Assembly: GCF_000013725.1 (NCBI RefSeq)
Contig: NC_007955.1
Coordinates: 248,001 to 312,000 of the forward strand
DNA length: 64,000 nucleotides
Source of the DNA: Methanococcoides burtonii DSM 6242
GTDB taxonomy: Archaea > Halobacteriota > Methanosarcinia > Methanosarcinales > Methanosarcinaceae
Direction of reading: 5' to 3'
Below are positions 1 through 64,000 of the stretch, one piece after another. The notes beneath the pieces are model-generated. The model made no database searches. It was not told the DNA's origin and worked only from the letters and a program-made list of their open reading frames with translations. Within the stretch, counting starts at the first letter, position 1; the number at the start of each line of letters is the position of its first letter. Position numbers and translations under genes: made by a program.

Positions 1-243
1 CGCAGTGATTTCCTGTTTTACTTCGGAAGCAAGCATTTTTGCAGAACTTCCGGTTCTGTCAACCAGCTGATCAACCTTTACCCCAAGTTTTTTGACCTCC
101 GCTTTTATATTTATATACTTCAAATCTTTGGCGACGGAATTAAGCCTGGTCTTAATCTTTTCATTTAGAACTTTTGCTTCTTCACCGGTATTTTCTGCCA
201 ATTTATCTACGTCTTGATTTATCTCTTCAAGTAATTTTTCCAT
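1..243 (-). CDS. Coiled-coil-like protein, 3' end beyond window
   Basis: The reading frame opens with ATG at 243 behind a good GGAGGT ribosome site at about 248-253 and stays open to the window edge, giving the first 81 residues. The protein is rich in Glu, Lys, Asp and Leu with no hydrophobic segment or cysteine pair, and the spacing of Leu/Val/Ile suggests an amphipathic helix or coiled coil. I do not recognise the family. It is truncated only by the window boundary. Confidence 0.6.
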   Translation of the reverse strand, partial: MEKLLEEINQDVDKLAENTGEEAKVLNEKIKTRLNSVAKDLKYINIKAEVKKLGVKVDQLVDRTGSSAKMLASEVKQEITA

Positions 244-547
244 AGTTTACCTCCAAAAGATTATTCCCTATTAACATAAGAAAGGTCAAAGATATAAAGC
301 TATGTTAGTACTAAAAATAGAATGTATCAACACAATATTTTTTGATAGAGAGTTTACAAAAATACTTTTATTCAATGATTTTCTTTTTTTAGATAGAAAG
401 TATTTCCCACTTAACTTCATCATAAAAAGAATTATTATAATTGCATCCATATGAACAAAGGGTGTTATGGATAAGTGTATGTGTGATGATAATGAACACA
501 ATATATGAAGGGATGACTGTTAATGAATGAACATAATTACAATTCTA
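244..547. other. AT-rich intergenic stretch
   Basis: There is no convincing gene between the start of the leftmost reading frame and the IS remnant at 548. A 71-codon minus-strand frame at 286-501 has no ribosome site and low-complexity hydrophobic composition. Promoter elements for the leftmost gene should lie here, but I could not single out one TATA box in such AT-rich sequence. Confidence 0.4.
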
Positions 548-1285
548 GCTCTGTAGAAATCCTCAATATTAGGACAACAATCCAAGTCTAAACTATTGGT
601 ATATGTCTTGCCCAAGATCATAATGAAATCTGCATTTCAGTCTATTGATGTAGATTTTACGAGGTTTTCTACAGAGCCCATATTTAAGAAAACACTTGAC
701 CTATTTTATAAAAATAGAGATTCAATTGACATTACTGCAATTGATTCCACTGGATTCACAAGTGGTTATTGTAGTAACTACTATTCCTGGCGAATTAAAA
801 AGTGGAGACGAAGTTATGTAAAGACTAGCATTTCGGTTGATGTTAGTAAATTTGTGATTACTGGTTACAAGGTTTCTGGTAAACCTGTTCATGATGCAAA
901 ACATGCAAAGACATTGCTATTGCAATGTCATTGCAATAGGAGATCAAGATATTATGTGACGGATAAAGCCTATGATTCTGAAAACATACACGAATTGACG
1001 AGGGAGAAACTTGGATCAATAGCAATCGTTCCACTGAGACAACTTGAACGAAAGCGAATCAAAGGACGATATCGGAAGAAGATGATTCATGAATTCGACA
1101 ACAAAATTTACTCTATGCGGAATTTGAGTGAAACGATGTTTTCGGTTTTAAAAAGAAAGTATGGGAAAACTTACGTGAGAAAGTACAGAAATCAAGTAAA
1201 AGAAGTGAAATTTAAAGTAATATTACACAATCTTGATAATCATCAAGACTATGTTTTTAGTTTGGATGAGGATTTCTACAAAGCC
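548..1285 (+). mobile_element. IS remnant with 17-18 bp terminal repeats (DDE family, IS5-like)
   Basis: The left end is CTCTGTAGAAATCCTC (549-564) and the right end is GAGGATTTCTACAAAGCC (1268-1285), which are inverted copies of one another. The element carries a transposase reading frame. At about 738 bp it is short for a full IS, so the N-terminal part of the transposase has probably been lost. A further TIR-like sequence, GAGGTTTTCTACAGAGCC, lies inside at 661-678, facing the left end and 131 bp from it. No clear target duplication is visible. The same ends recur at 5.4, 18.9, 19.7, 20.6, 21.2 and 62 kb. Confidence 0.75.
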
Positions 1286-1294
1286 GACTTTTGA
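596..1294 (+). pseudogene. Truncated DDE transposase
   Basis: The 232-residue frame shows DDE transposase signatures: [12 protein letters not shown] with the first Asp, a YYVTDKAYDSE block with the second Asp, and a basic C-terminal region with the RNLSETMFSVLKRKYG motif carrying the Glu. Full-length relatives have roughly 80-100 more residues at the N-terminus, so this copy is 5'-truncated and its nominal ATG at 596 has no ribosome site. The last codons are formed by the right terminal repeat, as in the remnant at 21.2 kb. It is probably inactive. Confidence 0.7.
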
Positions 1295-1353
1295 AGGCAA
1301 CTTTGAGTTACCCTATCCTTTTCATAAAGCTAAAATACACCAAAAGTAAATAA

Positions 1354-1998
1354 TTAAATTGGCAGTATAGTCATGCTCATATAAAGTCCCCAGACGCCAC
1401 TGGCGATCATATCTACTGAAATTGCACCTAGGAACAGACCGAATAGCCTTGTGAGCACCAGCATTCCATTATATCCCATTTTTTTGTGAATTCTTCTGGA
1501 AAAGAGAAATGTTACCATGGCTACTGAATATGTTATTACTGCTGCGAGTATGAGGAGCATTTTTTGCTGGACCACTTCAGCAGTTTCTGTAAGAATTATG
1601 GCTGTTGTTATGGTAGCAGGACCTGCCAGTATAGGCATTGCAATTGGGAAGATCCAGATATCATCACGTTCATAGGATGCATTTATCTCTTTATCAGTGA
1701 TGCTTTGTCTTGATATCTTGGCATGCATCATATCAAAAGCTACCGTTAGAAGTAAAAGACCACCGGCAACTTTTAGTGAATCAAGACTTATCCCAAGAAC
1801 GTCAAGAATAATGGTCCCTGTAAAAATGAAGAACATGGAAATTATAAATGCCAATGTGACAGATTTTTTAGCAATTACGTTCTTTTCACGTAAACTCAGA
1901 CCATTGGTCAGTGTTATAAATGTAATTACTCCTGTAATCGGGCTTACAATAACAAACAATGTGATAAATGAATTAATGAAATAACTGACATGATCCAT
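1354..1998 (-). CDS. marC: MarC family integral membrane protein
   Basis: The 214-residue product has about six hydrophobic segments spread along its length. It carries the family's typical N-terminal stretch with VSPITGVITF near residues 18-27 and a KVAGGLLLLTVAFDM block near residues 75-90. Length and layout match the MarC/UPF0056 family of membrane proteins, whose transported substrate is unsettled; the old link to multiple antibiotic resistance was withdrawn for the E. coli protein. It stands alone, between an IS remnant and a non-coding stretch. The start is ATG at 1998. Confidence 0.85.
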   Translation of the reverse strand: MDHVSYFINSFITLFVIVSPITGVITFITLTNGLSLREKNVIAKKSVTLAFIISMFFIFTGTIILDVLGISLDSLKVAGGLLLLTVAFDMMHAKISRQSITDKEINASYERDDIWIFPIAMPILAGPATITTAIILTETAEVVQQKMLLILAAVITYSVAMVTFLFSRRIHKKMGYNGMLVLTRLFGLFLGAISVDMIASGVWGLYMSMTILPI

Positions 1999-2682
1999 CC
2001 AGTAGTAAAACGAACATATCAGTTAAAAAGTAGGCGATTGGAATCTCCCCGTGAGATTCTGCGGTCACATTGTGACTGATATTTTCAAAGCATCTAATAT
2101 AAGGACCAGTTCATTATGCTATATATTGAAAAGTTCTGTTCTTTGGGGTCAGCAATACCCTTAAATTGTTATGTTTAGCAAAAAAGTTACTTAAAGGCAG
2201 TGAACAGGGATCGCTTTGCCGACCTCATCGGGCAATCTTCGGGCGACCCTACCCCAATACATTATCCCCATCTCAGGCCGACCTAAAGGATTTACAAGTG
2301 CCAAATAAACTTTGAATATTTATGGGCTTTCACACCCAATGGCGTTCTACCTTCTGATTCACTGCCACGCCGTACTATTTATGGTACGGCAATATATAGT
2401 ATGATTTAAAACTATTAATTGATTTTGATATACAATCTGGTAACAAAAAAGAATTTGAATTTGTCTAAGCAATTTACCTAATACCGATTTCTCACATATA
2501 AGTTTAATCATAATAAGTTCCATGTTCATATTACCAACAAAAAAATAAGGCGATGTAATTATTTCTAACAAGACTTGAGATTACTAATATAGCCTTGCAA
2601 GCAACTAAAAACAATACTAGCTTTAATAGCGAATCAATTGGTGTTTGTCACACGATAAAAAAAGATGATCGATAAATAAATA
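1999..2682. other. Non-coding stretch with GC-rich structured core
   Basis: No credible gene is present. The middle (about 2200-2300) is much richer in GC than its flanks and can fold. On the minus strand AGGGTCG near 2267 can pair, with one bulge, with CGATCCCT near 2210, and GCCGA/TCGGGC segments lie inside. At 2369-2390 a perfect hairpin, GCCGTAC-8 nt-GTACGGC, follows. Hairpins beside a GC-rich island could be the decayed end of an IS200/IS605-type element with its overlapping RNA, or a structured RNA. I could not identify any protein remnant. Confidence 0.35.
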
Positions 2683-3522
2683 TCAATCAGTCTGAAAGGT
2701 TCGATACCAAATATTCATGCTTTCAATATTGCCAGATATATTGGTATTATTTACAAGTCTTCCACAATATTCATATCCACATTTTGCAAACACAATATTC
2801 ATTCCATAAGAGCTGGCTCTTGCAATGGTATATGCAGTTTTGATGCCCTTTGCTTTCATTTCATCTTCCATTTTTCCAAGCAAATATGAAGATAAGCCCT
2901 TTCCCCGGAATTCAGGCAATGTTGCAAAATCTGTCATTTCCACATTCAAGTGACCGTATTCTATTTCAGAAGAAGAGAGTGCAATAATTTGATCTTCTTT
3001 GAAAGCTCCAAAATACACTACATTATCCTCTATTGTTTTTAAGAGGTAATCGGGATCATGTATGGGAAATGGATAGGTTTCAAATGTTTTATTATATAGA
3101 TCCGCCATTTGTGAAATATCACTTTTATCACATATTCTGATCGAGTATTCAGATGGAACATTGCTCTGCTGATCGTTTCTTTTTGATAGAGCCGTCGTTA
3201 GCACATTTTCATGCCGTTCATTCAAACAGTCAATGCTTCTCTTATCATCAAGGAATTTGCTCATGATCACTGCATTTTCTTTCCCATCATAATATTGTGG
3301 GATGGCCGCTTCACAAAGATAATTTCTATCACAAAGAAGTTCTTTGAAATATTCCGGAACCTTTGTGAATATCTTTGAATAGCTTTCTTTTTCTGCAAGA
3401 GCATCCAGTTTATCCAGAAGTGAATGAATATCTTCTGGATCTAATTTCATGAGGTATATGCGATCATTATACCTCCCATGCTGGATAATGGAGTTGCCGA
3501 TCTTCTCAATAGTATCCTTCAA
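2683..3522 (-). CDS. ablB: Beta-lysine N6-acetyltransferase
   Basis: This 279-residue protein has a C-terminal GNAT acetyltransferase domain (about residues 125-275) with the acetyl-CoA binding segment [17 protein letters not shown] around residues 205-220. Its start codon overlaps the stop of the upstream lysine 2,3-aminomutase gene by four bases, so the two are translationally coupled. AblB acetylates beta-lysine on the epsilon amino group to give N-acetyl-beta-lysine, the main zwitterionic compatible solute of salt-stressed methanogens. The assignment rests on the domain plus the operon partner. Confidence 0.92.
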
Positions 3523-4826
3523 GTCCTTCTCTCCATCCTCTCATTATCTTCAGGAACAAGACTTGTGGTGTCATCATAATCCGCAAGCAGTTTGGAAATG
3601 CCAATCGCTTTATACTCTGTAGCGTCGTCAAGTTTAAGCTGTAGATCACACTTTTCACAATTTCGATCACAATATATCTGTTTATATGATTCCGGCTCTT
3701 TGTAGGAGGTAATAACACCTTCATAATTACGAAGGATCACACGGTTTGTCGACCAGGAGATGATGTAATTTGGCATAACCGGTATTTTACCTCCTCCGTG
3801 AGGGGCATCAATAACATAAGTAGGAACTGAAAACCCACTTGTATGGCCAATTAAATTTTCCATTATCTCTATTCCTTTGCCTATGGGCGTCCTGAAATGG
3901 GACAGGCCTTCTGAAAGATCACACTGGTACAGATAATATGGACGAACACGATTTTGAACCAGCTTATGAACCAGCTTTTTTATAATTCTCTGGCAATCAT
4001 TTACACCCGCAAGCAGTACGGTTTGATTTCCAAGAGGGATGCCGGCATCTGCAAGCTTTTTAAGCGCTTGTCTGGATGAAAATGTCATTTCTCTGGGATG
4101 ATTGAAATGTGTATTTAGCCAGATCGGATGATGCTTTTTCAAAACATCCACAAGTTCATCTGTAATTCGGTATGGAAGTACAACCGGCATCCTGCTGCCA
4201 ATACGGATCACTTCTACGTGAGGAATGCTATTTATTTCAGTAAGGATCCAATCCAGAAAATCATCAGACAACATTAAAGGATCTCCACCTGAAAGTAATA
4301 CATCCCTTATTTGTGGAGTGTTCCTAATGTACTCGATACCCTCGAGTATTTTCTCTTTTTCAGGTATATAATCAATGTCCCCAACTTTTCTTTTACGTGT
4401 GCAATGGCGGCAATACATAGAACATACATTGCTTATGTGGAAAAGAACTCTATCAGGATATCTGTGAGTTATGCCTTCAACAGGGCTATCTGTATCTTCT
4501 GAAAGAGGGTCTTCAAGTTCGTCCGCCGATATAATTAGTTCTTCAGGTGAAGGGAATGATTGTAGGAAAATAGGATCATTTCTGAAATCATCAGAATCTA
4601 TCAATGATAGGTAGTAAGGTGTGATAGACAATGGGAATTTTTCCAGCGTTTCTTTGAGCTTCTCTTTCTCAGGTGGCTCAAAATTTATTCCAAGCAATCG
4701 CTCGAAAGTTTCAATATCCCGAATTGAATGTTTTAATTGCCAATTCCAATCTTTCCACTTATCCAGAAAGTCATCAGAATCGATCATTGTTGCTATTTCT
4801 TTTTGTTGCTTACTGTATTTTTCCAT
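3519..4826 (-). CDS. ablA: Lysine 2,3-aminomutase (radical SAM, PLP)
   Basis: The 435-residue enzyme converts L-lysine to beta-lysine, the first step of N-acetyl-beta-lysine synthesis. The radical SAM cluster motif CSMYCRHC lies at residues 135-142, followed by a conserved LLSGGDPL block. The C-terminal [13 protein letters not shown] segment holds the lysine that binds PLP. A C-terminal cysteine cluster ([11 protein letters not shown]) matches the zinc site of the family. Length is normal for the archaeal form. It is the first gene of the ablAB operon. Expression is known to respond to salinity in relatives, but no operator is evident here. Confidence 0.95.
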
Positions 4827-4980
4827 TGAAAAACCACGGGTAAAGTTTCGGCTTTAAAATAGTATCTATAATTTACTATCCAAAATTAGCACAAAAAAGC
4901 ACATGGATTTTGAATCAGATAGATACTTTCAGTCACTTTTCATTGACTGTAGCCTATAAAATAAAAATACACCTACATTA

Positions 4981-5292
4981 TTAGGTCGTGTATTCCATAA
5001 AATAAAGATAATATGTCATATACTTGTCCCCATCATACAAGAAAATAAATTTATATCTGATGTGGGATTGCAAATTCAGTACTTCACTAATTTTAGCATA
5101 ATCCACCAAATCAACATTATTCGGCACATTTATATACGTATGATATGCCCTTTCCATGTTATCACGACTTGAGTTAACACCTGCCCATTGTATTAAATCT
5201 GTTTTACCGCCGCTTCTGGACAACATCCCCATTTCAATAAATGGTTCACTCCCTCCTAAAGACATCTTCACTATTATTCTCGGAACGTCCAC
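4981..5292 (-). CDS. Uncharacterised 103-residue protein, possibly truncated
   Basis: The frame begins with GTG at 5292 and ends near the ablA promoter. The product has no signal peptide, membrane span or cysteine motif, and I recognise no family. Upstream the frame runs only another 13 codons to a stop, and an IS remnant begins about 110 bp further on, so the original 5' end may have been lost to that insertion. The codon use and the mixed charged/hydrophobic pattern are protein-like, but there is no strong ribosome site. Confidence 0.4.
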   Translation of the reverse strand: MDVPRIIVKMSLGGSEPFIEMGMLSRSGGKTDLIQWAGVNSSRDNMERAYHTYINVPNNVDLVDYAKISEVLNLQSHIRYKFIFLYDGDKYMTYYLYFMEYTT

Positions 5293-5404
5293 AGAAAAAC
5301 TTTCAATCCATCCAATTGGTAAACAATATCATAAGACTCCATGTAAAACATCAATGAGATATCATTTGCATAAGATTGATTTTGATCACCTCATTGAGAA
5401 CTGA

Positions 5405-5744
5405 AACAGGTTTACCAGATATCTTGTAACCAGTAATCACAAATTTACTAACATCAACCGAAATGCTAGTCTTTACATAACTTCGTCTCCACTTTTTAAT
5501 TCGCCAGGAATAGTAGTTACTACAATAACCACTTGTGAATCCAGTGGAATCAATTGCAGTAATGTCAATTTAATCTCTATTTTTGTAAAATAAGTCAAGT
5601 GTTCTCTTAAAAATAGTATCCAAAACAACAGAATATGTACGAGTAACAAATTATTGAAGTTTGTTGGAGAACAATCACAGGGGACTTCTTATTATAAAAA
5701 GAAGTGGCTTAGTTGAAGTTAGAAAAGAGGATTTATACAGAGCC
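5405..5744 (-). mobile_element. IS remnant, same family as 548-1285, reverse orientation
   Basis: The stretch from about 5405 to 5640 is nearly identical, in reverse complement, to the part of the copy-1 transposase that encodes the [12 protein letters not shown] to VSGKPV region, but with a stop just before the first Asp. GAGGATTTATACAGAGCC at 5727-5744 is the outer terminal repeat. The 3' two thirds of the transposase is missing. This is a dead fragment. Confidence 0.75.
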
Positions 5745-5869
5745 TGTTTTTTACTTTTAATTAAGATTTATTCAGTATAAAGCATTTATGTAAATTCGAT
5801 CGAAATATCAATCAAAAATATTCATATTCCCACCATAACAAAGTGTAGACTTCAGAATACAAAATATAG

Positions 5870-6244
5870 TCACAGAAATATCGGACGTAATGCCAATCCT
5901 ATTAAAAAGGAAACAAGGTTACAGATGAAAGACAGGAAGAGTGCTTTATTCATACTCACTTTCAACACAAAGCAGTAGATCACAGCTTCCACAAGAACCA
6001 CTGAAACTTCCCCGATCGCAATCAAATGAGAATATGATCTAATGAACATTGGCAGTACGAACCAGAGGTATGGAAGTGTTGAGAATGAAGAAAAGGTTCC
6101 TGCAAATATCAACAAGTAATCAGGAATAGATGACCGATCTGTTTTGAAGCAATAACGAACAGTTGCGAATAAGATCGTTGTCTCCACTATCAAAGTAACG
6201 AGTAATGCAAGCAAAAAGTTGTATTCATAGATCATCCTTATCAC
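5870..6244 (-). CDS. Small membrane protein of the NosD-like operon
   Basis: The 124-residue product is almost wholly hydrophobic, with about four predicted membrane helices and very few charged residues. Its ATG at 6244 overlaps the end of the preceding gene by four bases. It is the third and last gene of an operon with a secreted 230-residue protein and a beta-helix membrane protein. I cannot name a family, and a role alongside those two envelope proteins is inferred from coupling alone. Confidence 0.65.
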   Translation of the reverse strand: MIRMIYEYNFLLALLVTLIVETTILFATVRYCFKTDRSSIPDYLLIFAGTFSSFSTLPYLWFVLPMFIRSYSHLIAIGEVSVVLVEAVIYCFVLKVSMNKALFLSFICNLVSFLIGLALRPIFL

Positions 6245-6933
6245 TTAACGTTAAAAAGGCCTTTAAGAAAACGAATAATGGAATCCAGAATACCTTCATC
6301 GTTTGCTTCACCCTCATCCGGAACTGGATATTCATCCTTTGATACGTCTTCTTCTATGGAAGAAATGTTCTCTTCTACAGAAGACACATTTTCTTTTATC
6401 GTCAGCCTGATATCCGGCATATCCGGTTCTTCAAATATTTCGGTCCTGTCCGGAATGCCAGCCTTGTACTCTGAAACTTGTCTGGATTTGTAGATGATCA
6501 GCCTTTCTTCTGAAAAACCGGCGATCGAGTATTCAATATCTTCTTTCATCAACGGATTTGCTATGTTCACAACATCCCAGTCAGGATTAATCTTAACTTC
6601 GTAGGAGCATAAGTTCGAATCTGTTTCCAGATTGATATTCTCAAGTCCTTTGGCTTCCAGATAAGCTTTATCAATGGCATAGATCGTCAGTTCATTGGCT
6701 TTATAAAACTTAGTCAAACATTCATCCGGGCTGATGATATACGGATTCTCACACTGGATGACCGGACCGGTTATGTGTCCGACCAGCACAATTTCCGGGA
6801 ACTCATCCAGATTCACTATTTTAACACATCTGTCCATACCGCGTGTTCCGGGAAATAACACATCTGCACATGCACTTGAGGTAAATGCAGATATAATTAG
6901 AAGAATTATTAAAATTTTGAATGAGAATTTCAT
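6241..6933 (-). CDS. Secreted protein with acidic C-terminal linker
   Basis: Residues 1-24 form a signal peptide (basic start, hydrophobic core, cleavage after ACA). The mature part has five or six cysteines in its first half, which may form disulfides outside the cell, then an acidic, Ser/Glu/Val-rich spacer of about 40 residues with imperfect SVEEN/SIEED repeats. It ends in a short amphipathic, slightly hydrophobic tail. It lies 41 bp downstream of the NosD-like gene and overlaps the next membrane-protein gene. I do not recognise the family. Confidence 0.65.
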   Translation of the reverse strand: MKFSFKILIILLIISAFTSSACADVLFPGTRGMDRCVKIVNLDEFPEIVLVGHITGPVIQCENPYIISPDECLTKFYKANELTIYAIDKAYLEAKGLENINLETDSNLCSYEVKINPDWDVVNIANPLMKEDIEYSIAGFSEERLIIYKSRQVSEYKAGIPDRTEIFEEPDMPDIRLTIKENVSSVEENISSIEEDVSKDEYPVPDEGEANDEGILDSIIRFLKGLFNVK

Positions 6934-6974
6934 GAAACCAAGCCTACCATTTTACTTAATTAATTTCCCCTTTT

Positions 6975-8387
6975 TCAGTCAATGCCACTGAGAAAAATAG
7001 TGATCCATCCCATTGCAAGAACAATCGCAATAAGAAGATATTCAATCTTTCTTTTTGATGCAAAATAACCTGCCAGACCGCCAACAATAGAATAAATACC
7101 ATAATAGAAAATAAGCTCAATAAACTTGATCGGACTGAAAAAATCATATATACTGCCTGACATTATCGCTATCGACATCATGAAACCGAACCATGGAATA
7201 ATTCCAACCACTATCGAACCAATCTTATCTCTTGTTATCCATCCATAAATGAGGGGGGTAGCAGGTATCATGAACATAACCGGAATTTCAAGGTAAGACC
7301 AATATCCACCGGCTATTGTGCGAAATGTTTCATTAGTAAAGAAAATCACCGCGGTAAAAATAATAAGAGCAGAAACAAATAACGATGCAATTAAAGATAT
7401 CAGCAACTTTTTTGTATTTATTTTATCCTTTAATACCCGGAAAACTGCCACAAGTACAATTACAAAAAAGCTCGAGATAATGAACAATATATTCCCAATG
7501 GTACTGTCATTTATCTCGTTGTCATAAATATGATTTTTATCACTTCGATCCGAGTCTTCATGAATATTTTTGAGATTCTTTGATAATAAATTGCCTTCAA
7601 CTTTATTATTTGCGGAATCTTTAAAATAGATGCCCACAGCACTATTCGAGTTTACAGTATTATCACTTAAGGTATTATTGAAGGAACTTTTGAATTCGAA
7701 TCCATATCTGTTTGAATTTACAACATTGACGATTAACTCATTGTCATTTGAAGATTCCAGTCTAATGCCACTATCATAGTTCGAACTTGCATTATTATTG
7801 ATCAAACTATTGTTGTCAGAATAGCCAAGAACTATGCCATTGAACTTGTTCTGTTTCACAGTATTATTATTAAGCACATTATGGTCAGAATCCCCAATAC
7901 TAATACCATTACGATTCATGTATGCAACATTATTGACCAGCGTATTGTTCTCTGATCGAACAAGAATGACACCCGCATTATTTTTTGTGATAATGTTGTT
8001 GCTAATAAAAGCATTTACCACTTCATCGAGATAAATGCCTGATCCCGAATCATATTTAGAGGTACTTGCACCTATTATAGTAAAGCCACTAATGGTCACA
8101 TTATCCTCGGTCACATGAAGAACATGAGCGTCTGGACCTAAAGTTTGGATAATAGTATCATTCGGATCTCCTGAATATGAAACAAGTGTTATCTCCTTGT
8201 AAACATCTACATTTTCGAAATATGTGCCAGGGTACACAATGATAGTATCACCTGTTTTTGAATATTTAACAGCCTCGTCTATCGACATAAATTTGGCAAA
8301 ACCATCATCATCTACGGTGATATCTTTAGCTGCAATATTTCCAATAGGCATAAGCAAAAATATCACACAACAAAGATGGAACCTCAA
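6975..8387 (-). CDS. NosD-like right-handed beta-helix protein with membrane C-terminus
   Basis: The 470-residue protein starts with a signal peptide (residues 1-20). About 280 residues of right-handed parallel beta-helix follow, made of about 23-residue turns with N-N-I/V and N-G-I repeats, typical of NosD/CASH carbohydrate-binding-like domains. The TVDDDGFAKFMSIDEAV opening and GDTIIVYPGTY motif are standard for this family in methanogens. From about residue 300 the chain turns into five or six membrane helices. The beta-helix is probably held outside the membrane. It is the first gene of a three-gene operon; the ligand is unknown. Confidence 0.85.
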   Translation of the reverse strand: MRFHLCCVIFLLMPIGNIAAKDITVDDDGFAKFMSIDEAVKYSKTGDTIIVYPGTYFENVDVYKEITLVSYSGDPNDTIIQTLGPDAHVLHVTEDNVTISGFTIIGASTSKYDSGSGIYLDEVVNAFISNNIITKNNAGVILVRSENNTLVNNVAYMNRNGISIGDSDHNVLNNNTVKQNKFNGIVLGYSDNNSLINNNASSNYDSGIRLESSNDNELIVNVVNSNRYGFEFKSSFNNTLSDNTVNSNSAVGIYFKDSANNKVEGNLLSKNLKNIHEDSDRSDKNHIYDNEINDSTIGNILFIISSFFVIVLVAVFRVLKDKINTKKLLISLIASLFVSALIIFTAVIFFTNETFRTIAGGYWSYLEIPVMFMIPATPLIYGWITRDKIGSIVVGIIPWFGFMMSIAIMSGSIYDFFSPIKFIELIFYYGIYSIVGGLAGYFASKRKIEYLLIAIVLAMGWITIFLSGID

Positions 8388-8572
8388 GATATGGACCTTA
8401 TAAACAATGTGTTAATCATAGAACACATCAAACATATAAATAAATTTGGATGTGCATATATAAAATAGAGAGAGATTGGATTAGCAGGGACAGATGGAAC
8501 AGACAGCAAAAATGGAAGACATTAAAGCAAAATTGATCAAGAATTAAAACTGAAATATGAACAAAATTGTCC

Positions 8573-9421
8573 TTAAATAATTCTCTCAATACCGTTATAG
8601 ACATACATATGAGGCGGGCGAACAAAACCCACCAGTGACAGACCTACCGCCCTTGCGAGGTCGATACCTTCATTTATGGGACCTGCCTTGCTGGCGAGTA
8701 CGGAAACTCCTGCATTAACGGCCTTTGAGACCATTGTGACTGAAAGCCTGCCTGTAGCGACAATTGCACATTTGGACATATCCACACCTGCAAGGGCTGC
8801 TTTGCCAACTGCTTTGTCAACAGCTGAAGCCCTGCTCACATCTTCACAGAATGCCAGGATATTGCTGTCGTTATCAGTGATAATGACCGAATGAGTACCG
8901 CCGGTGCGTCTCCATGTCTTTGCATCGGTCTTGAGGTGTTCCACTGCATTGAAGAGGACCTTACGGTCAAATCTTATGTCAGAAACATTACCGACCTTTT
9001 TCTTGCAGGGTCTAGAGCCAATGGCACAACTGCAAAAATCGAATCTTGAATCAGGATCTATGTTACGTTTGGTCTTTCCGATACGGTCCGTACAGATGTC
9101 CGCTTCGCATATCAGACGGTCATCTTTGACCTCGACCGATATGATGTCAATGGCGTGATCGATAAAACCTTCACATATTAAAAAACCCACAGCCAGTTCT
9201 TCGAACTCTTGAGGGGTTGCAAAAAAAGAAGCAAGGGGGACGTCATTGAGTGAAAGATGGAATTCTTTCTCAACGATGACATCCACATCTATTTCGTTAC
9301 TGCTGTCTTCCGTAAGCTCGACACCCTTATAAGAAAGATAAGGAGCGGAAGAATCCCATTCCTCATCACGCCAGAAGTTATTCTGAGCGTTCTTTCTTTC
9401 AATGTGCCAATCCAACGGCAT
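8573..9421 (-). CDS. fdhD: FdhD-type sulfurtransferase for molybdopterin enzyme maturation
   Basis: FdhD passes sulfur from a cysteine desulfurase to the molybdenum cofactor of formate-dehydrogenase-like enzymes. The product shows the family's EELAVGFLICEGFI block near residues 75-88, the cysteine segment CSCAIGSRPC, and the TGGTHS and CEDVSRASAVDKAVG motifs. I chose ATG at 9421, two codons into the open frame, because it follows the stop of fmdB by only a few bases. As the last gene of the fmd operon, its natural client is FmdB, the formate-dehydrogenase-like subunit; no separate formate dehydrogenase is in view. Confidence 0.88.
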   Translation of the reverse strand: MPLDWHIERKNAQNNFWRDEEWDSSAPYLSYKGVELTEDSSNEIDVDVIVEKEFHLSLNDVPLASFFATPQEFEELAVGFLICEGFIDHAIDIISVEVKDDRLICEADICTDRIGKTKRNIDPDSRFDFCSCAIGSRPCKKKVGNVSDIRFDRKVLFNAVEHLKTDAKTWRRTGGTHSVIITDNDSNILAFCEDVSRASAVDKAVGKAALAGVDMSKCAIVATGRLSVTMVSKAVNAGVSVLASKAGPINEGIDLARAVGLSLVGFVRPPHMYVYNGIERII

Positions 9422-9423
9422 GA

Positions 9424-10731
9424 TCAAGCAATTTCCTTTATCTTTGCGAACAACTGCTTGAGTGTGTCTTCATTGCTCTGTGTGAACTCGAATGGAGATG
9501 TTGTGAACGGCTTGAAGTACATTGGCACGTTGTCGAGCCTGTAGAATGTACCGTCATTCTCCATTGCATCGATGACACCAGGAAGAACAACATCTGAAGC
9601 TGTTGTTGTTGGGCATGGAGCAATATCCAGGCAGGTCATTGGGATCTCTGCAAGATAGGATGCAGCATCTGCAGGAATGTGGTTGACAAGGTCAGCACAC
9701 ATAACGAATGCAGCGTCTACGTCCTTATCCCTCAGCAGATCAACAGTGGTGGTCTCTCCAGGGTTGTACCTTGGATAGCCTCTTGAGAAGTCGATACCAA
9801 ACGGATATCCGTACAGATATGATGCGACCTGGTTGAAACCTGCCACATTACAGTGACCTCTGAGTGCACCGAGTACGAACTTTGTACCGTGGTTGTTGTT
9901 GAGCTCTTTTACAAGGTTGAGACCAAGCTCAACGTTCCTGTGCTTACCCATTGAAGAACCAAGACCAAGACCGACTGAGATGCTACCGAAGTTTGCATTC
10001 ACCATTACATCGATCATCTCATCCATTGCAGAAATTGGCACACCTGTGATCTCCTCTACAGATGGGTGTGGACGTTTTCCGTTAAGGATGGTCAGCAGTG
10101 CGCTCAAAAGCTCATAGTCAGAGTTTGGTTTAAGCTGTATGTGAAGGTCTGATGCTACTGCTGTATCGGTCCTTCTTGGGTCAACAGTGATAACCTTACG
10201 GTCGAACCTTCCTCTCTTAGACCAGTATCCTCTTGGGAAGACAGCATACTTAGACATGTGTCTTGGCATGGATGCCAGAGGGTTGGTTCCCCAATAGATG
10301 TTCACGTCAGCCCTGTTCTTGACCTGACCTGCTGTTGAGCCTGCACATCCGCTTTCCTGAATACCCATAACAGTAGGACCGTGGCAGATAGTTGCATTAG
10401 AATCTGCTACACCGCCAAGATACTCAGCGATATGAAGACCGACTTCCTGTGCTTCGCATGAGGTCTCACTTCCGAGGAAGAAAAGAGGTCTCTTTGCGTT
10501 CACAAGCATCTCTGCAGCCTTTGTGAGTGCTTCGTCCCATGCAGCTTTCTCAAGCTTACCATTCTTTTTGACAAGTGGGTCCTTAAGACGGTGTGAACTT
10601 ACGACTTCCTGGAACTTTGCATTACCCATCTTGCATGCGTTCTTGACAGTGATCTCGTTATCTCCAAGCTCTACCTGGATATCATCACATGAAGCTCCGC
10701 ATACCGGACACATAATGTTCTTAAAAACCAT
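9424..10731 (-). CDS. fmdB: Formylmethanofuran dehydrogenase subunit B
   Basis: FmdB is the molybdopterin-bearing catalytic subunit that reduces CO2 to formate before it is attached to methanofuran. The N-terminal CPVCGASCDD segment is part of the Fe-S ligand set, and ATICHGPTVMG holds the active-site cysteine, encoded by TGC and not by a selenocysteine TGA. The size of about 435 residues is normal. I placed the start at 10731, where GGGAGGT lies at a good distance, rather than the upstream in-frame ATG at 10776 that would overlap fmdD. The operon order matches the molybdenum-type fmd locus of Methanosarcina; the metal itself cannot be read from sequence. Confidence 0.95.
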   Translation of the reverse strand: MVFKNIMCPVCGASCDDIQVELGDNEITVKNACKMGNAKFQEVVSSHRLKDPLVKKNGKLEKAAWDEALTKAAEMLVNAKRPLFFLGSETSCEAQEVGLHIAEYLGGVADSNATICHGPTVMGIQESGCAGSTAGQVKNRADVNIYWGTNPLASMPRHMSKYAVFPRGYWSKRGRFDRKVITVDPRRTDTAVASDLHIQLKPNSDYELLSALLTILNGKRPHPSVEEITGVPISAMDEMIDVMVNANFGSISVGLGLGSSMGKHRNVELGLNLVKELNNNHGTKFVLGALRGHCNVAGFNQVASYLYGYPFGIDFSRGYPRYNPGETTTVDLLRDKDVDAAFVMCADLVNHIPADAASYLAEIPMTCLDIAPCPTTTASDVVLPGVIDAMENDGTFYRLDNVPMYFKPFTTSPFEFTQSNEDTLKQLFAKIKEIA

Positions 10732-10732
10732 A

Positions 10733-11122
10733 TCATTTACCTCCCATATAGAGATTAAGGACAACATCCTCTGCACTCAATACATCACCTTCTCCTGCCT
10801 CGACAGTCACAGGACTGCCTTTGTAGAGAGGAGAACCTGTTGAGAATGTATATGGATCAATGATCACGTTAGACCAGATCGCTCTTGGCATGAATACATC
10901 TCCATCCATCATAACATCTGTACATTTTGTATAAACTATGATGGAATGTTTTTTGTCCTTACTTGTTACTTTTACTTTTTCCGGGCATCCAAGGGATCCA
11001 AAATTAGAGGGGGAGAGCCAGCACACTGCGCACTCGAGCCTATATTCCTCTGAATACTTGTTTCCACCTTTTGCAAGTCTGCCCTCATTAATGGTACTTC
11101 CTGTGTTAAGTAATACTTCCAT
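10733..11122 (-). CDS. fmdD: Formylmethanofuran dehydrogenase subunit D
   Basis: This subunit of about 129 residues corresponds to the molydopterin dinucleotide-binding C-terminal domain of other molybdopterin enzymes, here split off from FmdB as in all Fwd/Fmd complexes. The FMPRAIWSNVI stretch and the C-terminal GEGDVLSAEDVV block are typical. The ATG at 11122 follows GAGGTGTGAT and is preferred over the GTG two codons upstream. The stop overlaps the ribosome site of fmdB, indicating coupled translation. Confidence 0.93.
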   Translation of the reverse strand: MEVLLNTGSTINEGRLAKGGNKYSEEYRLECAVCWLSPSNFGSLGCPEKVKVTSKDKKHSIIVYTKCTDVMMDGDVFMPRAIWSNVIIDPYTFSTGSPLYKGSPVTVEAGEGDVLSAEDVVLNLYMGGK

Positions 11123-11131
11123 TATCACACC

Positions 11132-11941
11132 TCACAGATCCAGATTTGCAGCCTGATTGACATAGAGCGTGCCCTTTGGCCTCTTTGTGATCGCATTGTC
11201 ACCGAGGAACTTCATGAACTCACCCGGGCATTCTATATCATCGAACTTAAGGTCGCTTTCGTTTGTCACATATTCAAATCCAGGAGAGAATCTCTCGATA
11301 GTTCCATTAACAACCATTGTACCGGCTGTCATTTCAGCAGCAACTGCACGAATAGCATTTCCTTTTACAGCGATAAGACCGCCGTTCTGGCGAATGCCAG
11401 TGTAGTGACCGACATTTCCACCAACGATTATCTCCCCACCGCTGATACCGCCACCAAGGTTATTGTTAGCATCACCATCGATAACGATGCGTCCGCCGGA
11501 CATTCCTATCCACTTACCGCGGTATGCACAACCAACGTGGTCATTTGCATTACCTTCGATGTGGATAAGTCCACCTACCATCTCCATTCCTGCCCATGAA
11601 TCAGCATCGCCTTTTACAAGGATCTCGCCACCTACCATCTGGGAGCCTACATGCATGCTGACAGATCCTTCAACAGTGATATTTCCAACTGTCATCTTTT
11701 CACCGATGCGCTTTACTCTCGCAGAATCGCCTTTGATGACAATAGATGTATCTTCTGCAGAAGCACCAGCATCGCCCTCCACATCAAAGAATGCAGAGAT
11801 AGGAAACTGTTTTGGGCCCTGCCAAACCAGCAGAGCCTCGATTTCGCTCTTGTTCTTGCCAGCAAATGTATCAGGAGTGATAACATCCGCCTCTATTTTT
11901 AAACCAATTTCAGTATTGACTGTAAGAATGACTTCTGCCAT
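11132..11941 (-). CDS. fmdC: Formylmethanofuran dehydrogenase subunit C
   Basis: FmdC is a structural subunit of about 270 residues related to the C-terminal domain of glutamate synthase. Its middle (about residues 70-215) is a right-handed beta-helix built from repeated turns with G-G-x-I-x-V-x-G-D/N-A, clearly visible here. In the known complex it bridges the FmdA and FmdB active sites. It starts four bases after fmdA ends. Confidence 0.95.
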   Translation of the reverse strand: MAEVILTVNTEIGLKIEADVITPDTFAGKNKSEIEALLVWQGPKQFPISAFFDVEGDAGASAEDTSIVIKGDSARVKRIGEKMTVGNITVEGSVSMHVGSQMVGGEILVKGDADSWAGMEMVGGLIHIEGNANDHVGCAYRGKWIGMSGGRIVIDGDANNNLGGGISGGEIIVGGNVGHYTGIRQNGGLIAVKGNAIRAVAAEMTAGTMVVNGTIERFSPGFEYVTNESDLKFDDIECPGEFMKFLGDNAITKRPKGTLYVNQAANLDL

Positions 11942-11945
11942 GCTC

Positions 11946-13700
11946 TCACTGCTCCGTGTTTACCTTGATCACTGTTGGATTGACCAGGTACTTCTCAGGT
12001 GTTGGATAGTGGTTGAAACCGTGTGAATAATACCTGAACCATTCCTGAACATCCTTAAGCATTTCTTTCTCATTTGCATCAGGAACGCTCGCGTCGGTAT
12101 AATATGTCCTTTTATCAGGGATCATAGTGATCTCACCATCGTGGCAGACAACCTCTCCGCCTTTGATAGTGTATTCAGCAGTGCTGAATTTGTTGATCAG
12201 GTCAGAATATTCCCTGGTATCGATCTTTGTTGGGTCGATGTCGTAAATAGTAACATCACCATCTGCACCGATACCAAAGCTACCCTTCCTGTGTGCCATA
12301 CCAATGGTCTTTGCCGTGTTAGCACGGGTAAGAATCGCAAGGTCGTAAAGGGACATTTCCCTGTCAACACCACCGAGTGTACTTCTGTCGTTAGCCCATT
12401 TGTGACATTCACTGAATGTCTGTTCCCTGAACTTCTCGGACATGAGCCAGCTCATAACGAGTGGATACTTGGTGAACGGTCCGCCATTTGGACTGTCGGT
12501 TGTCATGATGGTCTTCCATGGATCGTCGATAAGGAGCAGGCACTCAAGACCCATTGCCCACTGAGTGCTGTGAACAGGGTTGCTCTTAAGATATGTAAAT
12601 GGACAGACACCTGAACCACATTCAAGCTCAACATCAGTGTTGGACCATTTGCCACCAGTAAGCACTGAGAGATCGTGGATGGAAGGACCATCACCAGTCA
12701 TACATGTTGCTTCACCGAATGGTACGCAACCACTGTCAATGACAACATGGTCAGCGTTGTTGATATAATCTGCAAGAGGCTTGACACCAGATTCGAAATC
12801 ACGCCAGGATGTGCCGGCAAATGCATTGAACATCATGTGTGTGAGGTACACTGACTGATCTCTGCTTGCATCGATCTTTGTCTCAGCCCAGTTAACACTC
12901 ATGTTCTGCTTTGCCTTTGTTTTGCTGGAAATACCAAGAGATTCCTTTGTTGTCCTGTAGTTTCCCGGATGACCAAGATTGTTTGCGTGAAGGTGCATTG
13001 ACATTGGCATACCAAGCATTTCGTTTACTTCGGTCAGCCCATCGATGATCTCCCTGGAAGATATCTCGAAGTGTATATTTTGCTCATCAAGGGAAGAAAC
13101 ATTCTTTCCCCAGCCCCAGTTCTCAACTCCACCAGGATTGACACACTTGATACCGTATGTCTTATGAGTTCTCATCATCCATGCAACATATGCTGCTGCC
13201 CTGTCCATGTCGCCTTCCTTCAAGTAGCGCATCATGAACCAGTTGTTACCGAGAACAAGGTAGCCACCCATATCGAGCATTGGGATGGAGCGCATCTCTT
13301 CGTGTGTATGACGTGCTTCCATTGGAGGAACAGCTGCCTCAAAAGCAGTAGTATATCCCAGCTTGGAGTATTCGTAACCTTCCATGTAGACGGATGGTAC
13401 GGTCTCCCCTGAACCTGAGTGAGCGATAGCTGTTTTTGTCCTTGTTGTCTTGTAACCATCCTCAGGACGCATCATCCTACCGGTATTGACCTTAGCACCG
13501 GCAATATGTGAGTGAGAATCTACACCACCAGGCATAACTGTCTTGCCTGTTGCATCAATTACCTTAACATCTTTCAGATCAGCTGCGGAAAGTTCGGAAA
13601 CTACCACGCCGTCCTTGATGAAGATGTCCTGCTGTTCACCGTTCACTTCATTGAGCGGGTCATAAACATATCCGTTCTTAATTACAATAGTTCCAGCCAT
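11946..13700 (-). CDS. fmdA: Formylmethanofuran dehydrogenase subunit A
   Basis: FmdA is the amidohydrolase-like subunit with a binuclear metal centre that joins formate and methanofuran. The 584-residue chain shows the metal-binding DSHSHIAG near residues 61-68, a second histidine motif HLHANNLGHPGNY, and the KSNPVHSTQW region, all at the spacing seen in the family. Its start codon overlaps the fmdF stop by one base. Confidence 0.96.
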   Translation of the reverse strand: MAGTIVIKNGYVYDPLNEVNGEQQDIFIKDGVVVSELSAADLKDVKVIDATGKTVMPGGVDSHSHIAGAKVNTGRMMRPEDGYKTTRTKTAIAHSGSGETVPSVYMEGYEYSKLGYTTAFEAAVPPMEARHTHEEMRSIPMLDMGGYLVLGNNWFMMRYLKEGDMDRAAAYVAWMMRTHKTYGIKCVNPGGVENWGWGKNVSSLDEQNIHFEISSREIIDGLTEVNEMLGMPMSMHLHANNLGHPGNYRTTKESLGISSKTKAKQNMSVNWAETKIDASRDQSVYLTHMMFNAFAGTSWRDFESGVKPLADYINNADHVVIDSGCVPFGEATCMTGDGPSIHDLSVLTGGKWSNTDVELECGSGVCPFTYLKSNPVHSTQWAMGLECLLLIDDPWKTIMTTDSPNGGPFTKYPLVMSWLMSEKFREQTFSECHKWANDRSTLGGVDREMSLYDLAILTRANTAKTIGMAHRKGSFGIGADGDVTIYDIDPTKIDTREYSDLINKFSTAEYTIKGGEVVCHDGEITMIPDKRTYYTDASVPDANEKEMLKDVQEWFRYYSHGFNHYPTPEKYLVNPTVIKVNTEQ

Positions 13701-14722
13701 TATTCAACCTCCCTCTTCTCAAGCCAAATTGCAGAAACCGGGCAGATAAGAGCACATGCACCACAGGAGCCACATGCTTCCTGATCAACTACTTTGACAG
13801 TACCGTTCCTTACCTCAAGCAGTGGTTTCTCATCAAGATCATTCAGTGAACCTGCTGCAAGATCCTTTGAGGATTTTGCATTGACAGGACACATGATCAC
13901 ACAATTTCCACAGCCAAGACATGCATCTTCATCTGTCACCAGGACAGAGGTCAATACAGGAGTTGCTGATGGCTTGTTGAGAAGTTTCTTCTCAAATACA
14001 GCTTTCTTGTTCATGTCAGGAACGATCGCTGTCTTCTGGACATCGATAGCATTGACAGGACAGGAAACAGCACATGCACCACAGTAGATACATGCATCAG
14101 GACGCTGAGCGACCTTGTCAACTCTTTCTCCTGGAGCCCATTCCGGATTGAACAGTGCATTGCATGGACATACATCCACACAGGTACGGCATGCCTGACA
14201 GACATCCTCTGCACGTTCCCAGGTACCCTCGAAAGGTTTCTGCACAGTTATAGCATTAGTTGGACATACCTCGCTACACCATCCACAGTGTACGCAGGTT
14301 TCCTGATCGATGATGGTTTCACCATCTATGCGTGCACTGCCATCGTTTGCAAGCCACTGCCTGGTCTCGATAGCACCCTGCGGACAGATCTGCTCACATA
14401 CACCACAGTGTACACAATTATCGTTCACCGTTGTTGGTGCGAGCGAGCTGCACAGGAAGTTCTCATCGCATACAGGCTTTCCATCTTCTCTCATCTCAAG
14501 GGCACCTGTTGGACAGACCTTAGTACACATTCCACATGTGATACATGTATCTCTAATATCCAGGTACTCCTTATTGATGAGTCCCCTGGCAACAGGTCCT
14601 ACTGAACCTATGATCAATGTGTCCTTAGGACAGACCATCGTACAGGTTCCGCAACCAATGCACTTTTCTGGTAAATACACCACTTGCTTGTTATCTTTTG
14701 TCTGAACTACTATTTCGTTCAT
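13700..14722 (-). CDS. fmdF: Polyferredoxin subunit of formylmethanofuran dehydrogenase
   Basis: FmdF feeds electrons to the FmdB active site. Eight ferredoxin-type Cx2Cx2Cx3CP motifs can be counted along the chain (for example CIGCGTCTMVCP and CIYCGACAVSCP), giving a predicted eight [4Fe-4S] clusters in four two-cluster units. I prefer ATG at 14722, which has GGAG eight bases upstream and follows fmdE by 16 bases. The longer frame from 14803 would begin inside fmdE. The operon position between fmdE and fmdA matches the Mo-type locus of Methanosarcina. Confidence 0.94.
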   Translation of the reverse strand: MNEIVVQTKDNKQVVYLPEKCIGCGTCTMVCPKDTLIIGSVGPVARGLINKEYLDIRDTCITCGMCTKVCPTGALEMREDGKPVCDENFLCSSLAPTTVNDNCVHCGVCEQICPQGAIETRQWLANDGSARIDGETIIDQETCVHCGWCSEVCPTNAITVQKPFEGTWERAEDVCQACRTCVDVCPCNALFNPEWAPGERVDKVAQRPDACIYCGACAVSCPVNAIDVQKTAIVPDMNKKAVFEKKLLNKPSATPVLTSVLVTDEDACLGCGNCVIMCPVNAKSSKDLAAGSLNDLDEKPLLEVRNGTVKVVDQEACGSCGACALICPVSAIWLEKREVE

Positions 14723-14738
14723 CTCATCTACTCCGTAA

Positions 14739-15329
14739 TTACTGCTCATGCCTGCATGCTTCACAAAGCGCTTCGCCTTCATATTGAATGAAGCTCTCTC
14801 CACATTTTTCGCACAGCCTTACTTGCTTGCTTTTCTTGACAGGAACTTCGATCGCTGTAAAAGTGTAAGAATAAATTTTCTCGCCTGCTTCGAGTAAAAT
14901 AGGCAGGATCTCTTCATGACGTACTTTTTCAAGGTTCATGAACCACGCATGCAATCTGGGATAAGCCTCGGTCTTTTCCGCATCAAGATATATCCTGACT
15001 GCGGGCATGATCATTTCACCCGGTGCACCACGTTTGTTCACGGTAACAGCCATCTTGCCGTAGTCCTTGATCTTCATTCCCTTATTCCCGATGGTAGCAC
15101 CCTCGAGTATCTGGAATGGATCAGGGACACAATTTGATGTCTCCGCTGTAACATAGATGCGTTCTCCTTCCTTAACATCAAGTAATCTCTTCGCCATCGT
15201 GAGCATCTGTAATCCTATCATTGCTCCCGAGCTCAAGTACCCGTGAAAAGGAATTATCTTCTCTATCTGCAAAAATAGCTCTGGATCTTGCTCTTTTATC
15301 CTGTTGATAATAGTATCCATATCATCCAT
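14739..15329 (-). CDS. fmdE: FmdE, first gene of the fmd operon
   Basis: The product has the FmdE domain in its first 150 residues (PFHGYLSSGAMIGLQM is the hallmark) and a short C-terminal zinc ribbon with CEKCGESF and CEAC. FmdE co-occurs with formylmethanofuran dehydrogenase, but its task in the complex is not settled. The start at 15329 follows AGAGGT by six bases; the open frame extends ten codons further up without a ribosome site. A TATA-like element lies about 105 bp upstream. Confidence 0.92.
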   Translation of the reverse strand: MDDMDTIINRIKEQDPELFLQIEKIIPFHGYLSSGAMIGLQMLTMAKRLLDVKEGERIYVTAETSNCVPDPFQILEGATIGNKGMKIKDYGKMAVTVNKRGAPGEMIMPAVRIYLDAEKTEAYPRLHAWFMNLEKVRHEEILPILLEAGEKIYSYTFTAIEVPVKKSKQVRLCEKCGESFIQYEGEALCEACRHEQ

Positions 15330-15431
15330 ATGAAGACCTCTTAATTTATGAAATAACACATCGAATCAGCCAGATCCTTATAGGCTCTGCCTGATAGCAT
15401 AGCCTCTAATGTTAAGGAACATACTGGTGAA

Positions 15432-15443
15432 AATTATATATAG
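15432..15443 (-). promoter_or_regulatory. Putative TATA box of the fmd operon
   Basis: On the minus strand this reads CTATATATAATT, a strong archaeal TATA-like element about 105 bp before the fmdE start. That predicts a leader of roughly 75-80 nt. It is the best candidate in the 228-bp gap between fmdE and the next gene upstream; the transcription start itself is not visible. Confidence 0.5.
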
Positions 15444-15587
15444 TTTATCGTTGCCGGTCGAATATCAGCAGGAAGCTTAAATAGCCAATTGAATTCTTTT
15501 TTGCATAGGAACAGATAAAACGGAAAATAGAAAAAGTAAGGCCATATTCTAAGAATAAACTATCGACAGCCCTTCACCTCATCAAAT

Positions 15588-15875
15588 TCATTCCACCAGC
15601 TCAGCAACCCTTTCGAGCAATTGTCTGGCAGTACCATCATCCGGCGCATGTCTCACAGTGATCTTGCCACTCCCATAGATAAGCACCATCATAGCACCTG
15701 AAGTAAAACGGATCGCACCAAGCTCTTCAGAACACCTGAGAAACTTGATGGTAACGCCTTCTTCGACAGATAAAGCTTCACATGCCTTTGGGATATCTAT
15801 CTCATTTTCAAGCTGCGCCTCTACATGAAAAATAGAAGGCTTGCTTGTACAAGGAGCAATAGAACGAATTTCCAT
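15588..15875 (-). CDS. Small uncharacterised protein downstream of the IscU gene
   Basis: The 95-residue product alternates beta-strand-like hydrophobic stretches and polar turns, with three cysteines, the glycine-rich segment MMVLIYGSGKITVR near residues 62-75 and a C-terminal amphipathic helix. This looks like a compact alpha/beta fold. It lies 50 bp downstream of the Fe-S scaffold gene on the same strand and is probably cotranscribed with it. I do not recognise a named family; a role in sulfur or Fe-S handling is inference from position. Confidence 0.6.
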   Translation of the reverse strand: MEIRSIAPCTSKPSIFHVEAQLENEIDIPKACEALSVEEGVTIKFLRCSEELGAIRFTSGAMMVLIYGSGKITVRHAPDDGTARQLLERVAELVE

Positions 15876-15925
15876 ATTTATCAGAACCTGATCAAATGTA
15901 AATATAAAAAGGAGATAGAAGAATA

Positions 15926-16561
15926 TCAGGAGATGAAATCAACCGTGACACTCTCAACATCCCACAATGATTCCAGCTTATCGACAATATCTTCCTTTAT
16001 GGCAACTGCAAACTGATGTGTCGAAGGTATATCAAGCACTATACGAACAGTACCTTCCTCGACCACCACCTTTAGCACAAGTTCGGTCCTGATGATATCA
16101 AGACCTGCCATCGGGTTCATCACATGCTTCAAACGCTTACTGACAACCTCTACCGTAGTGGCCTCATTCTCCACGACCATGCCATGCTTCTCTTCATAAT
16201 CACGAATAGCAGACCGAAGCCCCTCGACCGCAAGCACGGAACAATGCGCCTTGACAGGTGGAAGTCCACCAAGAGCATTAGCTGCTTCCTTCCACGTGAT
16301 CTTCTTGGCCTCTTCAAGCGTCTTGCCCTTTGCCATCTCAGTAATCATAGATGCTGTTGCGATATTGGATGCACAGCCATAGGACTCGAAAGAAATATCC
16401 TCGATAACCAGAGTATCAGGATTAACTTTCAGATAAACGGCAACCATATCACCACATGCAGGACTGCCTTCAAGACCCTTGCCGTCAGGATCCTCCATCT
16501 TTCCAACATTCTGTGGATTTCTGAAATGCTCAAGTACCTCTTTTGTGTATGGGAAAGTCAT
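15926..16561 (-). CDS. IscU-type Fe-S scaffold fused to a DUF59-like C-terminal domain
   Basis: Residues 1-125 are an IscU domain with all three cluster cysteines in context (SPACGDMV, YGCASNIA and KAHCSVLA) and the adjacent conserved Asp. The last 75 or so residues resemble a MIP18/DUF59- or NifU-C-type domain, which in other proteins helps cluster transfer. The scaffold therefore looks functional. It lies 33 bp downstream of an IscS-like gene. The partner's missing catalytic residues raise the question of where this scaffold gets its sulfur. Confidence 0.88.
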   Translation of the reverse strand: MTFPYTKEVLEHFRNPQNVGKMEDPDGKGLEGSPACGDMVAVYLKVNPDTLVIEDISFESYGCASNIATASMITEMAKGKTLEEAKKITWKEAANALGGLPPVKAHCSVLAVEGLRSAIRDYEEKHGMVVENEATTVEVVSKRLKHVMNPMAGLDIIRTELVLKVVVEEGTVRIVLDIPSTHQFAVAIKEDIVDKLESLWDVESVTVDFIS

Positions 16562-16594
16562 AGAAACACCTCTCTTGTTTTTCTCACCATAATT

Positions 16595-17764
16595 TCAATT
16601 ATCTTCTGACAGAGGGCTGATAGCCCGCAGATTCGTGACAACATCCTTCAATGCATCAATAATAGCATCTGCATCCTCAATAGTATTAAAGCGCCCGAAA
16701 CTGAAACGCAGTGACCCATGTGCCCTCTCATGATTGCCACCGATACCTAGTATCACATGGCTTGCTTCAAGAGAACGACTAAAACATGCAGAGCCTGTAC
16801 TTACTGCAAAGCCCAGCATATCAAGATGCAATGTAATGGATTCACCCTCGACATAATGGAATGTCATATTAGCATTTTGTGGCAACCTGCTGGTAGCACT
16901 TCCATTTAGCGTAACATGAGAAATATCAGACATCGCTCTTTCGATAACGCGATCCCTCATAGCTGCAAGGCGTTCATTCTCCTCAGGGGTCACAAGTTCC
17001 ACAGCTTTTGCAAATCCTACCGCAGACGGGATGTTCTCCACACCAGCACGCCTATCGGATTCCTGGAATCCTCCATCCATCCATTTGTCGATCGGAGTTC
17101 CTTCACGTATATACAGTGCACCAATACCTCTGGGACCATGTATAGTATGTGCTGACATTGTTACAAGGTCCACCGGAAGTTTGCTCACATCCAGAGGAAC
17201 TCGTGTAAAACTATGAGTGGCATCAGTATGCAACAGAACATCCTTATCCTCACAGATATCAGAGATGGCTTTAAGGTCCTGCAAAGTGCCTATCTCCTGA
17301 TTTGCCTGCTGAATGGATACCAGTGCTGTTTGCGAAGTGATAGTATCGGTGAACATATCAATATCGAGGACACCTTCTCCATCGACATTTATAAAGTCTA
17401 CCTTATAGCCCTGCTTATCGAGTTTCTTTGCTGTGTTCAGCACAGAGAAATCTTCCAGACGGGATACGATCAAATGGTCGTCCTTCTTTCCTTTCAGAGC
17501 TGAAAGCACTCCTTTTATTGCCATATTGCTCGATTCAGTGCTTCCTGAAGTGAATACGATCTCGCCAGCTTGCGCACCAAGTCTTGATGCAATGACCTTG
17601 CGTGACCTTTCAAGACCTTCCTTGGCATCAATGCCCATGGAATAACCGAATTCAGACGTAGCAACTGCATAAGCATCAAAGAAATACGGTTTCATCGCTT
17701 CAAGTACTTCTTCATCAAGTCTTGTACTTGCAGCGTTATCAAGATAGATTGTCTCATTGAACAT
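16595..17764 (-). CDS. IscS/NifS-like protein lacking the PLP lysine
   Basis: The 389-residue chain has the full layout of a class V aminotransferase cysteine desulfurase: YLDNAAST at the N-terminus, FTSGSTESSNMAIKG, HTDATHSF, and the mobile-loop cysteine in STGSACFSRS (Cys327). However, the SAHK motif that carries the Schiff-base lysine reads SAHT (Thr207, codon ACT), and the EH motif whose histidine stacks on PLP reads ED (Asp105). Without these residues normal PLP chemistry is not expected. The start at 17764 follows GGGGTG. It is paired with an intact IscU-type scaffold. Confidence 0.85.
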   Translation of the reverse strand: MFNETIYLDNAASTRLDEEVLEAMKPYFFDAYAVATSEFGYSMGIDAKEGLERSRKVIASRLGAQAGEIVFTSGSTESSNMAIKGVLSALKGKKDDHLIVSRLEDFSVLNTAKKLDKQGYKVDFINVDGEGVLDIDMFTDTITSQTALVSIQQANQEIGTLQDLKAISDICEDKDVLLHTDATHSFTRVPLDVSKLPVDLVTMSAHTIHGPRGIGALYIREGTPIDKWMDGGFQESDRRAGVENIPSAVGFAKAVELVTPEENERLAAMRDRVIERAMSDISHVTLNGSATSRLPQNANMTFHYVEGESITLHLDMLGFAVSTGSACFSRSLEASHVILGIGGNHERAHGSLRFSFGRFNTIEDADAIIDALKDVVTNLRAISPLSEDN

Positions 17765-17957
17765 CTGGCAATACACCCCTTAAATTAAATGGAATAAGAT
17801 ATTGAACCGATCTGCCAAGATAAATGTAATGATAAAGGCAATTTAAGACAGATATCGGTGAACATACAAAGTTATATCGGCAACTGTATAAATCGTTAAC
17901 TATCTGCCGTGATTCAAAAAGATGAACAGGCAGATAAACTACCTGTTTCAACAAAGA

Positions 17958-18065
17958 TCATACGGATCTTACAATAGCTTCAGCGATCTTTGCGACTTTT
18001 ACACCGGACTCCAGCATACCACCAAAGGTCGGACCCATTCCGGAGAAACCTTTAAGGTCTACCAG
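17958..18065 (-). pseudogene. C-terminal scrap of a Thi4-type thiazole synthase
   Basis: About 35 residues ending at the stop codon read GMGPTFGGMLESGVKVAKIA. This is the hallmark end of the archaeal Thi4/ribose-1,5-bisphosphate-isomerase-like family, which makes the thiamine thiazole precursor. Everything upstream of LVDLKG departs from the family, so more than 200 residues are missing. It lies between the iscS-like gene and an XRE regulator, and shows that a gene was deleted here. Confidence 0.6.
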
Positions 18066-18190
18066 ACCAATGCGTTCACGATAGTGAAGTTGCAAGCTAT
18101 TATTTAGCCATTGCGCTTGATAGCAGAACGACCAATAAAACAAAAGCTAACCTTAGAACAATAATAGCTCAGAAAAAAGATAGTTATAAT

Positions 18191-18514
18191 TTAAGTCGGA
18201 CCAACAGGACAGGCATCGTCCCCAGTCCTTAAATGTCTGCATATATCACAGATCTTTGCAGAAACGTTATCGATCTTGCCTTCCTGGATCTCAACCGCAA
18301 GACGAGATATTGCATCTTTTATCTCATTATCGAATTCGATCCGGTAACCTCGTTTTTTTGTCATGTACTGAGAAACAGCGGAAGGCGCCATACCAAAGAG
18401 CCTTGCAACTTCCTTTTGGGCAATGCCATTGTTCACAAGCTCAACCGCAAGTGCTGCACGTATCGCAGGAAGGACATCCCATACTACTGCCTGACAAGGA
18501 GTTTCCAGTTTCAT
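18191..18514 (-). CDS. XRE-type regulator with C-terminal cysteine cluster
   Basis: The 107-residue protein has a helix-turn-helix at about residues 28-60 (IAQKEVARLFGMAPSAVSQY) and ends with a cysteine-rich tail, CDICRHLRTGDDACP. Three cysteines so spaced could hold an Fe-S cluster or zinc, so it may sense redox state or cluster supply; that is inference. ATG at 18514 follows GAAGGT by seven bases and is preferred over the open-frame GTG at 18532. A palindrome beside its TATA box suggests autoregulation. It lies next to a thi4 fragment and the Fe-S gene pair. Confidence 0.75.
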   Translation of the reverse strand: MKLETPCQAVVWDVLPAIRAALAVELVNNGIAQKEVARLFGMAPSAVSQYMTKKRGYRIEFDNEIKDAISRLAVEIQEGKIDNVSAKICDICRHLRTGDDACPVGPT

Positions 18515-18559
18515 GATAATACCTTCGGACACTTCACAATGACTTATACTTTGTCGTAT

Positions 18560-18587
18560 ATTATATATATATATTCACTATTGTGAA
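18560..18587 (-). promoter_or_regulatory. TATA region with flanking TTCAC-N4-GTGAA palindrome
   Basis: An alternating TATATATATA stretch (18560-18573) abuts the inverted repeat TTCACTATTGTGAA (18574-18587), which on the minus strand falls at the BRE position just upstream of the TATA box. A matching half, TTCACAAT, lies at 18533-18540 between the promoter and the gene start. The layout fits an operator for the adjacent HTH gene, probably bound by its own product. Confidence 0.5.
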
Positions 18588-18795
18588 ATTTTGTGGAGTT
18601 AGAAATTTAAATTAAAAACGATCAGCAACTTAAGCGTGTAAATCTAGCATCAAACAAAGATAAGATACTGTGGACGTACCAATGATATCCAAGCTTAACA
18701 ACACAAAGATCATATCATTATCAAAGTTCTGAACTTTTTGACAATATCTATACCCCTGCACTATTTTTATGATATATAATTAATATTAAAAAATA

Positions 18796-18819
18796 GCATC
18801 AGTTGTGTAAAACTGATGC
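18796..18819. repeat. Perfect 9-bp inverted repeat
   Basis: GCATCAGTT and AACTGATGC are exact inverted copies with a 6-nt loop, in AT-rich sequence between the XRE regulator and a broken flavoprotein gene. There is no U-run that would make it a clear terminator, so it may be an operator or the end of decayed mobile DNA. Confidence 0.5.
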
Positions 18820-18885
18820 GAATACTCAATGGTCAAAAGAAGGCCATAAACTATTGTTCTTGTGACTTTAGCATCTCCAAATATC

Positions 18886-18901
18886 GAGGCTTTCTACAGA
18901 G
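18886..18901. repeat. Solo terminal repeat of the GGCTCTGTAG IS family
   Basis: GAGGCTTTCTACAGAG matches the right terminal repeat of the IS remnants elsewhere in the window except for one base and the two missing last bases. No partner repeat was found upstream, so the element it ended is degraded. It abuts the 3' side of the flavoprotein pseudogene. Confidence 0.5.
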
Positions 18902-18932
18902 ATTAATTTTTAATCAGTATCAATTATACAAA

Positions 18933-19647
18933 TTATTCCTGTTGGTGCATTTTCTGAAGAACTTCCATAACTTCCTGTGTTGTTTTCTCACGGCTGTAAG
19001 CAGCAGAGCGCAATTGGTCACCAAGCTTTTTACCTGCCTGCTCAGCTGTAAACATCACTTTTTCGTCTTTTGTAACGTCAGGGATCGTATCCACATTGAT
19101 TGGAGAGTTCGGTCCATATACCGCATAGTGTCCTCCTACCTTGCAGTCTTCACCGTATCCGCAATAACAGCAACCAAAAGCACATATTCCTTCAATACTA
19201 TCAATAACTTTAATGGTAATATAAGCAAAATTCATTAAGAACCCAAAGTAGGCGGCGAAGGATTTGCACCCCCAAGACTTACAGTAACTGCAAGTATTCC
19301 TCAGAGAATATCAGCTTCAAGGTGCCTGAATTGATACCATCTTTCAAGGAAAGAATGCATCAATGCTTTTAATGGATTGTAATAGTTGACACCACTCAAA
19401 ACATATGCATCAGCTTCAACAATTTCATCACGCAGAGTTTTCATATCATCATTTACTTTACATACCTTTATTTTACATACATTATCCTCAACACATGCCA
19501 TACATCCGATACAGCCATTTATCTTTTTACCGTGCAGTGAAAAAGCTCATATTCACACCCTGTATTCTCTAGAATTTTCTGTACAACTTTAATAGAACCT
19601 GAACGTGATTTTGTCCTTGGACTTCCTGATATTCCAAGTATTTTCAT
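18933..19647 (-). pseudogene. Broken NADPH-dependent FMN reductase-family gene
   Basis: The gene starts with ATG at 19647 behind AGGAGT and a classic flavodoxin-like opening, KILGISGSPRTKSRSGS. The frame is lost near 19530, resumes as CIGCMACVEDNVCK with the cysteine cluster of iron-sulfur flavoproteins, continues as LSGVNYYNPLKALMHSF, and breaks again near 19300-19240 before a last piece rich in cysteine (GICAFGCCYCGYGEDC). At least two frameshifts separate the pieces, so no full-length protein can be made. Solo IS ends lie on both sides. Confidence 0.75.
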
Positions 19648-19692
19648 ATTTAAAACTCCTCCATTAGTTTCTATTTATTTTTGTGAATTATC

Positions 19693-19823
19693 GGCTCTGT
19701 AGAAAACCTAATTAAATCACAATCTATAGCCAAAATTTTGCAAAATTGTCACCATTCAAGACAACATAATGGACTTTTATGGAGTTGCATAATTGCTTGA
19801 ATTTAGAGGATTTCTATGGAGCC
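19693..19823. mobile_element. 131-bp MITE of the GGCTCTGTAG IS family
   Basis: GGCTCTGTAGAAAACCT at 19693 and AGAGGATTTCTATGGAGCC ending at 19823 are imperfect inverted repeats enclosing AT-rich DNA with no gene. Read on the minus strand, the last 37 bp resemble the stretch at 642-678 in the IS remnant at 548, including the RFSTEP-coding segment. The two units have the same length of about 131 bp. The element therefore appears to be the 5' end of the IS, closed by an internal TIR-like site. Confidence 0.65.
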
Positions 19824-19846
19824 GTTATAATTATGCTTTTAACATA

Positions 19847-20038
19847 TTATTCGTAAAGGAAAATATCTTCAATCGAACATTCGAAGAATCGTGCCATCTT
19901 GAAAGCCAATTTTATACTTGGATCGTATTTACCACGTTCTATAGCGTTGATGGTTTGTCTAGTCACCTCTATTTTCTTGGCCAGTTGTTCCTGAGTGATA
20001 TCTTTCTTTGCTCTCCAGACTTTTAGATTGTTCTTCAT
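19847..20038 (-). CDS. Small XRE/Cro-type DNA-binding regulator
   Basis: The 63-residue protein is little more than a helix-turn-helix domain: residues 1-55 include ITQEQLAKKIEVTRQTINAI and the closing FFECSIEDIF typical of the short Cro/XRE group. It lies 17 bp downstream of a DUF2178-type membrane protein gene on the same strand. Such pairs are common in archaea and bacteria, and the regulator probably controls this operon. The MITE ends 23 bp past its stop codon. Confidence 0.88.
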   Translation of the reverse strand: MKNNLKVWRAKKDITQEQLAKKIEVTRQTINAIERGKYDPSIKLAFKMARFFECSIEDIFLYE

Positions 20039-20055
20039 TCAACATACATCCGGGA

Positions 20056-20448
20056 TTACATTTGTCTTTTGTACCAATGGAAAAATCCCGCATAGGAGAT
20101 TATTGTTATAGCAAACAGTAGAGATACAATTGGGTAAGCTTTGATGTTTGATGCTGTAACTCCAAGAAATGCTATCAACGTACCTTCAAGTATAATGAGT
20201 ATTAACAGGGTTTTATGGCTGGCTTTTTCAGCGATATGAAATATTCGTTCATCTTCCACTATGGTTCCTTTATTTCTAAATCGGATGTCGCGGAAAGTAA
20301 TTATTATCAATACGACTCCTGCACCTATGAATGCACCACTTGCTCCAGTTGGATCTATAGTCCAGCTTGGTTCAAAAATACGAAATCCTATTCCTATCAG
20401 GGTTAATATGAATCCTATAACTAACAGACCTACATCTTTGGTTTGCAC
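20056..20448 (-). CDS. DUF2178-like membrane protein
   Basis: The 130-residue product has four predicted membrane helices (about 6-22, 35-53, 80-98 and 103-121). A polar loop between the second and third carries FRNKGTIVEDERIFHIAEKAS; the DER-x5-6-KAS pattern is the mark of the DUF2178 group. No biochemical function is known to me. It forms a two-gene operon with the XRE regulator. The ATG at 20448 is preceded by a GGTGA-like ribosome site. Confidence 0.75.
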   Translation of the reverse strand: MQTKDVGLLVIGFILTLIGIGFRIFEPSWTIDPTGASGAFIGAGVVLIIITFRDIRFRNKGTIVEDERIFHIAEKASHKTLLILIILEGTLIAFLGVTASNIKAYPIVSLLFAITIISYAGFFHWYKRQM

Positions 20449-20601
20449 TTAAATCACCATGTAAAGTATACATTACATAATGTATGTATATCTTTTCATA
20501 AAGTACATCATATACTACATATTGTCGTGTTCTCTTGCAAGACTTAGTTCAATAGCTGGTAGTACATTTGAATTATTAAATTTGATTGTCGCCTGAATAT
20601 C

Positions 20602-20619
20602 GATGATTTCTATAGAGCC
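20602..20619. repeat. Solo terminal repeat of the GGCTCTGTAG IS family
   Basis: GATGATTTCTATAGAGCC matches the right terminal repeat with two changes. I found no partner within 200 bp upstream. It sits between the DUF2178 operon promoter and the cas1 pseudogene, marking another excision or decay point in this island. Confidence 0.45.
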
Positions 20620-20727
20620 GATTATCACAAATGATAATTTGTAAGGTCCGAATTATATACTAAATTACAAACCAGTGCATTTTTCTAGCACTGCCATATC
20701 TAAATGTACCTCACATAATTTAATAAG

Positions 20728-21130
20728 GACTTTGTGAGGACAGAGAGCTTTTCATTGAGGCTTAAACCTATGGAACAAAGAAAGTTGCTGAAGAGTTCAA
20801 TGCTATGATGAATTGTAAGGTTGAATACAGGAAGAAGAATAGTTCTTAGGGATCTGTATTGTTGGTGAAAGCAAGAGAGTTAAGTCATTAGCTCGTAGGG
20901 AAAAGGAAAACTGTTGAGTTTAGCAAGCCAGTTTATGTGGGTAAAAGGGATGATACTGATCTGCTGAGGAAGAAGATCATTGATTTGTATTACATTGAAT
21001 GGAAGAAGATGGGATTTTCTAAAGGCACTTTGCATTATATGAAGCAGAACGCTAAGGTGTGACAAGCCTTTTGTTCTCAATGCTCATGTGAGGGAGAGGT
21101 TGGAGATGTGGGAAAAAAATCAGGGCAAAA
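20728..21130 (+). pseudogene. cas1: Decayed cas1 (C-terminal half)
   Basis: Reading across a few lesions gives a clear Cas1 C-terminal half: DFVRTESFSLRLKP, then AEEFNAMMNCKVEYRKKNSS, VLLVKARELSH, LVGKRKTVEFSKPVYV, KRDDTDLLRKKIIDLYY, the diagnostic EWKKMGFSKGTLHYMKQNAK, and [17 protein letters not shown]. There is a frameshift near 20772, in-frame TAG codons in place of residues after NSS and after ELSH, and another frameshift near 21060. Cas1 is the CRISPR adaptation integrase. The N-terminal half is absent and an IS tail follows immediately. No CRISPR repeats are visible. Confidence 0.85.
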
Positions 21131-21132
21131 AA

Positions 21133-21237
21133 GTACTGGAATCAAGCAAAAGAAGTAAAATTCAAACTATTAGTGCACAACCTTGACAAATATGTCAAGG
21201 CCGTCCTAATAATTCAAACGCGGAGTTCTACAAAGCC
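21133..21237 (+). mobile_element. 3' tail of the GGCTCTGTAG family IS
   Basis: The sequence encodes the last 30 or so residues of the same transposase as at 548-1285 ([15 protein letters not shown]) and ends with the terminal repeat GAGTTCTACAAAGCC at 21223-21237. The rest of the element is missing. It directly abuts the cas1 relic, which suggests the insertion or a later deletion ended that gene. Confidence 0.7.
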
Positions 21238-21258
21238 TATAAAATTAAAAACTAATTT

Positions 21259-22038
21259 TTAAATTAGTTGAATTAATTCGGCCTGCCCAATAGGTGGAAT
21301 GCTCTTGGTCAGTGCCGGACCAAAGAAAACCCTAACGTTCATTCCTTCCTTTAGATTCTCTGAATCAAAAAGACCTCCATTTGGGTCCATTATAACAGTT
21401 TCTTCCGATATCACATATTTAATTCCTTTTGTATATCCTGAACTGCTTATTTCTTCACTTTCAAGCAGGAACATTGGATAAGAATCTCCATCTTCGAGAG
21501 AAGATATAGTTCCATTGAAGCTGCTAAGAGTTTCGGATTCTTCGTTGCTGTCTGAGGATATTCCCCCTTTAACAAATAGCATTCTGTCGCCATTTTCTCC
21601 TATACCAAGAACAAGCTGATCATTGTCCATTGAGACAGTTGTCACATTGTTTAATAGGGAAAGATACTGAGTATCCAACGAGTCGGAACCACAGTATGCA
21701 AGCGTAATTGGTCCTGATGATAATGTAAGATTACTTCCTTCCAGTGTGTAACCTCCACTTCCAACGTTGCAGTCTGCTTTAATTGAGTATGTTTCATCCG
21801 AATTTAAGACAATTGTGTAGTTTTCGGGATCAGGAACTACGGATTGACTGCCAGATTCAGTTTCAATAAGTCCCGACCATTGCCATTCAATATTAGCTAC
21901 AGTATTTATGGAAATTATTTCGTCGCTGTTCACATCTTCCGAATCATCAGCAATTTCAGTACAGCCGGATACTAAAAGAGTGGCTGTGGCTAAAACGCAT
22001 ATGAAAAGTAAAGTAAGTATTTTCTTTGTATTTTGCAT
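21259..22038 (-). CDS. Secreted lipoprotein with META/HslJ-like domain
   Basis: I start the protein at ATG 22038, giving a lipoprotein signal peptide of about 25 residues with the lipobox VSGC. Residues of about 45-160 contain the [11 protein letters not shown] and [19 protein letters not shown] pattern and the repeated Cys/Gly segment typical of META (HslJ-like) domains. A second globular part of about 70 residues deals with ISSLEDG and [18 protein letters not shown] segments. The protein is probably anchored on the outer face of the membrane. It looks intact amid the surrounding debris. Confidence 0.75.
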
Positions 22039-22144
22039 AGGTTTTTGCTCCTTGCATTCCAATAGGAATTGTTGTTATTTAATCCCATCTTAAGCTTCGA
22101 AATGATTTGTAGTCTTTATTTATTTTTTAAAAACTATCTCATAG

Positions 22145-22378
22145 CCTGTTTTAATATCAAAGTTTGATGAACAGGCTCTTGATGTGAAGAAGGTTCAGGA
22201 GTTTGTTGATGTTGAAGATATAAAGATGAAACTTCTTGAGATGTCACAGAAGGAAGCTGAAAGATGTGGAGTTGGTAGGAGTACTTTTCATGGGATTAAG
22301 AAACGTATAAGGGATAATGAGGATTTAAATTTGAATACTCCTGCGGTAAGAAGGTTGATAGAAAAATTAAAACAATGA
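22145..22378 (+). pseudogene. Cas1-like C-terminal fragment
   Basis: The frame is open from 22145 to a stop at 22378, with GTG at 22184 as its first start codon. It reads KLLEMSQKEAERCGVGRSTF, then HGIKKRIR and LNTPAVRRLIEKL. The pattern hydrophobic-S-x-x-E-A-x-x-x-G-V/I-x-x-S-T-x-x-x-I/L-K-K resembles the last helices of Cas1 from a subtype different from the relic at 20.7 kb. It is too short to be a working Cas1. It could instead be another small helical protein, so I hold this loosely. Confidence 0.4.
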
Positions 22379-22408
22379 CAAAATAATAAAAGTGAAAATG
22401 ATAATATA

Positions 22409-22846
22409 TCACTTTCCATCGATGTAACCGTTTTTCCATAATGCGATAATAACATCCATTTGACCATTATGTATTTTAGGTTCATCAATAACTTTAATCC
22501 AAAGGGCTTTGGGATTGTTTTCTAAATTGGGTTTTTCTTTCAAAATTTTAACTGCTTTTAATGCATATTCTTTATTTTTTCGAGAGTTTGTATAGTTTCC
22601 CTTTGTTATTCCTTTTATCATTCCTTCTTCACAAAGTGCAAGAAATGTGTTTCTTGGGCATCCTTTTTTCTGGCTGCAAGTTCCCTCTCCAAAAATATCA
22701 GAGGTAATCAAATCCCAAATATCCCTAGGACTTTTTCCTTCATTTGATATTATTACATCAGCCGATTTTATCGCTGCTTCCCCATATTTAGTCATACATA
22801 ATTCTCCTAAAGCGTGTAAATTCCATGTTTGTAAAAACACATCCAT
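22409..22846 (-). CDS. Uncharacterised 145-residue protein (possibly DUF6979-like)
   Basis: The product is soluble and mostly helical. Conserved-looking blocks are IWDLITSDIFGEGTCSQKKG, CPRNTFLALCEEGMIKGI, YTNSRKNKEYALKAVKIL and the C-terminal HNGQMDVIIALWKNGYI. I recall this pattern from a family of uncharacterised proteins of similar size in bacteria and archaea, possibly DUF6979, but cannot confirm it. It is transcribed away from the nuclease-like gene at 22923, with a shared 76-bp promoter gap. It lies within a debris-rich island. Confidence 0.65.
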   Translation of the reverse strand: MDVFLQTWNLHALGELCMTKYGEAAIKSADVIISNEGKSPRDIWDLITSDIFGEGTCSQKKGCPRNTFLALCEEGMIKGITKGNYTNSRKNKEYALKAVKILKEKPNLENNPKALWIKVIDEPKIHNGQMDVIIALWKNGYIDGK

Positions 22847-22922
22847 ATTCTAATATGAATCACATATTAAGTTGTTACCATAGATTAAAGTATTTTACGA
22901 TGAATATTCACGTAGGAAAAGA

Positions 22923-23489
22923 TTGGAAGAATGGGGGATTCGTATTAGCAATACTAATGAAGAAATAGTTCGACAGTTTTTTGAAAAAAATGATTTTCTT
23001 GTTAAAACAAATTTAAAATATCCTGTAATTCGTGGTGATAGTGATATTGATTTGATGGTTCTAAACTTAAACCCTGATTCTATGAACCCACCAAGCAATT
23101 TTGTATTAAGTGTCAAGGACTTAAAAGGGATTGAAAAAGCTGCTATTGAAGTTAAAGGTTGGCACACTGAAAGGTTTACTCCTTCATTGATTAAAAACTT
23201 CCCTCGGATTCTTAACTTTGTATCAGAAAATGCTCAGGATACAGCAAAATTATTTTTCAAAACAACTCAATTTAAAAATATTATTGTATTATCAAAGCTA
23301 CCTGCTACTGAAAAATCTCGCAATCAGACCATTCAGTTTCTAAAAGAGAATGGAGTTGACCATGTAATTGAATTCAAAGCTATAATTGAATTTATAGTTA
23401 AAGAAGTTGAAATGAACAAAGATTATGAATACTCTGAATTTCTTCAAACGGTAAGATTATTGAAAGTTTATGGAAATCTCTCTACTTAA
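22923..23489 (+). CDS. PD-(D/E)XK nuclease-like protein
   Basis: The 188-residue protein contains SDIDLMVLN (about residues 40-48) followed at about residue 74 by AAIEVKGW. This spacing of D, then E-x-K at the end of a strand, is the signature of the PD-(D/E)XK nuclease fold used by restriction and repair enzymes. No DNA-recognition domain or methyltransferase partner is visible. The likely start is TTG at 22923; the frame runs open to 22884 with no ATG. It is divergent from the gene at 22409, and both may belong to a small defence locus. Confidence 0.6.
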   Translation: MEEWGIRISNTNEEIVRQFFEKNDFLVKTNLKYPVIRGDSDIDLMVLNLNPDSMNPPSNFVLSVKDLKGIEKAAIEVKGWHTERFTPSLIKNFPRILNFVSENAQDTAKLFFKTTQFKNIIVLSKLPATEKSRNQTIQFLKENGVDHVIEFKAIIEFIVKEVEMNKDYEYSEFLQTVRLLKVYGNLST

Positions 23490-23940
23490 ACTATCACTAA
23501 TTTCTCTGGAATTGCTATTTCTCTTTTCTGTTGTTGATTTTAATTTTAAGAGTTCCGTTTTTTGCTGTTACCTATATCTCCGACTTGCTTTGCGAGGGAA
23601 AAGATTCGAACTTCCCATACTCCCCATACATTAAACGAGCTTGGAAAGTACACAATTATGTCACCTGACAATTGTTAATTTTTTTTGGTTACAAATAGAT
23701 GCTTCTACCCACTATTATGATATTTATAGTATAACAAAAAATGTTTCGATCGAATGAGGTAAACAATATATTTTAGAAATCATTATATTATAAAGTTCGG
23801 GTTTTATAATGACTTTAAACTATAGACTTAAATAAAATATAATATTATATATAATCAAACAATAAATATATCTACATATATGATTATTTTAAGCGTTGGT
23901 CTTATCAAGATCACGATCAACAATTTAAAGAAGGTGTCCC
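23490..23940. other. Non-coding AT-rich stretch before the secreted-protein pair
   Basis: No gene is visible. The first 150 bp contain a GC-richer patch with GATTCGAAC at about 23604-23612 (minus strand GTTCGAATC), which resembles a tRNA T-loop but lacks a matching acceptor half. The last 200 bp are strongly AT-rich with many possible TATA boxes and presumably hold the promoter for the gene at 23941. Confidence 0.4.
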
Positions 23941-25566
23941 ATGCTCCGGAAAGCTGTATCTCCACGATCAATATCTCTACTAGTGGTCTCTGCACTATTG
24001 ATATCCCTTTGTTTGCTCCCATTTAACGCATCTGCATACTCGCTCGATGATGTTGAATGGGAATCATCGACCTCTTCTACATTATACTGGGGAGATACAA
24101 TGGTTAATGGAGGCGATAGTGATGGGTACACAATAAAAGCGGAAGATTTTACCAAAGATGGTTATGTTCATATTTCATTAACAAAAAATAATGAGATAAA
24201 AGATTTCAGTTTCATACGAGTAGGACAGAGCTTTGAATACAGGGATGAAGCTGATGGACAGGACATAAAGATCTCTGCAAAAACAGTAACATTGAATGTT
24301 GATGAATGGACCGGTAATATGGAAGATCCTAACGCCGAAATCGAGATATACAGAAGAGGGGAGCCGGAATTAGAGATCACGATCGGTACAGACAAAGATG
24401 AATACGATCCCAAGACCATGAGCTCACCCCAAAGGATCTCTGCAACATTCACTGTTAAGAACACAGGAACATCGGAAGGCAAGAACATTAAACTCAGTAT
24501 CGAACCCAATTTACTGGAACTCACTGATGGAAAATTAGAATATGAAATTTATAGCCTTGAAAAAGGCGAAGTTGCCGAACCCATAACGGTCAAATTCAAA
24601 GTACCCCACCTATGGGAAGAAACTGAAATAGAAATAAACGCCATCGTTGAGGCCAAAGATATAAACAACGACTTTTATGAGACGGACGAATCAAAGACAG
24701 TTACAGTTGAGCCGAAAGTAGAACTCATACTCACTAAATCCATAACAAAAGAGATATACATGGATGAAACTGCACACGTCCTTGTATCTATCCGCAATTC
24801 GGGTATTTACAGCATAAATTCAGTTACGGTAAAGGATTCCATTATTGAAGGTGTTGAATTAAAGGATAGCATAACCCTTGAAAAAAACCTCAATTTTGAA
24901 CCTGGTGAAACAAAAGAAGTATTTTCATATTCATTGAAACCACTTAAAGAAGGCACATTCACTGCTCCTGAAGCAACAGCCTCGTTTGTAGCTTCCAATG
25001 GCAAAGAATATACATATGAATCGGAAATGCCAGACTTGATCGTCAACGGACCGGATATTGTAATAACACAGATATTTGACAAAACCACCCTCCAGCCGGG
25101 GCAGGAAGTCAAAGTTACGGTCACAGCAAGAAATGAAGGTAACAGAGATGCCAGTACAAGGGTCACTTCGGATCAATTCCCGGAAAGCGCAACATTCATC
25201 AGCGGAGATAAAAACCTCGATGCGGTTCTTGGTGCAGATCAATCCAGTAGTTACACATATACCTTAAAAATGAACGAGCTTGGCATATTCAAACTTTCTC
25301 CTGCAACTGCAACATTTATTGACATGGAGGGTTTCAAAGGTGAAAAAATATCGAACATGCCCAGCATAACAGTAGACGTGCCACCTGGACCCGAAGAGAC
25401 CAGTAACCCAGATACCCAAAGTGATTCGAATACACCTTCAGAAAATACCAATATCAATACCGATGTGCATGATCAAAATGATGAAGAAAAAGTTCAGCCC
25501 GGATTTGGATCAATTCTTGTCATTGCCACCATTGCAGGAGTGTACCTGCTAAGAAGAAGACATTAA
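23941..25566 (+). CDS. Secreted surface protein with PGF-CTERM anchor
   Basis: Residues 1-32 form a signal peptide ending in NASA. A domain with LYWGDTMVNG and IKAEDF, like those in archaeal S-layer-type proteins, follows. Then come three Ig-like/CARDB-type repeats of about 110 residues, with alternating strands and motifs such as FTVKNTGTSEGKN, VSIRNSGIYSINS and VTARNEGNRDAST. An acidic Ser/Thr/Asn linker leads to a C-terminal QPGFGSILVIATIAG helix and RRR tail. That tail is the PGF-CTERM signal that archaeosortase A cuts before lipid attachment. A paralogue follows 11 bp later. Confidence 0.85.
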   Translation: MLRKAVSPRSISLLVVSALLISLCLLPFNASAYSLDDVEWESSTSSTLYWGDTMVNGGDSDGYTIKAEDFTKDGYVHISLTKNNEIKDFSFIRVGQSFEYRDEADGQDIKISAKTVTLNVDEWTGNMEDPNAEIEIYRRGEPELEITIGTDKDEYDPKTMSSPQRISATFTVKNTGTSEGKNIKLSIEPNLLELTDGKLEYEIYSLEKGEVAEPITVKFKVPHLWEETEIEINAIVEAKDINNDFYETDESKTVTVEPKVELILTKSITKEIYMDETAHVLVSIRNSGIYSINSVTVKDSIIEGVELKDSITLEKNLNFEPGETKEVFSYSLKPLKEGTFTAPEATASFVASNGKEYTYESEMPDLIVNGPDIVITQIFDKTTLQPGQEVKVTVTARNEGNRDASTRVTSDQFPESATFISGDKNLDAVLGADQSSSYTYTLKMNELGIFKLSPATATFIDMEGFKGEKISNMPSITVDVPPGPEETSNPDTQSDSNTPSENTNINTDVHDQNDEEKVQPGFGSILVIATIAGVYLLRRRH

Positions 25567-25577
25567 AAGGTAATCTA

Positions 25578-26831
25578 ATGAGAACATACGTCTGTATCCT
25601 GCTATTAATCTTCATTTTAGCCTTGACAAATACACCTACGGCTGCAGAAGACAATGGTAACTGGGAAGAACAAATTAACTACACGCTCCACTGGGGTGAA
25701 AGTGTGGATGTGAATGGATCATTGATAAAAGCACATGACTTTTCAAGGGCAAGACCATTCGATATTGAAACAGATTATGTTATGCTCACCATCCTTTCCG
25801 AAAGTTCAGAAGAATGGAATGTTATGCTCTCGACAAATAGTAGCGATATACCTGTAAGCAAGATCGTTGGTGGAAGACTCAACATCACTGCTCTGGAAGT
25901 CGTTACCGGCAACGACATACCAACCCCATATACAAAGATAGGAGTTTCAATATTCAATTTCACGACACAAAACTCTGAAAGCTGGATCAACACAACATTA
26001 CAGGTCTCAAAGACAAAGCTAAAGAATGTAAATATTGATGAACGTGCATTTATCACAATCCAATTACACAACCTTAGAGGTAGTAGCCTAGACGATATCT
26101 CGATCAATGAAACCCTTCCAGAGAACCTTATCTTCGACCCGGAAATCGAAGAGATCAATATTTCAGACCTTAACCCTTACTCAAAAAAAGTGATCCAGTA
26201 TTCTGTAAAAGCATTGTACCCGGGAAATTATACCATACCCCCCACCGAAATACGACTTGTCAATAATGGGATCACCTATTTCCAATACAGCAATTCGACC
26301 AACTTTATAGTCCATGGCCCTTACATCAATGCTACAAAGACAGTCAAGGGAAATGATACAGATCCGGAAATACTCGATATTGCAGTGAATGTCAAGAACG
26401 AAGGAGATAGAGCAGCACACATAAGAATTCAGGATGAGATGCTTGTCGAGTCAAAATTAATTGATGGTAAGACCTCAGCAGATCTTGTACTTTTGCCGAA
26501 TAACACCACAAATTTGTCATACATTGTCCATATGAACAAAATTCAGGGCAATATGATCGTACCTTCAGCAATTATTGAATATACTGATGCAAAAGGTTAT
26601 TCCGGCACAGTAAGGACAAATAGATATTATCTTAATAGTATCTACGAAGATGGAGGAACCATAGTCTTTGACGAGTATGAAGAAGATAAGGAACAGCAAA
26701 TAACCAATTTCACCAGACCTGCTAAACAGGTGGAGGTAGAGGAGGATGGACTTAAATATAAAACAATCCGATCGGTAAAAGACATTGTGGATAACACAAT
26801 GAGAATAATCAATCAGGCTCTTTCCTGGTAA
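25578..26831 (+). CDS. Secreted paralogue of the preceding protein, without anchor
   Basis: The 417-residue protein has a signal peptide (residues 1-23), the same LHWGESVDVNG and IKAHDF opening domain as its upstream neighbour, and two CARDB/Ig-like repeats (IQLHNLRGSSLDD and VNVKNEGDRAAHI). It lacks the PGF-CTERM tail. Instead it ends with an acidic segment and an amphipathic helix, which may associate with the membrane or a partner. The two genes are 11 bp apart and surely cotranscribed, so the products may form a surface pair. Many N-x-S/T sites suggest glycosylation. Confidence 0.8.
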   Translation: MRTYVCILLLIFILALTNTPTAAEDNGNWEEQINYTLHWGESVDVNGSLIKAHDFSRARPFDIETDYVMLTILSESSEEWNVMLSTNSSDIPVSKIVGGRLNITALEVVTGNDIPTPYTKIGVSIFNFTTQNSESWINTTLQVSKTKLKNVNIDERAFITIQLHNLRGSSLDDISINETLPENLIFDPEIEEINISDLNPYSKKVIQYSVKALYPGNYTIPPTEIRLVNNGITYFQYSNSTNFIVHGPYINATKTVKGNDTDPEILDIAVNVKNEGDRAAHIRIQDEMLVESKLIDGKTSADLVLLPNNTTNLSYIVHMNKIQGNMIVPSAIIEYTDAKGYSGTVRTNRYYLNSIYEDGGTIVFDEYEEDKEQQITNFTRPAKQVEVEEDGLKYKTIRSVKDIVDNTMRIINQALSW

Positions 26832-26895
26832 TCGCAGAATTTACTGAACGAAACCTATTTAGCCCTTTCAGGAGTTTGGACAGCGGGAGCATGAC

Positions 26896-27519
26896 ATGAA
26901 ATATGAGCAGAATCTAGATAAAGTCAAATTTGAGATAATCATCTCAGGAAGATCGAATGTTGGTAAATCTTCCATAATAAGAGAGCTCACCGGCAAACAA
27001 GTAAAGGTGGGAAAACGCCCCGGAGTTACACTAAAACCGACACAGATCCTTCTTTCCGATATGTTGATAACAGACCTGCCCGGTTTTGGGTTCATGAGCG
27101 GTGTAAAGGACAGAAAGCAGGACATTGTAAAAGACCAGATCGTCCGCTACATAGAGAACAATGCAGATAGAATAAAGATCGCAGTAATTGTTACTGATTC
27201 AGTTTCATTTGTCGATGTCGTTGAACGTTGGGAAAGCCGGAATGAGATCCCAATAGATATCGAGATCTTCGACTTTTTCAATGAGCTTGGATTCGACACT
27301 ATCATAGCCGTCAACAAGATGGACCGTATAAAAGATATACACCATGATGAAAGGCTTGATGCTATCGTTGAAAAATTTGGGTTATCGTCCCCATGGAAAC
27401 AGTGGAACTATATCATTGCACCCACCAGTGCTAAAAAAGGAGACATCAAAAGCCTTAAAGGACTTCTTAGAAAACGCCTCCACGAAGAAAAAAGAGATGA
27501 TCTTTTCAAGTATATCTGA
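26896..27519 (+). CDS. engB: EngB-type GTPase
   Basis: The 207-residue GTP-binding protein has the G1 loop GRSNVGKS (about residues 17-24), DLPGFG (G3), NKMD (G4) and TSAK (G5) in the right order, with the closing helix typical of EngB. In bacteria EngB/YihA assists large-ribosomal-subunit assembly, and the archaeal form is assumed to act likewise. It starts at ATG 26896 after GGGAG and lies 64 bp after the secreted pair, possibly on the same transcript. It converges on the radical SAM gene with a 14-bp gap. Confidence 0.92.
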   Translation: MKYEQNLDKVKFEIIISGRSNVGKSSIIRELTGKQVKVGKRPGVTLKPTQILLSDMLITDLPGFGFMSGVKDRKQDIVKDQIVRYIENNADRIKIAVIVTDSVSFVDVVERWESRNEIPIDIEIFDFFNELGFDTIIAVNKMDRIKDIHHDERLDAIVEKFGLSSPWKQWNYIIAPTSAKKGDIKSLKGLLRKRLHEEKRDDLFKYI

Positions 27520-27533
27520 AATTGAACCAGATA

Positions 27534-28154
27534 TTACCTTACGTGAAAAGCAGCACCAATCTCGTGTGCTATTTTTTCACATTTCAGAATATCAACATCA
27601 TTAAAACCTACGACAGTCATACGGGACTCAATTCCAGCATTTACTGCTTCTTTTGTAAACTCGAGCATTGCCTCATATGCATTTTCAAGATCAGGCTGGC
27701 ACAGCTCATCATATCTTTCCTTAGATTCAGCATTAAGGCTTACTGATACTTCATCAAGGCCAGCATCCTTAAGTTCAGAGATAACATCCCTTTCAGGATG
27801 TAGTAATTGAGCATGTCCATTGGTATCGATCCGCACCTTCATTCCATGCTCTTTGAGCCATCTTGTCACCTCGAGTACAATATCCAACCTTATAGTCGGT
27901 TCACCAAAGCCAGTGAAAACTACCTCCCGATAGATTTCAAGGTCAAGAGATCCGAGTTTATCCAGTATCTCATCGAGAGAAGGTTCTTTAGTAAGTCGAA
28001 GATTCGACCCATAAATGCCATCAGATATATCACGAATGCAAAAAACACAGTTTGCACTGCATCTATTGGTAATGTTAAGATAGAGATTATCATGTCCCTC
28101 ATAACAAAGAGTTCCGACACCTGCAATATCCCCATTTAATTTATCTCCGATCAT
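27534..28154 (-). CDS. TatD-linked-type radical SAM protein
   Basis: The 206-residue protein has the radical SAM motif CSANCVFC near residue 32, then FTGFGEPTIRLD for SAM binding, and IDTNGH. The segments NLYLNITNRCSANC and IYGSNLRL match the small radical SAM family usually encoded beside, or fused to, TatD nucleases. No TatD gene is adjacent here. The reaction is unknown. Its start overlaps the end of the GGCT gene by four bases. Confidence 0.8.
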   Translation of the reverse strand: MIGDKLNGDIAGVGTLCYEGHDNLYLNITNRCSANCVFCIRDISDGIYGSNLRLTKEPSLDEILDKLGSLDLEIYREVVFTGFGEPTIRLDIVLEVTRWLKEHGMKVRIDTNGHAQLLHPERDVISELKDAGLDEVSVSLNAESKERYDELCQPDLENAYEAMLEFTKEAVNAGIESRMTVVGFNDVDILKCEKIAHEIGAAFHVR

Positions 28155-28519
28155 TCGTAATTGTCTCCTTTATCTTTTTGCCATGTCCCCGAAGTGATAG
28201 ATGGACACCCTTCATGGGATACATATTCTGACAGGAAATACATCCATGCAATTGAACTGTCTTGTAAAACGACTTCCTCCCTGCTGAACCATTCCCCTTC
28301 AAATGCATCAATGTCGGACAATGTACTGTCATCAACATTGAATAATTCACCATCAATGGTCGATACAGGAACATCTTTAACGACTGCAGGGAAATCACCC
28401 ATATCAAGTATCTGAAACTTCTTTTCGGTACAAGTTTCCAAAACAAATGTTGACCTTTCCAGAAGATGGTGGTTCACATAGCCTCTTTTCAAAGTGCCAT
28501 AGACAAAAAGGAGATTCAT
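28151..28519 (-). CDS. Gamma-glutamylcyclotransferase-like (AIG2) protein
   Basis: The 122-residue product opens with the family signature LLFVYGTLKRGYVNHHLL, which forms the substrate-binding loop, and has the conserved acidic DAFEGEW segment at about residue 73 that holds the catalytic Glu. Such proteins release 5-oxoproline from gamma-glutamyl amines. The actual substrate in a methanogen, which lacks glutathione, is unknown. It overlaps both neighbours by four bases, so the three genes from GGR to the radical SAM protein form a tight operon. Confidence 0.85.
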   Translation of the reverse strand: MNLLFVYGTLKRGYVNHHLLERSTFVLETCTEKKFQILDMGDFPAVVKDVPVSTIDGELFNVDDSTLSDIDAFEGEWFSREEVVLQDSSIAWMYFLSEYVSHEGCPSITSGTWQKDKGDNYE

Positions 28520-29706
28520 TTTATCCCAAAGTTCATCTTGATGAGACCTTTACGAACAACATCCGGCAACTGTCCACATTGCATAGCTTTCATATGCTCA
28601 GGGTCGATCATCTTGATCGCAGCCGACATCATGGAATCGGAGCGCATAAGATTATCCATGAGCTTTCGCACATAGACCGCTGTTTTTATCTCGAGTCCCA
28701 TCTCACGCCTCCAGCGCTCCTCATAATCCTGCAAAGCACACTTGCCCTCGAGGAATTCAGCTGCAGTCTGACCTGCGATCTTACCCCCAACCATTGCAGT
28801 AGATATCCCCCCTCCATTGGTCGCTATTATGTGACCTGCTGCATCCCCGGCCACAAGAGTGTCCTTTGTAGCAGTTACTTTGGGAGCACCACCTACCGGG
28901 ACAAGACCGGATACGACTGAAATAATAGAAGCTCCATCAAGCTTTCGACTTGCTATCGGGTGCTCATACATGAACCTTTCAAGATAATCCCTTGCAGACA
29001 ATCCGTTCCTGAACAGCACTTCCCTTATACCAACGCCTATATTTGCAGTATCCCCACCCTGAGAGATTATCCATGCATACCCACCGGGCACATAATCTTT
29101 ACCAAAGTACATCTCAACAGCTTCACGGTCGATATCCACACAACTTACCTCATACTCAAAAGCAGTACCAGTTCCCATAGGATCATGATCCCTCACCAAT
29201 CCCTTTGCCCTACCAACCGTGGAATTCGGACCATCCGCCCCAATGAGAACTTTACCACTAATAGAATGTGTCCCAAAAACACCATCTACATCAACAGAAG
29301 TACCGTTGACCTCAAGAACATTGGTCCCTATCATTACATCCGCACCACAACGCCCTGCTTCCTTTGCAAGATATTTGTCGAACCTCCGTCTGTCGATGGC
29401 ATCAGCATCCACCTCAAACTCCTTGGAATATCCATTCGGAGCGATAAAACGTTGTACACTGCTTGTAGTGTGAATGCAGTCTGCAGGAATGTCCTCAAGC
29501 AAATAAGGAAGTTGTGCATTTGGTACAAGCTCCTGTAAAGTGTCCAGATGAGGAAGGAAGCCACCACATTGAAGTGGCAATCCTATATCCTTTTTCTTTT
29601 CAATGAGAAGTACAGAAGCACCTGCTTTTGCAGCATAGGCTGCAGCAGTTGAACCGGCAGGTCCGGCACCAACAATGATAATGTCATATGATTCATCAGG
29701 CGTCAT
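28516..29706 (-). CDS. Digeranylgeranylglycerophospholipid reductase
   Basis: The 396-residue flavoprotein saturates the geranylgeranyl chains of archaeal membrane lipids. The FAD-binding dinucleotide fold is at the N-terminus (IIVGAGPAGSTAAAYAAKAG), with the conserved LPLQCGG segment near residue 45, PGGYAWII, and the second FAD site LVAGDAAGHIIATNGGGI. The size matches archaeal GGR. It is the first gene of the three-gene operon. The start is ATG at 29706. Confidence 0.92.
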   Translation of the reverse strand: MTPDESYDIIIVGAGPAGSTAAAYAAKAGASVLLIEKKKDIGLPLQCGGFLPHLDTLQELVPNAQLPYLLEDIPADCIHTTSSVQRFIAPNGYSKEFEVDADAIDRRRFDKYLAKEAGRCGADVMIGTNVLEVNGTSVDVDGVFGTHSISGKVLIGADGPNSTVGRAKGLVRDHDPMGTGTAFEYEVSCVDIDREAVEMYFGKDYVPGGYAWIISQGGDTANIGVGIREVLFRNGLSARDYLERFMYEHPIASRKLDGASIISVVSGLVPVGGAPKVTATKDTLVAGDAAGHIIATNGGGISTAMVGGKIAGQTAAEFLEGKCALQDYEERWRREMGLEIKTAVYVRKLMDNLMRSDSMMSAAIKMIDPEHMKAMQCGQLPDVVRKGLIKMNFGIK

Positions 29707-29907
29707 GAGAATGTGTCCTATAATAGCGATATATTATAAATGTGTTTCAATGAGAAACAACTATTAGAATAGATGAGAACAAGACCACCAAATCAAGATG
29801 ATATCAGAAGAAGATTCAAATCGAATGCAAGAAGATCAAAAGACTGTCAGTAAATGGTATGAAGAAAGATCACTCCTTCTTTCACACCAGATATGAACAC
29901 TGAGAAA

Positions 29908-30123
29908 TTACTCAGCGACTTCGCCGAATGCGAACTTGCGCATTACTTTTGTTACCTTGATGGTAACTTCGTCACCGACGGAGGTGTTAGGTACAAAGAC
30001 TACAAAACCGCTTACTCTTGCGATTCCATCTCCTTCCCTTGCAATATCTTCAATTGTCACTTCGTAAGTCTCGCCAGCTTCTACTGGTGCAGTGGATTCC
30101 ATGTTATTAAACAAACTTTTCAC
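29908..30123 (-). CDS. TRAM-domain RNA-binding protein
   Basis: The protein of about 70 residues is almost only a TRAM domain: YEVTIEDIAREGDGIARVSGFVVFVPNTSVGDEVTIKV and FAFGEVAE fill the expected positions. TRAM proteins of methanogens bind RNA and act as cold-responsive RNA chaperones in Methanosarcinales. The frame opens with GTG at 30123, and an ATG at 30102 is the alternative start. A stand-alone gene with a long leader fits post-transcriptional control, though none is shown. Confidence 0.92.
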   Translation of the reverse strand: MKSLFNNMESTAPVEAGETYEVTIEDIAREGDGIARVSGFVVFVPNTSVGDEVTIKVTKVMRKFAFGEVAE

Positions 30124-30306
30124 GTCCTTTTATTGATGCTAAAAAGAACTAACTAAACCGGAACATAATGGAAGAAAGCAGCACATACATGAGTAAATAC
30201 TATTTAATGCCTTACGTTTGAAGTAGAAAGTTATACTTTGAAGCAGTTATAATAATGGAACATATTTAATATAAGCATTTTGGTCAAATAAAAAAAGAAA
30301 GGAGTG

Positions 30307-30765
30307 TTAATAACCCCCACCAACCTGCAGTATTTCAAAGTCCATATTGTCAGGAACTGAAGCTTTGAACACAAACACATTGCACCTCAGATTTCTCGCC
30401 TCTGTTATTGCATGTTTTTGAGAATCAGAAATGTCACCATCTACAGATTTTATACAGAACATCTTATTGTTATTATTGTTCACAAGGAAATCAAGGTCAT
30501 CGGAATAGGCTTTGAGGAAATCCACAAGCTCTTTGAACTCCTGCCATTTACTGCACATATGAATGCTTTTTGAAGACGAGTTCTCCACATACCAGTCTTT
30601 ACTCATATAGGGATATGCATTGTACTGATCAACAAGCTCGTCATAAATTTTGTATAGCTTATCAGCATCGCGTTTCAGGTTGACCCATTTCCATCCCTGT
30701 TGAGCAAAATAGCTTGCAGCCATTATCTCAACGATCAGTTCCTTATCATCATTTTGCAATTTCAT
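30307..30765 (-). CDS. Uncharacterised 152-residue protein paired with the DHPS-related gene
   Basis: The soluble protein is rich in aromatic and charged residues, with a predominantly helical first half and a C-terminal alternating strand/helix region (HAITEARNLRCNVFVFKASV). I recognise no family and no catalytic motif beyond two scattered cysteines. It starts 15 bp after the DHPS-related gene ends, so the two are probably cotranscribed and may share a pathway. Confidence 0.6.
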   Translation of the reverse strand: MKLQNDDKELIVEIMAASYFAQQGWKWVNLKRDADKLYKIYDELVDQYNAYPYMSKDWYVENSSSKSIHMCSKWQEFKELVDFLKAYSDDLDFLVNNNNNKMFCIKSVDGDISDSQKHAITEARNLRCNVFVFKASVPDNMDFEILQVGGGY

Positions 30766-30780
30766 CCTAACACCTAAAGA

Positions 30781-32250
30781 TCAAAGATCATCGTCCTGTG
30801 AATAGCTCCTACCAAGACGTAAGGCTATTTCAGCCTTTTTAATTTCACACCCAAGATAACCGGCATGGTCGAGTTTTGATATGAGACCCATTTTAATTAT
30901 GGTATCAATAACTTCTTTTGCAGTTCTCCCTGTGACAGTCACATCTTCATGCTCTGCAACGATAATACCGCCACCACATTCATCTGAAACAATCCCTATA
31001 CGGAACGGTCCAAGTGGATCAAGTTCCCATCCTGCAAATCGTTTTGCAGAAAGAGACCCCTCAGGAATAGTAACATCCGGACGCCGCCTTTTCTCCTTAA
31101 GCACCAAAAGGTCAAGTCCAAGGTCCTTCGGAGAACTTTCCCTCATTAAAGCAAGTGCCATCATCTTGGCGCCAGTATTAAGTTCAGCAATAGAACCTCT
31201 CGTCTTCTCACTGAACTCCGGAGTGAACAAAATGCAGGAACCTACCTCTGCAGCCAGCCCGCAAAGAGTGGCATTCACTCCAATAGAATCGGCATCAATG
31301 AGTTCGGTCACATTACCAGCACCGAAGAAGATCGGCATCCCGGGATATTCGTTATGAAAACGTACATACCTGACAATTGAATCAACAAACCCATGTCCAA
31401 TGGGATCAAGCACGGGGTCTGCAATCAAATTCGCAATGCCAGCATCCCTTGCAGCCTGAATATTATGCACAAGGCTCTCAAAGCTGTTCCCGGCATCAGG
31501 AATGACTACCGCAGTAACTCCTGCTTCTGCGACATCATTCCCGACAATATCAATATTACTGGAATTAAGGCTCAATACCAGATCGACGCCTTCATCCAAT
31601 GCAGCTTTTAATAGGTCGGGGTCCAGCGTATCAATGCTAACAGGAACCGTTGAAACCTTACGAGCTACACGAACTGTATTTCTGACATCTTTGGCAGATG
31701 CCGTCAGAGAAGCTCCAAGGTCAATTATATCTGCACCCTTTTTAATAAATTCAGTAACTTTTAGGGATAAAGCGTCCCCCTCGAATCCAGTCGCATCAAC
31801 GATCTCTGCCATGACCTTCATTCGAGAACCGCCACCAAGCTTTACATCACCAAGCATTGCAAGCATGTCAGCACTGCTTTCCAGTTCTACAAGTGATTCA
31901 AGTGCAAGCTCCTTCCAGATATCAGAAAGAAGTTCACATGCAGGAATCTCGAGTGAAAGATCCACCTCATCAACGAACTTGAGTACATTCCCAATATCAT
32001 AAGCATGTTTAGGACCAAGAAAAACCTTGCACCCAAGTCTTTTTGACACCAGAGTAAAATCACCGGATGCGAAACCCGGGACTAATATAACATCATATTT
32101 CCCCTTTTCCTCCTTAAGAGCAGAAAGCAATCTGTGAGGAGTTATAAATGCAGCAACATCGACATCGAGTACGAGAACATCAGCATTATCACCAACAGAA
32201 GACCTCACAGTCATTTCTGCAAGCTTACCTGTAGCGATTAGAACTTTCAT
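30781..32250 (-). CDS. Dihydropteroate synthase-related protein (methanopterin synthesis)
   Basis: Residues of about 140-400 form a pterin-binding TIM barrel like dihydropteroate synthase, with MAEIVDATGFEGDALSL, GADIIDLGASLT and VPVSIDTLDPDLL in order. The first 140 and last 90 residues are archaeal extensions, as in the MJ0107-type family thought to couple a pterin to the arylamine in tetrahydromethanopterin synthesis. The length of 489 residues matches that family. Next downstream is an unknown gene of 152 residues. Confidence 0.88.
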   Translation of the reverse strand: MKVLIATGKLAEMTVRSSVGDNADVLVLDVDVAAFITPHRLLSALKEEKGKYDVILVPGFASGDFTLVSKRLGCKVFLGPKHAYDIGNVLKFVDEVDLSLEIPACELLSDIWKELALESLVELESSADMLAMLGDVKLGGGSRMKVMAEIVDATGFEGDALSLKVTEFIKKGADIIDLGASLTASAKDVRNTVRVARKVSTVPVSIDTLDPDLLKAALDEGVDLVLSLNSSNIDIVGNDVAEAGVTAVVIPDAGNSFESLVHNIQAARDAGIANLIADPVLDPIGHGFVDSIVRYVRFHNEYPGMPIFFGAGNVTELIDADSIGVNATLCGLAAEVGSCILFTPEFSEKTRGSIAELNTGAKMMALALMRESSPKDLGLDLLVLKEKRRRPDVTIPEGSLSAKRFAGWELDPLGPFRIGIVSDECGGGIIVAEHEDVTVTGRTAKEVIDTIIKMGLISKLDHAGYLGCEIKKAEIALRLGRSYSQDDDL

Positions 32251-32355
32251 GGACTTAGATTCCCTGCATTCTAAAAAAGAATATCTATAGATACCGATTG
32301 AAAATTAAAAAAGTATATGTTGACCGAAAATATCCGTTCCGATCAACGTATGACA

Positions 32356-33540
32356 TTACTGGATTATATCTATAATAGAGCCGCCAAAGGATGCCTGTGA
32401 ACCCATAGGTTCAACAATTGTGCGGCGACCTCGCTCTGCACGAGTAAAGGATGGTTTTGAGTGTGAGCTTGTGTTCTTAGCAACATTTTCGACCATACCA
32501 CTCTGGAACTGTGGACCAAGGACCTGTGAGGACTGAACACCTGTCATGATAGCCATGACACGCACCTTTCCTTCAAAGTCATCCCTTATACGTGCTCCCC
32601 AGATAACGTTTGCATCTGGTGAAAGTTCATATGTAAGGGATGCTGCGATCTCTTCTGCTTCCTTCAGGCTGAGGTCAGGACCACCTGTGATGTGCACAAG
32701 ACTTCCTGTAGCGCCTCTGTAATCAACATCGAGGAGTGGGTGGTTAAGTGCTGTGCGAACAACATCAGTGCTCTTGTCCTGATTCTTGCTGTCACCAACG
32801 AGCATGACCGCAACGCCGCCACAGCCCATGATAGCCCTGATATCAGCGTAATCAAGATTGATAAGGGATGGCTGAGTGATAGTTTCAGTAATACCCTTAA
32901 CGGTCTCAGCGATAAGCTGATCCATTACAGAGAATGCCTGCTCTATAGGAAGGTTTGGAACATAGTCCAGAAGCCTGTTATTATCAAGAACGATCACTGT
33001 GTCAGCTGCACTGCGGAATGTATCGAGACCTTCTTCAGCCTTGACGGTACGCGCACGCTCTACTCTGAAAGGACTGGATACCATACCAACAACGATAGCT
33101 CCCTGTTCCTTTGCGATCTCTGCAACAACTGGTGCAACACCAGTACCGGTTCCTCCGCCCATTCCAGCAGTAATGAAAACAAGATCGCTCTCTTTGAATA
33201 TCTCTTCAAGAGTGCCACGTGCAAGTTCTGCAGCCTTGGCACCAACCTCAGGATAGCCACCTGCCCCAAGACCCCTTGTGAGAGTCTTACCGACGAGGAT
33301 CTTCTTGTCAGCACGAATATGGTCCAGATGTTGCTTGTCAGTATTGATAGCAATGGTCTCTGCACCTTCAATGCCGATATTATATAAGCGATTAATAGTG
33401 TTATTTCCAGCACCACCGCATCCAACGATGGTAATCCTGGGCATACCGAAGCCTTCGAATTTGTCGTCTTCTGTAACTGACTGCCTGTACTCTTTCTCTT
33501 TCTCTGTGTGTTTTAGTGCTTCCTGTACTATAGACTGCAT
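32356..33540 (-). CDS. ftsZ: Cell division protein FtsZ
   Basis: FtsZ polymerises with GTP into the division ring. The T1 loop GCGGAGNNT, the tubulin signature GGGTGTG and the T7-type region [10 protein letters not shown] are all present, along with a C-terminal tail ending in a short hydrophobic peptide. I start at ATG 33540, which lies behind GAGGGG, rather than the ATG two codons earlier. A promoter region of about 500 bp without genes precedes it. Confidence 0.96.
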
Positions 33541-34079
33541 GTTCATCCCCTCTCTTGGATTTGCATTCTAATGCAAATTATGCGCATTACTAAGTATTGA
33601 CCAAATTAGCTTAATACGAATTGACTGTTCTACTCTCTTTTGCCAGGTTTCCCCGACACCACCCGTGTTGTAAGCAGATGGTTATTAGATCAGACTAAAA
33701 TTGAACGGAACAACTTAAACACTATCGGATAAACCGACATTATTCGATCAATTATCGCCTTCTCTTGATATAAGACATCATCTGACATAAAGATAGATCA
33801 AACTGAACTATGTCAGTTAAACCTGCCCTCATAAGACTGTCTTCAGACATAGTATTTATAAATTGTAATATATAAGCTTATCGACAATTGTCGCAAAGCA
33901 CTTGGAGATTACTGCAATCGATTTTTAAAATTCGTCCATATTCAAGTTCTGGTATTGTCGAATATATGATATTCCAATATATTAATATTCATTACTAAAT
34001 ACACACCAAATAACTTTATTAAGCATTAAGAGAGATAATACAAATTAACTATATATTATATTTTAAAGGACATGATAAA
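33541..34079. other. Divergent intergenic region between ftsZ and the AIM24 gene
   Basis: About 540 bp carry no credible gene. The stretch next to ftsZ is mixed, with a short GACACCACCCGTGTT hairpin near 33655-33670. The half next to the AIM24 gene is AT-rich, with several TATA-like stretches around 33850 and 34040. Promoters for both divergent genes must lie here, and the ftsZ leader may be long. Confidence 0.45.
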
Positions 34080-34775
34080 ATGCCAAGATATTCAATAGAA
34101 GAATTCGTAAACGAAACTGGACAAAAGGATAAAGGAGAAGGTTTATTCGAACTTGAACGCGACAGGATGCTCGAACTGAACCTTAATGGCCGTGTCTGGA
34201 CCAAAAGGGGCTCAATGGTAGCATACCTTGGTAACGTCAAATTCACAAGAGAGGGTATACTGGAACACGGTGTCGGCAAACTTTTGAAAAAAGCAGTGAC
34301 TGGAGAAGGTATAAGCCTCACAAAAGCAGAAGGACAGGGTAAAGTATACCTTGCAGATGCCGGAAAGAAGATATCCATAATAAACCTTGACAATGAAGCA
34401 ATATTCGTTAACGGAAACGATCTTCTGGCATTCGAAGAAACTATAGGATGGGACATCAAGATGATGAAAAAAGTAACCGGCATAATGGCAGGCGGACTTT
34501 TTAATGTAAAGCTTGAAGGCACCGGAATGGTAGCCATAACCACACATTACGACCCAGTCACACTCAAAGTTACAAAGGATACACCAGTATTTACCGATCC
34601 AAACGCCACAGTTGCATGGTCCGGCAATCTTTCCCCCGACCTTAAAACAGATGTGTCATTAAAATCATTTGTCGGACGCTCAAGTGGCGAAAGTATACAG
34701 ATGTCTTTCAAAGGTGAAGGATTTGTTGTGATCCAACCTTATGAAGAGATACCATTCCAGCAGCCAGTAGCATAA
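34080..34775 (+). CDS. AIM24/TIGR00266-family protein
   Basis: The 231-residue protein is beta-rich, with glycine-punctuated turns. The blocks [40 protein letters not shown] and [19 protein letters not shown] match the AIM24 family, a tryptophan-RNA-binding-attenuator-like fold. Its molecular role is unknown in archaea. The start is ATG at 34080 after AAAGGA. It stands alone. Confidence 0.85.
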
Positions 34776-34842
34776 AAAGACTATTTTAATAATGGCAGAC
34801 CAAACGGTACTGCCAAATATTTTTCAAAGCATGTTATCACAT

Positions 34843-35556
34843 TCAGCCTTTTGTAATACATTCATATTGCATATCAGCACGCGTTATCTGAGGAATGGTG
34901 CCCCACATACCCATGTGCTCTCCCTGAATAACGACTGCACCATCGATATTAATAATCGAACTTATAGTATCGAACGCATTTTCCACGCCCTCATGTCCTA
35001 TGCCTGTTGCATTGGACAGTTCGGTAGCTGCTGAATCTGCCAGGGATACATCATCTGAAAAAACTACGGCAGCATCTGCACACCCGAAATTGATAGAGGG
35101 ACCAACTGTACCAGAAGACGTACATATACCACGAATGTGATCAGAAGGCTCGAGTGTGAACCCAATGTTCCTTATAGAGGACTGACCGGCATATATCCCT
35201 ATAACTATAGGCCTGTCGTTGAGAAACGCAATGTCCCCCCCATTATCGACAATTGCAGAAGTCGCACCGGCATCGACCATTGATCCAACTGCAAGTGCCG
35301 CTATCGTACCCGCAACTGCGGACATGGGACCGATGCCCACGGAATTGCCGGCAGCAACGAGCCTTTTGACAACTTCAGGAGCATCACTTGAACATTCATA
35401 GGGTTCAAGAGTTACTTTAAAATAAGGATCAGAGCGGATGTATTCCTCAAGTTTCAGCCGGTGTACGGCTATGGACTCTTTCGCTAGCTCTATATAGGAC
35501 TGATCATCCGCAACTATCGTCACGATAGTTTCCTTTAACTGAAAATGTTCTTTCAT
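34843..35556 (-). CDS. UPF0280 (ApbE-related) protein of the homocysteine operon
   Basis: The product of about 237 residues has the UPF0280 motifs [27 protein letters not shown] and [20 protein letters not shown], which place it near the ApbE flavin-transferase superfamily. It is the last gene of an operon with the NIL-ferredoxin and the DUF39 protein that make homocysteine in methanogens, and may assist them. ATG at 35556 was chosen over the TTG two codons before it. Confidence 0.85.
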
Positions 35557-35565
35557 ATTCAACTG

Positions 35566-35952
35566 TCACTGCCCAAGAACCAGAGCATTATGTGGGCACA
35601 TGGTCAGACAGGTACCACACTGGATGCACTTGTCAGTATCGACCTCCAGACTCCAGTCGTCAGCAAAGGAAAATACCCCTACAGGACAAACAGATATGCA
35701 TGCACCGCATTCCACACATTCTTCCTCGTCTCTGCTGATGGGAGTATCAAGAACTACGACTTCGGCACCTTTCTTCACAAGAGAATCCCGGATCTTCCCG
35801 AACTGTTCAGAAGGAATATCAGCTACGACCTCACCATGAGTGGTGTCATAGTGTGCCTGCGAAATGTTCAGAAGAGCACCGGTTTCGATAATAGCCTCCG
35901 CCAATATCGGTTTTGCAACAATGGCAGATTCAATGCTTATCTTTATCTTCAT
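35566..35952 (-). CDS. NIL-domain ferredoxin of homocysteine synthesis
   Basis: Residues 1-75 form a NIL domain (substrate or metal-binding ferredoxin-like fold). The rest carries two [4Fe-4S] motifs, CVECGACISVCPVG and CIQCGTCLTMCPHN. The homologous Methanosarcina acetivorans protein works with the DUF39 protein to build homocysteine from aspartate semialdehyde and a sulfur donor. The gene lies two bases after the DUF39 gene, indicating coupled translation. Confidence 0.92.
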   Translation of the reverse strand: MKIKISIESAIVAKPILAEAIIETGALLNISQAHYDTTHGEVVADIPSEQFGKIRDSLVKKGAEVVVLDTPISRDEEECVECGACISVCPVGVFSFADDWSLEVDTDKCIQCGTCLTMCPHNALVLGQ

Positions 35953-35954
35953 CT

Positions 35955-37457
35955 TTATTGCCTCCTTGCGAGCAGTTTACTGATATCATCGCTTGTGATT
36001 ATACCAACCACTTGTTTCTTTGCATCGATGACAGGAAGTGCAGAAACATTGTTGCTGTCAAGTTTGAAAGCTGCAATGTCTATTGCTTCATCCGGGCTTG
36101 TTGTCACCACATCTTTTGTCATGATATCTTTAACAAGATCATATTCCGCTTTTGCAACGGCTTTGGAAATATCCCATGCGGTCACGATACCCACAAGAGA
36201 ATTATCCTTATCGACCACAGGAAGATGGCTGAACTGTTTATCCATGATGGTTTTTGCAGCGTCGTTAAAGCTTGCTTCTGCCTGAATGATACTAACGTCC
36301 GAAGTCATGATATCCCCCACCAGAGGACTAACACGAGATAATTTCATCGAGTTGCATGCAGTATCCCTTGGAAGACGTTCCACAGGCATGCTGACAAAAA
36401 ACTCACCGCTTTTTATCCAATCTTTAAGTTCATTGGCGATCTGGCGGGACTTCTTGAAACTTGAGAGAGATGAGGTCGTTACTTCCTTACCATTGACATC
36501 GATCGAACCGGAACGCAATTCGCCATAAGTGACAGACCTGATAGCAGGACGATTGCTGCTGGGAATACCATAATCAAGAAGATTTGTAACGATATCGTCA
36601 TCCGTTACAGCAGTGGCTTTTGCAATATCCTCATTGAGCACCGGTATTGGAATACCCATTCCAACATAAAGGGAAGTTCCATATCCTTCAAAACTGGCAG
36701 CACGAATGTATTCCGAGCTCATCTCCTTTAAATCACCTTTAAGCATGAGTGTTCCAAAACCTGATTCTGGAGAGTGTTGAGTACCTTCGCCTACGATGTA
36801 GCCCTGAGCACCACCAAGGAAGATACGTGTGCCTGTGCCTATGGTCTCATAGTTCGGATCATTGTGCATTGGAGAAAGCACTCCGGCACCAGAGAAGGTT
36901 ACATTGCCATGATTCGGCAGTAGAGTACCCATATAGGTATTCAGAGTATGATTAGTACTATTAGTAGCAGCGTTGTATTTCTGGTATGCGTTACGAGGAT
37001 TCAGCATAATAGCCTGATTCAGATCATAAATGTTGATGGTGGTATCGATAACCGTTCGTGGATAACAGTCCGTTCCAGGAGAAGTTCCATGTACATCGAT
37101 GGACCTGCCACGGATTAGATCTTCTATGACATGAGCACCACCGTATTCCAGACCTTTGGAACGGGATGCCTGCGTGGCCCCTAGGTATGCATCGACTGCA
37201 GCAACACCTGAATAAGCCTCAACATCGTTAAGCCAGAGCTTGTTTATTCTGATAGGAGGTTCCGAGTGACCAAAATTTAACCATACGCCGGAAGAACACA
37301 TGGCTCCGAAAGTACCGGTAGTTACGACATCAACTTCCTTTGCCGCACCTTCTGCACCTAACTCACCCACGATATCTACCATTTCTTCAGCAGTCACTAC
37401 ATTGACACTACCGTCACGAATCCTGCCATTGATCTCATGTATTGTTTTTTTGACCAT
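35955..37457 (-). CDS. DUF39 homocysteine synthase with C-terminal CBS pair
   Basis: The first 370 residues are a DUF39 domain. The two cysteines known to matter in the Methanosarcina protein are here at residues 54 (FGAMCSSG) and 131 (PGTDCYPRT). Two CBS domains (about residues 385-500: IMTSDVSIIQAEAS and IMTKDVVTTSPDEA) follow and may sense an adenosyl ligand. The enzyme introduces sulfur into an aspartate-semialdehyde-derived acceptor together with the downstream NIL-ferredoxin. The start at 37457 has GAGGTAG upstream. Confidence 0.92.
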   Translation of the reverse strand: MVKKTIHEINGRIRDGSVNVVTAEEMVDIVGELGAEGAAKEVDVVTTGTFGAMCSSGVWLNFGHSEPPIRINKLWLNDVEAYSGVAAVDAYLGATQASRSKGLEYGGAHVIEDLIRGRSIDVHGTSPGTDCYPRTVIDTTINIYDLNQAIMLNPRNAYQKYNAATNSTNHTLNTYMGTLLPNHGNVTFSGAGVLSPMHNDPNYETIGTGTRIFLGGAQGYIVGEGTQHSPESGFGTLMLKGDLKEMSSEYIRAASFEGYGTSLYVGMGIPIPVLNEDIAKATAVTDDDIVTNLLDYGIPSSNRPAIRSVTYGELRSGSIDVNGKEVTTSSLSSFKKSRQIANELKDWIKSGEFFVSMPVERLPRDTACNSMKLSRVSPLVGDIMTSDVSIIQAEASFNDAAKTIMDKQFSHLPVVDKDNSLVGIVTAWDISKAVAKAEYDLVKDIMTKDVVTTSPDEAIDIAAFKLDSNNVSALPVIDAKKQVVGIITSDDISKLLARRQ

Positions 37458-37655
37458 ATCTACTACCTCTGCCTGCTAACGAGTAATAATCAACGGTGCA
37501 TATATTACTTCCGGTTATTTCAGACATTAATTAAAGGTCAAAATGATAGCCTACAAGATAATAAAAAAGATGAAAGACAAAAACAAATTGAGTAGAAAAG
37601 AAGAATAAAAACAACAGAATGATCAAAACATAATTCAAATTGAAATAAATAAAAA

Positions 37656-37682
37656 GAATGAATGAATGAATGAATGAATGAG
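37656..37682. repeat. Tetranucleotide microsatellite (GAAT)n
   Basis: GAAT is repeated six to seven times without error, ending 14 bp before the stop codon of the histidine kinase gene, in an otherwise featureless 240-bp gap. Length variation here would not alter a protein. Confidence 0.8.
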
Positions 37683-37695
37683 ACGAGAAAGATAC

Positions 37696-39366
37696 TCATT
37701 TTGGTAACAGTATATGGACTGTCGTACCAAACCCTTCCAGACTCTTCAACCAGATCTTTCCATTATGCACATCAATGATCCTTTTTGATACATGCAAACC
37801 TATACCAGTCCCACCATACATCCGAGTAAGTGAACCATCGACCTGGTAGAAGCTGTCAAATACCTTATCCACTTTGTTTTTTGGAATTCCGATGCCATTG
37901 TCCTTGATCCGAAGATGGATATGATCAGCTTCATCTTGTACCGAGACGATAACTTCCCCTTCCAACATAAATTTCACAGCATTGTCCAAAATATTGTTCA
38001 ATGCGGTTGTCAGCCTTTCTTCATCCCCATAGATGACCGGAATATTTTCAGGAATTTCATCCCTGAAGACAATGTTGTTGCTGCCAGCTTGAACACGGGC
38101 CTTTTCAAGGGAATTAAGAATTAATCTCTTGATGGGGAGGGGGACAAAATCATACTTATACTTACCCTCTTTTTCCATACACATATAAAGCAGTGAATCG
38201 ATAAGGTCTTTCAATCGCTCCGCATTACGCACAACTGCATCATTAGCTTTTTTCTGTTCAACATTAAGCGGACCAAATTTACCATCACCCAGAAGCTCAC
38301 TGAAGCCTTTGATAGAGATCATGGGCGTTTTTAGCTCATGGCTCAGGTTTGCAAAGAATTCATTTTTAAGGTTGTCAAGCGACCTTAGTTCATCATAGGC
38401 TTTTTGAGTCTTTTCGAACAATTGTGCATTCTCAATAGCGATACCAATATGCTTTCCAACATGTTCAAGGACCTGCAAGTTCTTCTCAGATAGAGGATAT
38501 CCGGGAGGAAGTACAAGCAGGACAAAGCCTACGACCTTGTCCCTCGAATGAAGATAAAAAGTTAGATTTGTTTTTGTTACAAAACGAGAACCTTGACGTA
38601 TGAGCTCATCCGAAACAATAGTATTTTTAGGCAGGTTAGTCACGTTCTTGAACATATCCTCATTCTGAGAATAGTGGATAGTAGACGCAAGCACATCATC
38701 CGTACCAATGTTCGCCCTGAGGTTTGCTTTATATTGATCATGATCGATTATGTAGACACCGCCAGCATCGATCTTGAAAAGGTCCCCAAGTTCCATTAGA
38801 ATTTCAGCAAGCAGATCATCAATATCAAGGGATTCTGATGCAAGTGTCACAGCAGAATAAAGTACAGAAATATCACGTTCATGATCTGCAATCGATTGTT
38901 CAGCACGCTTTCGGCCAGTTATGTCAAAAAGGATACCATAGAAGTGATCGACAGTTGAATCAGTTGTTCGATGTATCACTGTCGTTTCATAGACCCATTT
39001 TATATCATTGGATTCTGTTACGATCCTGTACTCACAATTGAACTCATCTATCCCGGCATTGACAGACTCCGAAATTATGTCCTTGACACCATCACGATCA
39101 TCCGGATGTATGATGCTGTCATAAAGTAATGTGCCAGTAACAAAATCTTCTTTTGAGTAACCGAACCTTTCAATGTTATCGGTCACGAACTCGACCGGAC
39201 GGTCATCTTTTGCACACCAGAAAAATACAACAGCAGGACTCTTGCTAATAACAGATTCTAACCGAATTTTTGTTTCGGCTGACAATTTTATTTCTTCAAG
39301 GGATTGACGAAGCGCAGATTCAAGATCACTACTTATACCCTTAAGCATTTTATGTTCATCATTCAT
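37696..39366 (-). CDS. Cytoplasmic PAS-GAF sensor histidine kinase
   Basis: The protein of about 556 residues has no membrane helix. A PAS domain (about residues 45-155, with a PAC-like end IDEFNCEYRIVTE) is followed by a GAF domain (about 170-310), the phospho-acceptor H-box FANLSHELKTPMISIKGFSE (about 345) and the ATPase N, G1 and G2 boxes (NNILDNAVKF, DNGIGIPKNK, GGTGIGLHVSKR). It should autophosphorylate and pass phosphate to a response regulator that is not in this window. The start could be ATG 39366 or 39375. Confidence 0.92.
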   Translation of the reverse strand: MNDEHKMLKGISSDLESALRQSLEEIKLSAETKIRLESVISKSPAVVFFWCAKDDRPVEFVTDNIERFGYSKEDFVTGTLLYDSIIHPDDRDGVKDIISESVNAGIDEFNCEYRIVTESNDIKWVYETTVIHRTTDSTVDHFYGILFDITGRKRAEQSIADHERDISVLYSAVTLASESLDIDDLLAEILMELGDLFKIDAGGVYIIDHDQYKANLRANIGTDDVLASTIHYSQNEDMFKNVTNLPKNTIVSDELIRQGSRFVTKTNLTFYLHSRDKVVGFVLLVLPPGYPLSEKNLQVLEHVGKHIGIAIENAQLFEKTQKAYDELRSLDNLKNEFFANLSHELKTPMISIKGFSELLGDGKFGPLNVEQKKANDAVVRNAERLKDLIDSLLYMCMEKEGKYKYDFVPLPIKRLILNSLEKARVQAGSNNIVFRDEIPENIPVIYGDEERLTTALNNILDNAVKFMLEGEVIVSVQDEADHIHLRIKDNGIGIPKNKVDKVFDSFYQVDGSLTRMYGGTGIGLHVSKRIIDVHNGKIWLKSLEGFGTTVHILLPK

Positions 39367-39375
39367 ATGACCCAT

Positions 39376-39754
39376 CCCAATGGTCAGATACTATACTATA
39401 TATAATGAATATCCCTTCACATATATAAATGTGTATATGTTTTTCATTATATAATATACTTTTAATGCGATGCGAAATAATTATTGCAAAGTACTCATAA
39501 ATAATTTAGATGAAAACTGTTGATTGGTTTTATGCGTTGATATTATATTATATTATATTATATTATATTATAAGAACCAACATATAAATATTGTGTTTAC
39601 ATTTAGATTCCCTGGTCATGAGATGCAAAATCAGAAGATAAAACAACCATTGTTTAATAGACCCAATTTGTCCCAAAAACTTATTAAAGACAAACGAGTA
39701 TACCGAGAAGAAATTCCTTATAAATATTAATTAAATTAATAAAATCCAATTGAG
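39376..39754. other. Divergent promoter region with (TATTA)n microsatellite
   Basis: The gap between the histidine kinase and FKBP genes has no gene. At 39541-39572 the pentamer TATTA is repeated about six times. The rest is AT-rich, with TATA-like elements near 39405 and 39725 that could serve the two genes. Confidence 0.5.
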
Positions 39755-39763
39755 TTGATCATC

Positions 39764-40486
39764 TTGGCAATAGAAAAAGGAGATATCATTAAAGTATCAT
39801 ACACCGGAAAGTTCGGTGGAGACCAGATCTTTGATACGACCGACGAAGAGCTTGCAAAGGCAAACGAGATCTATAATCCACGCGGCATGTACGGTGGAGA
39901 TGTAGTTATCGTAGGCGCAGGACACACCATTGCAGGTCTTGATGAAGACTTTGCGGGTAAAGAGGTCGGCCACTCAGGCACAGTTATTATTGCACCTGAG
40001 AAAGGTTTTGGCGAACATGACCCAAAGCTTGTGGAGAACATATCCCTGACAAAGTTCAAGGACCAGAAAGCATTCCCTGGCATGAATGTTGAGCTTGATG
40101 ATAAAAGAGGAACTGTTGTAAAAGTCATCGGTCGCAGAGTACGTGTCGATTTCAACCACCCGCTCGCAGGAAAAGATATCAACTACGAATACTCCATTGA
40201 CGAGAAGATCGAGGAACCTATAGAGAAAGTAAAAGGCCTCCTTGCACTATATACAGGTGTTCCTGACCTCGAGGTTGCTATCGAGGACAACAAAGTATCC
40301 ATTGAGGTACCTGCAATGCTTTCATTCAACCAGCGCTGGTTAATGGCAAAGGGAAGAGTAGCAAGCGAACTTATAGAGCACCTTGGCCTCGAAAAAGTAA
40401 GCTACATCGAATCATACCCAGTTCAGATGCCTACACCGGTTGTTGAAGAAGCAAACGAAGAAGAAGTAACAGAAAGTGAAGAGTAA
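39764..40486 (+). CDS. FKBP-type peptidyl-prolyl isomerase
   Basis: The 240-residue protein is a long archaeal FKBP: an FKBP core with KGDIIKVSYTGKF at the start, the inserted flap domain (about residues 85-135, FNHPLAGKDINYEY), and a C-terminal extension of about 90 residues with a second small domain and an acidic tail. It acts as a cytosolic foldase/chaperone. The start is TTG at 39764, behind GTTGATC, a variant of the archaeal GGTGATC ribosome site; an upstream TTG at 39755 is less likely. Confidence 0.92.
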   Translation: MAIEKGDIIKVSYTGKFGGDQIFDTTDEELAKANEIYNPRGMYGGDVVIVGAGHTIAGLDEDFAGKEVGHSGTVIIAPEKGFGEHDPKLVENISLTKFKDQKAFPGMNVELDDKRGTVVKVIGRRVRVDFNHPLAGKDINYEYSIDEKIEEPIEKVKGLLALYTGVPDLEVAIEDNKVSIEVPAMLSFNQRWLMAKGRVASELIEHLGLEKVSYIESYPVQMPTPVVEEANEEEVTESEE

Positions 40487-40532
40487 TCCTCTTCACACCC
40501 TTTCTTTAAACATGTTCAATACTTTTTAAAGC

Positions 40533-40546
40533 AAAAGCTTTATACC
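40533..40546 (+). promoter_or_regulatory. Putative BRE/TATA element of the tRNA-Ser gene
   Basis: AAAAGCTTTATACC combines a purine-rich BRE-like start and a TATA-like core about 33 bp before the mature tRNA, the usual spacing for archaeal tRNA promoters. Confidence 0.55.
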
Positions 40547-40575
40547 TGAAAACGCTGTTTAGAAACCATTCATTT

Positions 40576-40661
40576 GCTGAGGTAGCCAAGTGGACTACGG
40601 CGCCGGTCTTGAAAACCGGTAGTGCTAACGCGCTGCAAGAGTTCGAATCTCTTCCTCAGCG
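40576..40661 (+). tRNA. tRNA-Ser (UGA)
   Basis: The acceptor stem pairs GCTGAGG at 40576 with CCTCAGC ending at 40660, followed by discriminator G. The anticodon stem CCGGT/ACCGG encloses CTTGAAA with anticodon TGA. A long variable arm (around 40620-40637) marks the serine class, and the T-arm has GTTCGAATC. No CCA is encoded and no intron is present. Confidence 0.97.
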
Positions 40662-40752
40662 TAAAATCAGCAGTATAGTGCTTGCTTACTTTCACCCCGC
40701 TTGGATTCTGTATATATGATGCAGAATTAATTCATGTGTGGAGGTGACAAGC

Positions 40753-40791
40753 ATGGAACTGTACAAGTATGAAAAAAATATCAATTGCTGA
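40753..40791 (+). CDS. 12-codon open reading frame behind a perfect ribosome site
   Basis: GGAGGTGA at 40740-40747 is a full-strength Shine-Dalgarno sequence placed five bases before ATG 40753. The frame then stops after only 12 codons (MELYKYEKNINC). It is either a tiny peptide gene or, more likely, the 5' stub of a gene whose body was deleted. The DNA after it, up to 41063, shows no other supportable gene. Confidence 0.35.
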   Translation: MELYKYEKNINC

Positions 40792-41063
40792 AAAGTAAAT
40801 TGATGATGCTAATTATTCTACCAAGAATAAAGAACCCATTTTTGAATTTGAAAATACTATTTTTGCTGCCAGTATTCAAAAGTGTAGCATCTGATTTTTT
40901 GTCTACACTGAAGTATATCACAGCACTTCTGCCTGATTCATTCACTCCCGATAAACATACGTATATATCATCTTTTTTTGATACTGGTTCCCAATCGCGA
41001 ACACTTGCATTTCGTGAAAAATTCACATGAAAAAAAGAAAGAAGGACAGATAAACTGCCCACA

Positions 41064-44000
41064 TCATTTTTTATTTCTTTTGCTTACTATCACTGTCGCC
41101 ATTCCCAATACAATTGCTATGCCAAATACTGCAAGTATTGGTTTATCCTTTTCAACCGGTTCTTCGTCCTCTATTGTCTGTTGTGGAGTTATGACGACCT
41201 CCTCTTCAGACACACTGGTTCCAACTTCATCTCCGACAATGGAGAAAAATGAGAAGCCCGGAGTATAAGCAACGAAGTAAAGGAACTCATCGTCATCCCG
41301 GGTCTGTGAAGAAGGAAGATCTTGCCACACCTCATGATATCGTGAAAGTCTTATTGTAGATGGATCAATGTTATTTTCTTTGATCCATTCCCGACTAACT
41401 TTAAAGTTGATTACGATATTGTCAGCATTGTGTTCTGAGATCATTCCATCAGATCCAACATTAATGCTCATGAACTCATAGGATATACCAGATGGCGACC
41501 CAACGTCATCGGGAACTTCATTCAACACCTGAACGGATGCAACAACAACACCTTCATTGTCTTTTGCATCAAAGCTGACCCCAAGGACAGGAGCATCACC
41601 AGCCGAGAACGTAAACTCTACCTTATTGCCACCCATGACATGTTTCAGTTCGGAAACTGTTGACCTAACATTTTCAGAAGGTTGACCTAACTTTGTATGA
41701 ACCCTTACTCCATTATCACTTGTTTGTGGATCACTTACTGTGACCAAGGAGACAGCAGAAGTGTTGTGGTAAAGTGTCGTATTATAGAACTCGATCGAGA
41801 AGATGTGTGTTCCCAACGAAGATTCTGTTGTATTAAAACTTGCATTCCCATCAGTAACTGCTTGTGTTGTGCCAATTCCAATACCATCCCTCAAGAACAC
41901 TGCATTCCCAATGAAAGTTTCACCATATTCCCCTTCCACAGTTGCACTTACCCATATAGTAGCACCTGGAGCAATAGATTGAGAAGAAGGTGAAATTACA
42001 ACCTCAATATCTCGTTTAGTGATGTTTATGTAGAATACTTCAGAATCATTGGATGCACTGGTTTGTGTAGTATTAGAATAGACCCTAATGACGTTCTCTG
42101 CGACCGTTGAGTTCAACAATGTATGATTGCACCACTTCAAGTCATCAGTGTTAATTGATCCCAAGGAAGAACCAGTTAACCACGGAACATTATAAGTAAC
42201 ATTAACATTGTCAGCATCTGTTTCAGTGCTAGTTACAGAATGATCTATGTTGAAATTGATTCCCCAGTCCTGTTCAATGCTAACAACATTTCCAAGGATA
42301 AGTGATGGACCACGTGTTGAAAACGTTTGTCCAGGGCAATAAAAACGCGTATCGTCATAGGAATCCCATAATTTTACTTTCCAGTAATATGTTTGTCCCC
42401 CATTTAGAGAGGAACCATTGTAAGTAATGTTATTTGATGAGCTACTCATCAATTTACCTGTATCCCACATATCACCATTTTCGGACGTTAGATTTGAAGA
42501 TGAAGATGATACGAGCAACTGATAAGCAGCCTGGCCATCGCCAGCATTGATATCAGAGAAGGTCCAGCTAAATTCAGGGATCATAGGAACGTATGTACCA
42601 TTAACTGCACCCTGGGAGAGTGGTGACGCGGCTATTGCAGGGTCATTGGCATCAATTACATTGACTGTGACGTTTTCAATGAGTGTGTTATTAGCAGCTT
42701 GCTGATCGGTCACAAGGACCTGAAGAGTATAGTTTGTTTTTGCCTCATAGTCCAAAGTGACAGTACCCAAGGAAGTCAGACGTATTTCACCATCATCTGA
42801 GTCGATGGCAAACAGACTTTGTCCATCCCCTCCTGCAAATAAATATGTGATATTGGAATCATTTAGACCACCATCACCATTGTCTGCTTGTGTATCATAC
42901 AACATTAATGCCAAACTCGTTTCATTTTCAGCTACTGAATAATTATCAGCAGAATTAAACACTGGAGCATTGCCATAGACAAACAGTGTAGAAGTGCCAG
43001 AAGCAAGTTCCCCATCCCCATCTTTAACTGTGATAGTATAGGTTCTGCCTGAAATAACATCACCTGAAGGACTACTGTCAGTGTAATTGTAAGTCAGTGA
43101 ACGAGCTAAGGAACTAACGATGTCATCAGTCAACAACTGCGCTCGAATATTATCAATACGCATTGTTGCACCAACTGCCCTCCCACCACTATTATCATAA
43201 CTACCAAGAATAAATTTAAATTGTAGATCAGAACTGTTCTTTGCTACAAGTACCTGCTGAGTTTGCCATGTGCTGCTTGACCCCTGGTCTGCAAACAATA
43301 TGCTGGTCTCAGAGTTAGTGTTGTCAATCAGTATTGCATAGGCCACATAATAATCGCTTGTTTGAGTTGCCATCCAATCAAACAATATTCTATCCCCCGC
43401 AGCAGCTGAAAAGTTTGAACTTATTGCGGAAGGACCCCAAATATAACCAAAACCCAGGTTAGTAGTCCCACGATTGGATAGTTTCAAACTGTAGGTCCCC
43501 TGACTAGCATCAGTATCTGCAGTTGCAAATTGACTAGCACTATCCAATATGTTGTTGAAATCATAGCCCCCCCCAACATCAGGATTACCGTCAACAGTTT
43601 CGTACATAACTGCTCTTAGTTCAGGAGTGTCCGGGATAGAAGATATACTTGAATTGATAGCCCATCCATCCATATTACCGGTTTCAAAATTATTATTAGT
43701 GGGCAAACTTGCTGTTTCTGTTACGAAATCAACTCGGAGTTTTTGACCATCCTGACCATCATATGTTGCATTAATGATACCGATTTTAACAACTCCACTG
43801 CCAGTCCCAACAAAAACATCACTACCATTGATGGAAATTTCACCATTTGAATTCGGAGAAGAAGAACTGTTTAGATCAAAATCATCATAAGAATTAGAAT
43901 TGCTAAGGATAAACTCAATATACCCATCACCATAACCAGTCCCATCTGAATTAGTGATAGCAAGATCATTGTCCATGATCGATATATTCTGCTCTTCGAT

Positions 44001-44129
44001 CGTTGAATTGTCTAAATTTGTAAAACTCGGAACAGATGCTTGTACAGATATACCGAGTACCACAAGAATTACAAAAACCAACACAATCAGAGTTTTATTA
44101 CCCCATCTACTGAATCTATTATGCATCAT
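41064..44129 (-). CDS. Large surface protein with cadherin-like and PGF-pre-PGF domains
   Basis: The 1021-residue protein has a signal peptide (residues 1-33), then long Asn/Ser/Thr-rich beta domains. A cadherin-like repeat at about 395-495 (YSVAENETSLALML and DYEAKTNYTLQVLVTD) and Ig/fibronectin-like segments to about 830 follow. A PGF-pre-PGF domain at about 845-985 ends in YFVAYTPGFSFFSIVGDE. The C-terminus is one membrane helix with a KRNKK stop. It is probably an S-layer-associated or adhesion protein; many N-glycosylation sequons support a surface location. Confidence 0.85.
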   Translation of the reverse strand: MMHNRFSRWGNKTLIVLVFVILVVLGISVQASVPSFTNLDNSTIEEQNISIMDNDLAITNSDGTGYGDGYIEFILSNSNSYDDFDLNSSSSPNSNGEISINGSDVFVGTGSGVVKIGIINATYDGQDGQKLRVDFVTETASLPTNNNFETGNMDGWAINSSISSIPDTPELRAVMYETVDGNPDVGGGYDFNNILDSASQFATADTDASQGTYSLKLSNRGTTNLGFGYIWGPSAISSNFSAAAGDRILFDWMATQTSDYYVAYAILIDNTNSETSILFADQGSSSTWQTQQVLVAKNSSDLQFKFILGSYDNSGGRAVGATMRIDNIRAQLLTDDIVSSLARSLTYNYTDSSPSGDVISGRTYTITVKDGDGELASGTSTLFVYGNAPVFNSADNYSVAENETSLALMLYDTQADNGDGGLNDSNITYLFAGGDGQSLFAIDSDDGEIRLTSLGTVTLDYEAKTNYTLQVLVTDQQAANNTLIENVTVNVIDANDPAIAASPLSQGAVNGTYVPMIPEFSWTFSDINAGDGQAAYQLLVSSSSSNLTSENGDMWDTGKLMSSSSNNITYNGSSLNGGQTYYWKVKLWDSYDDTRFYCPGQTFSTRGPSLILGNVVSIEQDWGINFNIDHSVTSTETDADNVNVTYNVPWLTGSSLGSINTDDLKWCNHTLLNSTVAENVIRVYSNTTQTSASNDSEVFYINITKRDIEVVISPSSQSIAPGATIWVSATVEGEYGETFIGNAVFLRDGIGIGTTQAVTDGNASFNTTESSLGTHIFSIEFYNTTLYHNTSAVSLVTVSDPQTSDNGVRVHTKLGQPSENVRSTVSELKHVMGGNKVEFTFSAGDAPVLGVSFDAKDNEGVVVASVQVLNEVPDDVGSPSGISYEFMSINVGSDGMISEHNADNIVINFKVSREWIKENNIDPSTIRLSRYHEVWQDLPSSQTRDDDEFLYFVAYTPGFSFFSIVGDEVGTSVSEEEVVITPQQTIEDEEPVEKDKPILAVFGIAIVLGMATVIVSKRNKK

Positions 44130-44346
44130 TTATCCTCCAATACTTTTGGATTTACCCTACATTAAGACCAGATCAAGCAGAAATACACTTATCCTTGACC
44201 TGGGAAAACCATATTAAATTAATTTATTAAATATATATTTCTAAATATTGATGTGATCGTACTTATTCGAAATATTAATTTTATTAGAATCTAAGCCATA
44301 TTGGTGCTTTCTTTGAAAGTATAATGCACAACCACAACCCAAATGT

Positions 44347-44375
44347 TATAATAATAATAATAATAATAATAATAA
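44347..44375. repeat. Trinucleotide microsatellite (AAT)n
   Basis: About nine uninterrupted ATA/AAT units lie in the 310-bp gap between the surface-protein gene and the IS66 element. The rest of that gap (44130-44443) is AT-rich and has no gene; the promoter of the surface protein should be within its first 100 bp. Confidence 0.85.
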
Positions 44376-44443
44376 ACCCTCATAAGATAGTATCTTATAT
44401 ATAATTTATCAATCGAAAACGGAGGAGTGTCATTAAATAAATC

Positions 44444-46136
44444 GTAACTATTCAGCCTACCTAGAGTCAATCCTGTATGACCAACCTTTACACAAAAAGA
44501 TTAGAAGCTCAAACAATTGTTGGAATAAATGGCATTCCAGCAATTGCATTTCGAATTGCATCCATCACAGGAACCTGATTCTTCTTAACAGTAGAAATGT
44601 AACTTCTTACCCGCGAGAAAATTAATGCTCCTTGCATACTTCGGAATGTACCCGATATCTTCTGCTGTACTTTCATCATTCTCACATCCCTTTCTGCAAG
44701 ATTATTCTCAAATGGAACTTTTAGATCATGCATAAACCTGAGAATATCATTTTTATAACCAATAAACCGATCCAGCAGATTTTTTGCTGTGGTTTGTTTA
44801 GTTCTTCCTCGCTTCTTTGATTTGGCTTGAAGTTGAGGATTTTCTTCTATCCCAATATGAATTATCTGGCCGTACCAATCTTCAAACTCTTTAATTCTCT
44901 CTGGTTTCATACAACCAGACATTTCTCGGATGGTCAACTGATTTTTTGACATCAATAATAGAATATTCATAGCTTTTGACCACAATTGATCATCGTTCTC
45001 GCTTACACTTGTTAATTCTCGCAATAGATGAGCATTACAGATCGAATGATCACAATCATATTTGTAATATGATTTCCAGAAATAATGAACTACTGTACCA
45101 TTGAAATTTGGTAAGATTCCCATCGCATTCATTGCTTCAGAGCCTCTTTTTTGATGAGGATAATAACATGTCATTTTGTTTGTAGAAGCAACATGTAACC
45201 ACTGTCGTTTTCCTTCTATTCTCATACCAGTTTCATCACAATTTATCACAGGAGATTCTATTAAGAAGTTCTTGATCTGCTGTTCGAAATCTTCAAGTTT
45301 TTCAAAACATGTCTTTTCTGCCCTGGCCAAAGTAGCGGGACTTATTTCACATCCACAAACATCAGCTCGCAATTCACAGCTGCGTTCATAAGGAAGTAAT
45401 TGATAATCATGTAAGTAGACTGCTAATGATGCAAGACGTAAGCCATATTGCGTGGGTTGTTTAACCTTTTCTGAAAAAGTAGCTTTGTTCTTGCAACCGC
45501 AGTGAGGACAGGACTTGATTTCAGCACGATGTTCTGTTACTTGAAGCTTAATGGGAGGTATGTCAAATACTTGCCTTTTTTCATGATCTTTAACTTCTAT
45601 ATCTTCAAGCGATCTTTCACAATTGCTACATTTGTGTACTTTGTGAATTATAACTTCGTCAGGAACATCTACCATTCTGAGAGTAGTTCCAGGATGGTCT
45701 TTCTGACCACCTGGTTTCTTTCCACTCTTTTTTCGTCTGCTTTTTGTTTTTGGTTTCTCATTAATAAAAACATCAGTTGAAGGTGGTTTACTGCTGTTTC
45801 GGCTGTTTTTTTTGAGTTGCTCTTCCAACTTTTTAACTCGTTCTTCGAGTTCGGTTATTCTGGCAGCTTGTAGTTCTATGATCGTTTGTTGTTCAGCAAT
45901 GATGTCGTACAATGTAGTGACAAGAGTGACAACTGCTTCGGGACCTTGTTCATAAACTGCTAGGATTTCTTTGCGTTTCGTGTTCATTCACCTCCTGTTT
46001 GGCAAAACCAATTGATTTTTTGGGTGTGAACTTATATAGAATGCTACTACTTGCTTTTTTCGTAAAAATCCATGTCAGAAGATGAAATAGATTGAGGTGG
46101 GGGGATTTTAGCACGCAAAGGTGGCTGAATAGTTAC
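44444..46136 (-). mobile_element. IS66-family element, copy 1 (full length, probably inactive)
   Basis: The 14-bp ends GTAACTATTCAGCC (44444-44457) and GGCTGAATAGTTAC (46123-46136) are perfect inverted repeats, giving an element of 1693 bp with one transposase gene. The flanking octamers do not match, so there is no visible target duplication and the element may have suffered rearrangement. A second, shorter copy lies at 55545-56677 and shares the right end. Confidence 0.9.
44509..45987 (-). CDS. IS66-family (TnpC-type) transposase, catalytic Asp altered
   Basis: The 492-residue protein has an N-terminal coiled coil (about 20-60), a basic Ser/Lys linker, a zinc-binding part (CSNCERSLED and CPHCGCKN), and the DDE core with VINCDETGMRIEG. 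The block that normally reads VHDFWKSYY reads VHYFWKSYY here (codon TAT at 45082-45084), so the second catalytic aspartate appears lost; copy 2 keeps the Asp. Between residues 340 and 355 this copy also differs from copy 2 by two small compensating indels. No TnpA/TnpB partners are present. Confidence 0.9.
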   Translation of the reverse strand: MNTKRKEILAVYEQGPEAVVTLVTTLYDIIAEQQTIIELQAARITELEERVKKLEEQLKKNSRNSSKPPSTDVFINEKPKTKSRRKKSGKKPGGQKDHPGTTLRMVDVPDEVIIHKVHKCSNCERSLEDIEVKDHEKRQVFDIPPIKLQVTEHRAEIKSCPHCGCKNKATFSEKVKQPTQYGLRLASLAVYLHDYQLLPYERSCELRADVCGCEISPATLARAEKTCFEKLEDFEQQIKNFLIESPVINCDETGMRIEGKRQWLHVASTNKMTCYYPHQKRGSEAMNAMGILPNFNGTVVHYFWKSYYKYDCDHSICNAHLLRELTSVSENDDQLWSKAMNILLLMSKNQLTIREMSGCMKPERIKEFEDWYGQIIHIGIEENPQLQAKSKKRGRTKQTTAKNLLDRFIGYKNDILRFMHDLKVPFENNLAERDVRMMKVQQKISGTFRSMQGALIFSRVRSYISTVKKNQVPVMDAIRNAIAGMPFIPTIV

Positions 46137-46325
46137 TTCTTCTTTTTTAGAATATAATGAGTCCATCAAATTAGCATGTAAATCCTCCCATTCTAATTTG
46201 ATGAACTCTTAAAGAAATAAGGTACAAATTAAAAATGTGGAGAATGGGCGTTGTGTGCCCATTATTGCTAAATGCGCTTTAAGCTACGCATTTAATAGTG
46301 TCCACAGATGGTTTTATAGTTTGTA
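46137..46325. other. Short gap between IS66 copy 1 and acnB
   Basis: No gene is seen in these 189 bp. An imperfect hairpin-like pair, GTGGAGAATGGGCG and TGCCCATT, near 46230-46265 lies downstream of acnB and may act as its transcript end. The sequence after the IS end has no match to the left flank of the element. Confidence 0.35.
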
Positions 46326-48857
46326 TTACAGGTATTCTTCCATTTCATCGAATTGAAGATACCTGTAGATCTCGTCCTGCTTTGGCTCGATCTTCTCCAT
46401 GTAAATTTCCATGTACTCATTTACCGTGGGTATCCTGCCAAGGTTGGAGATAACCGCTCCAAGCTCCGCTGAGCCAAGGTAGACCTGGGCTCCGTCACCC
46501 ACACGGTTGTCAAAGTTACGGGTGCTTGTGGAAAACACGGTGGATTCATCCGGTACACGAGCCTGGTTCCCCATACATAGTGAGCATCCCGCTATCTCGA
46601 TGCGGGCACCAACCTGACCGTACACGGAGAAAACTGACTCTTCCCTGAGCTTTGCCTGGTCCATCCGGGTAGGAGGGCAGATCCAGGTGCGGACATCAGA
46701 GTTGAACTTCTGGTCACGCCAGATTTCGGCTGCAGCGCGGAAGTGCCCGATGTTTGTCATGCATGAGCCTATAAAGACATCCTGAATAGGGGTGCCTGCA
46801 ACCTCGGAAAGCAGTTTGACATCATCAGGATCATTTGGGCATGCAAGGATCGGCTCCTTGATATCTGCAAGATCTATCCCTATGACAGCGGCGTAATCTG
46901 CATTCGGATCTGCTTTTAGTAGTTTCGGATCTTCCAGCCATTCCTCAACAGCTTCTATGCGCTTTTGGAGAGTCTGTGCATCGCTATACCCATTTCCTAT
47001 CATTTTTTTCATCAATGCCACGTTGGAGCGCAGATAGGTGGCTACGGGCTTCTCATCAAGCTGGATACAACCGGCTGCGGCTGAGCGCTCTGCCGCAGAG
47101 TCTGTCAACTCGAATGCCTGCTCGGCCGTGAGGTCGGGTAGCCCTTCTATTTCAAGAATGCGTCCGTTGAAGATATTGATCTTATTTTTCTTTGGTACGG
47201 TCATCAGACCCTGCTGGATAGCATAGTATGGTATTGAGTTGACCACATCACGCAGTGTAATGCCAGAGTTAAGTTTTCCGCTGAAACGTACCAGCACGGA
47301 TTCAGGCATATCCAGAGGCATGAAACCCAGAGCTCCGGCAAAGGCCACAAGCCCGGAACCTGCCGGGAATGATATGCCGATCGGGAACCTTGTATGAGAG
47401 TCACCACCAGTACCCACTGTGTCCGGAACCAGCAGGCGGTTAAGCCAGCTGTGGATAATTCCATCTCCGGGATTCAGGGAGACACCGCCACGATCAGATA
47501 CAAAATCAGGCAGTGTCCTGTGCATCTTTACGTCGGTAAGCTTGGGGTATGCTGCTGTGTGACAGAATGACTGCATGAACATGGGAGCTTGGAACTTGAG
47601 GCAGGCAAGTTCTGTGAGCTCATCGGTGGTCATGGGACCGGTGGTGTCCTGGGAACCTACAGTGGTCATTATTGGCTCACAGGCTGTACCAGGCAGAACT
47701 CCATCTACACTGCATGCCTGACCAACTATCTTCTGTGCTAGGGAGTAAGCCTGCCCCGGTTCTGGAATCGGATTATCGGGTTTAACGAAAATGTCTGTCT
47801 CAGGCAGACCCAGTACCTCGCGGGTCCGTGTGGTCAGTGACCTGCCAATTATGAGAGGAATACGACCGCCTGCGCGGTATTCGTCCGGAAGGGTGTTAGG
47901 GTTGAGGTATAAAGTGGAAAGTACATTACCCTCTTCATCTGTTACTTCACCCTTTACGGTGTTGATTGTAATGATATCGCCATGTTGTAGTTTGCTGATA
48001 TCCATTTGCAGAGGCAGAGCACCGGAGTCCTCGGCCGTGTTAAAGAAGATAGGAGCTATGGCAGTACCGATGATCACACAGTCACGGCGTTTATTTGGAA
48101 CATGTGGTATGTCCTTGCCTATGTGCCAGAGCACACTGTTGCAGGCGGATTTTCGGGAGGATCCGGTTCCTACCACATCAGCGACAAAGGCAACTTCGTG
48201 TCCTTCTCCGCGCCATTTTGCAATTTCTTCAATGCCTCCGGGGAAGCGGGTAGTGCCCATTTCGAGTGCATGAAGAGGTATGTCGGGGCGACTCCATGCA
48301 GCACTTGCAGGGGAGAAATCGTCGGTGTTGATCTCGCCATCAACCTTGAATACTCTGACAGTGATGGTTTCAGGGATCGCTTGTCTGCTTGTGAACCACT
48401 CAGCATTAGCCCAGCTTTCAAGAACCTTTCTGGCAGCTTCATTTGTCTCTGACAGTTCCAGTACCTCGTCAAATGCTTCGTAGACCAGGGTTATGCCTGA
48501 AAGCGCACAGGTAGCCTCATCTGCTACTTCTGAATCTCCGAGTGCTTCGATAAGATACTTGACATTATAGCCACCGATCATGGTTCCCAGGATCCCGATG
48601 GCTTCCTTTTTGTCTATAAGTGGTGAAGAGGCATCTCCTGTCAGTATATTACCAAGGAAATCTGCCTTGACCTTTGCAGCGGGGCCTACACCAGGAGATA
48701 TCCGTTCCGTGAACAGGTGGAGAAGGAATTCTTCCTGTTCTGCAGGAGGATTTTGTAACAATTCACAAAGTTCAGAAGTCTGTTCCGGATTCAGAGGAAG
48801 TGCAGGAATACCCTGAGCTTTCCTCTCTTCTTCGTGTATTAGATAAGCTTCGATCAT
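46326..48857 (-). CDS. acnB: Aconitate hydratase B
   Basis: The 843-residue enzyme interconverts citrate and isocitrate. It has the AcnB order of domains: a helical HEAT-like N-terminus (1-160), the swivelling domain with GEINTDDFSPA and GTGSSRKSACN (160-370), then the catalytic part with GQDTTGPMT, GVGGDSHTR-type TGGDSHTRFP, and the cluster ligands in FIGSCMTN and GCSLCMGNQ. In a methylotroph it would feed the oxidative branch to 2-oxoglutarate. GC content is visibly higher than in neighbouring accessory DNA. AcnB is mainly a bacterial family, so ancestral transfer is likely. The start follows GGAGGAT. Confidence 0.94.
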   Translation of the reverse strand: MIEAYLIHEEERKAQGIPALPLNPEQTSELCELLQNPPAEQEEFLLHLFTERISPGVGPAAKVKADFLGNILTGDASSPLIDKKEAIGILGTMIGGYNVKYLIEALGDSEVADEATCALSGITLVYEAFDEVLELSETNEAARKVLESWANAEWFTSRQAIPETITVRVFKVDGEINTDDFSPASAAWSRPDIPLHALEMGTTRFPGGIEEIAKWRGEGHEVAFVADVVGTGSSRKSACNSVLWHIGKDIPHVPNKRRDCVIIGTAIAPIFFNTAEDSGALPLQMDISKLQHGDIITINTVKGEVTDEEGNVLSTLYLNPNTLPDEYRAGGRIPLIIGRSLTTRTREVLGLPETDIFVKPDNPIPEPGQAYSLAQKIVGQACSVDGVLPGTACEPIMTTVGSQDTTGPMTTDELTELACLKFQAPMFMQSFCHTAAYPKLTDVKMHRTLPDFVSDRGGVSLNPGDGIIHSWLNRLLVPDTVGTGGDSHTRFPIGISFPAGSGLVAFAGALGFMPLDMPESVLVRFSGKLNSGITLRDVVNSIPYYAIQQGLMTVPKKNKINIFNGRILEIEGLPDLTAEQAFELTDSAAERSAAAGCIQLDEKPVATYLRSNVALMKKMIGNGYSDAQTLQKRIEAVEEWLEDPKLLKADPNADYAAVIGIDLADIKEPILACPNDPDDVKLLSEVAGTPIQDVFIGSCMTNIGHFRAAAEIWRDQKFNSDVRTWICPPTRMDQAKLREESVFSVYGQVGARIEIAGCSLCMGNQARVPDESTVFSTSTRNFDNRVGDGAQVYLGSAELGAVISNLGRIPTVNEYMEIYMEKIEPKQDEIYRYLQFDEMEEYL

Positions 48858-49346
48858 CTTTTATCCTCCATGAGAAATTGCGTTTTTGTTGCATTGGCAA
48901 CTGAGTAGCTTTTCTTGTCTTGTTTCCTTGTAAAAAAGCACTTGGTTAAATGGGATATGACGCTGATTATCGTGTTTGCTGTATATGACATTAACGGAGT
49001 AACAAATAAATATCTTTAGTAAATGGAACAAGTTGAGGACGAGAGTGCAACTTACCAGTACTTACCAGTACTTACCAGGGATAACGATGAATTCTCACGA
49101 GTTCTATTAAAGGAATTATGAGTTGATTTGCACCTACATCCCCGATATTGATATACACAGTAGTTCCGAATGACCTTAGTTCCGATTAACTGCTCTTTTT
49201 TAAAAACTGCAAAGCTTATGCTATCCAATTACAATGATTTTTTCAAAAACACTTTTTCTAAAAACATGGAATTGTTCTATGCGATAACAAAAAACAACTC
49301 CATGAATTTTGGAAACACTGCCAACTTACTAGCCGTGTCATAAGAA
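48858..49346. other. Non-coding stretch with tandem decamers and a hairpin
   Basis: Upstream of acnB this 490-bp gap contains CTTACCAGTA repeated nearly three times in tandem (49051-49079). It also contains an inverted repeat, CATGGAATTGTT/AACAACTCCATG, at 49265-49304 with a 16-nt loop and one G-T mismatch. The latter lies just before a transposase relic and may be part of its end. The acnB promoter should be within the first 100 bp. Confidence 0.5.
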
Positions 49347-50049
49347 TTGTTTAGTAAAAATGATATAATGACCTTGCCATCAAATGTAATATTTGATTGC
49401 CAAGATGTTGCCACAGTCATGCTATATGTCGCAACATCCTCTACTAACTCTCTTGAATCGGTAAGTAATGATTTAATATTTAAAAGCTCTACTCAAAAAA
49501 ATACCATCCGATTATACCATTTTCGAATATATCATGTACAATAATGTGGAAGATATTCTTCATAAATTCAGGAATATGAGTTTTGAGATTTTAAAAATGA
49601 TGAAATTTGAAAATACAGTTCAAGACATTGCGATTGATTTTCATGATATTCCATATTATGGCGACAAAAATAGTGCAGGAGTGAGAGGTATGAAACCAAA
49701 AAATGGAACTTCATGGGGTCGTTCGTTTTGTACTTTAGACATCATTGGGAAGAATAAAATTACTCTGGATGTAATTGACATAAATGGATTATGCAAAAAT
49801 CATTCTATCCTTATAGAATCATTGATTGAAAGAGTTGGTAAAATTGGGGTTAAGATTGGCACCGTTTTTATGGATCGAGAATTTTTCAATTTAGATGTGA
49901 CTTCAGAGTTGGATAATCAAAAAGTGGATTATATCATCGCTGCAAAATCAAACAAAAGGATCAAAAGGATGCTTGAAGAACACGAAAGGAGTATGGGAAA
50001 TGCTCTACAGTTCTTGAATGATACAATCGGAAAATATATATTTGCTTAG
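49347..50049 (+). pseudogene. Frameshifted, C-terminally truncated DDE transposase
   Basis: The longest piece (49534-50049) reads IAIDFHDIPYYGDKNSAGVR, a GTSWGRSFCTLDIIG block and TVFMDREFFNLDV with two catalytic aspartates in ISH3-like context. The upstream piece ending in IRLYHFRI joins it only by a frameshift near 49530. The C-terminal part with the catalytic Glu is missing: the frame stops shortly after KSNKRIKRML. The relic is dead, and its exact IS family is uncertain. Confidence 0.7.
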
Positions 50050-50098
50050 CACATACATTTTCTATATTATTAATGTGTCATGATGGAGGCACTGACCA

Positions 50099-50431
50099 AT
50101 GGAAAAAAAGGCTAAACAAACATTGAGGAAAGAAAAAATCATTGGAATGCAGGTTATAGACAGTTCCGGCTATATTAGAGGTAAAGTGAAGGAGCTGTCT
50201 CTTGTTGTGGGTGAACCAGATCAGGCTCTTGTTATAGAAGATGAGGACGGAAATGAATCTGAGGCTCCTTGGAGCAGAATTTCTGCCGCAGGTGATGTCA
50301 TTCTTCTAAAATCAGAGGAATATTCTGCAAATAAATCTTCCTCTTCAATGTCACATAGATGTCCCTCATGCAATTCTGAGATTGGGGGAGGAGCTATGTT
50401 CTGTACCAATTGTGGTACAGATCTAAGATAA
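50099..50431 (+). CDS. PRC-barrel protein with C-terminal zinc ribbon
   Basis: Residues of about 12-75 form a PRC-barrel (IIGMQVIDSSGYIRGKVKEL and PWSRISAAGDVILL). A Ser-rich linker leads to a zinc ribbon with CPSCNSEI and CTNCGTDL. PRC-barrels take part in RNA processing and other assemblies, and in archaea often in division (CdpB-type). It is the first of four consecutive same-strand genes whose products all carry such a ribbon. It starts at ATG 50099 after GGAGG. Confidence 0.8.
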   Translation: MEKKAKQTLRKEKIIGMQVIDSSGYIRGKVKELSLVVGEPDQALVIEDEDGNESEAPWSRISAAGDVILLKSEEYSANKSSSSMSHRCPSCNSEIGGGAMFCTNCGTDLR

Positions 50432-50449
50432 TTTCAAAGGAGGTTGAAT

Positions 50450-50836
50450 ATGTTTTGTCCAAAATGTGGAGCTGAGAACAGGGATGATTCTAAATTCTGT
50501 GTCAGTTGTGGTACTAATTTTAGTTTAAGTGATCAGGATTCATCAAATTCTACTTCAAGATCTTCATTGACAGTGCAAAAAGCTAAAAATCCAGTGATAG
50601 CTGTAGTTCTTAACTTTTTCATATTATGGGGTCTTGGATACTGGTATCTGGATATTAAAACGATCTATGGATATCCATGGTATTTTTTAATAGCACTGGA
50701 ATTTATACTTTTCTTCCTAACTTTATATTCAGGAATATTCACTCTGGTGTTATTTGCTTGCAACATCTCCCTTGCTTACGATGTCTATAAAAAAGGAGTG
50801 GGAGAACCAGGTTTTGTTCCTCTTGAAAGGATGTGA
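50450..50836 (+). CDS. Zinc-ribbon membrane protein
   Basis: The product of about 128 residues opens with the ribbon CPKCGAENRDDSKFCVSCG, followed by a polar Ser/Asp linker and two or three membrane helices (about 45-125). The start is ATG 50450 at the right distance from AAAGGAGG; the frame's TTG two codons earlier is too close. It lies 18 bp from the PRC-barrel gene. The family of short zinc-ribbon/TM proteins is common but uncharacterised. Confidence 0.75.
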   Translation: MFCPKCGAENRDDSKFCVSCGTNFSLSDQDSSNSTSRSSLTVQKAKNPVIAVVLNFFILWGLGYWYLDIKTIYGYPWYFLIALEFILFFLTLYSGIFTLVLFACNISLAYDVYKKGVGEPGFVPLERM

Positions 50837-50885
50837 AAATACATTCAATTACAAAATTGTCCGAATTTATTAACGTGGTGGTAAT

Positions 50886-51698
50886 ATGTACGAAGACAAA
50901 AAAGAATTAGGACCTTTGATTCCCGAGATCATAGCGTTGCTCGGGGGTATATTATGTGTCATCATCATCGCCTTGCCATTAAATACACTTCTTGGAAGCA
51001 TCTTTGGCATAGCTCCTCTTATTGCTCCTTTTGTTGAAGAGCCTTGTAAAGTAATAGGTATACTTTATCTTGCTCTTTATTACCCATCCTCTCTTACAAA
51101 TAAAAAAAAGGGAGCTACATTGGGAGTTCTCGCAGGGATTGGATTTGCATTTGTTGAGAATATAGTATATCTCTTTCAGGCTCCTGATGCCGTATTATTA
51201 CGTTCTGTATTCCCGGTACTTATGCATGTGTGTGCCTCCGCAACAGCAGGAATGGGACTTGTGTTTCTTGCGCATAAGGATTTTGACAGGAGTTCTTTGA
51301 ATCTGAACATTATTGTTAACAATCTAAAGACAAAAAATCTCCTTACTTTCGTTGCCATAGCAATGGCTTTTCATTTCTTTTACAATTTCTTGTCCCTTAT
51401 ATGGATTCTGTTCATTGTTGGTCTTGTTGTAGTTTGTTATGTATTTTACAAACTTTACTACTATCTCCCGGATGATCTTTCATCCATGGATGATATCGGA
51501 CCTGTTTACCTTCTCAAATCTGCACTCCAATCCAAAGATCAAAAATCCATTGATCACATAATATCTGATGTCGTGGGTTCCAAAGAAAATGCTTCTTCAA
51601 ATAATGGAAACAACAAAAATATGTTTTGTGGGAATTGTGGACTACGAATCGAAGACCCATCTAAATTTTGCCCCAAATGTGGTTCCATTTTAAAATAA
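50886..51698 (+). CDS. PrsW-family intramembrane protease with C-terminal zinc ribbon
   Basis: The 270-residue protein has about seven membrane helices. It carries the PrsW motifs in order: FVEEPCK with the paired glutamates (about residues 52-53), FAFVENIVY, LMHVCASA and AFHFFYN, the last two holding histidines. PrsW in Bacillus cleaves an anti-sigma factor inside the membrane; related proteins cleave or sense other targets. The C-terminal 70 residues are soluble and end in a ribbon, CGNCGLRIEDPSKFCPKCG. The zinc tail is shared with its operon neighbours. Confidence 0.85.
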   Translation: MYEDKKELGPLIPEIIALLGGILCVIIIALPLNTLLGSIFGIAPLIAPFVEEPCKVIGILYLALYYPSSLTNKKKGATLGVLAGIGFAFVENIVYLFQAPDAVLLRSVFPVLMHVCASATAGMGLVFLAHKDFDRSSLNLNIIVNNLKTKNLLTFVAIAMAFHFFYNFLSLIWILFIVGLVVVCYVFYKLYYYLPDDLSSMDDIGPVYLLKSALQSKDQKSIDHIISDVVGSKENASSNNGNNKNMFCGNCGLRIEDPSKFCPKCGSILK

Positions 51699-51710
51699 GG
51701 GTGTGTTAAT

Positions 51711-52418
51711 ATGGGAAAAAATCTTCAAATATTAGCATTTGGATACCGGCAAACATCGGATGCTGGCGATGGTGGAGGAGCAACATGGGACGATAAATCA
51801 CTTGTAGAACTATTCGAGAATGTACTACGCATCACCAAATTTGATTCAAAACTTCCATGGGATAATGAATCCTATGAACTATACTTCGATAAAGGAAAGA
51901 TCGTTCATGAAGATGGAACTATATGCAGAGTGACCAATCAGCTAGATATCCCTTATGATGATCTGGGTGAAGTTAAAGTTGAGATTATAGAAGGAGAGAA
52001 TAATTGCAATAAGATCCAGATAAAATATCGGAAAAAGAACATCTGGTCCTATTTAATGAATTTATTCCCGGAAAATATAACTTTTTCTGCGGACCAGAGT
52101 GATTCATTCCTCCATATCGAACAAGCCATTAATGAAATTACAAAACAAAGAGCACAGAAACAAAATTGGAATGGAAATATTAAGCCTGATATATCTAACA
52201 CCACAAATAGAGATTATCACGGAAATACTGCCTCAAATCCAGAAGAAAGCAGTAACAACCATGGAAAAAATCGTCCTTCAGGTGATATCGGAATCATTGA
52301 ACATAACAATAAGAATAATAATAAAAAGAAAGTGATCATAAATTTCTGTAACAATTGTGGTTTAAAGGTAATCCCGGGATCGAAATTTTGTTCAAAATGT
52401 GGTAATCGGTTGTTGTGA
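51711..52418 (+). CDS. Soluble protein with globular N-terminus and C-terminal zinc ribbon
   Basis: The first 145 residues form a mixed alpha/beta domain (YELYFDKGKIVHEDG and EVKVEIIEGENNCNKIQIKY), perhaps a PH-like barrel, but I do not recognise it. A low-complexity Asn/Ser/Lys/His linker of about 60 residues follows, then the ribbon CNNCGLKVIPGSKFCSKCG. It lies 12 bp after the PrsW gene and is the last of the four-gene cluster. It converges with pncB, 11 bp away. Confidence 0.7.
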   Translation: MGKNLQILAFGYRQTSDAGDGGGATWDDKSLVELFENVLRITKFDSKLPWDNESYELYFDKGKIVHEDGTICRVTNQLDIPYDDLGEVKVEIIEGENNCNKIQIKYRKKNIWSYLMNLFPENITFSADQSDSFLHIEQAINEITKQRAQKQNWNGNIKPDISNTTNRDYHGNTASNPEESSNNHGKNRPSGDIGIIEHNNKNNNKKKVIINFCNNCGLKVIPGSKFCSKCGNRLL

Positions 52419-52429
52419 AAGAACTGTGG

Positions 52430-53647
52430 TCAAAATTGCTCATCCAGCCCTTTTCTGCCAAATATATAATTAGCCACCCTCAAAGCATCCTTGTCCCCAG
52501 TAGCCTTTTCTACTGAATCGCTAAGTTTCACCACCGGTATGCCATCTATTTTGTGTAGCTTGATGACCATGTTCAGGGGAGGGTTGTAGCTGAAAAAGTC
52601 CGGATTGTTCGTAAGGGTTGTGCCAATACCGAAACTGCAATTTATCCTGCCACTACAATATTCTTTAAGTTTTACAGCATCACTTACATGAAGGGAATCA
52701 CTGAAAACCAGCACTTTTTTCATCGGGTCAATGCCAAGCTTTTTGTAATGCTCAATGACCTCATCTGCAAACTTGATCGGATCACCACTGTCATGTCTGA
52801 CCCCATCATAGATCTTTGCAAGACCAATACTAAAATTTTGGAAGAAAGGCTTTGAACCGAAAGTATCACTAAGAGCAATACTAAGATCACCTTTGTACAC
52901 CTTTACCCAGTTATCAAAAGCAAACTTGTTCGCATTCCTTAGACCAACAAGGGCGGAGTTGCCCATTATCCATTCATGGCCAATGGTACCTATCGGCCTC
53001 ACACCATACTTTTTTGCAAAATATACATTGCTAGTGCCGGAAAAAGAATCCAGTTCATGGAGAACTTCGACCACTTTATCATGTAATTTGAATCCTCTTC
53101 GGCGGCGAGTTCCAAATTCAGAGAAGATGCAGCCTTTGGCATCCAGTTCCTTTCCCATATCTCCTATAAAACTGCTATACTCCTCCATTAGAGTATTTTC
53201 AGGATCATTGGCATTGCTAGCTGAGATTTCTTCTCCTTTGTTATCCGTTACAGTAAAATAAAGTTCCGAAATGGTTGACATGAGTACGATCTCCCACAAT
53301 ATGGAACTGTGCCAGGGACCTTCAATACATAGTTCAAGTTCATTATCTTCTGTCAGAACGATCTTCACTTCTTCAGGATTAAAGCGAAAGTTCTTCAGGT
53401 ATTCAATATATGAAGGTTTAAAAAAAGGACAATTATCTTTGAGCCAGATGTATTCATCTTCGGAAAGTGCGATTTTAGAAATATCCTTATTGATGATACG
53501 CCGAAGCTCATTCACGAAATCATTTGTAAAACTCTGAGCGCCCCTATTGATGAAACGGTATTCAGCACGTGCATTTGGAAACAGTTCTAACACTGCCATT
53601 TGCATTGTAAACTTATAAAGGTCATTGTCCAGTATCGATCGGATCAC
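52430..53647 (-). CDS. pncB: Nicotinate phosphoribosyltransferase
   Basis: The 405-residue enzyme makes nicotinate mononucleotide from nicotinate and PRPP in NAD salvage. The N-terminus [18 protein letters not shown], the GTRRRRGFK block, the phospho-histidine region [14 protein letters not shown] and the [11 protein letters not shown] phosphate site are all in place. Length equals that of E. coli PncB. The start is ATG at 53647. Confidence 0.95.
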
Positions 53648-53763
53648 TTGAGGTCTTCCCTGATTTGAATTACCTATAGGATTCTACATATCGAAACCAA
53701 TATATAAAAGGACAGGCTCTCAAAAGAAACTCGCTATAAAACGGAAATAACGGGGGCAAAATA

Positions 53764-54200
53764 ATGGATGATTGGACAAAAGGCATTATCTACATGCTGA
53801 CGACCGTCATACTCTGGGGGGTTTCGTTCATAGGTACAAAGGCCCTGTTGAATTATCTGGATCCTGCGACCATAGGTTTCTTACGTTTTTTGATTGTAAC
53901 AATACTTCTGTCTGTCATTTGCAGAAAAAAAACAGATTATACCAGAAAAGAACTACAATACGTCATGATCGCCGGTTTTCTGGGAATTACAAGTTTTTAC
54001 ATGTTTGAAAATGTGGCACTCACCTATACAACGGCCACGAACGCATCCCTAATAGGTGCTACCGTGCCTGTGTTCTTCTTGCTCATAGTTATACGCTAAG
54101 GCGCACATTTTCAAGATTCATCAAATATCTGGGGGCAGTCATTGCTTTTGTTGGAGTCGGATTACTGATACTTCCCAAGTTTGACAGCTCTATTTTTTAG
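53764..54200 (+). pseudogene. Broken EamA/DMT-family transporter
   Basis: The frame begins well (MDDWTKGIIYMLTTVILWGV, FIGTKALLNYLDP) and gives four helices of an EamA domain. It stops at 54099 and resumes in another frame as RRTFSRFIKYLGAVIAFVGV up to 54200. Family members have about 290 residues in two EamA halves; the second half is absent. The IS256 element starts 92 bp later, so the rest was lost in the rearrangement there. Confidence 0.75.
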
Positions 54201-54291
54201 CATTTTAGAATTTAATAGTTGTTACTAAGTTAAAAATTTATGTTAATTTATGTTATGTAGAAACTATAATTTGTGATATATTCTGATTTTA

Positions 54292-55544
54292 GGATAGCGT
54301 CACTAAATTGCTGTAAATTATAATTAGTCCTGTACCTTTGTTAGGTTTACAACAACAAAAAGGAACAGGACAATGGAATTATACGATTTAATATCAGATT
54401 ATCTTAACGACAGCAACGTTTCCTTGAAACCCCTCATAACATACTTCTTAAACGAAGTTATGGAACAGGAAGCAATAGAACAATCTGGTGCAGGAAAGCA
54501 CGAACGAAGCATAACAAGAACAGCTCATAGGAATGGGTATCGTGATAGGTCACTGACAACAAGACATGGAGAACTTACACTCAAAAAACCACAACTAAGA
54601 GACTTTCCGTTCACGACCCAAGTATTTGAAAGATACTCTCGAACTGAAAAAGCAATCGAAAATGCCATTGTTGAATCATATGTTCAAGGTGTTTCAACAA
54701 GAAAAGTTGAAAAAATAATTTCACAATTAGGAGTGGAAAGTATCTCAAGATCACGTGTTTCAAGGATTGCTCAAGATCTTGACAAAACTGTTCATGGATT
54801 TATGAACAAGCCTATTGAGCATGAAATTAAGTATCTTTATGTTGATGCTACTTATCTAAAAGTTAGAGATCGAGTACGATATGTAAACAAAGCAGTGTTT
54901 ATTGTTGCAGGTGTAAAGAATGATGGATATCGTGAGATATTAGGTGTTAAGATTGCTGACAGTGAAGAGGCTATGTTTTGGGAGGAAATGTTTACCGATC
55001 TGAAAGAAAGAGGATTAAGAGGGGTAGAACTAGTCATTTCAGATGGGCATAAGGGTATCCAAAGAGCTGTTGAAAGGCAATTCTTAGGAGCAAGTTGGCA
55101 AATGTGTATAGTACATTTGGAAAGACTCATTTTAAAGAAATTACCAAGAAAACATCACAAGGAAGCGATGGAATCATTTAAAGAAGTACAGGATGATCAA
55201 ACAAAACTCTTGGGATTGATGGTTGAATGGGATAGACCTGGATTTGAGAAAGCAGCAGAAACAATTGAGAGATTTCAGCATGGATTGACCAATTATCAAG
55301 CATTTCCAAAGGAACATTGGAAACGGATAAAGACAACAAATATGATTGAAAGATTGAATAAAGAGGTCAAAAGAAGATCGAAAGTTGTTGGAGCGTTTCC
55401 AAATGATGAATCATTGATGAGATTAGTGATTGCAGTATTGATCGATCAAAATGAAAATTGGATTACGGGAAATAGATATTTAACGATGGAAGACTAAGCA
55501 TAGAGGGGTACAGGATAAAGTTACAGCAATTAAGGGACACTACC
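54292..55544 (+). mobile_element. IS256-family element, apparently intact
   Basis: The left end GGATAGCGTCACTAAATTGC and the right end, inverted (GGTAGTGTCCCTTAATTGC), share about 20 of 25 bases, and both continue toward a GTCCTGTACC-like inner block. The element of about 1250 bp holds one full transposase. It joins the truncated IS66 copy 2 directly at 55544, while its left flank is unrelated to IS66. That implies insertion into IS66 followed by deletion on the left side. Confidence 0.85.
54373..55497 (+). CDS. IS256 (Mutator-like) transposase
   Basis: The 374-residue protein has the family order of catalytic residues: Asp in YLYVDATYLKVR, Asp in LVISDGHKGI and Glu in RLNKEVKRRSKVVG, plus the conserved CIVHLERLILKKLP block with Cys and His. 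N-terminal MEQEAIEQSGAGKHERS and RNGYRDRS are typical. No lesion is seen, so it is probably active. Confidence 0.95.
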   Translation: MELYDLISDYLNDSNVSLKPLITYFLNEVMEQEAIEQSGAGKHERSITRTAHRNGYRDRSLTTRHGELTLKKPQLRDFPFTTQVFERYSRTEKAIENAIVESYVQGVSTRKVEKIISQLGVESISRSRVSRIAQDLDKTVHGFMNKPIEHEIKYLYVDATYLKVRDRVRYVNKAVFIVAGVKNDGYREILGVKIADSEEAMFWEEMFTDLKERGLRGVELVISDGHKGIQRAVERQFLGASWQMCIVHLERLILKKLPRKHHKEAMESFKEVQDDQTKLLGLMVEWDRPGFEKAAETIERFQHGLTNYQAFPKEHWKRIKTTNMIERLNKEVKRRSKVVGAFPNDESLMRLVIAVLIDQNENWITGNRYLTMED

Positions 55545-56677
55545 TGCAAGATTATTCTCAAATGGAACTTTTAGATCATGCATAAACCTGAGAATATCAT
55601 TTTTATAACCAATAAACCGATCCAGCAGATTTTTTGCTGTGGTTTGTTTAGTTCTTCCTCGCTTCTTTGATTTGGCTTGAAGTTGAGGATTTTCTTCTAT
55701 CCCAATATGAATTATCTGGCCGTACCAATCTTCAAACTCTTTAATTCTCTCTGGTTTCATGCAACCAGACATTTCTCGGATCTGGTCAACTGACTTTTTG
55801 ACATCAATAAGTAGAATATTCATAGCTTTTGACCACAATTGATCATCGTTCTCGCTTACACTTGTTAATTCTCGCAATAGATGAGCATTACAGATCGAAT
55901 GATCACAATCATATTTGTAATATGATTTCCAGAAATCATGAACTACTGTACCATTAAAATTTGGTAAGATTCCCATCGCATTCATTGCGTCAGAGCCTCT
56001 TTTTTGATGAGGATAATAACATGTCATTTTGTTTGTAGAAGCAACATGTAACCACTGTCGTTTTCCTTCTATCCTCATACCAGTTTCATCACAATTTATC
56101 ACAGGAGATTCTATTAAGAAGTTCTTGATCTGCTGTTCGAAATCTTCAAGCGATCTCTCACAATTGCTACATTTGTGTACTTTGTGAATTATAACTTCGT
56201 CAGGAACATCTACCATTCTGAGAGTAGTTCCAGGATGGTCTTTCTGACCACCTGGTTTCTTTCCACTCTTTTTTCGTCTGCTTTTTGTTTTTGGTTTCTC
56301 ATTAATAAAAACATCAGTTGAAGGTGGTTTACTGCTGTTTCGGCTGTTTTTTTTGAGTTGCTCTTCCAACTTTTTAACTCGTTCTTCGAGTTCGGTTATT
56401 CTGGCAGCTTGTAGTTCTATGATCTTTTGTTGTTCAGCAATGATGTCGTACAATGTAGTGACAAGAGTGACAACTGCTTCGGGACCTTGTTCATAAACTG
56501 CTAGGATTTCTTTGCGTTTCGTGTTCATTCACCTCCTGTTTGGCAAAACCAATTGATTTTTTGGGTGTGAACTTAAATAGAATGCTACTACTTGCTTTTT
56601 TCGTAAAAATCCATGTCAGAAGATGAAATAGATTGAGGTGGGGGGATTTTAGCACGCAAAGGTGGCTGAATAGTTAC
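55545..56677 (-). mobile_element. IS66-family element, copy 2 (truncated and internally deleted)
   Basis: The right part is the same as copy 1, ending in GGCTGAATAGTTAC at 56664-56677. About 250 bp of the left end is absent, cut at the IS256 junction, and roughly 310 bp is deleted internally. The deletion joins two ATCTTCAAG direct repeats that flank the missing segment in copy 1 (around 45290 and 45601). The remaining frame (55530-56528, 332 codons) is in phase and keeps the Asp in VHDFWKSYY that copy 1 has lost. Confidence 0.9.
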
Positions 56678-57115
56678 AATAAATCTATTTTTGATGGTAT
56701 TTACCTTTTACTTGGTGAAGATGGTTCAGTCTTAAAAGATGATGGTTCGCCATTTATTCAATATATTTGGGGAAAATCTTGGGTAAATAACCATGCGCAT
56801 GTTTTGCAAGGAACAAATAATGTTTCTACTGAACATCTAATGTTGTTTATGCAAAACCAAAATATAAGTGTTTATGTAACAGGTGCAGTTCAATTGAAGT
56901 TAAATCAAAAAAACATGAATAGTATTCCGTTTATTAATGCTGGTTAATTTATTAATGATGCATTTTACATTTCAATAGCTCCATTATATGCGTTTATGAG
57001 AAATGCTGAGGAAGAAATTAAAGGACTAAGCAATTTGCGTGACACCCTCCTCCCAAAACTCCTTTCCGGTGAACTATCAGTTGAAAATATCAAACTTGAC
57101 GAAGCGGATGCATAA
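56678..57115 (+). pseudogene. hsdS: 3' remnant of a type I restriction specificity gene
   Basis: Immediately after the IS66 end the frame reads IFDGIYLLLGEDG, IWGKSWVNNHAHVLQG, VYVTGAVQLKLNQKNMNSIP, then an in-frame TAA at 56945, and on with IKGLSNLRDTLLPKLLSGEL to a stop at 57113-57115. These are the end of the second target-recognition domain and the distal helical repeat of HsdS. The first two thirds, and any hsdM gene, are missing. Confidence 0.82.
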
Positions 57116-57187
57116 TTCATTATTAAAATTAAAAAACGTTGAAAGTGCTGAAAGTAAATACCCAGAACTAACAAAGGAATGCTACCG

Positions 57188-60100
57188 ATGAATGAAGACG
57201 AACTTGAACAACTCTGCCTTGACTGGTTCAGGGAAAAAGACTGGGATGTACTCTACGGTCCAGACATTGCTCCAGATTCTAATAATCCTGAGCGCAGTGA
57301 TTACCATGAGATAGTTCTAAAGCAGTATTTGCGGGAAGCATTGGTGCGTATCAATGGGGACTTGCCGGAAAGTGCCATTGAGCAGGCTTTAGCGGTTGTT
57401 TTAAAGCCGGAAGGTTTGGACCTGACCACCAATAATCGGGGTTTTCATCGGTTATTGTTGGAAGGGGTGTCGGTCGAGTATCGTAAAAATGGTGATGGGG
57501 GCGAAACCGATGGGGAAGTGGGTTCGGATCGGGCGTTTTTGATCGATTTTGAGAATTTGGGGAACAATCGGTTTCTGGCGGTCAATCAGTTTACAATTCA
57601 GGGGGTAAAGCAGCCCCGAAGGCCGGATGTTGTTTGTTTTATCAATGGGTTGCCTATTGCTGTGTTGGAGCTTAAGACTCCGAATGATGAGGACGTGAAT
57701 ATCTGGGATGCTTACAGTCAGTTGCAGACCTACAAGGATGAGATAAGCGATCTTTTTGTTTTCAATGAGGCCCTGATAATAAGTGATGGGTTCAATGCAC
57801 GTATTGGGTCACTGACAGCTAATAAGGAAAGGTTTGCACCCTGGCGTACTATTTCGGGTGAGAATGATAAACCGTTATTGGAATGGCAACTGGAGACAGT
57901 TGTGCGGGGGTTCTTTGATAGGGAATTGCTGCTTGATTACCTCCGGTATTTTATACTCTTTGAGAACGATGGCGGAAGCATTGTTAAGAAGATAGCCGGG
58001 TATCATCAGTTCCATGCTGTGCGTGCAGCAGTGGAGGCAACACTAATAGCCTCACAGCCGCCGGATAAACATATTGCTTATGATGAGCGTGCAACCTATG
58101 GCAGAGAAGTAGTACCTGGGAGCAAAAAGGCCGGGGTTGTCTGGCATACTCAGGGGTCCGGGAAGAGCATCTTAATGTGCTGCTATGCAGGTAAATTATT
58201 GCAGCAGCCGGAAATGAACAATCCTACCATATTGGTAGTGACCGACCGTAATGATCTGGACGGACAACTGTTCAAGACCTTCTCCAACCTGCAAGAGTTG
58301 TTCAAACAAAGACCGGTGCAAGCTCAGGATAGGGAAGAGCTACGTCTGATGCTATCGGAAAGGGAATCCGGCGGGATAATCTTTACCACCATACAGAAGT
58401 TCTCACCGATCGGGGATGAGACCACACATCCGATCCTTAACTCCCGTCACAACATCGTGGTGATCTCGGATGAGGCCCACCGCAGCCAGTATGGTAGCAA
58501 GGGTCGCCTGGTTGACATAAAAGATTATGACGGCAATGTGATCGGCAGTAAAACGGTATTCGGATATTCCAGATATCTGAGGGATGCTTTACCAAATGCT
58601 TCATTCATCGGGTTTACAGGCACACCTATCTCATCACAGGACAAAGACACCTATGATGTATTTGGAAGGGAAGTCTCGATATATGATATTCAGGATGCTG
58701 TGGATGATGGTGCGACCGTGCCCATTTATTGCGAATCCCGCCTGGCCAGGCTTGACCTGAACAATGCCCAGATCGAGGAACTGTCCTCAAAGGTCGAAGA
58801 AATAGTAGAAGACGAAGAAGATATCTCTGATCGTGAAAGGACCAAAAGCGAATGGAGTCGTCTGGAAAAACTTGTAGGGACAAAACCACGTATTCAGCAG
58901 ATTGCTGCCGATCTTGTGCAGCACTTTGAGAAACGCAATGAGTCAATGGAAGGCAAAGCAATGATCGTAGGCATGAGCCGTAGGATCTGTGTGGACCTCT
59001 ATGACGAAATAGTGGCATTGCGTCCGGCCTGGCATGATACTGACCCAAAAAAATGTGCTATAAAGGTAGTAATGACCGGCTCAGCATCCGATAAAAAGGA
59101 ACTACAGCCACACATTTACAGCAAACAGGTCAAAAAGGATATTGAATACCGTTTCAAGGACAGTGCTGACCCGCTAAAATTGGTCATAGTACGTGACATG
59201 TGGCTCACAGGATTTGACGTACCCTGCTGCCATACCATGTATATTGACAAACCCATGAAGGATCACAATCTGATCCAGGCCACCGCAAGAGTCAATCGGG
59301 TATTTGGCAACAAGCCCGGGGGGCTGGTAGTAGATTACATCGGGATTGCGAACGAACTGAAAACCGCACTCAATAACTACACCGAAGCCAAAGGCAGAGG
59401 TGAACCCACAAGGAATGCTGAAGAAGCCTATTCCAGACTACTGGAAAAAATAGATATCGTGCGTGGGCTTTTCCACGGCTTCGATTACAGTGCCTTTGAG
59501 AGCAATGCCTACAAACTGCTTGTACCCGCAGCAAACCATATCTTAGGACTTGATGACGGCAAAAAGCGTTATCTGGACACAGTACTCGCCATCACCAAAG
59601 CATATTCATTGTGCAGTACTCTGGATGAAGTTGAGCCACTTCATGCTGAGATCGCCTTTTTTGCAGCCATCAGGCAGCCATTGGCAAGTTCACATCTGTT
59701 GATAAAAAACGGACACAGGAAGAAAAGAACTCTATCCTTAAACAGATACTTGACAATTCTGTAATTGCCGAAGGTGTCATTGATATATTCGAACTTGCGG
59801 GTTTGGAAAAACCAGAGATAAGCCTATTATCGAATGAATTTCTGGAAGACATAAGGCACATGAAATATCGTAACTTAGCAGTTGAATTATTGGAAAAGCT
59901 GCTAAAAGACCAGATAAGGTCAAGATCGTCCAATAATGTTGTTCAGGAAAAAAAATACAGTGAACGTTTGCAGGAAACCTTACGCAAATACAATAATCGT
60001 GCCATCGAAACAGCTCAGGTTATCGAAGAACTTATCCAGATCCCAAAAGATTACCGGGAAGGACTGGAACATGAAAAAGCTCTTGGTCTGAACCCTGATG

Positions 60101-60372
60101 AAATAGCATTCTATGATGCATTGGCAGACAATGAAAGTGCTGTACGTGAGCTAGGGGACGAAACCCTCAAAAAGATCGCTGTAGAGATCACCGAAAAGCT
60201 ACGTAGATCCACGATAGTGGATTGGCAGGTACGTGATAGTGTGAGAGCCAAATTACGCATACTCGTTCGCCGAACATTACAACGTTATAAATATCCGCCG
60301 GATATGGCTCCGGAAGCCATCGAATTAGTATTAAAGCAAGCTGAAACGCTTTCAAATTCGTGGACACATTAA
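57188..60372 (+). pseudogene. hsdR: Type I restriction subunit R with one frameshift
   Basis: The gene encodes an HsdR of about 1060 residues, interrupted once near 59675. The first 830 residues carry the nuclease site ([20 protein letters not shown]), Walker [15 protein letters not shown] in [13 protein letters not shown] and helicase motifs to [13 protein letters not shown]. After FFAAIRQ the frame shifts, and the true C-terminal domain continues as [15 protein letters not shown] to a stop at 60372. A single-base deletion explains it, either mutation or read error. The start is ATG 57188 after AAAGGA. No methylase gene is present. Confidence 0.9.
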
Positions 60373-60486
60373 GATATAATATCTAAAATTGGTCGATTTC
60401 AATCATCCCAAAACCAATCACAATGCATTAATAATCTCCACCTCATATTCTTTTTTAGACTTATTCTATGCGTGGGGAAATAACTT

Positions 60487-61050
60487 TTGAAAAGACCAAT
60501 TCTATTATTTTTGCTTGGTATCGCTATAGTAGTATCCGGATGTGTGAACCTGATGGGGGATTCATACGACAGACCATCTCAGGAATACTTCTGGCATGAA
60601 CCGGGATATATGTATCCTAATCAGTACGACCGATCATTGCCTTCAGATATCGCTTCACAATTCGATTCGAATGGTGAACTGATATATTATACAGGGTATA
60701 ATGAGGAAGGGCAACTGATTCCGGCAAGCGGTGGTCCACACTGGCTATATGTGCATGGTGGCAGTTGTGTAAGCTGTCATGGAGTTAGTGGCAAAGGTGG
60801 GATTCCTATAATGATGGGGACTGATATCCCTTCAGATATAAGGTACAGCACCTTGACTGCTGAAGATGAACCTGCAAATGAGGTTGCAGGTGGACATGAT
60901 GAACACCCTGCCTATACCGATGAAACGATAAAAGAAGCCATAAGGGATGGGATCGAACCTGATGGAGAAGAGTTGGATTATACAATGCCAAGATGGGATA
61001 TGTCAGATGATGATATTGAAGACCTCATCAATTATCTGAAGACGCTTTAA
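60487..61050 (+). CDS. Monoheme c-type cytochrome lipoprotein
   Basis: The 187-residue product has a lipoprotein signal peptide (residues 1-20, VVSGC lipobox) and one heme-binding CVSCH motif at about residues 97-101 (GGSCVSCHGVSGKGGIP). A C-terminal region with TIKEAIRDGIEPDGEEL, YTMPRWDMSDDDI and LINYLKTL is typical of class I cytochrome c domains, with Met in TMPRW as likely axial ligand. It should sit on the outer face of the membrane. TTG at 60487 is the likely start. The gene is isolated, with no obvious partner in view. Confidence 0.82.
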   Translation: MKRPILLFLLGIAIVVSGCVNLMGDSYDRPSQEYFWHEPGYMYPNQYDRSLPSDIASQFDSNGELIYYTGYNEEGQLIPASGGPHWLYVHGGSCVSCHGVSGKGGIPIMMGTDIPSDIRYSTLTAEDEPANEVAGGHDEHPAYTDETIKEAIRDGIEPDGEELDYTMPRWDMSDDDIEDLINYLKTL

Positions 61051-61171
61051 TTATTGCCGGTCTTGCATTTTTGCAAGGTTGCATACCCTTTTTATTAAAA
61101 CAAGTTTATGGATAGATACGATCTTCAAAGACCGTTAGGATTCTAAAATAAGAAATTCAAAGATGCTCGTA

Positions 61172-61852
61172 TCAGAGCATCTCATTAACTGCTTCAAGAA
61201 GGTCGTGGGCTCTCTCCACAGGGATTCCTATGATCATCTCGTCTTCTGCGATGTTTGCGAACTTTCTGCTGCCACCACATCCAAGGGTTACGCTGACCTT
61301 TCCTTCTTTGTATGGTTTTACAACACCATCGGCACAAACACTCTGGATTCCTGCAAAACTTGTTTCTACTCTGCCGCCGTGCTTGTATATAAGTGCCTGT
61401 GAAAGCTGCATTACCTGCTTTGGTGTAGTGATTATTACAATTACATCCGGAGCAAATGTTGCATTCTCAAGAGGGCCATAAACAACAGCTTTAATGGAAT
61501 TAGCCTCTAATCTAGTAACACTTTCCATTGTGCGTCTTGCTGCATTGATAGTGTCAAAACGGTTTAGATTTAAATAGGTTTGACCGGTAGATAACTTGCT
61601 TGGCATTTCATTAAGTCCCATTATTGCGGAACCGCCTTTACATGCCTGCTCATCTGCGGTTGCATAGAACTCTCTGCCGGTCTTTCTGACCATGTCCACC
61701 ATCTGGCAGTGCCTTGTAGATTCATCGAGCTTCTCAATACCTTCAGGAATAGCATACCCTTTCGGAATAAGTGAGACAGCAACAGGTTTTGTCTTTAGGT
61801 TGAGTTTTTTTGTGAGTATTTTACCGAATTCGTTTAGCTCTTTGAGATCCAT
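61172..61852 (-). CDS. DUF169 family protein
   Basis: The 226-residue protein matches DUF169: KPVAVSLIP at about residues 22-30, HCQMVDMVRKTGREFYAT, CKGGSAIMGLNEMP, and the C-terminal VTLGCGGSRKFANIAEDEM with YKEG before it. Four or five conserved cysteines suggest a metal or cluster site. Function is unknown. The gene has its own upstream gap of 180 bp with IS debris further off. Confidence 0.85.
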   Translation of the reverse strand: MDLKELNEFGKILTKKLNLKTKPVAVSLIPKGYAIPEGIEKLDESTRHCQMVDMVRKTGREFYATADEQACKGGSAIMGLNEMPSKLSTGQTYLNLNRFDTINAARRTMESVTRLEANSIKAVVYGPLENATFAPDVIVIITTPKQVMQLSQALIYKHGGRVETSFAGIQSVCADGVVKPYKEGKVSVTLGCGGSRKFANIAEDEMIIGIPVERAHDLLEAVNEML

Positions 61853-62039
61853 ATTGATTTACTCCATATTTATACTATATTTATGATCTGAACCGTATAT
61901 AGCTAGTGATTCAGTAGATTTATTATGGTTATGGTGCAAATGTACACAACTGATGATATTTAAGTATTTCTATGTATGGTAAACACTATTCACTACTATC
62001 AATTGTGCTTATTGTGGTTAAAAAAGAATGAAAAATAAT

Positions 62040-62528
62040 GGCTCTGTAGAAATCCTTCATTTTAATAAAATTCAATGAGTGTAATTAATTATTTGAACTT
62101 TTTCACCAAGTTTATTTTTTACGGATTCCTCTATTATTGCTGCATGCGGACAAGGAAAACCAATAGGATTTCCTCTAGTGATACAGGACGCAAGTACTAT
62201 AGTATCAGCACCTCTTTTAACCATTTCTTTGGCTCTGGTTACAACTTTTTTGCCAGGACAACCTCCACAAGAAACCATGCCTATTATTTCAATGTTTTCT
62301 TTAATGCCTTCAAAAGCACATTTCTTTTCTCTTATTATTTTAAAATCCATAGTTCCAGGACACATATCTTCTGTTTGCCTACATCGAATTATTCCAATTT
62401 TCAAAATAAAGCACCACTTTTTATTTGTATAAATATTCTAACTTATTAAATTCCTGTAGTCACATGATATACAAGAAATTTTTATTTAATCTTAGCCCCT
62501 TACATCATTTGAGGATTTCTACAGAGCC
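62040..62528. mobile_element. TIR-framed unit carrying a CGGC-domain gene
   Basis: GGCTCTGTAGAAATCCT at 62040-62056 and AGGATTTCTACAGAGCC at 62512-62528 are perfect 17-bp inverted repeats in the same inward orientation as a whole element of this IS family. Between them lies exactly one gene, with a stop 10 bp from the left repeat and about 110 bp of promoter DNA before the right repeat. No transposase is included. No target duplication could be seen. Confidence 0.65.
62072..62404 (-). CDS. CGGC-domain protein
   Basis: The 110-residue protein has the domain-defining sequence MVSCGGCPGKKVV at about residues 43-56, with further cysteines in IIRCRQTEDMCPGT, KKCAF, LASCITRG and FPCPHA. CGGC proteins occur mainly in anaerobes and are presumed to bind a metal or heavy-metal ion; no activity is established. 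It is framed by IS terminal repeats, so it may be a passenger gene. Confidence 0.85.
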   Translation of the reverse strand: MKIGIIRCRQTEDMCPGTMDFKIIREKKCAFEGIKENIEIIGMVSCGGCPGKKVVTRAKEMVKRGADTIVLASCITRGNPIGFPCPHAAIIEESVKNKLGEKVQIINYTH

Positions 62529-62691
62529 TATATTAGCTAATAATGATATACAGTGTTTTGTATCTATCATTTTCGTGGGCTTTATGCTTCTCATCATTAT
62601 AAGCAGATATAATGATTGCGTAATACTTAAATATTGAGTGCTCTATGAGTTATTTGGGTTATTTAAATATACATAGGGTGTTGTGGGAAAT
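62529..62691. other. Promoter region of the winged-helix gene
   Basis: The 163-bp gap is AT-rich. AGGGTGT at about 62675 is a likely ribosome site for the gene at 62692, and TATA-like TTAAATATACAT sequence lies just before it. I see no other feature. Confidence 0.4.
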
Positions 62692-62946
62692 ATGCGCCGT
62701 GGAAAATTGGAAATAATAGTAGACATTCTCAATGTCGTAAGAAAATCAGATGCAACGAAAACAGCAATTGTTTACAATGCAAACTTGAATTTCAACAGGG
62801 CTAACCAATATCTCATAATGATGATGTGTATTGGTCTTGTAGAAAAAGATATTAACAAATATTCTATTACTGATCTTGGATCTGAATATCTTCACAAGAT
62901 AAATGACGTTAATATGATGTTCTCTTTGGAAAACAACAGTTTTTGA
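62692..62946 (+). CDS. Archaeal winged-helix protein (HTH_45/ArnR1-like)
   Basis: The 84-residue protein is one winged-helix domain: RRGKLEIIVDILNVVRKSDATK, IVYNANLNFNRANQYLIMMM as recognition helix, and GLVEKDINKYSITDLGSEYL as the wing. This matches the archaeal PF14947-type family of small regulators. ATG 62692 was preferred to GTG 62683 because of the spacing to AGGGTG. Its target is unknown. It stands alone. Confidence 0.82.
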   Translation: MRRGKLEIIVDILNVVRKSDATKTAIVYNANLNFNRANQYLIMMMCIGLVEKDINKYSITDLGSEYLHKINDVNMMFSLENNSF

Positions 62947-63246
62947 TCAAATTTTCTCTTTTTATGAGTATTTTTTAGAATTTAGTTTTATCTACAGATA
63001 TTTATCACAGAATTCGATCATTGTCTCTTCCTCTTGCACCTTACCTATGGTTCTAACCCCCAGTTCTGACAATAAATAAGAATTATATATTCTAAACTAT
63101 AGTTCATTCCTCTTTATTACCTTTTTTTACGTTGTATTAATTGCAACTGGAGTGGGGGTCATTCCAAGTGATCCCTTTGTGTGGTGGTAACAACTAGTTC
63201 TACCTCTGAACAGGTGCAAAGTACATAATCAAATGGAGGATACGAT
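62947..63246. other. Intergenic stretch before the secreted-protein gene
   Basis: No gene is visible in these 300 bp. The left half is AT-rich and the right half more mixed. The GGAGG ribosome site at 63236-63240 serves the gene at 63247. I found no repeat or clear hairpin. Confidence 0.5.
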
Positions 63247-64000
63247 ATGAGAAACATAATAATGCTTTTAGCAGTAGTAGCAATGTTAATAACAGTTCCA
63301 TTCGCTACAGCTGATGAAGTAGATGTAACGGCAACTATCAGTTCTGCTGGTAATCCACCAGTAATTGAATCGATGTTCGTTATGGATATGGTAAATGCAC
63401 AATACAATGAATCTGGTGATCTGGATCATTTAGAAGCCGGTACTCAGATCATGCCAAACCCTGGTGCTGCTTGTGATGAAGTAATAACAGATTTCTACAA
63501 GTTCATCGTTGTTTCTGATCCAAACGGAATGCAGGATATTGTAGAAGTTTATGAGAAGCTTTTCGGTACAACCGATGCACAATTGGGTCCTGAAGTTACC
63601 TGTGCAGATATTACCAATACCGCAGATCAGGATGCAGCACTTCTTGCAGCACTTGAGATGGGTTTGATCACACAGGCTGAATATGATAACCTGCTTTGGA
63701 TGCTTGATCCACTCAAACAGCAGGCAAAGATGTTCAAAGTAGCAAATACACTGACAAACCATGATGAACCTGGTAACTATTCTGTCTATTTCAAGGCTGT
63801 AGATACAGGTGGTGCCTACATGATCGGCTATACTTATTTTGACTACATGGCACTCAAAGCAATTGAGCTTGATTTCACACAGGTCAACTACGGCCCTATC
63901 ATGGTCAATGTTGAAAAGTGGGTAGCCGGTGATGAGAATTGGTTAACCCCAGAAAAACCAACTATCAAAAATCAGGGTAACCAGCCACTTCAGATCACTG
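63247..64000 (+). CDS. Secreted surface protein, 3' end beyond window
   Basis: ATG at 63247 follows GGAGG by six bases and opens a frame that is still open at the window edge (251 codons). Residues 1-22 are a clear signal peptide ending in ATA. The mature part is acidic and beta-rich, with segments such as NYSVYFKAVDTGGAYMIGY and an Ig-like start (IKNQGNQPLQI) near the end, which suggests a modular cell-surface protein. I cannot name a family. It is truncated only by the window boundary. Confidence 0.82.
   Translation, partial: MRNIIMLLAVVAMLITVPFATADEVDVTATISSAGNPPVIESMFVMDMVNAQYNESGDLDHLEAGTQIMPNPGAACDEVITDFYKFIVVSDPNGMQDIVEVYEKLFGTTDAQLGPEVTCADITNTADQDAALLAALEMGLITQAEYDNLLWMLDPLKQQAKMFKVANTLTNHDEPGNYSVYFKAVDTGGAYMIGYTYFDYMALKAIELDFTQVNYGPIMVNVEKWVAGDENWLTPEKPTIKNQGNQPLQIT

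Follow-up and report, generated by a model that had tools for sequence, protein, structure and literature searches.

A two-gene locus of Methanococcoides burtonii DSM 6242 raises the question of how anaerobes such as methanogens supply sulfur to iron-sulfur clusters in the absence of a functional cysteine desulfurase. The locus was found in a 64,000 nucleotide stretch of DNA, referred to here as the window, from a genome that consists of one contig of 2,575,032 bases. It encodes an IscS/NifS-like protein with Thr at the position of the PLP lysine, and an IscU-like partner; these we have named IscSt and IscUt (Thr-type). The features of the locus are as follows.

16595-17764, minus strand: iscSt, open reading frame for an IscS/NifS-like protein of 389 aa from the ATG (16595-17776 if an alternative upstream GTG start is used)
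17450-17452, minus strand: iscSt codon 105 (GAT, Asp), at the position of the catalytic, PLP-stacking His
17213-17215, minus strand: iscSt codon 184 (His), aligned with E. coli Gln183
17144-17146, minus strand: iscSt codon 207 (ACT, Thr), at the position of the PLP lysine
16784-16786, minus strand: iscSt codon 327 (TGT), the mobile-loop Cys
15926-16561, minus strand: iscUt, IscU/NifU_N domain (residues 5-126) fused to a PF01883 FeS_assembly_P domain (residues 139-207), both assigned with Pfam
15588-15875, minus strand: X95, a 95-aa protein found beside iscSUt in Methanococcoides only, with no Pfam match over the cut-off
8573-15359, minus strand: fwdE-F-A-C-D-B then fdhD, downstream of iscSUt and so placed in Methanococcoides only

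X95, located between iscUt and fwdE, is genus-specific and gave a weak, sub-threshold match to a TBP-like Pfam family; it probably lies outside the iscSUt system. Scans for promoters and terminators gave matches at chance level only.

Active site of IscSt

Comparison of IscSt with canonical IscS sequences revealed three altered PLP contacts. The canonical SAHKIYGPKG reads SAHTIHGPRG, which replaces the lysine that forms the PLP aldimine with Thr207, and the canonical EH reads ED in LEDFS, which places Asp105 at the position of the PLP-stacking catalytic His (E. coli His104). Both changes, together with an intact mobile loop (STGSACFS) that carries the persulfide Cys (Cys327), had been described in the original prediction and were confirmed in the sequence. 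To these the sequence adds a third change, absent from that description, of the canonical Gln (Gln183 in E. coli) to His184 (in DATHS). IscSt matched PF00266 (E 1.1e-70) and fell under both NCBIfam cut-offs, scoring 421.6 against 530.75 for NifS and 362 against 548 for IscS. Its closest PDB sequences were those of Archaeoglobus fulgidus IscS 2 (4r5f, 4eb5), and its AF2 model (pTM 0.83) matched NFS1 (TM ~0.86), 4eb5 (TM 0.84) and 1p3w.

The H104Q, Q183E and K206A substitutions each abolish, singly, the desulfurase activity of E. coli IscS (PMC9978102). As the Lys, His and Gln are all replaced in IscSt, and each change alone is enough to inactivate the E. coli enzyme, desulfurase activity of IscSt is very improbable, as had been predicted. 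Judged from its residues, the activity has almost certainly been lost and PLP would be missing from the protein. Many genes that are annotated as encoding a cysteine desulfurase cannot, on these grounds, encode one. Loss of the lysine is not new in itself, since it has already been published for Methanosarcina acetivorans MA0808 and for A. fulgidus IscS (PMC7585200).

Non-covalent binding of PLP by IscSt, with PLP chemistry that is slow or of another kind and acts on cysteine or a different substrate, would be compatible with the retention in Thr-type proteins of phosphate-site residues (the equivalents of Asp180, Thr76 and His205, and mostly that of Ser203) and with the observation that some PLP remains in E. 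coli IscS K206A (PMC9978102). The combined absence of Lys, His and Gln, however, argues against it, as does the phosphate-binding Thr from the second subunit, which is nearly always V, L or I in the Thr-type, and we regard such chemistry as very unlikely.

Conservation of the Thr-type branch and its scaffold partner

An alignment of distinct orthologues (duplicates removed) showed the Thr207, Asp105, His184 and Cys327 set in 96/96 sequences, whereas 82/82 lysine-type genes encoded Lys, His, Gln and Cys at these positions. Thr and Asp were fixed across every Methanosarcinaceae orthologue read, the gene being found in seven genera of this family. A scan of GTDB contigs with the orthologue alignment yielded 142 relatives, found with the patterns MKPY[FY]FD and YAVATSEF, which are clear of the active-site positions but restrict which relatives could be found. 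The best 80 of the 142 were examined, and Thr, Asp, His and Cys were present in 80/80 of them. The bacteria among these best 80 included Dehalococcoidia, Anaerolineae, Atribacterota, Actinomycetota, a WOR-3 bacterium, Thermodesulfovibrionales and a Deltaproteobacterium; the archaea included Methanofastidiosum, a Methanobacteriaceae MAG, Methanothrix, Methanomassiliicoccaceae, Altiarchaeales and Heimdallarchaeota. Archaeal and bacterial copies shared 63-68% identity, and the Thr-type formed a separate clade with 100/100 support. The suggestion that conserved substitutions would mark a separate branch of the family was therefore correct as to the fixed residues and the clade, but the branch is not specific to methanogens, as it spans bacteria and archaea.

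Loss of active-site residues could also mean that IscSt is a functionless, decaying pseudo-enzyme or the product of a sequencing error. The dN/dS of iscSt against its congeners was 0.05-0.08 (about 0.06), and that of the neighbouring FwdA was 0.072. Strong purifying selection of this kind, together with the fixation of the same three substitutions in 96 genes from many phyla, excludes both decay and error, and the probability left to this explanation is negligible.

The partner gene, iscUt, was found directly after iscSt in 89/89 Thr-type loci with adequate flanks. IscUt is at least 211 aa long, compared to a median of 132 aa for the partners of lysine-type IscS, and the extra length is accounted for by the C-terminal PF01883 domain. 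The cluster ligands, three Cys and an Asp (C36, D38, C63 and C107), were invariant in 28 aligned IscUt sequences. The predicted structure of IscUt was confident (pLDDT 89.8), and its IscU part matched 4eb5_C, the A. fulgidus IscU complexed with IscS. The partner had been taken for an intact IscU-type scaffold, which agrees with its ligands; it is not, however, a plain IscU but a fusion.

A different fusion, of IscU with a Pyr_redox_2 flavin oxidoreductase (~445-474 aa), was observed beside Asp-type lysine-less IscS in several genomes of the Methanosarcinales order, which suggests a built-in electron donor. Similar open reading frames were present at L235, L237, L251, L252 and L253.

L061, 720-2144, minus strand: IscU-Pyr_redox_2 fusion
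L077, 1659-2996, minus strand: IscU-Pyr_redox_2 fusion

Linkage of lysine-less IscS genes to TusA and DsrE

Outside Methanococcoides, a 139-aa DsrE2-family protein (PF13686) was normally encoded upstream of iscSt, with TusA encoded upstream of DsrE2. The commonest order, tusA-dsrE2-iscSt-iscUt, was found in 45/57 loci with full flanks, in both bacteria and archaea, and the order iscSt-iscUt-tusA-dsrE2 was found in some Chloroflexota. In Methanococcoides tusA-dsrE2 is unlinked to iscSUt; in the window genome the pair lies at about G000:C1:79,580-80,288 and both reading frames are intact. The carriers encoded beside Thr-type genes retained CPxP (80/80 TusA) and the DsrE Cys (80/81). Analysis of the Methanosarcinaceae genomes revealed 80 with both IscSt and DsrE2, four with IscSt alone, none with DsrE2 alone and 28 with neither; one of the four was 76% complete and another had iscSt cut at a contig end. 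DsrE2 was undetected in the nearly complete, IscSt-bearing MAG G066 (L054/L132).

Linkage was scored when a gene for TusA or DsrE lay no more than 1.5 kb away on the same strand, using TusA and DsrE profiles that were built from the lysine-less loci. It was found for 79/89 Thr-type, 45/46 Asp-type and 2/2 Gln/Glu-type genes but for 0/75 Lys-type genes, a set that includes Lys-type copies in genomes also bearing IscSt. A further Chloroflexota set gave 0/40 for the Lys-type and 4/5 for lysine-less genes (Leu, Ala, Gln). The pooled linkage was 130/142 for lysine-less against 0/115 for lysine-bearing IscS genes, the Lys-type sample being mainly from Halobacteriota, Chloroflexota and IscSt-bearing genomes. 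The A. fulgidus (Asp) type is included in this pattern, with DsrE directly upstream of A. fulgidus iscS (L209). In every lysine-less lineage seen, the missing PLP lysine was accompanied by TusA/DsrE. The original prediction had proposed a sulfide- or persulfide-relay partner for IscU; this linkage makes a persulfide relay much more likely, although the probable sulfur donors, TusA and DsrE2, had been missed.

The Fisher p of 6e-46 for this association overstates the independence of the loci, as a single origin of lysine loss was not rejected by AU tests (p 0.775, 0.445 and 0.198). Independent, convergent losses, of which the first tree had given two and later trees two to three, were for this reason not retained as a conclusion. 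From these trees and tests, lysine loss with TusA/DsrE linkage would have arisen one to three times.

In Chloroflexota, IscS homologues in which Ala or Gln takes the place of the PLP lysine were also observed, with TusA and DsrE at 3/4 of them, and look like a further lysine-less lineage.

L345, 1489-2676, plus strand: Ala/Gln-type IscS
L360, 1993-3174, minus strand: Ala/Gln-type IscS
L362, 2051-3238, minus strand: Ala/Gln-type IscS
L361, 1991-3169, minus strand: Ala/Gln-type IscS

A search of the open-access literature revealed no paper that describes the linkage to TusA/DsrE, the spread of the family across both domains or the fusion of the partner IscU to PF01883. A. fulgidus IscS is reported, in a summary of earlier work, to be missing the lysine, to have no desulfurase activity and to provide a Cys ligand to the cluster (PMC7585200). 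If so, the protein would contribute a ligand and not sulfur, and a relay may not be its role. IscSt could likewise be a structural platform whose Cys ligates a nascent [2Fe-2S] cluster on IscUt, with free sulfide as the sulfur source and TusA/DsrE serving another co-encoded pathway; the nearest folds to IscSt include the A. fulgidus IscS-IscU structures 4eb5 and 4eb7. This arrangement would leave the linkage of TusA/DsrE to lysine-less IscS unexplained (45/46 for the Asp-type, including the DsrE at L209, against 0/115 for the Lys-type), and it was considered unlikely.

A candidate persulfide relay and its relation to known systems

We consider it probable that IscSt is a PLP-independent hub for docking and persulfide relay, supplied with sulfide or sulfane sulfur, in which sulfur passes from DsrE2/TusA to Cys327 and then to IscUt. 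An ancestral cysteine desulfurase would have dropped its PLP chemistry and retained its role as a hub. DsrE2/TusA would acquire sulfane sulfur, whether from sulfide, polysulfide or a different donor, and sulfide alone is sufficient to persulfurate DsrE (PMC3397948). The sulfur would then be handed to Cys327, whose loop would swing it into the active site of IscUt, where iron would be added, and the PF01883 domain may afterwards receive the cluster or pass it on. TusA and IscU dock on IscS at separate sites, in competition with each other, and both sites are within reach of the Cys loop (PMC2854127, PMC11302665). In Methanococcoides the same relay would operate in trans, with tusA-dsrE2 elsewhere in the genome. 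We infer the relay itself and its direction of flow, on which gene order is silent, and likewise the original sulfur donor and the part played by PF01883. The relay and the platform are compatible, as Cys327 could relay sulfur first and serve as a ligand afterwards.

The conserved gene set and the ordered relay offer a testable answer to the question of sulfur supply. Methanococcoides is a natural test case, since a single IscS-type gene, which is lysine-less, was found in 11/11 genomes of the genus searched; the window genome encodes in addition one group-II SufS-like gene, with the lysine kept. In M. acetivorans the biochemically active pair is iscSU2, of the lysine type, so iscSU1 may be accessory there. 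A broader proposal, towards which we lean only slightly, is that TusA, DsrE, IscSt and IscUt (with PF01883) form a cross-domain, PLP-free Fe-S assembly system of anaerobes that takes sulfane sulfur from TusA/DsrE and not from cysteine. More generally, loss of the IscS lysine would accompany recruitment of TusA/DsrE, and the A. fulgidus enzyme would belong to the same functional class, which offers a possible reason for its inactivity.

FdhD belongs to a sulfurtransferase family for Mo/W enzymes. Its gene and the fwd genes lie downstream of iscSUt in the window and in a congener, and fdhD was also found near IscSt in Dehalococcoidia and Altiarchaeales (L158, 4848-5639, minus strand; L164; L186); at L158 and L164 it has a lysine-type iscSU pair next to it, on the opposite strand. 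Sulfur could accordingly be sent from IscSt to TusA/DsrE2, to be used in thiolating tRNA or in sulfurating Mo/W cofactors (in Methanococcoides, that of formylmethanofuran dehydrogenase via FdhD), and not to Fe-S clusters, in the direction from IscS to TusA that is taken in E. coli (PMC2854127). Against this, the partner that is always present is the IscU scaffold, the fwd linkage is restricted to Methanococcoides, and IscSt without PLP chemistry has no obvious sulfur to donate; flow in this direction was judged highly improbable. Maturation of Fwd via FdhD was also rejected as the main explanation of the locus, as the fwd-fdhD arrangement was absent from the other genera examined.

Among known systems, A. 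fulgidus IscS (IscS 2; PDB 4EB5, 4EB7 and 4HVK, with the D199K mutant in 4R5F) shares with IscSt the IscS fold, the lost PLP lysine, the retained loop Cys and an adjacent IscU. Its neighbourhood likewise has DsrE, and TusA is found at the second A. fulgidus copy. Its residue pattern, however, was not that of IscSt: Asp and not Thr replaces the lysine, the His is kept, Gln is changed to Ala and His205 to Asn. It also falls in a supported clade separate from the Thr/Asp/His branch (100/100), and its type of IscU is without PF01883, being fused in some relatives to the Pyr_redox_2 reductase.

M. acetivorans IscS1/IscU1 (MA0808/MA0807) is, judged from sequence identity (~75% for G074, probably M. 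acetivorans), orthologous to the window pair, and its IscU1 is a 24-kDa protein. Unlike the window genome, M. acetivorans has tusA-dsrE2 directly upstream of iscSU1 and two lysine-type IscS besides. It has been reported that IscS1 is without the lysine and may function as A. fulgidus IscS does, and the genes around it are described as having no known function (PMC7585200); a table in the same paper records IscS1 in the proteome, whereas the text states that only IscS2/IscU2 were consistently detected. When produced on its own in E. coli, IscS1 was found in inclusion bodies (PMC7585200).

The minimal iron-sulfur (MIS) system, MisS/MisU, was described from methanogenic archaea and likewise comprises two genes for IscS and IscU homologues, and iscSUt is also a stand-alone, adjacent pair of this kind. 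MisS/MisU differs in that it is presented as a cysteine desulfurase with a scaffold (cited in PMC12442378). Finally, the Tus relay of E. coli (IscS-TusA-TusBCD) similarly involves DsrE/TusA carriers in persulfide work with an IscS-type protein. There sulfur leaves IscS toward TusA, whereas the flow proposed for IscSt would be reversed, because IscSt has lost the means to generate persulfide.
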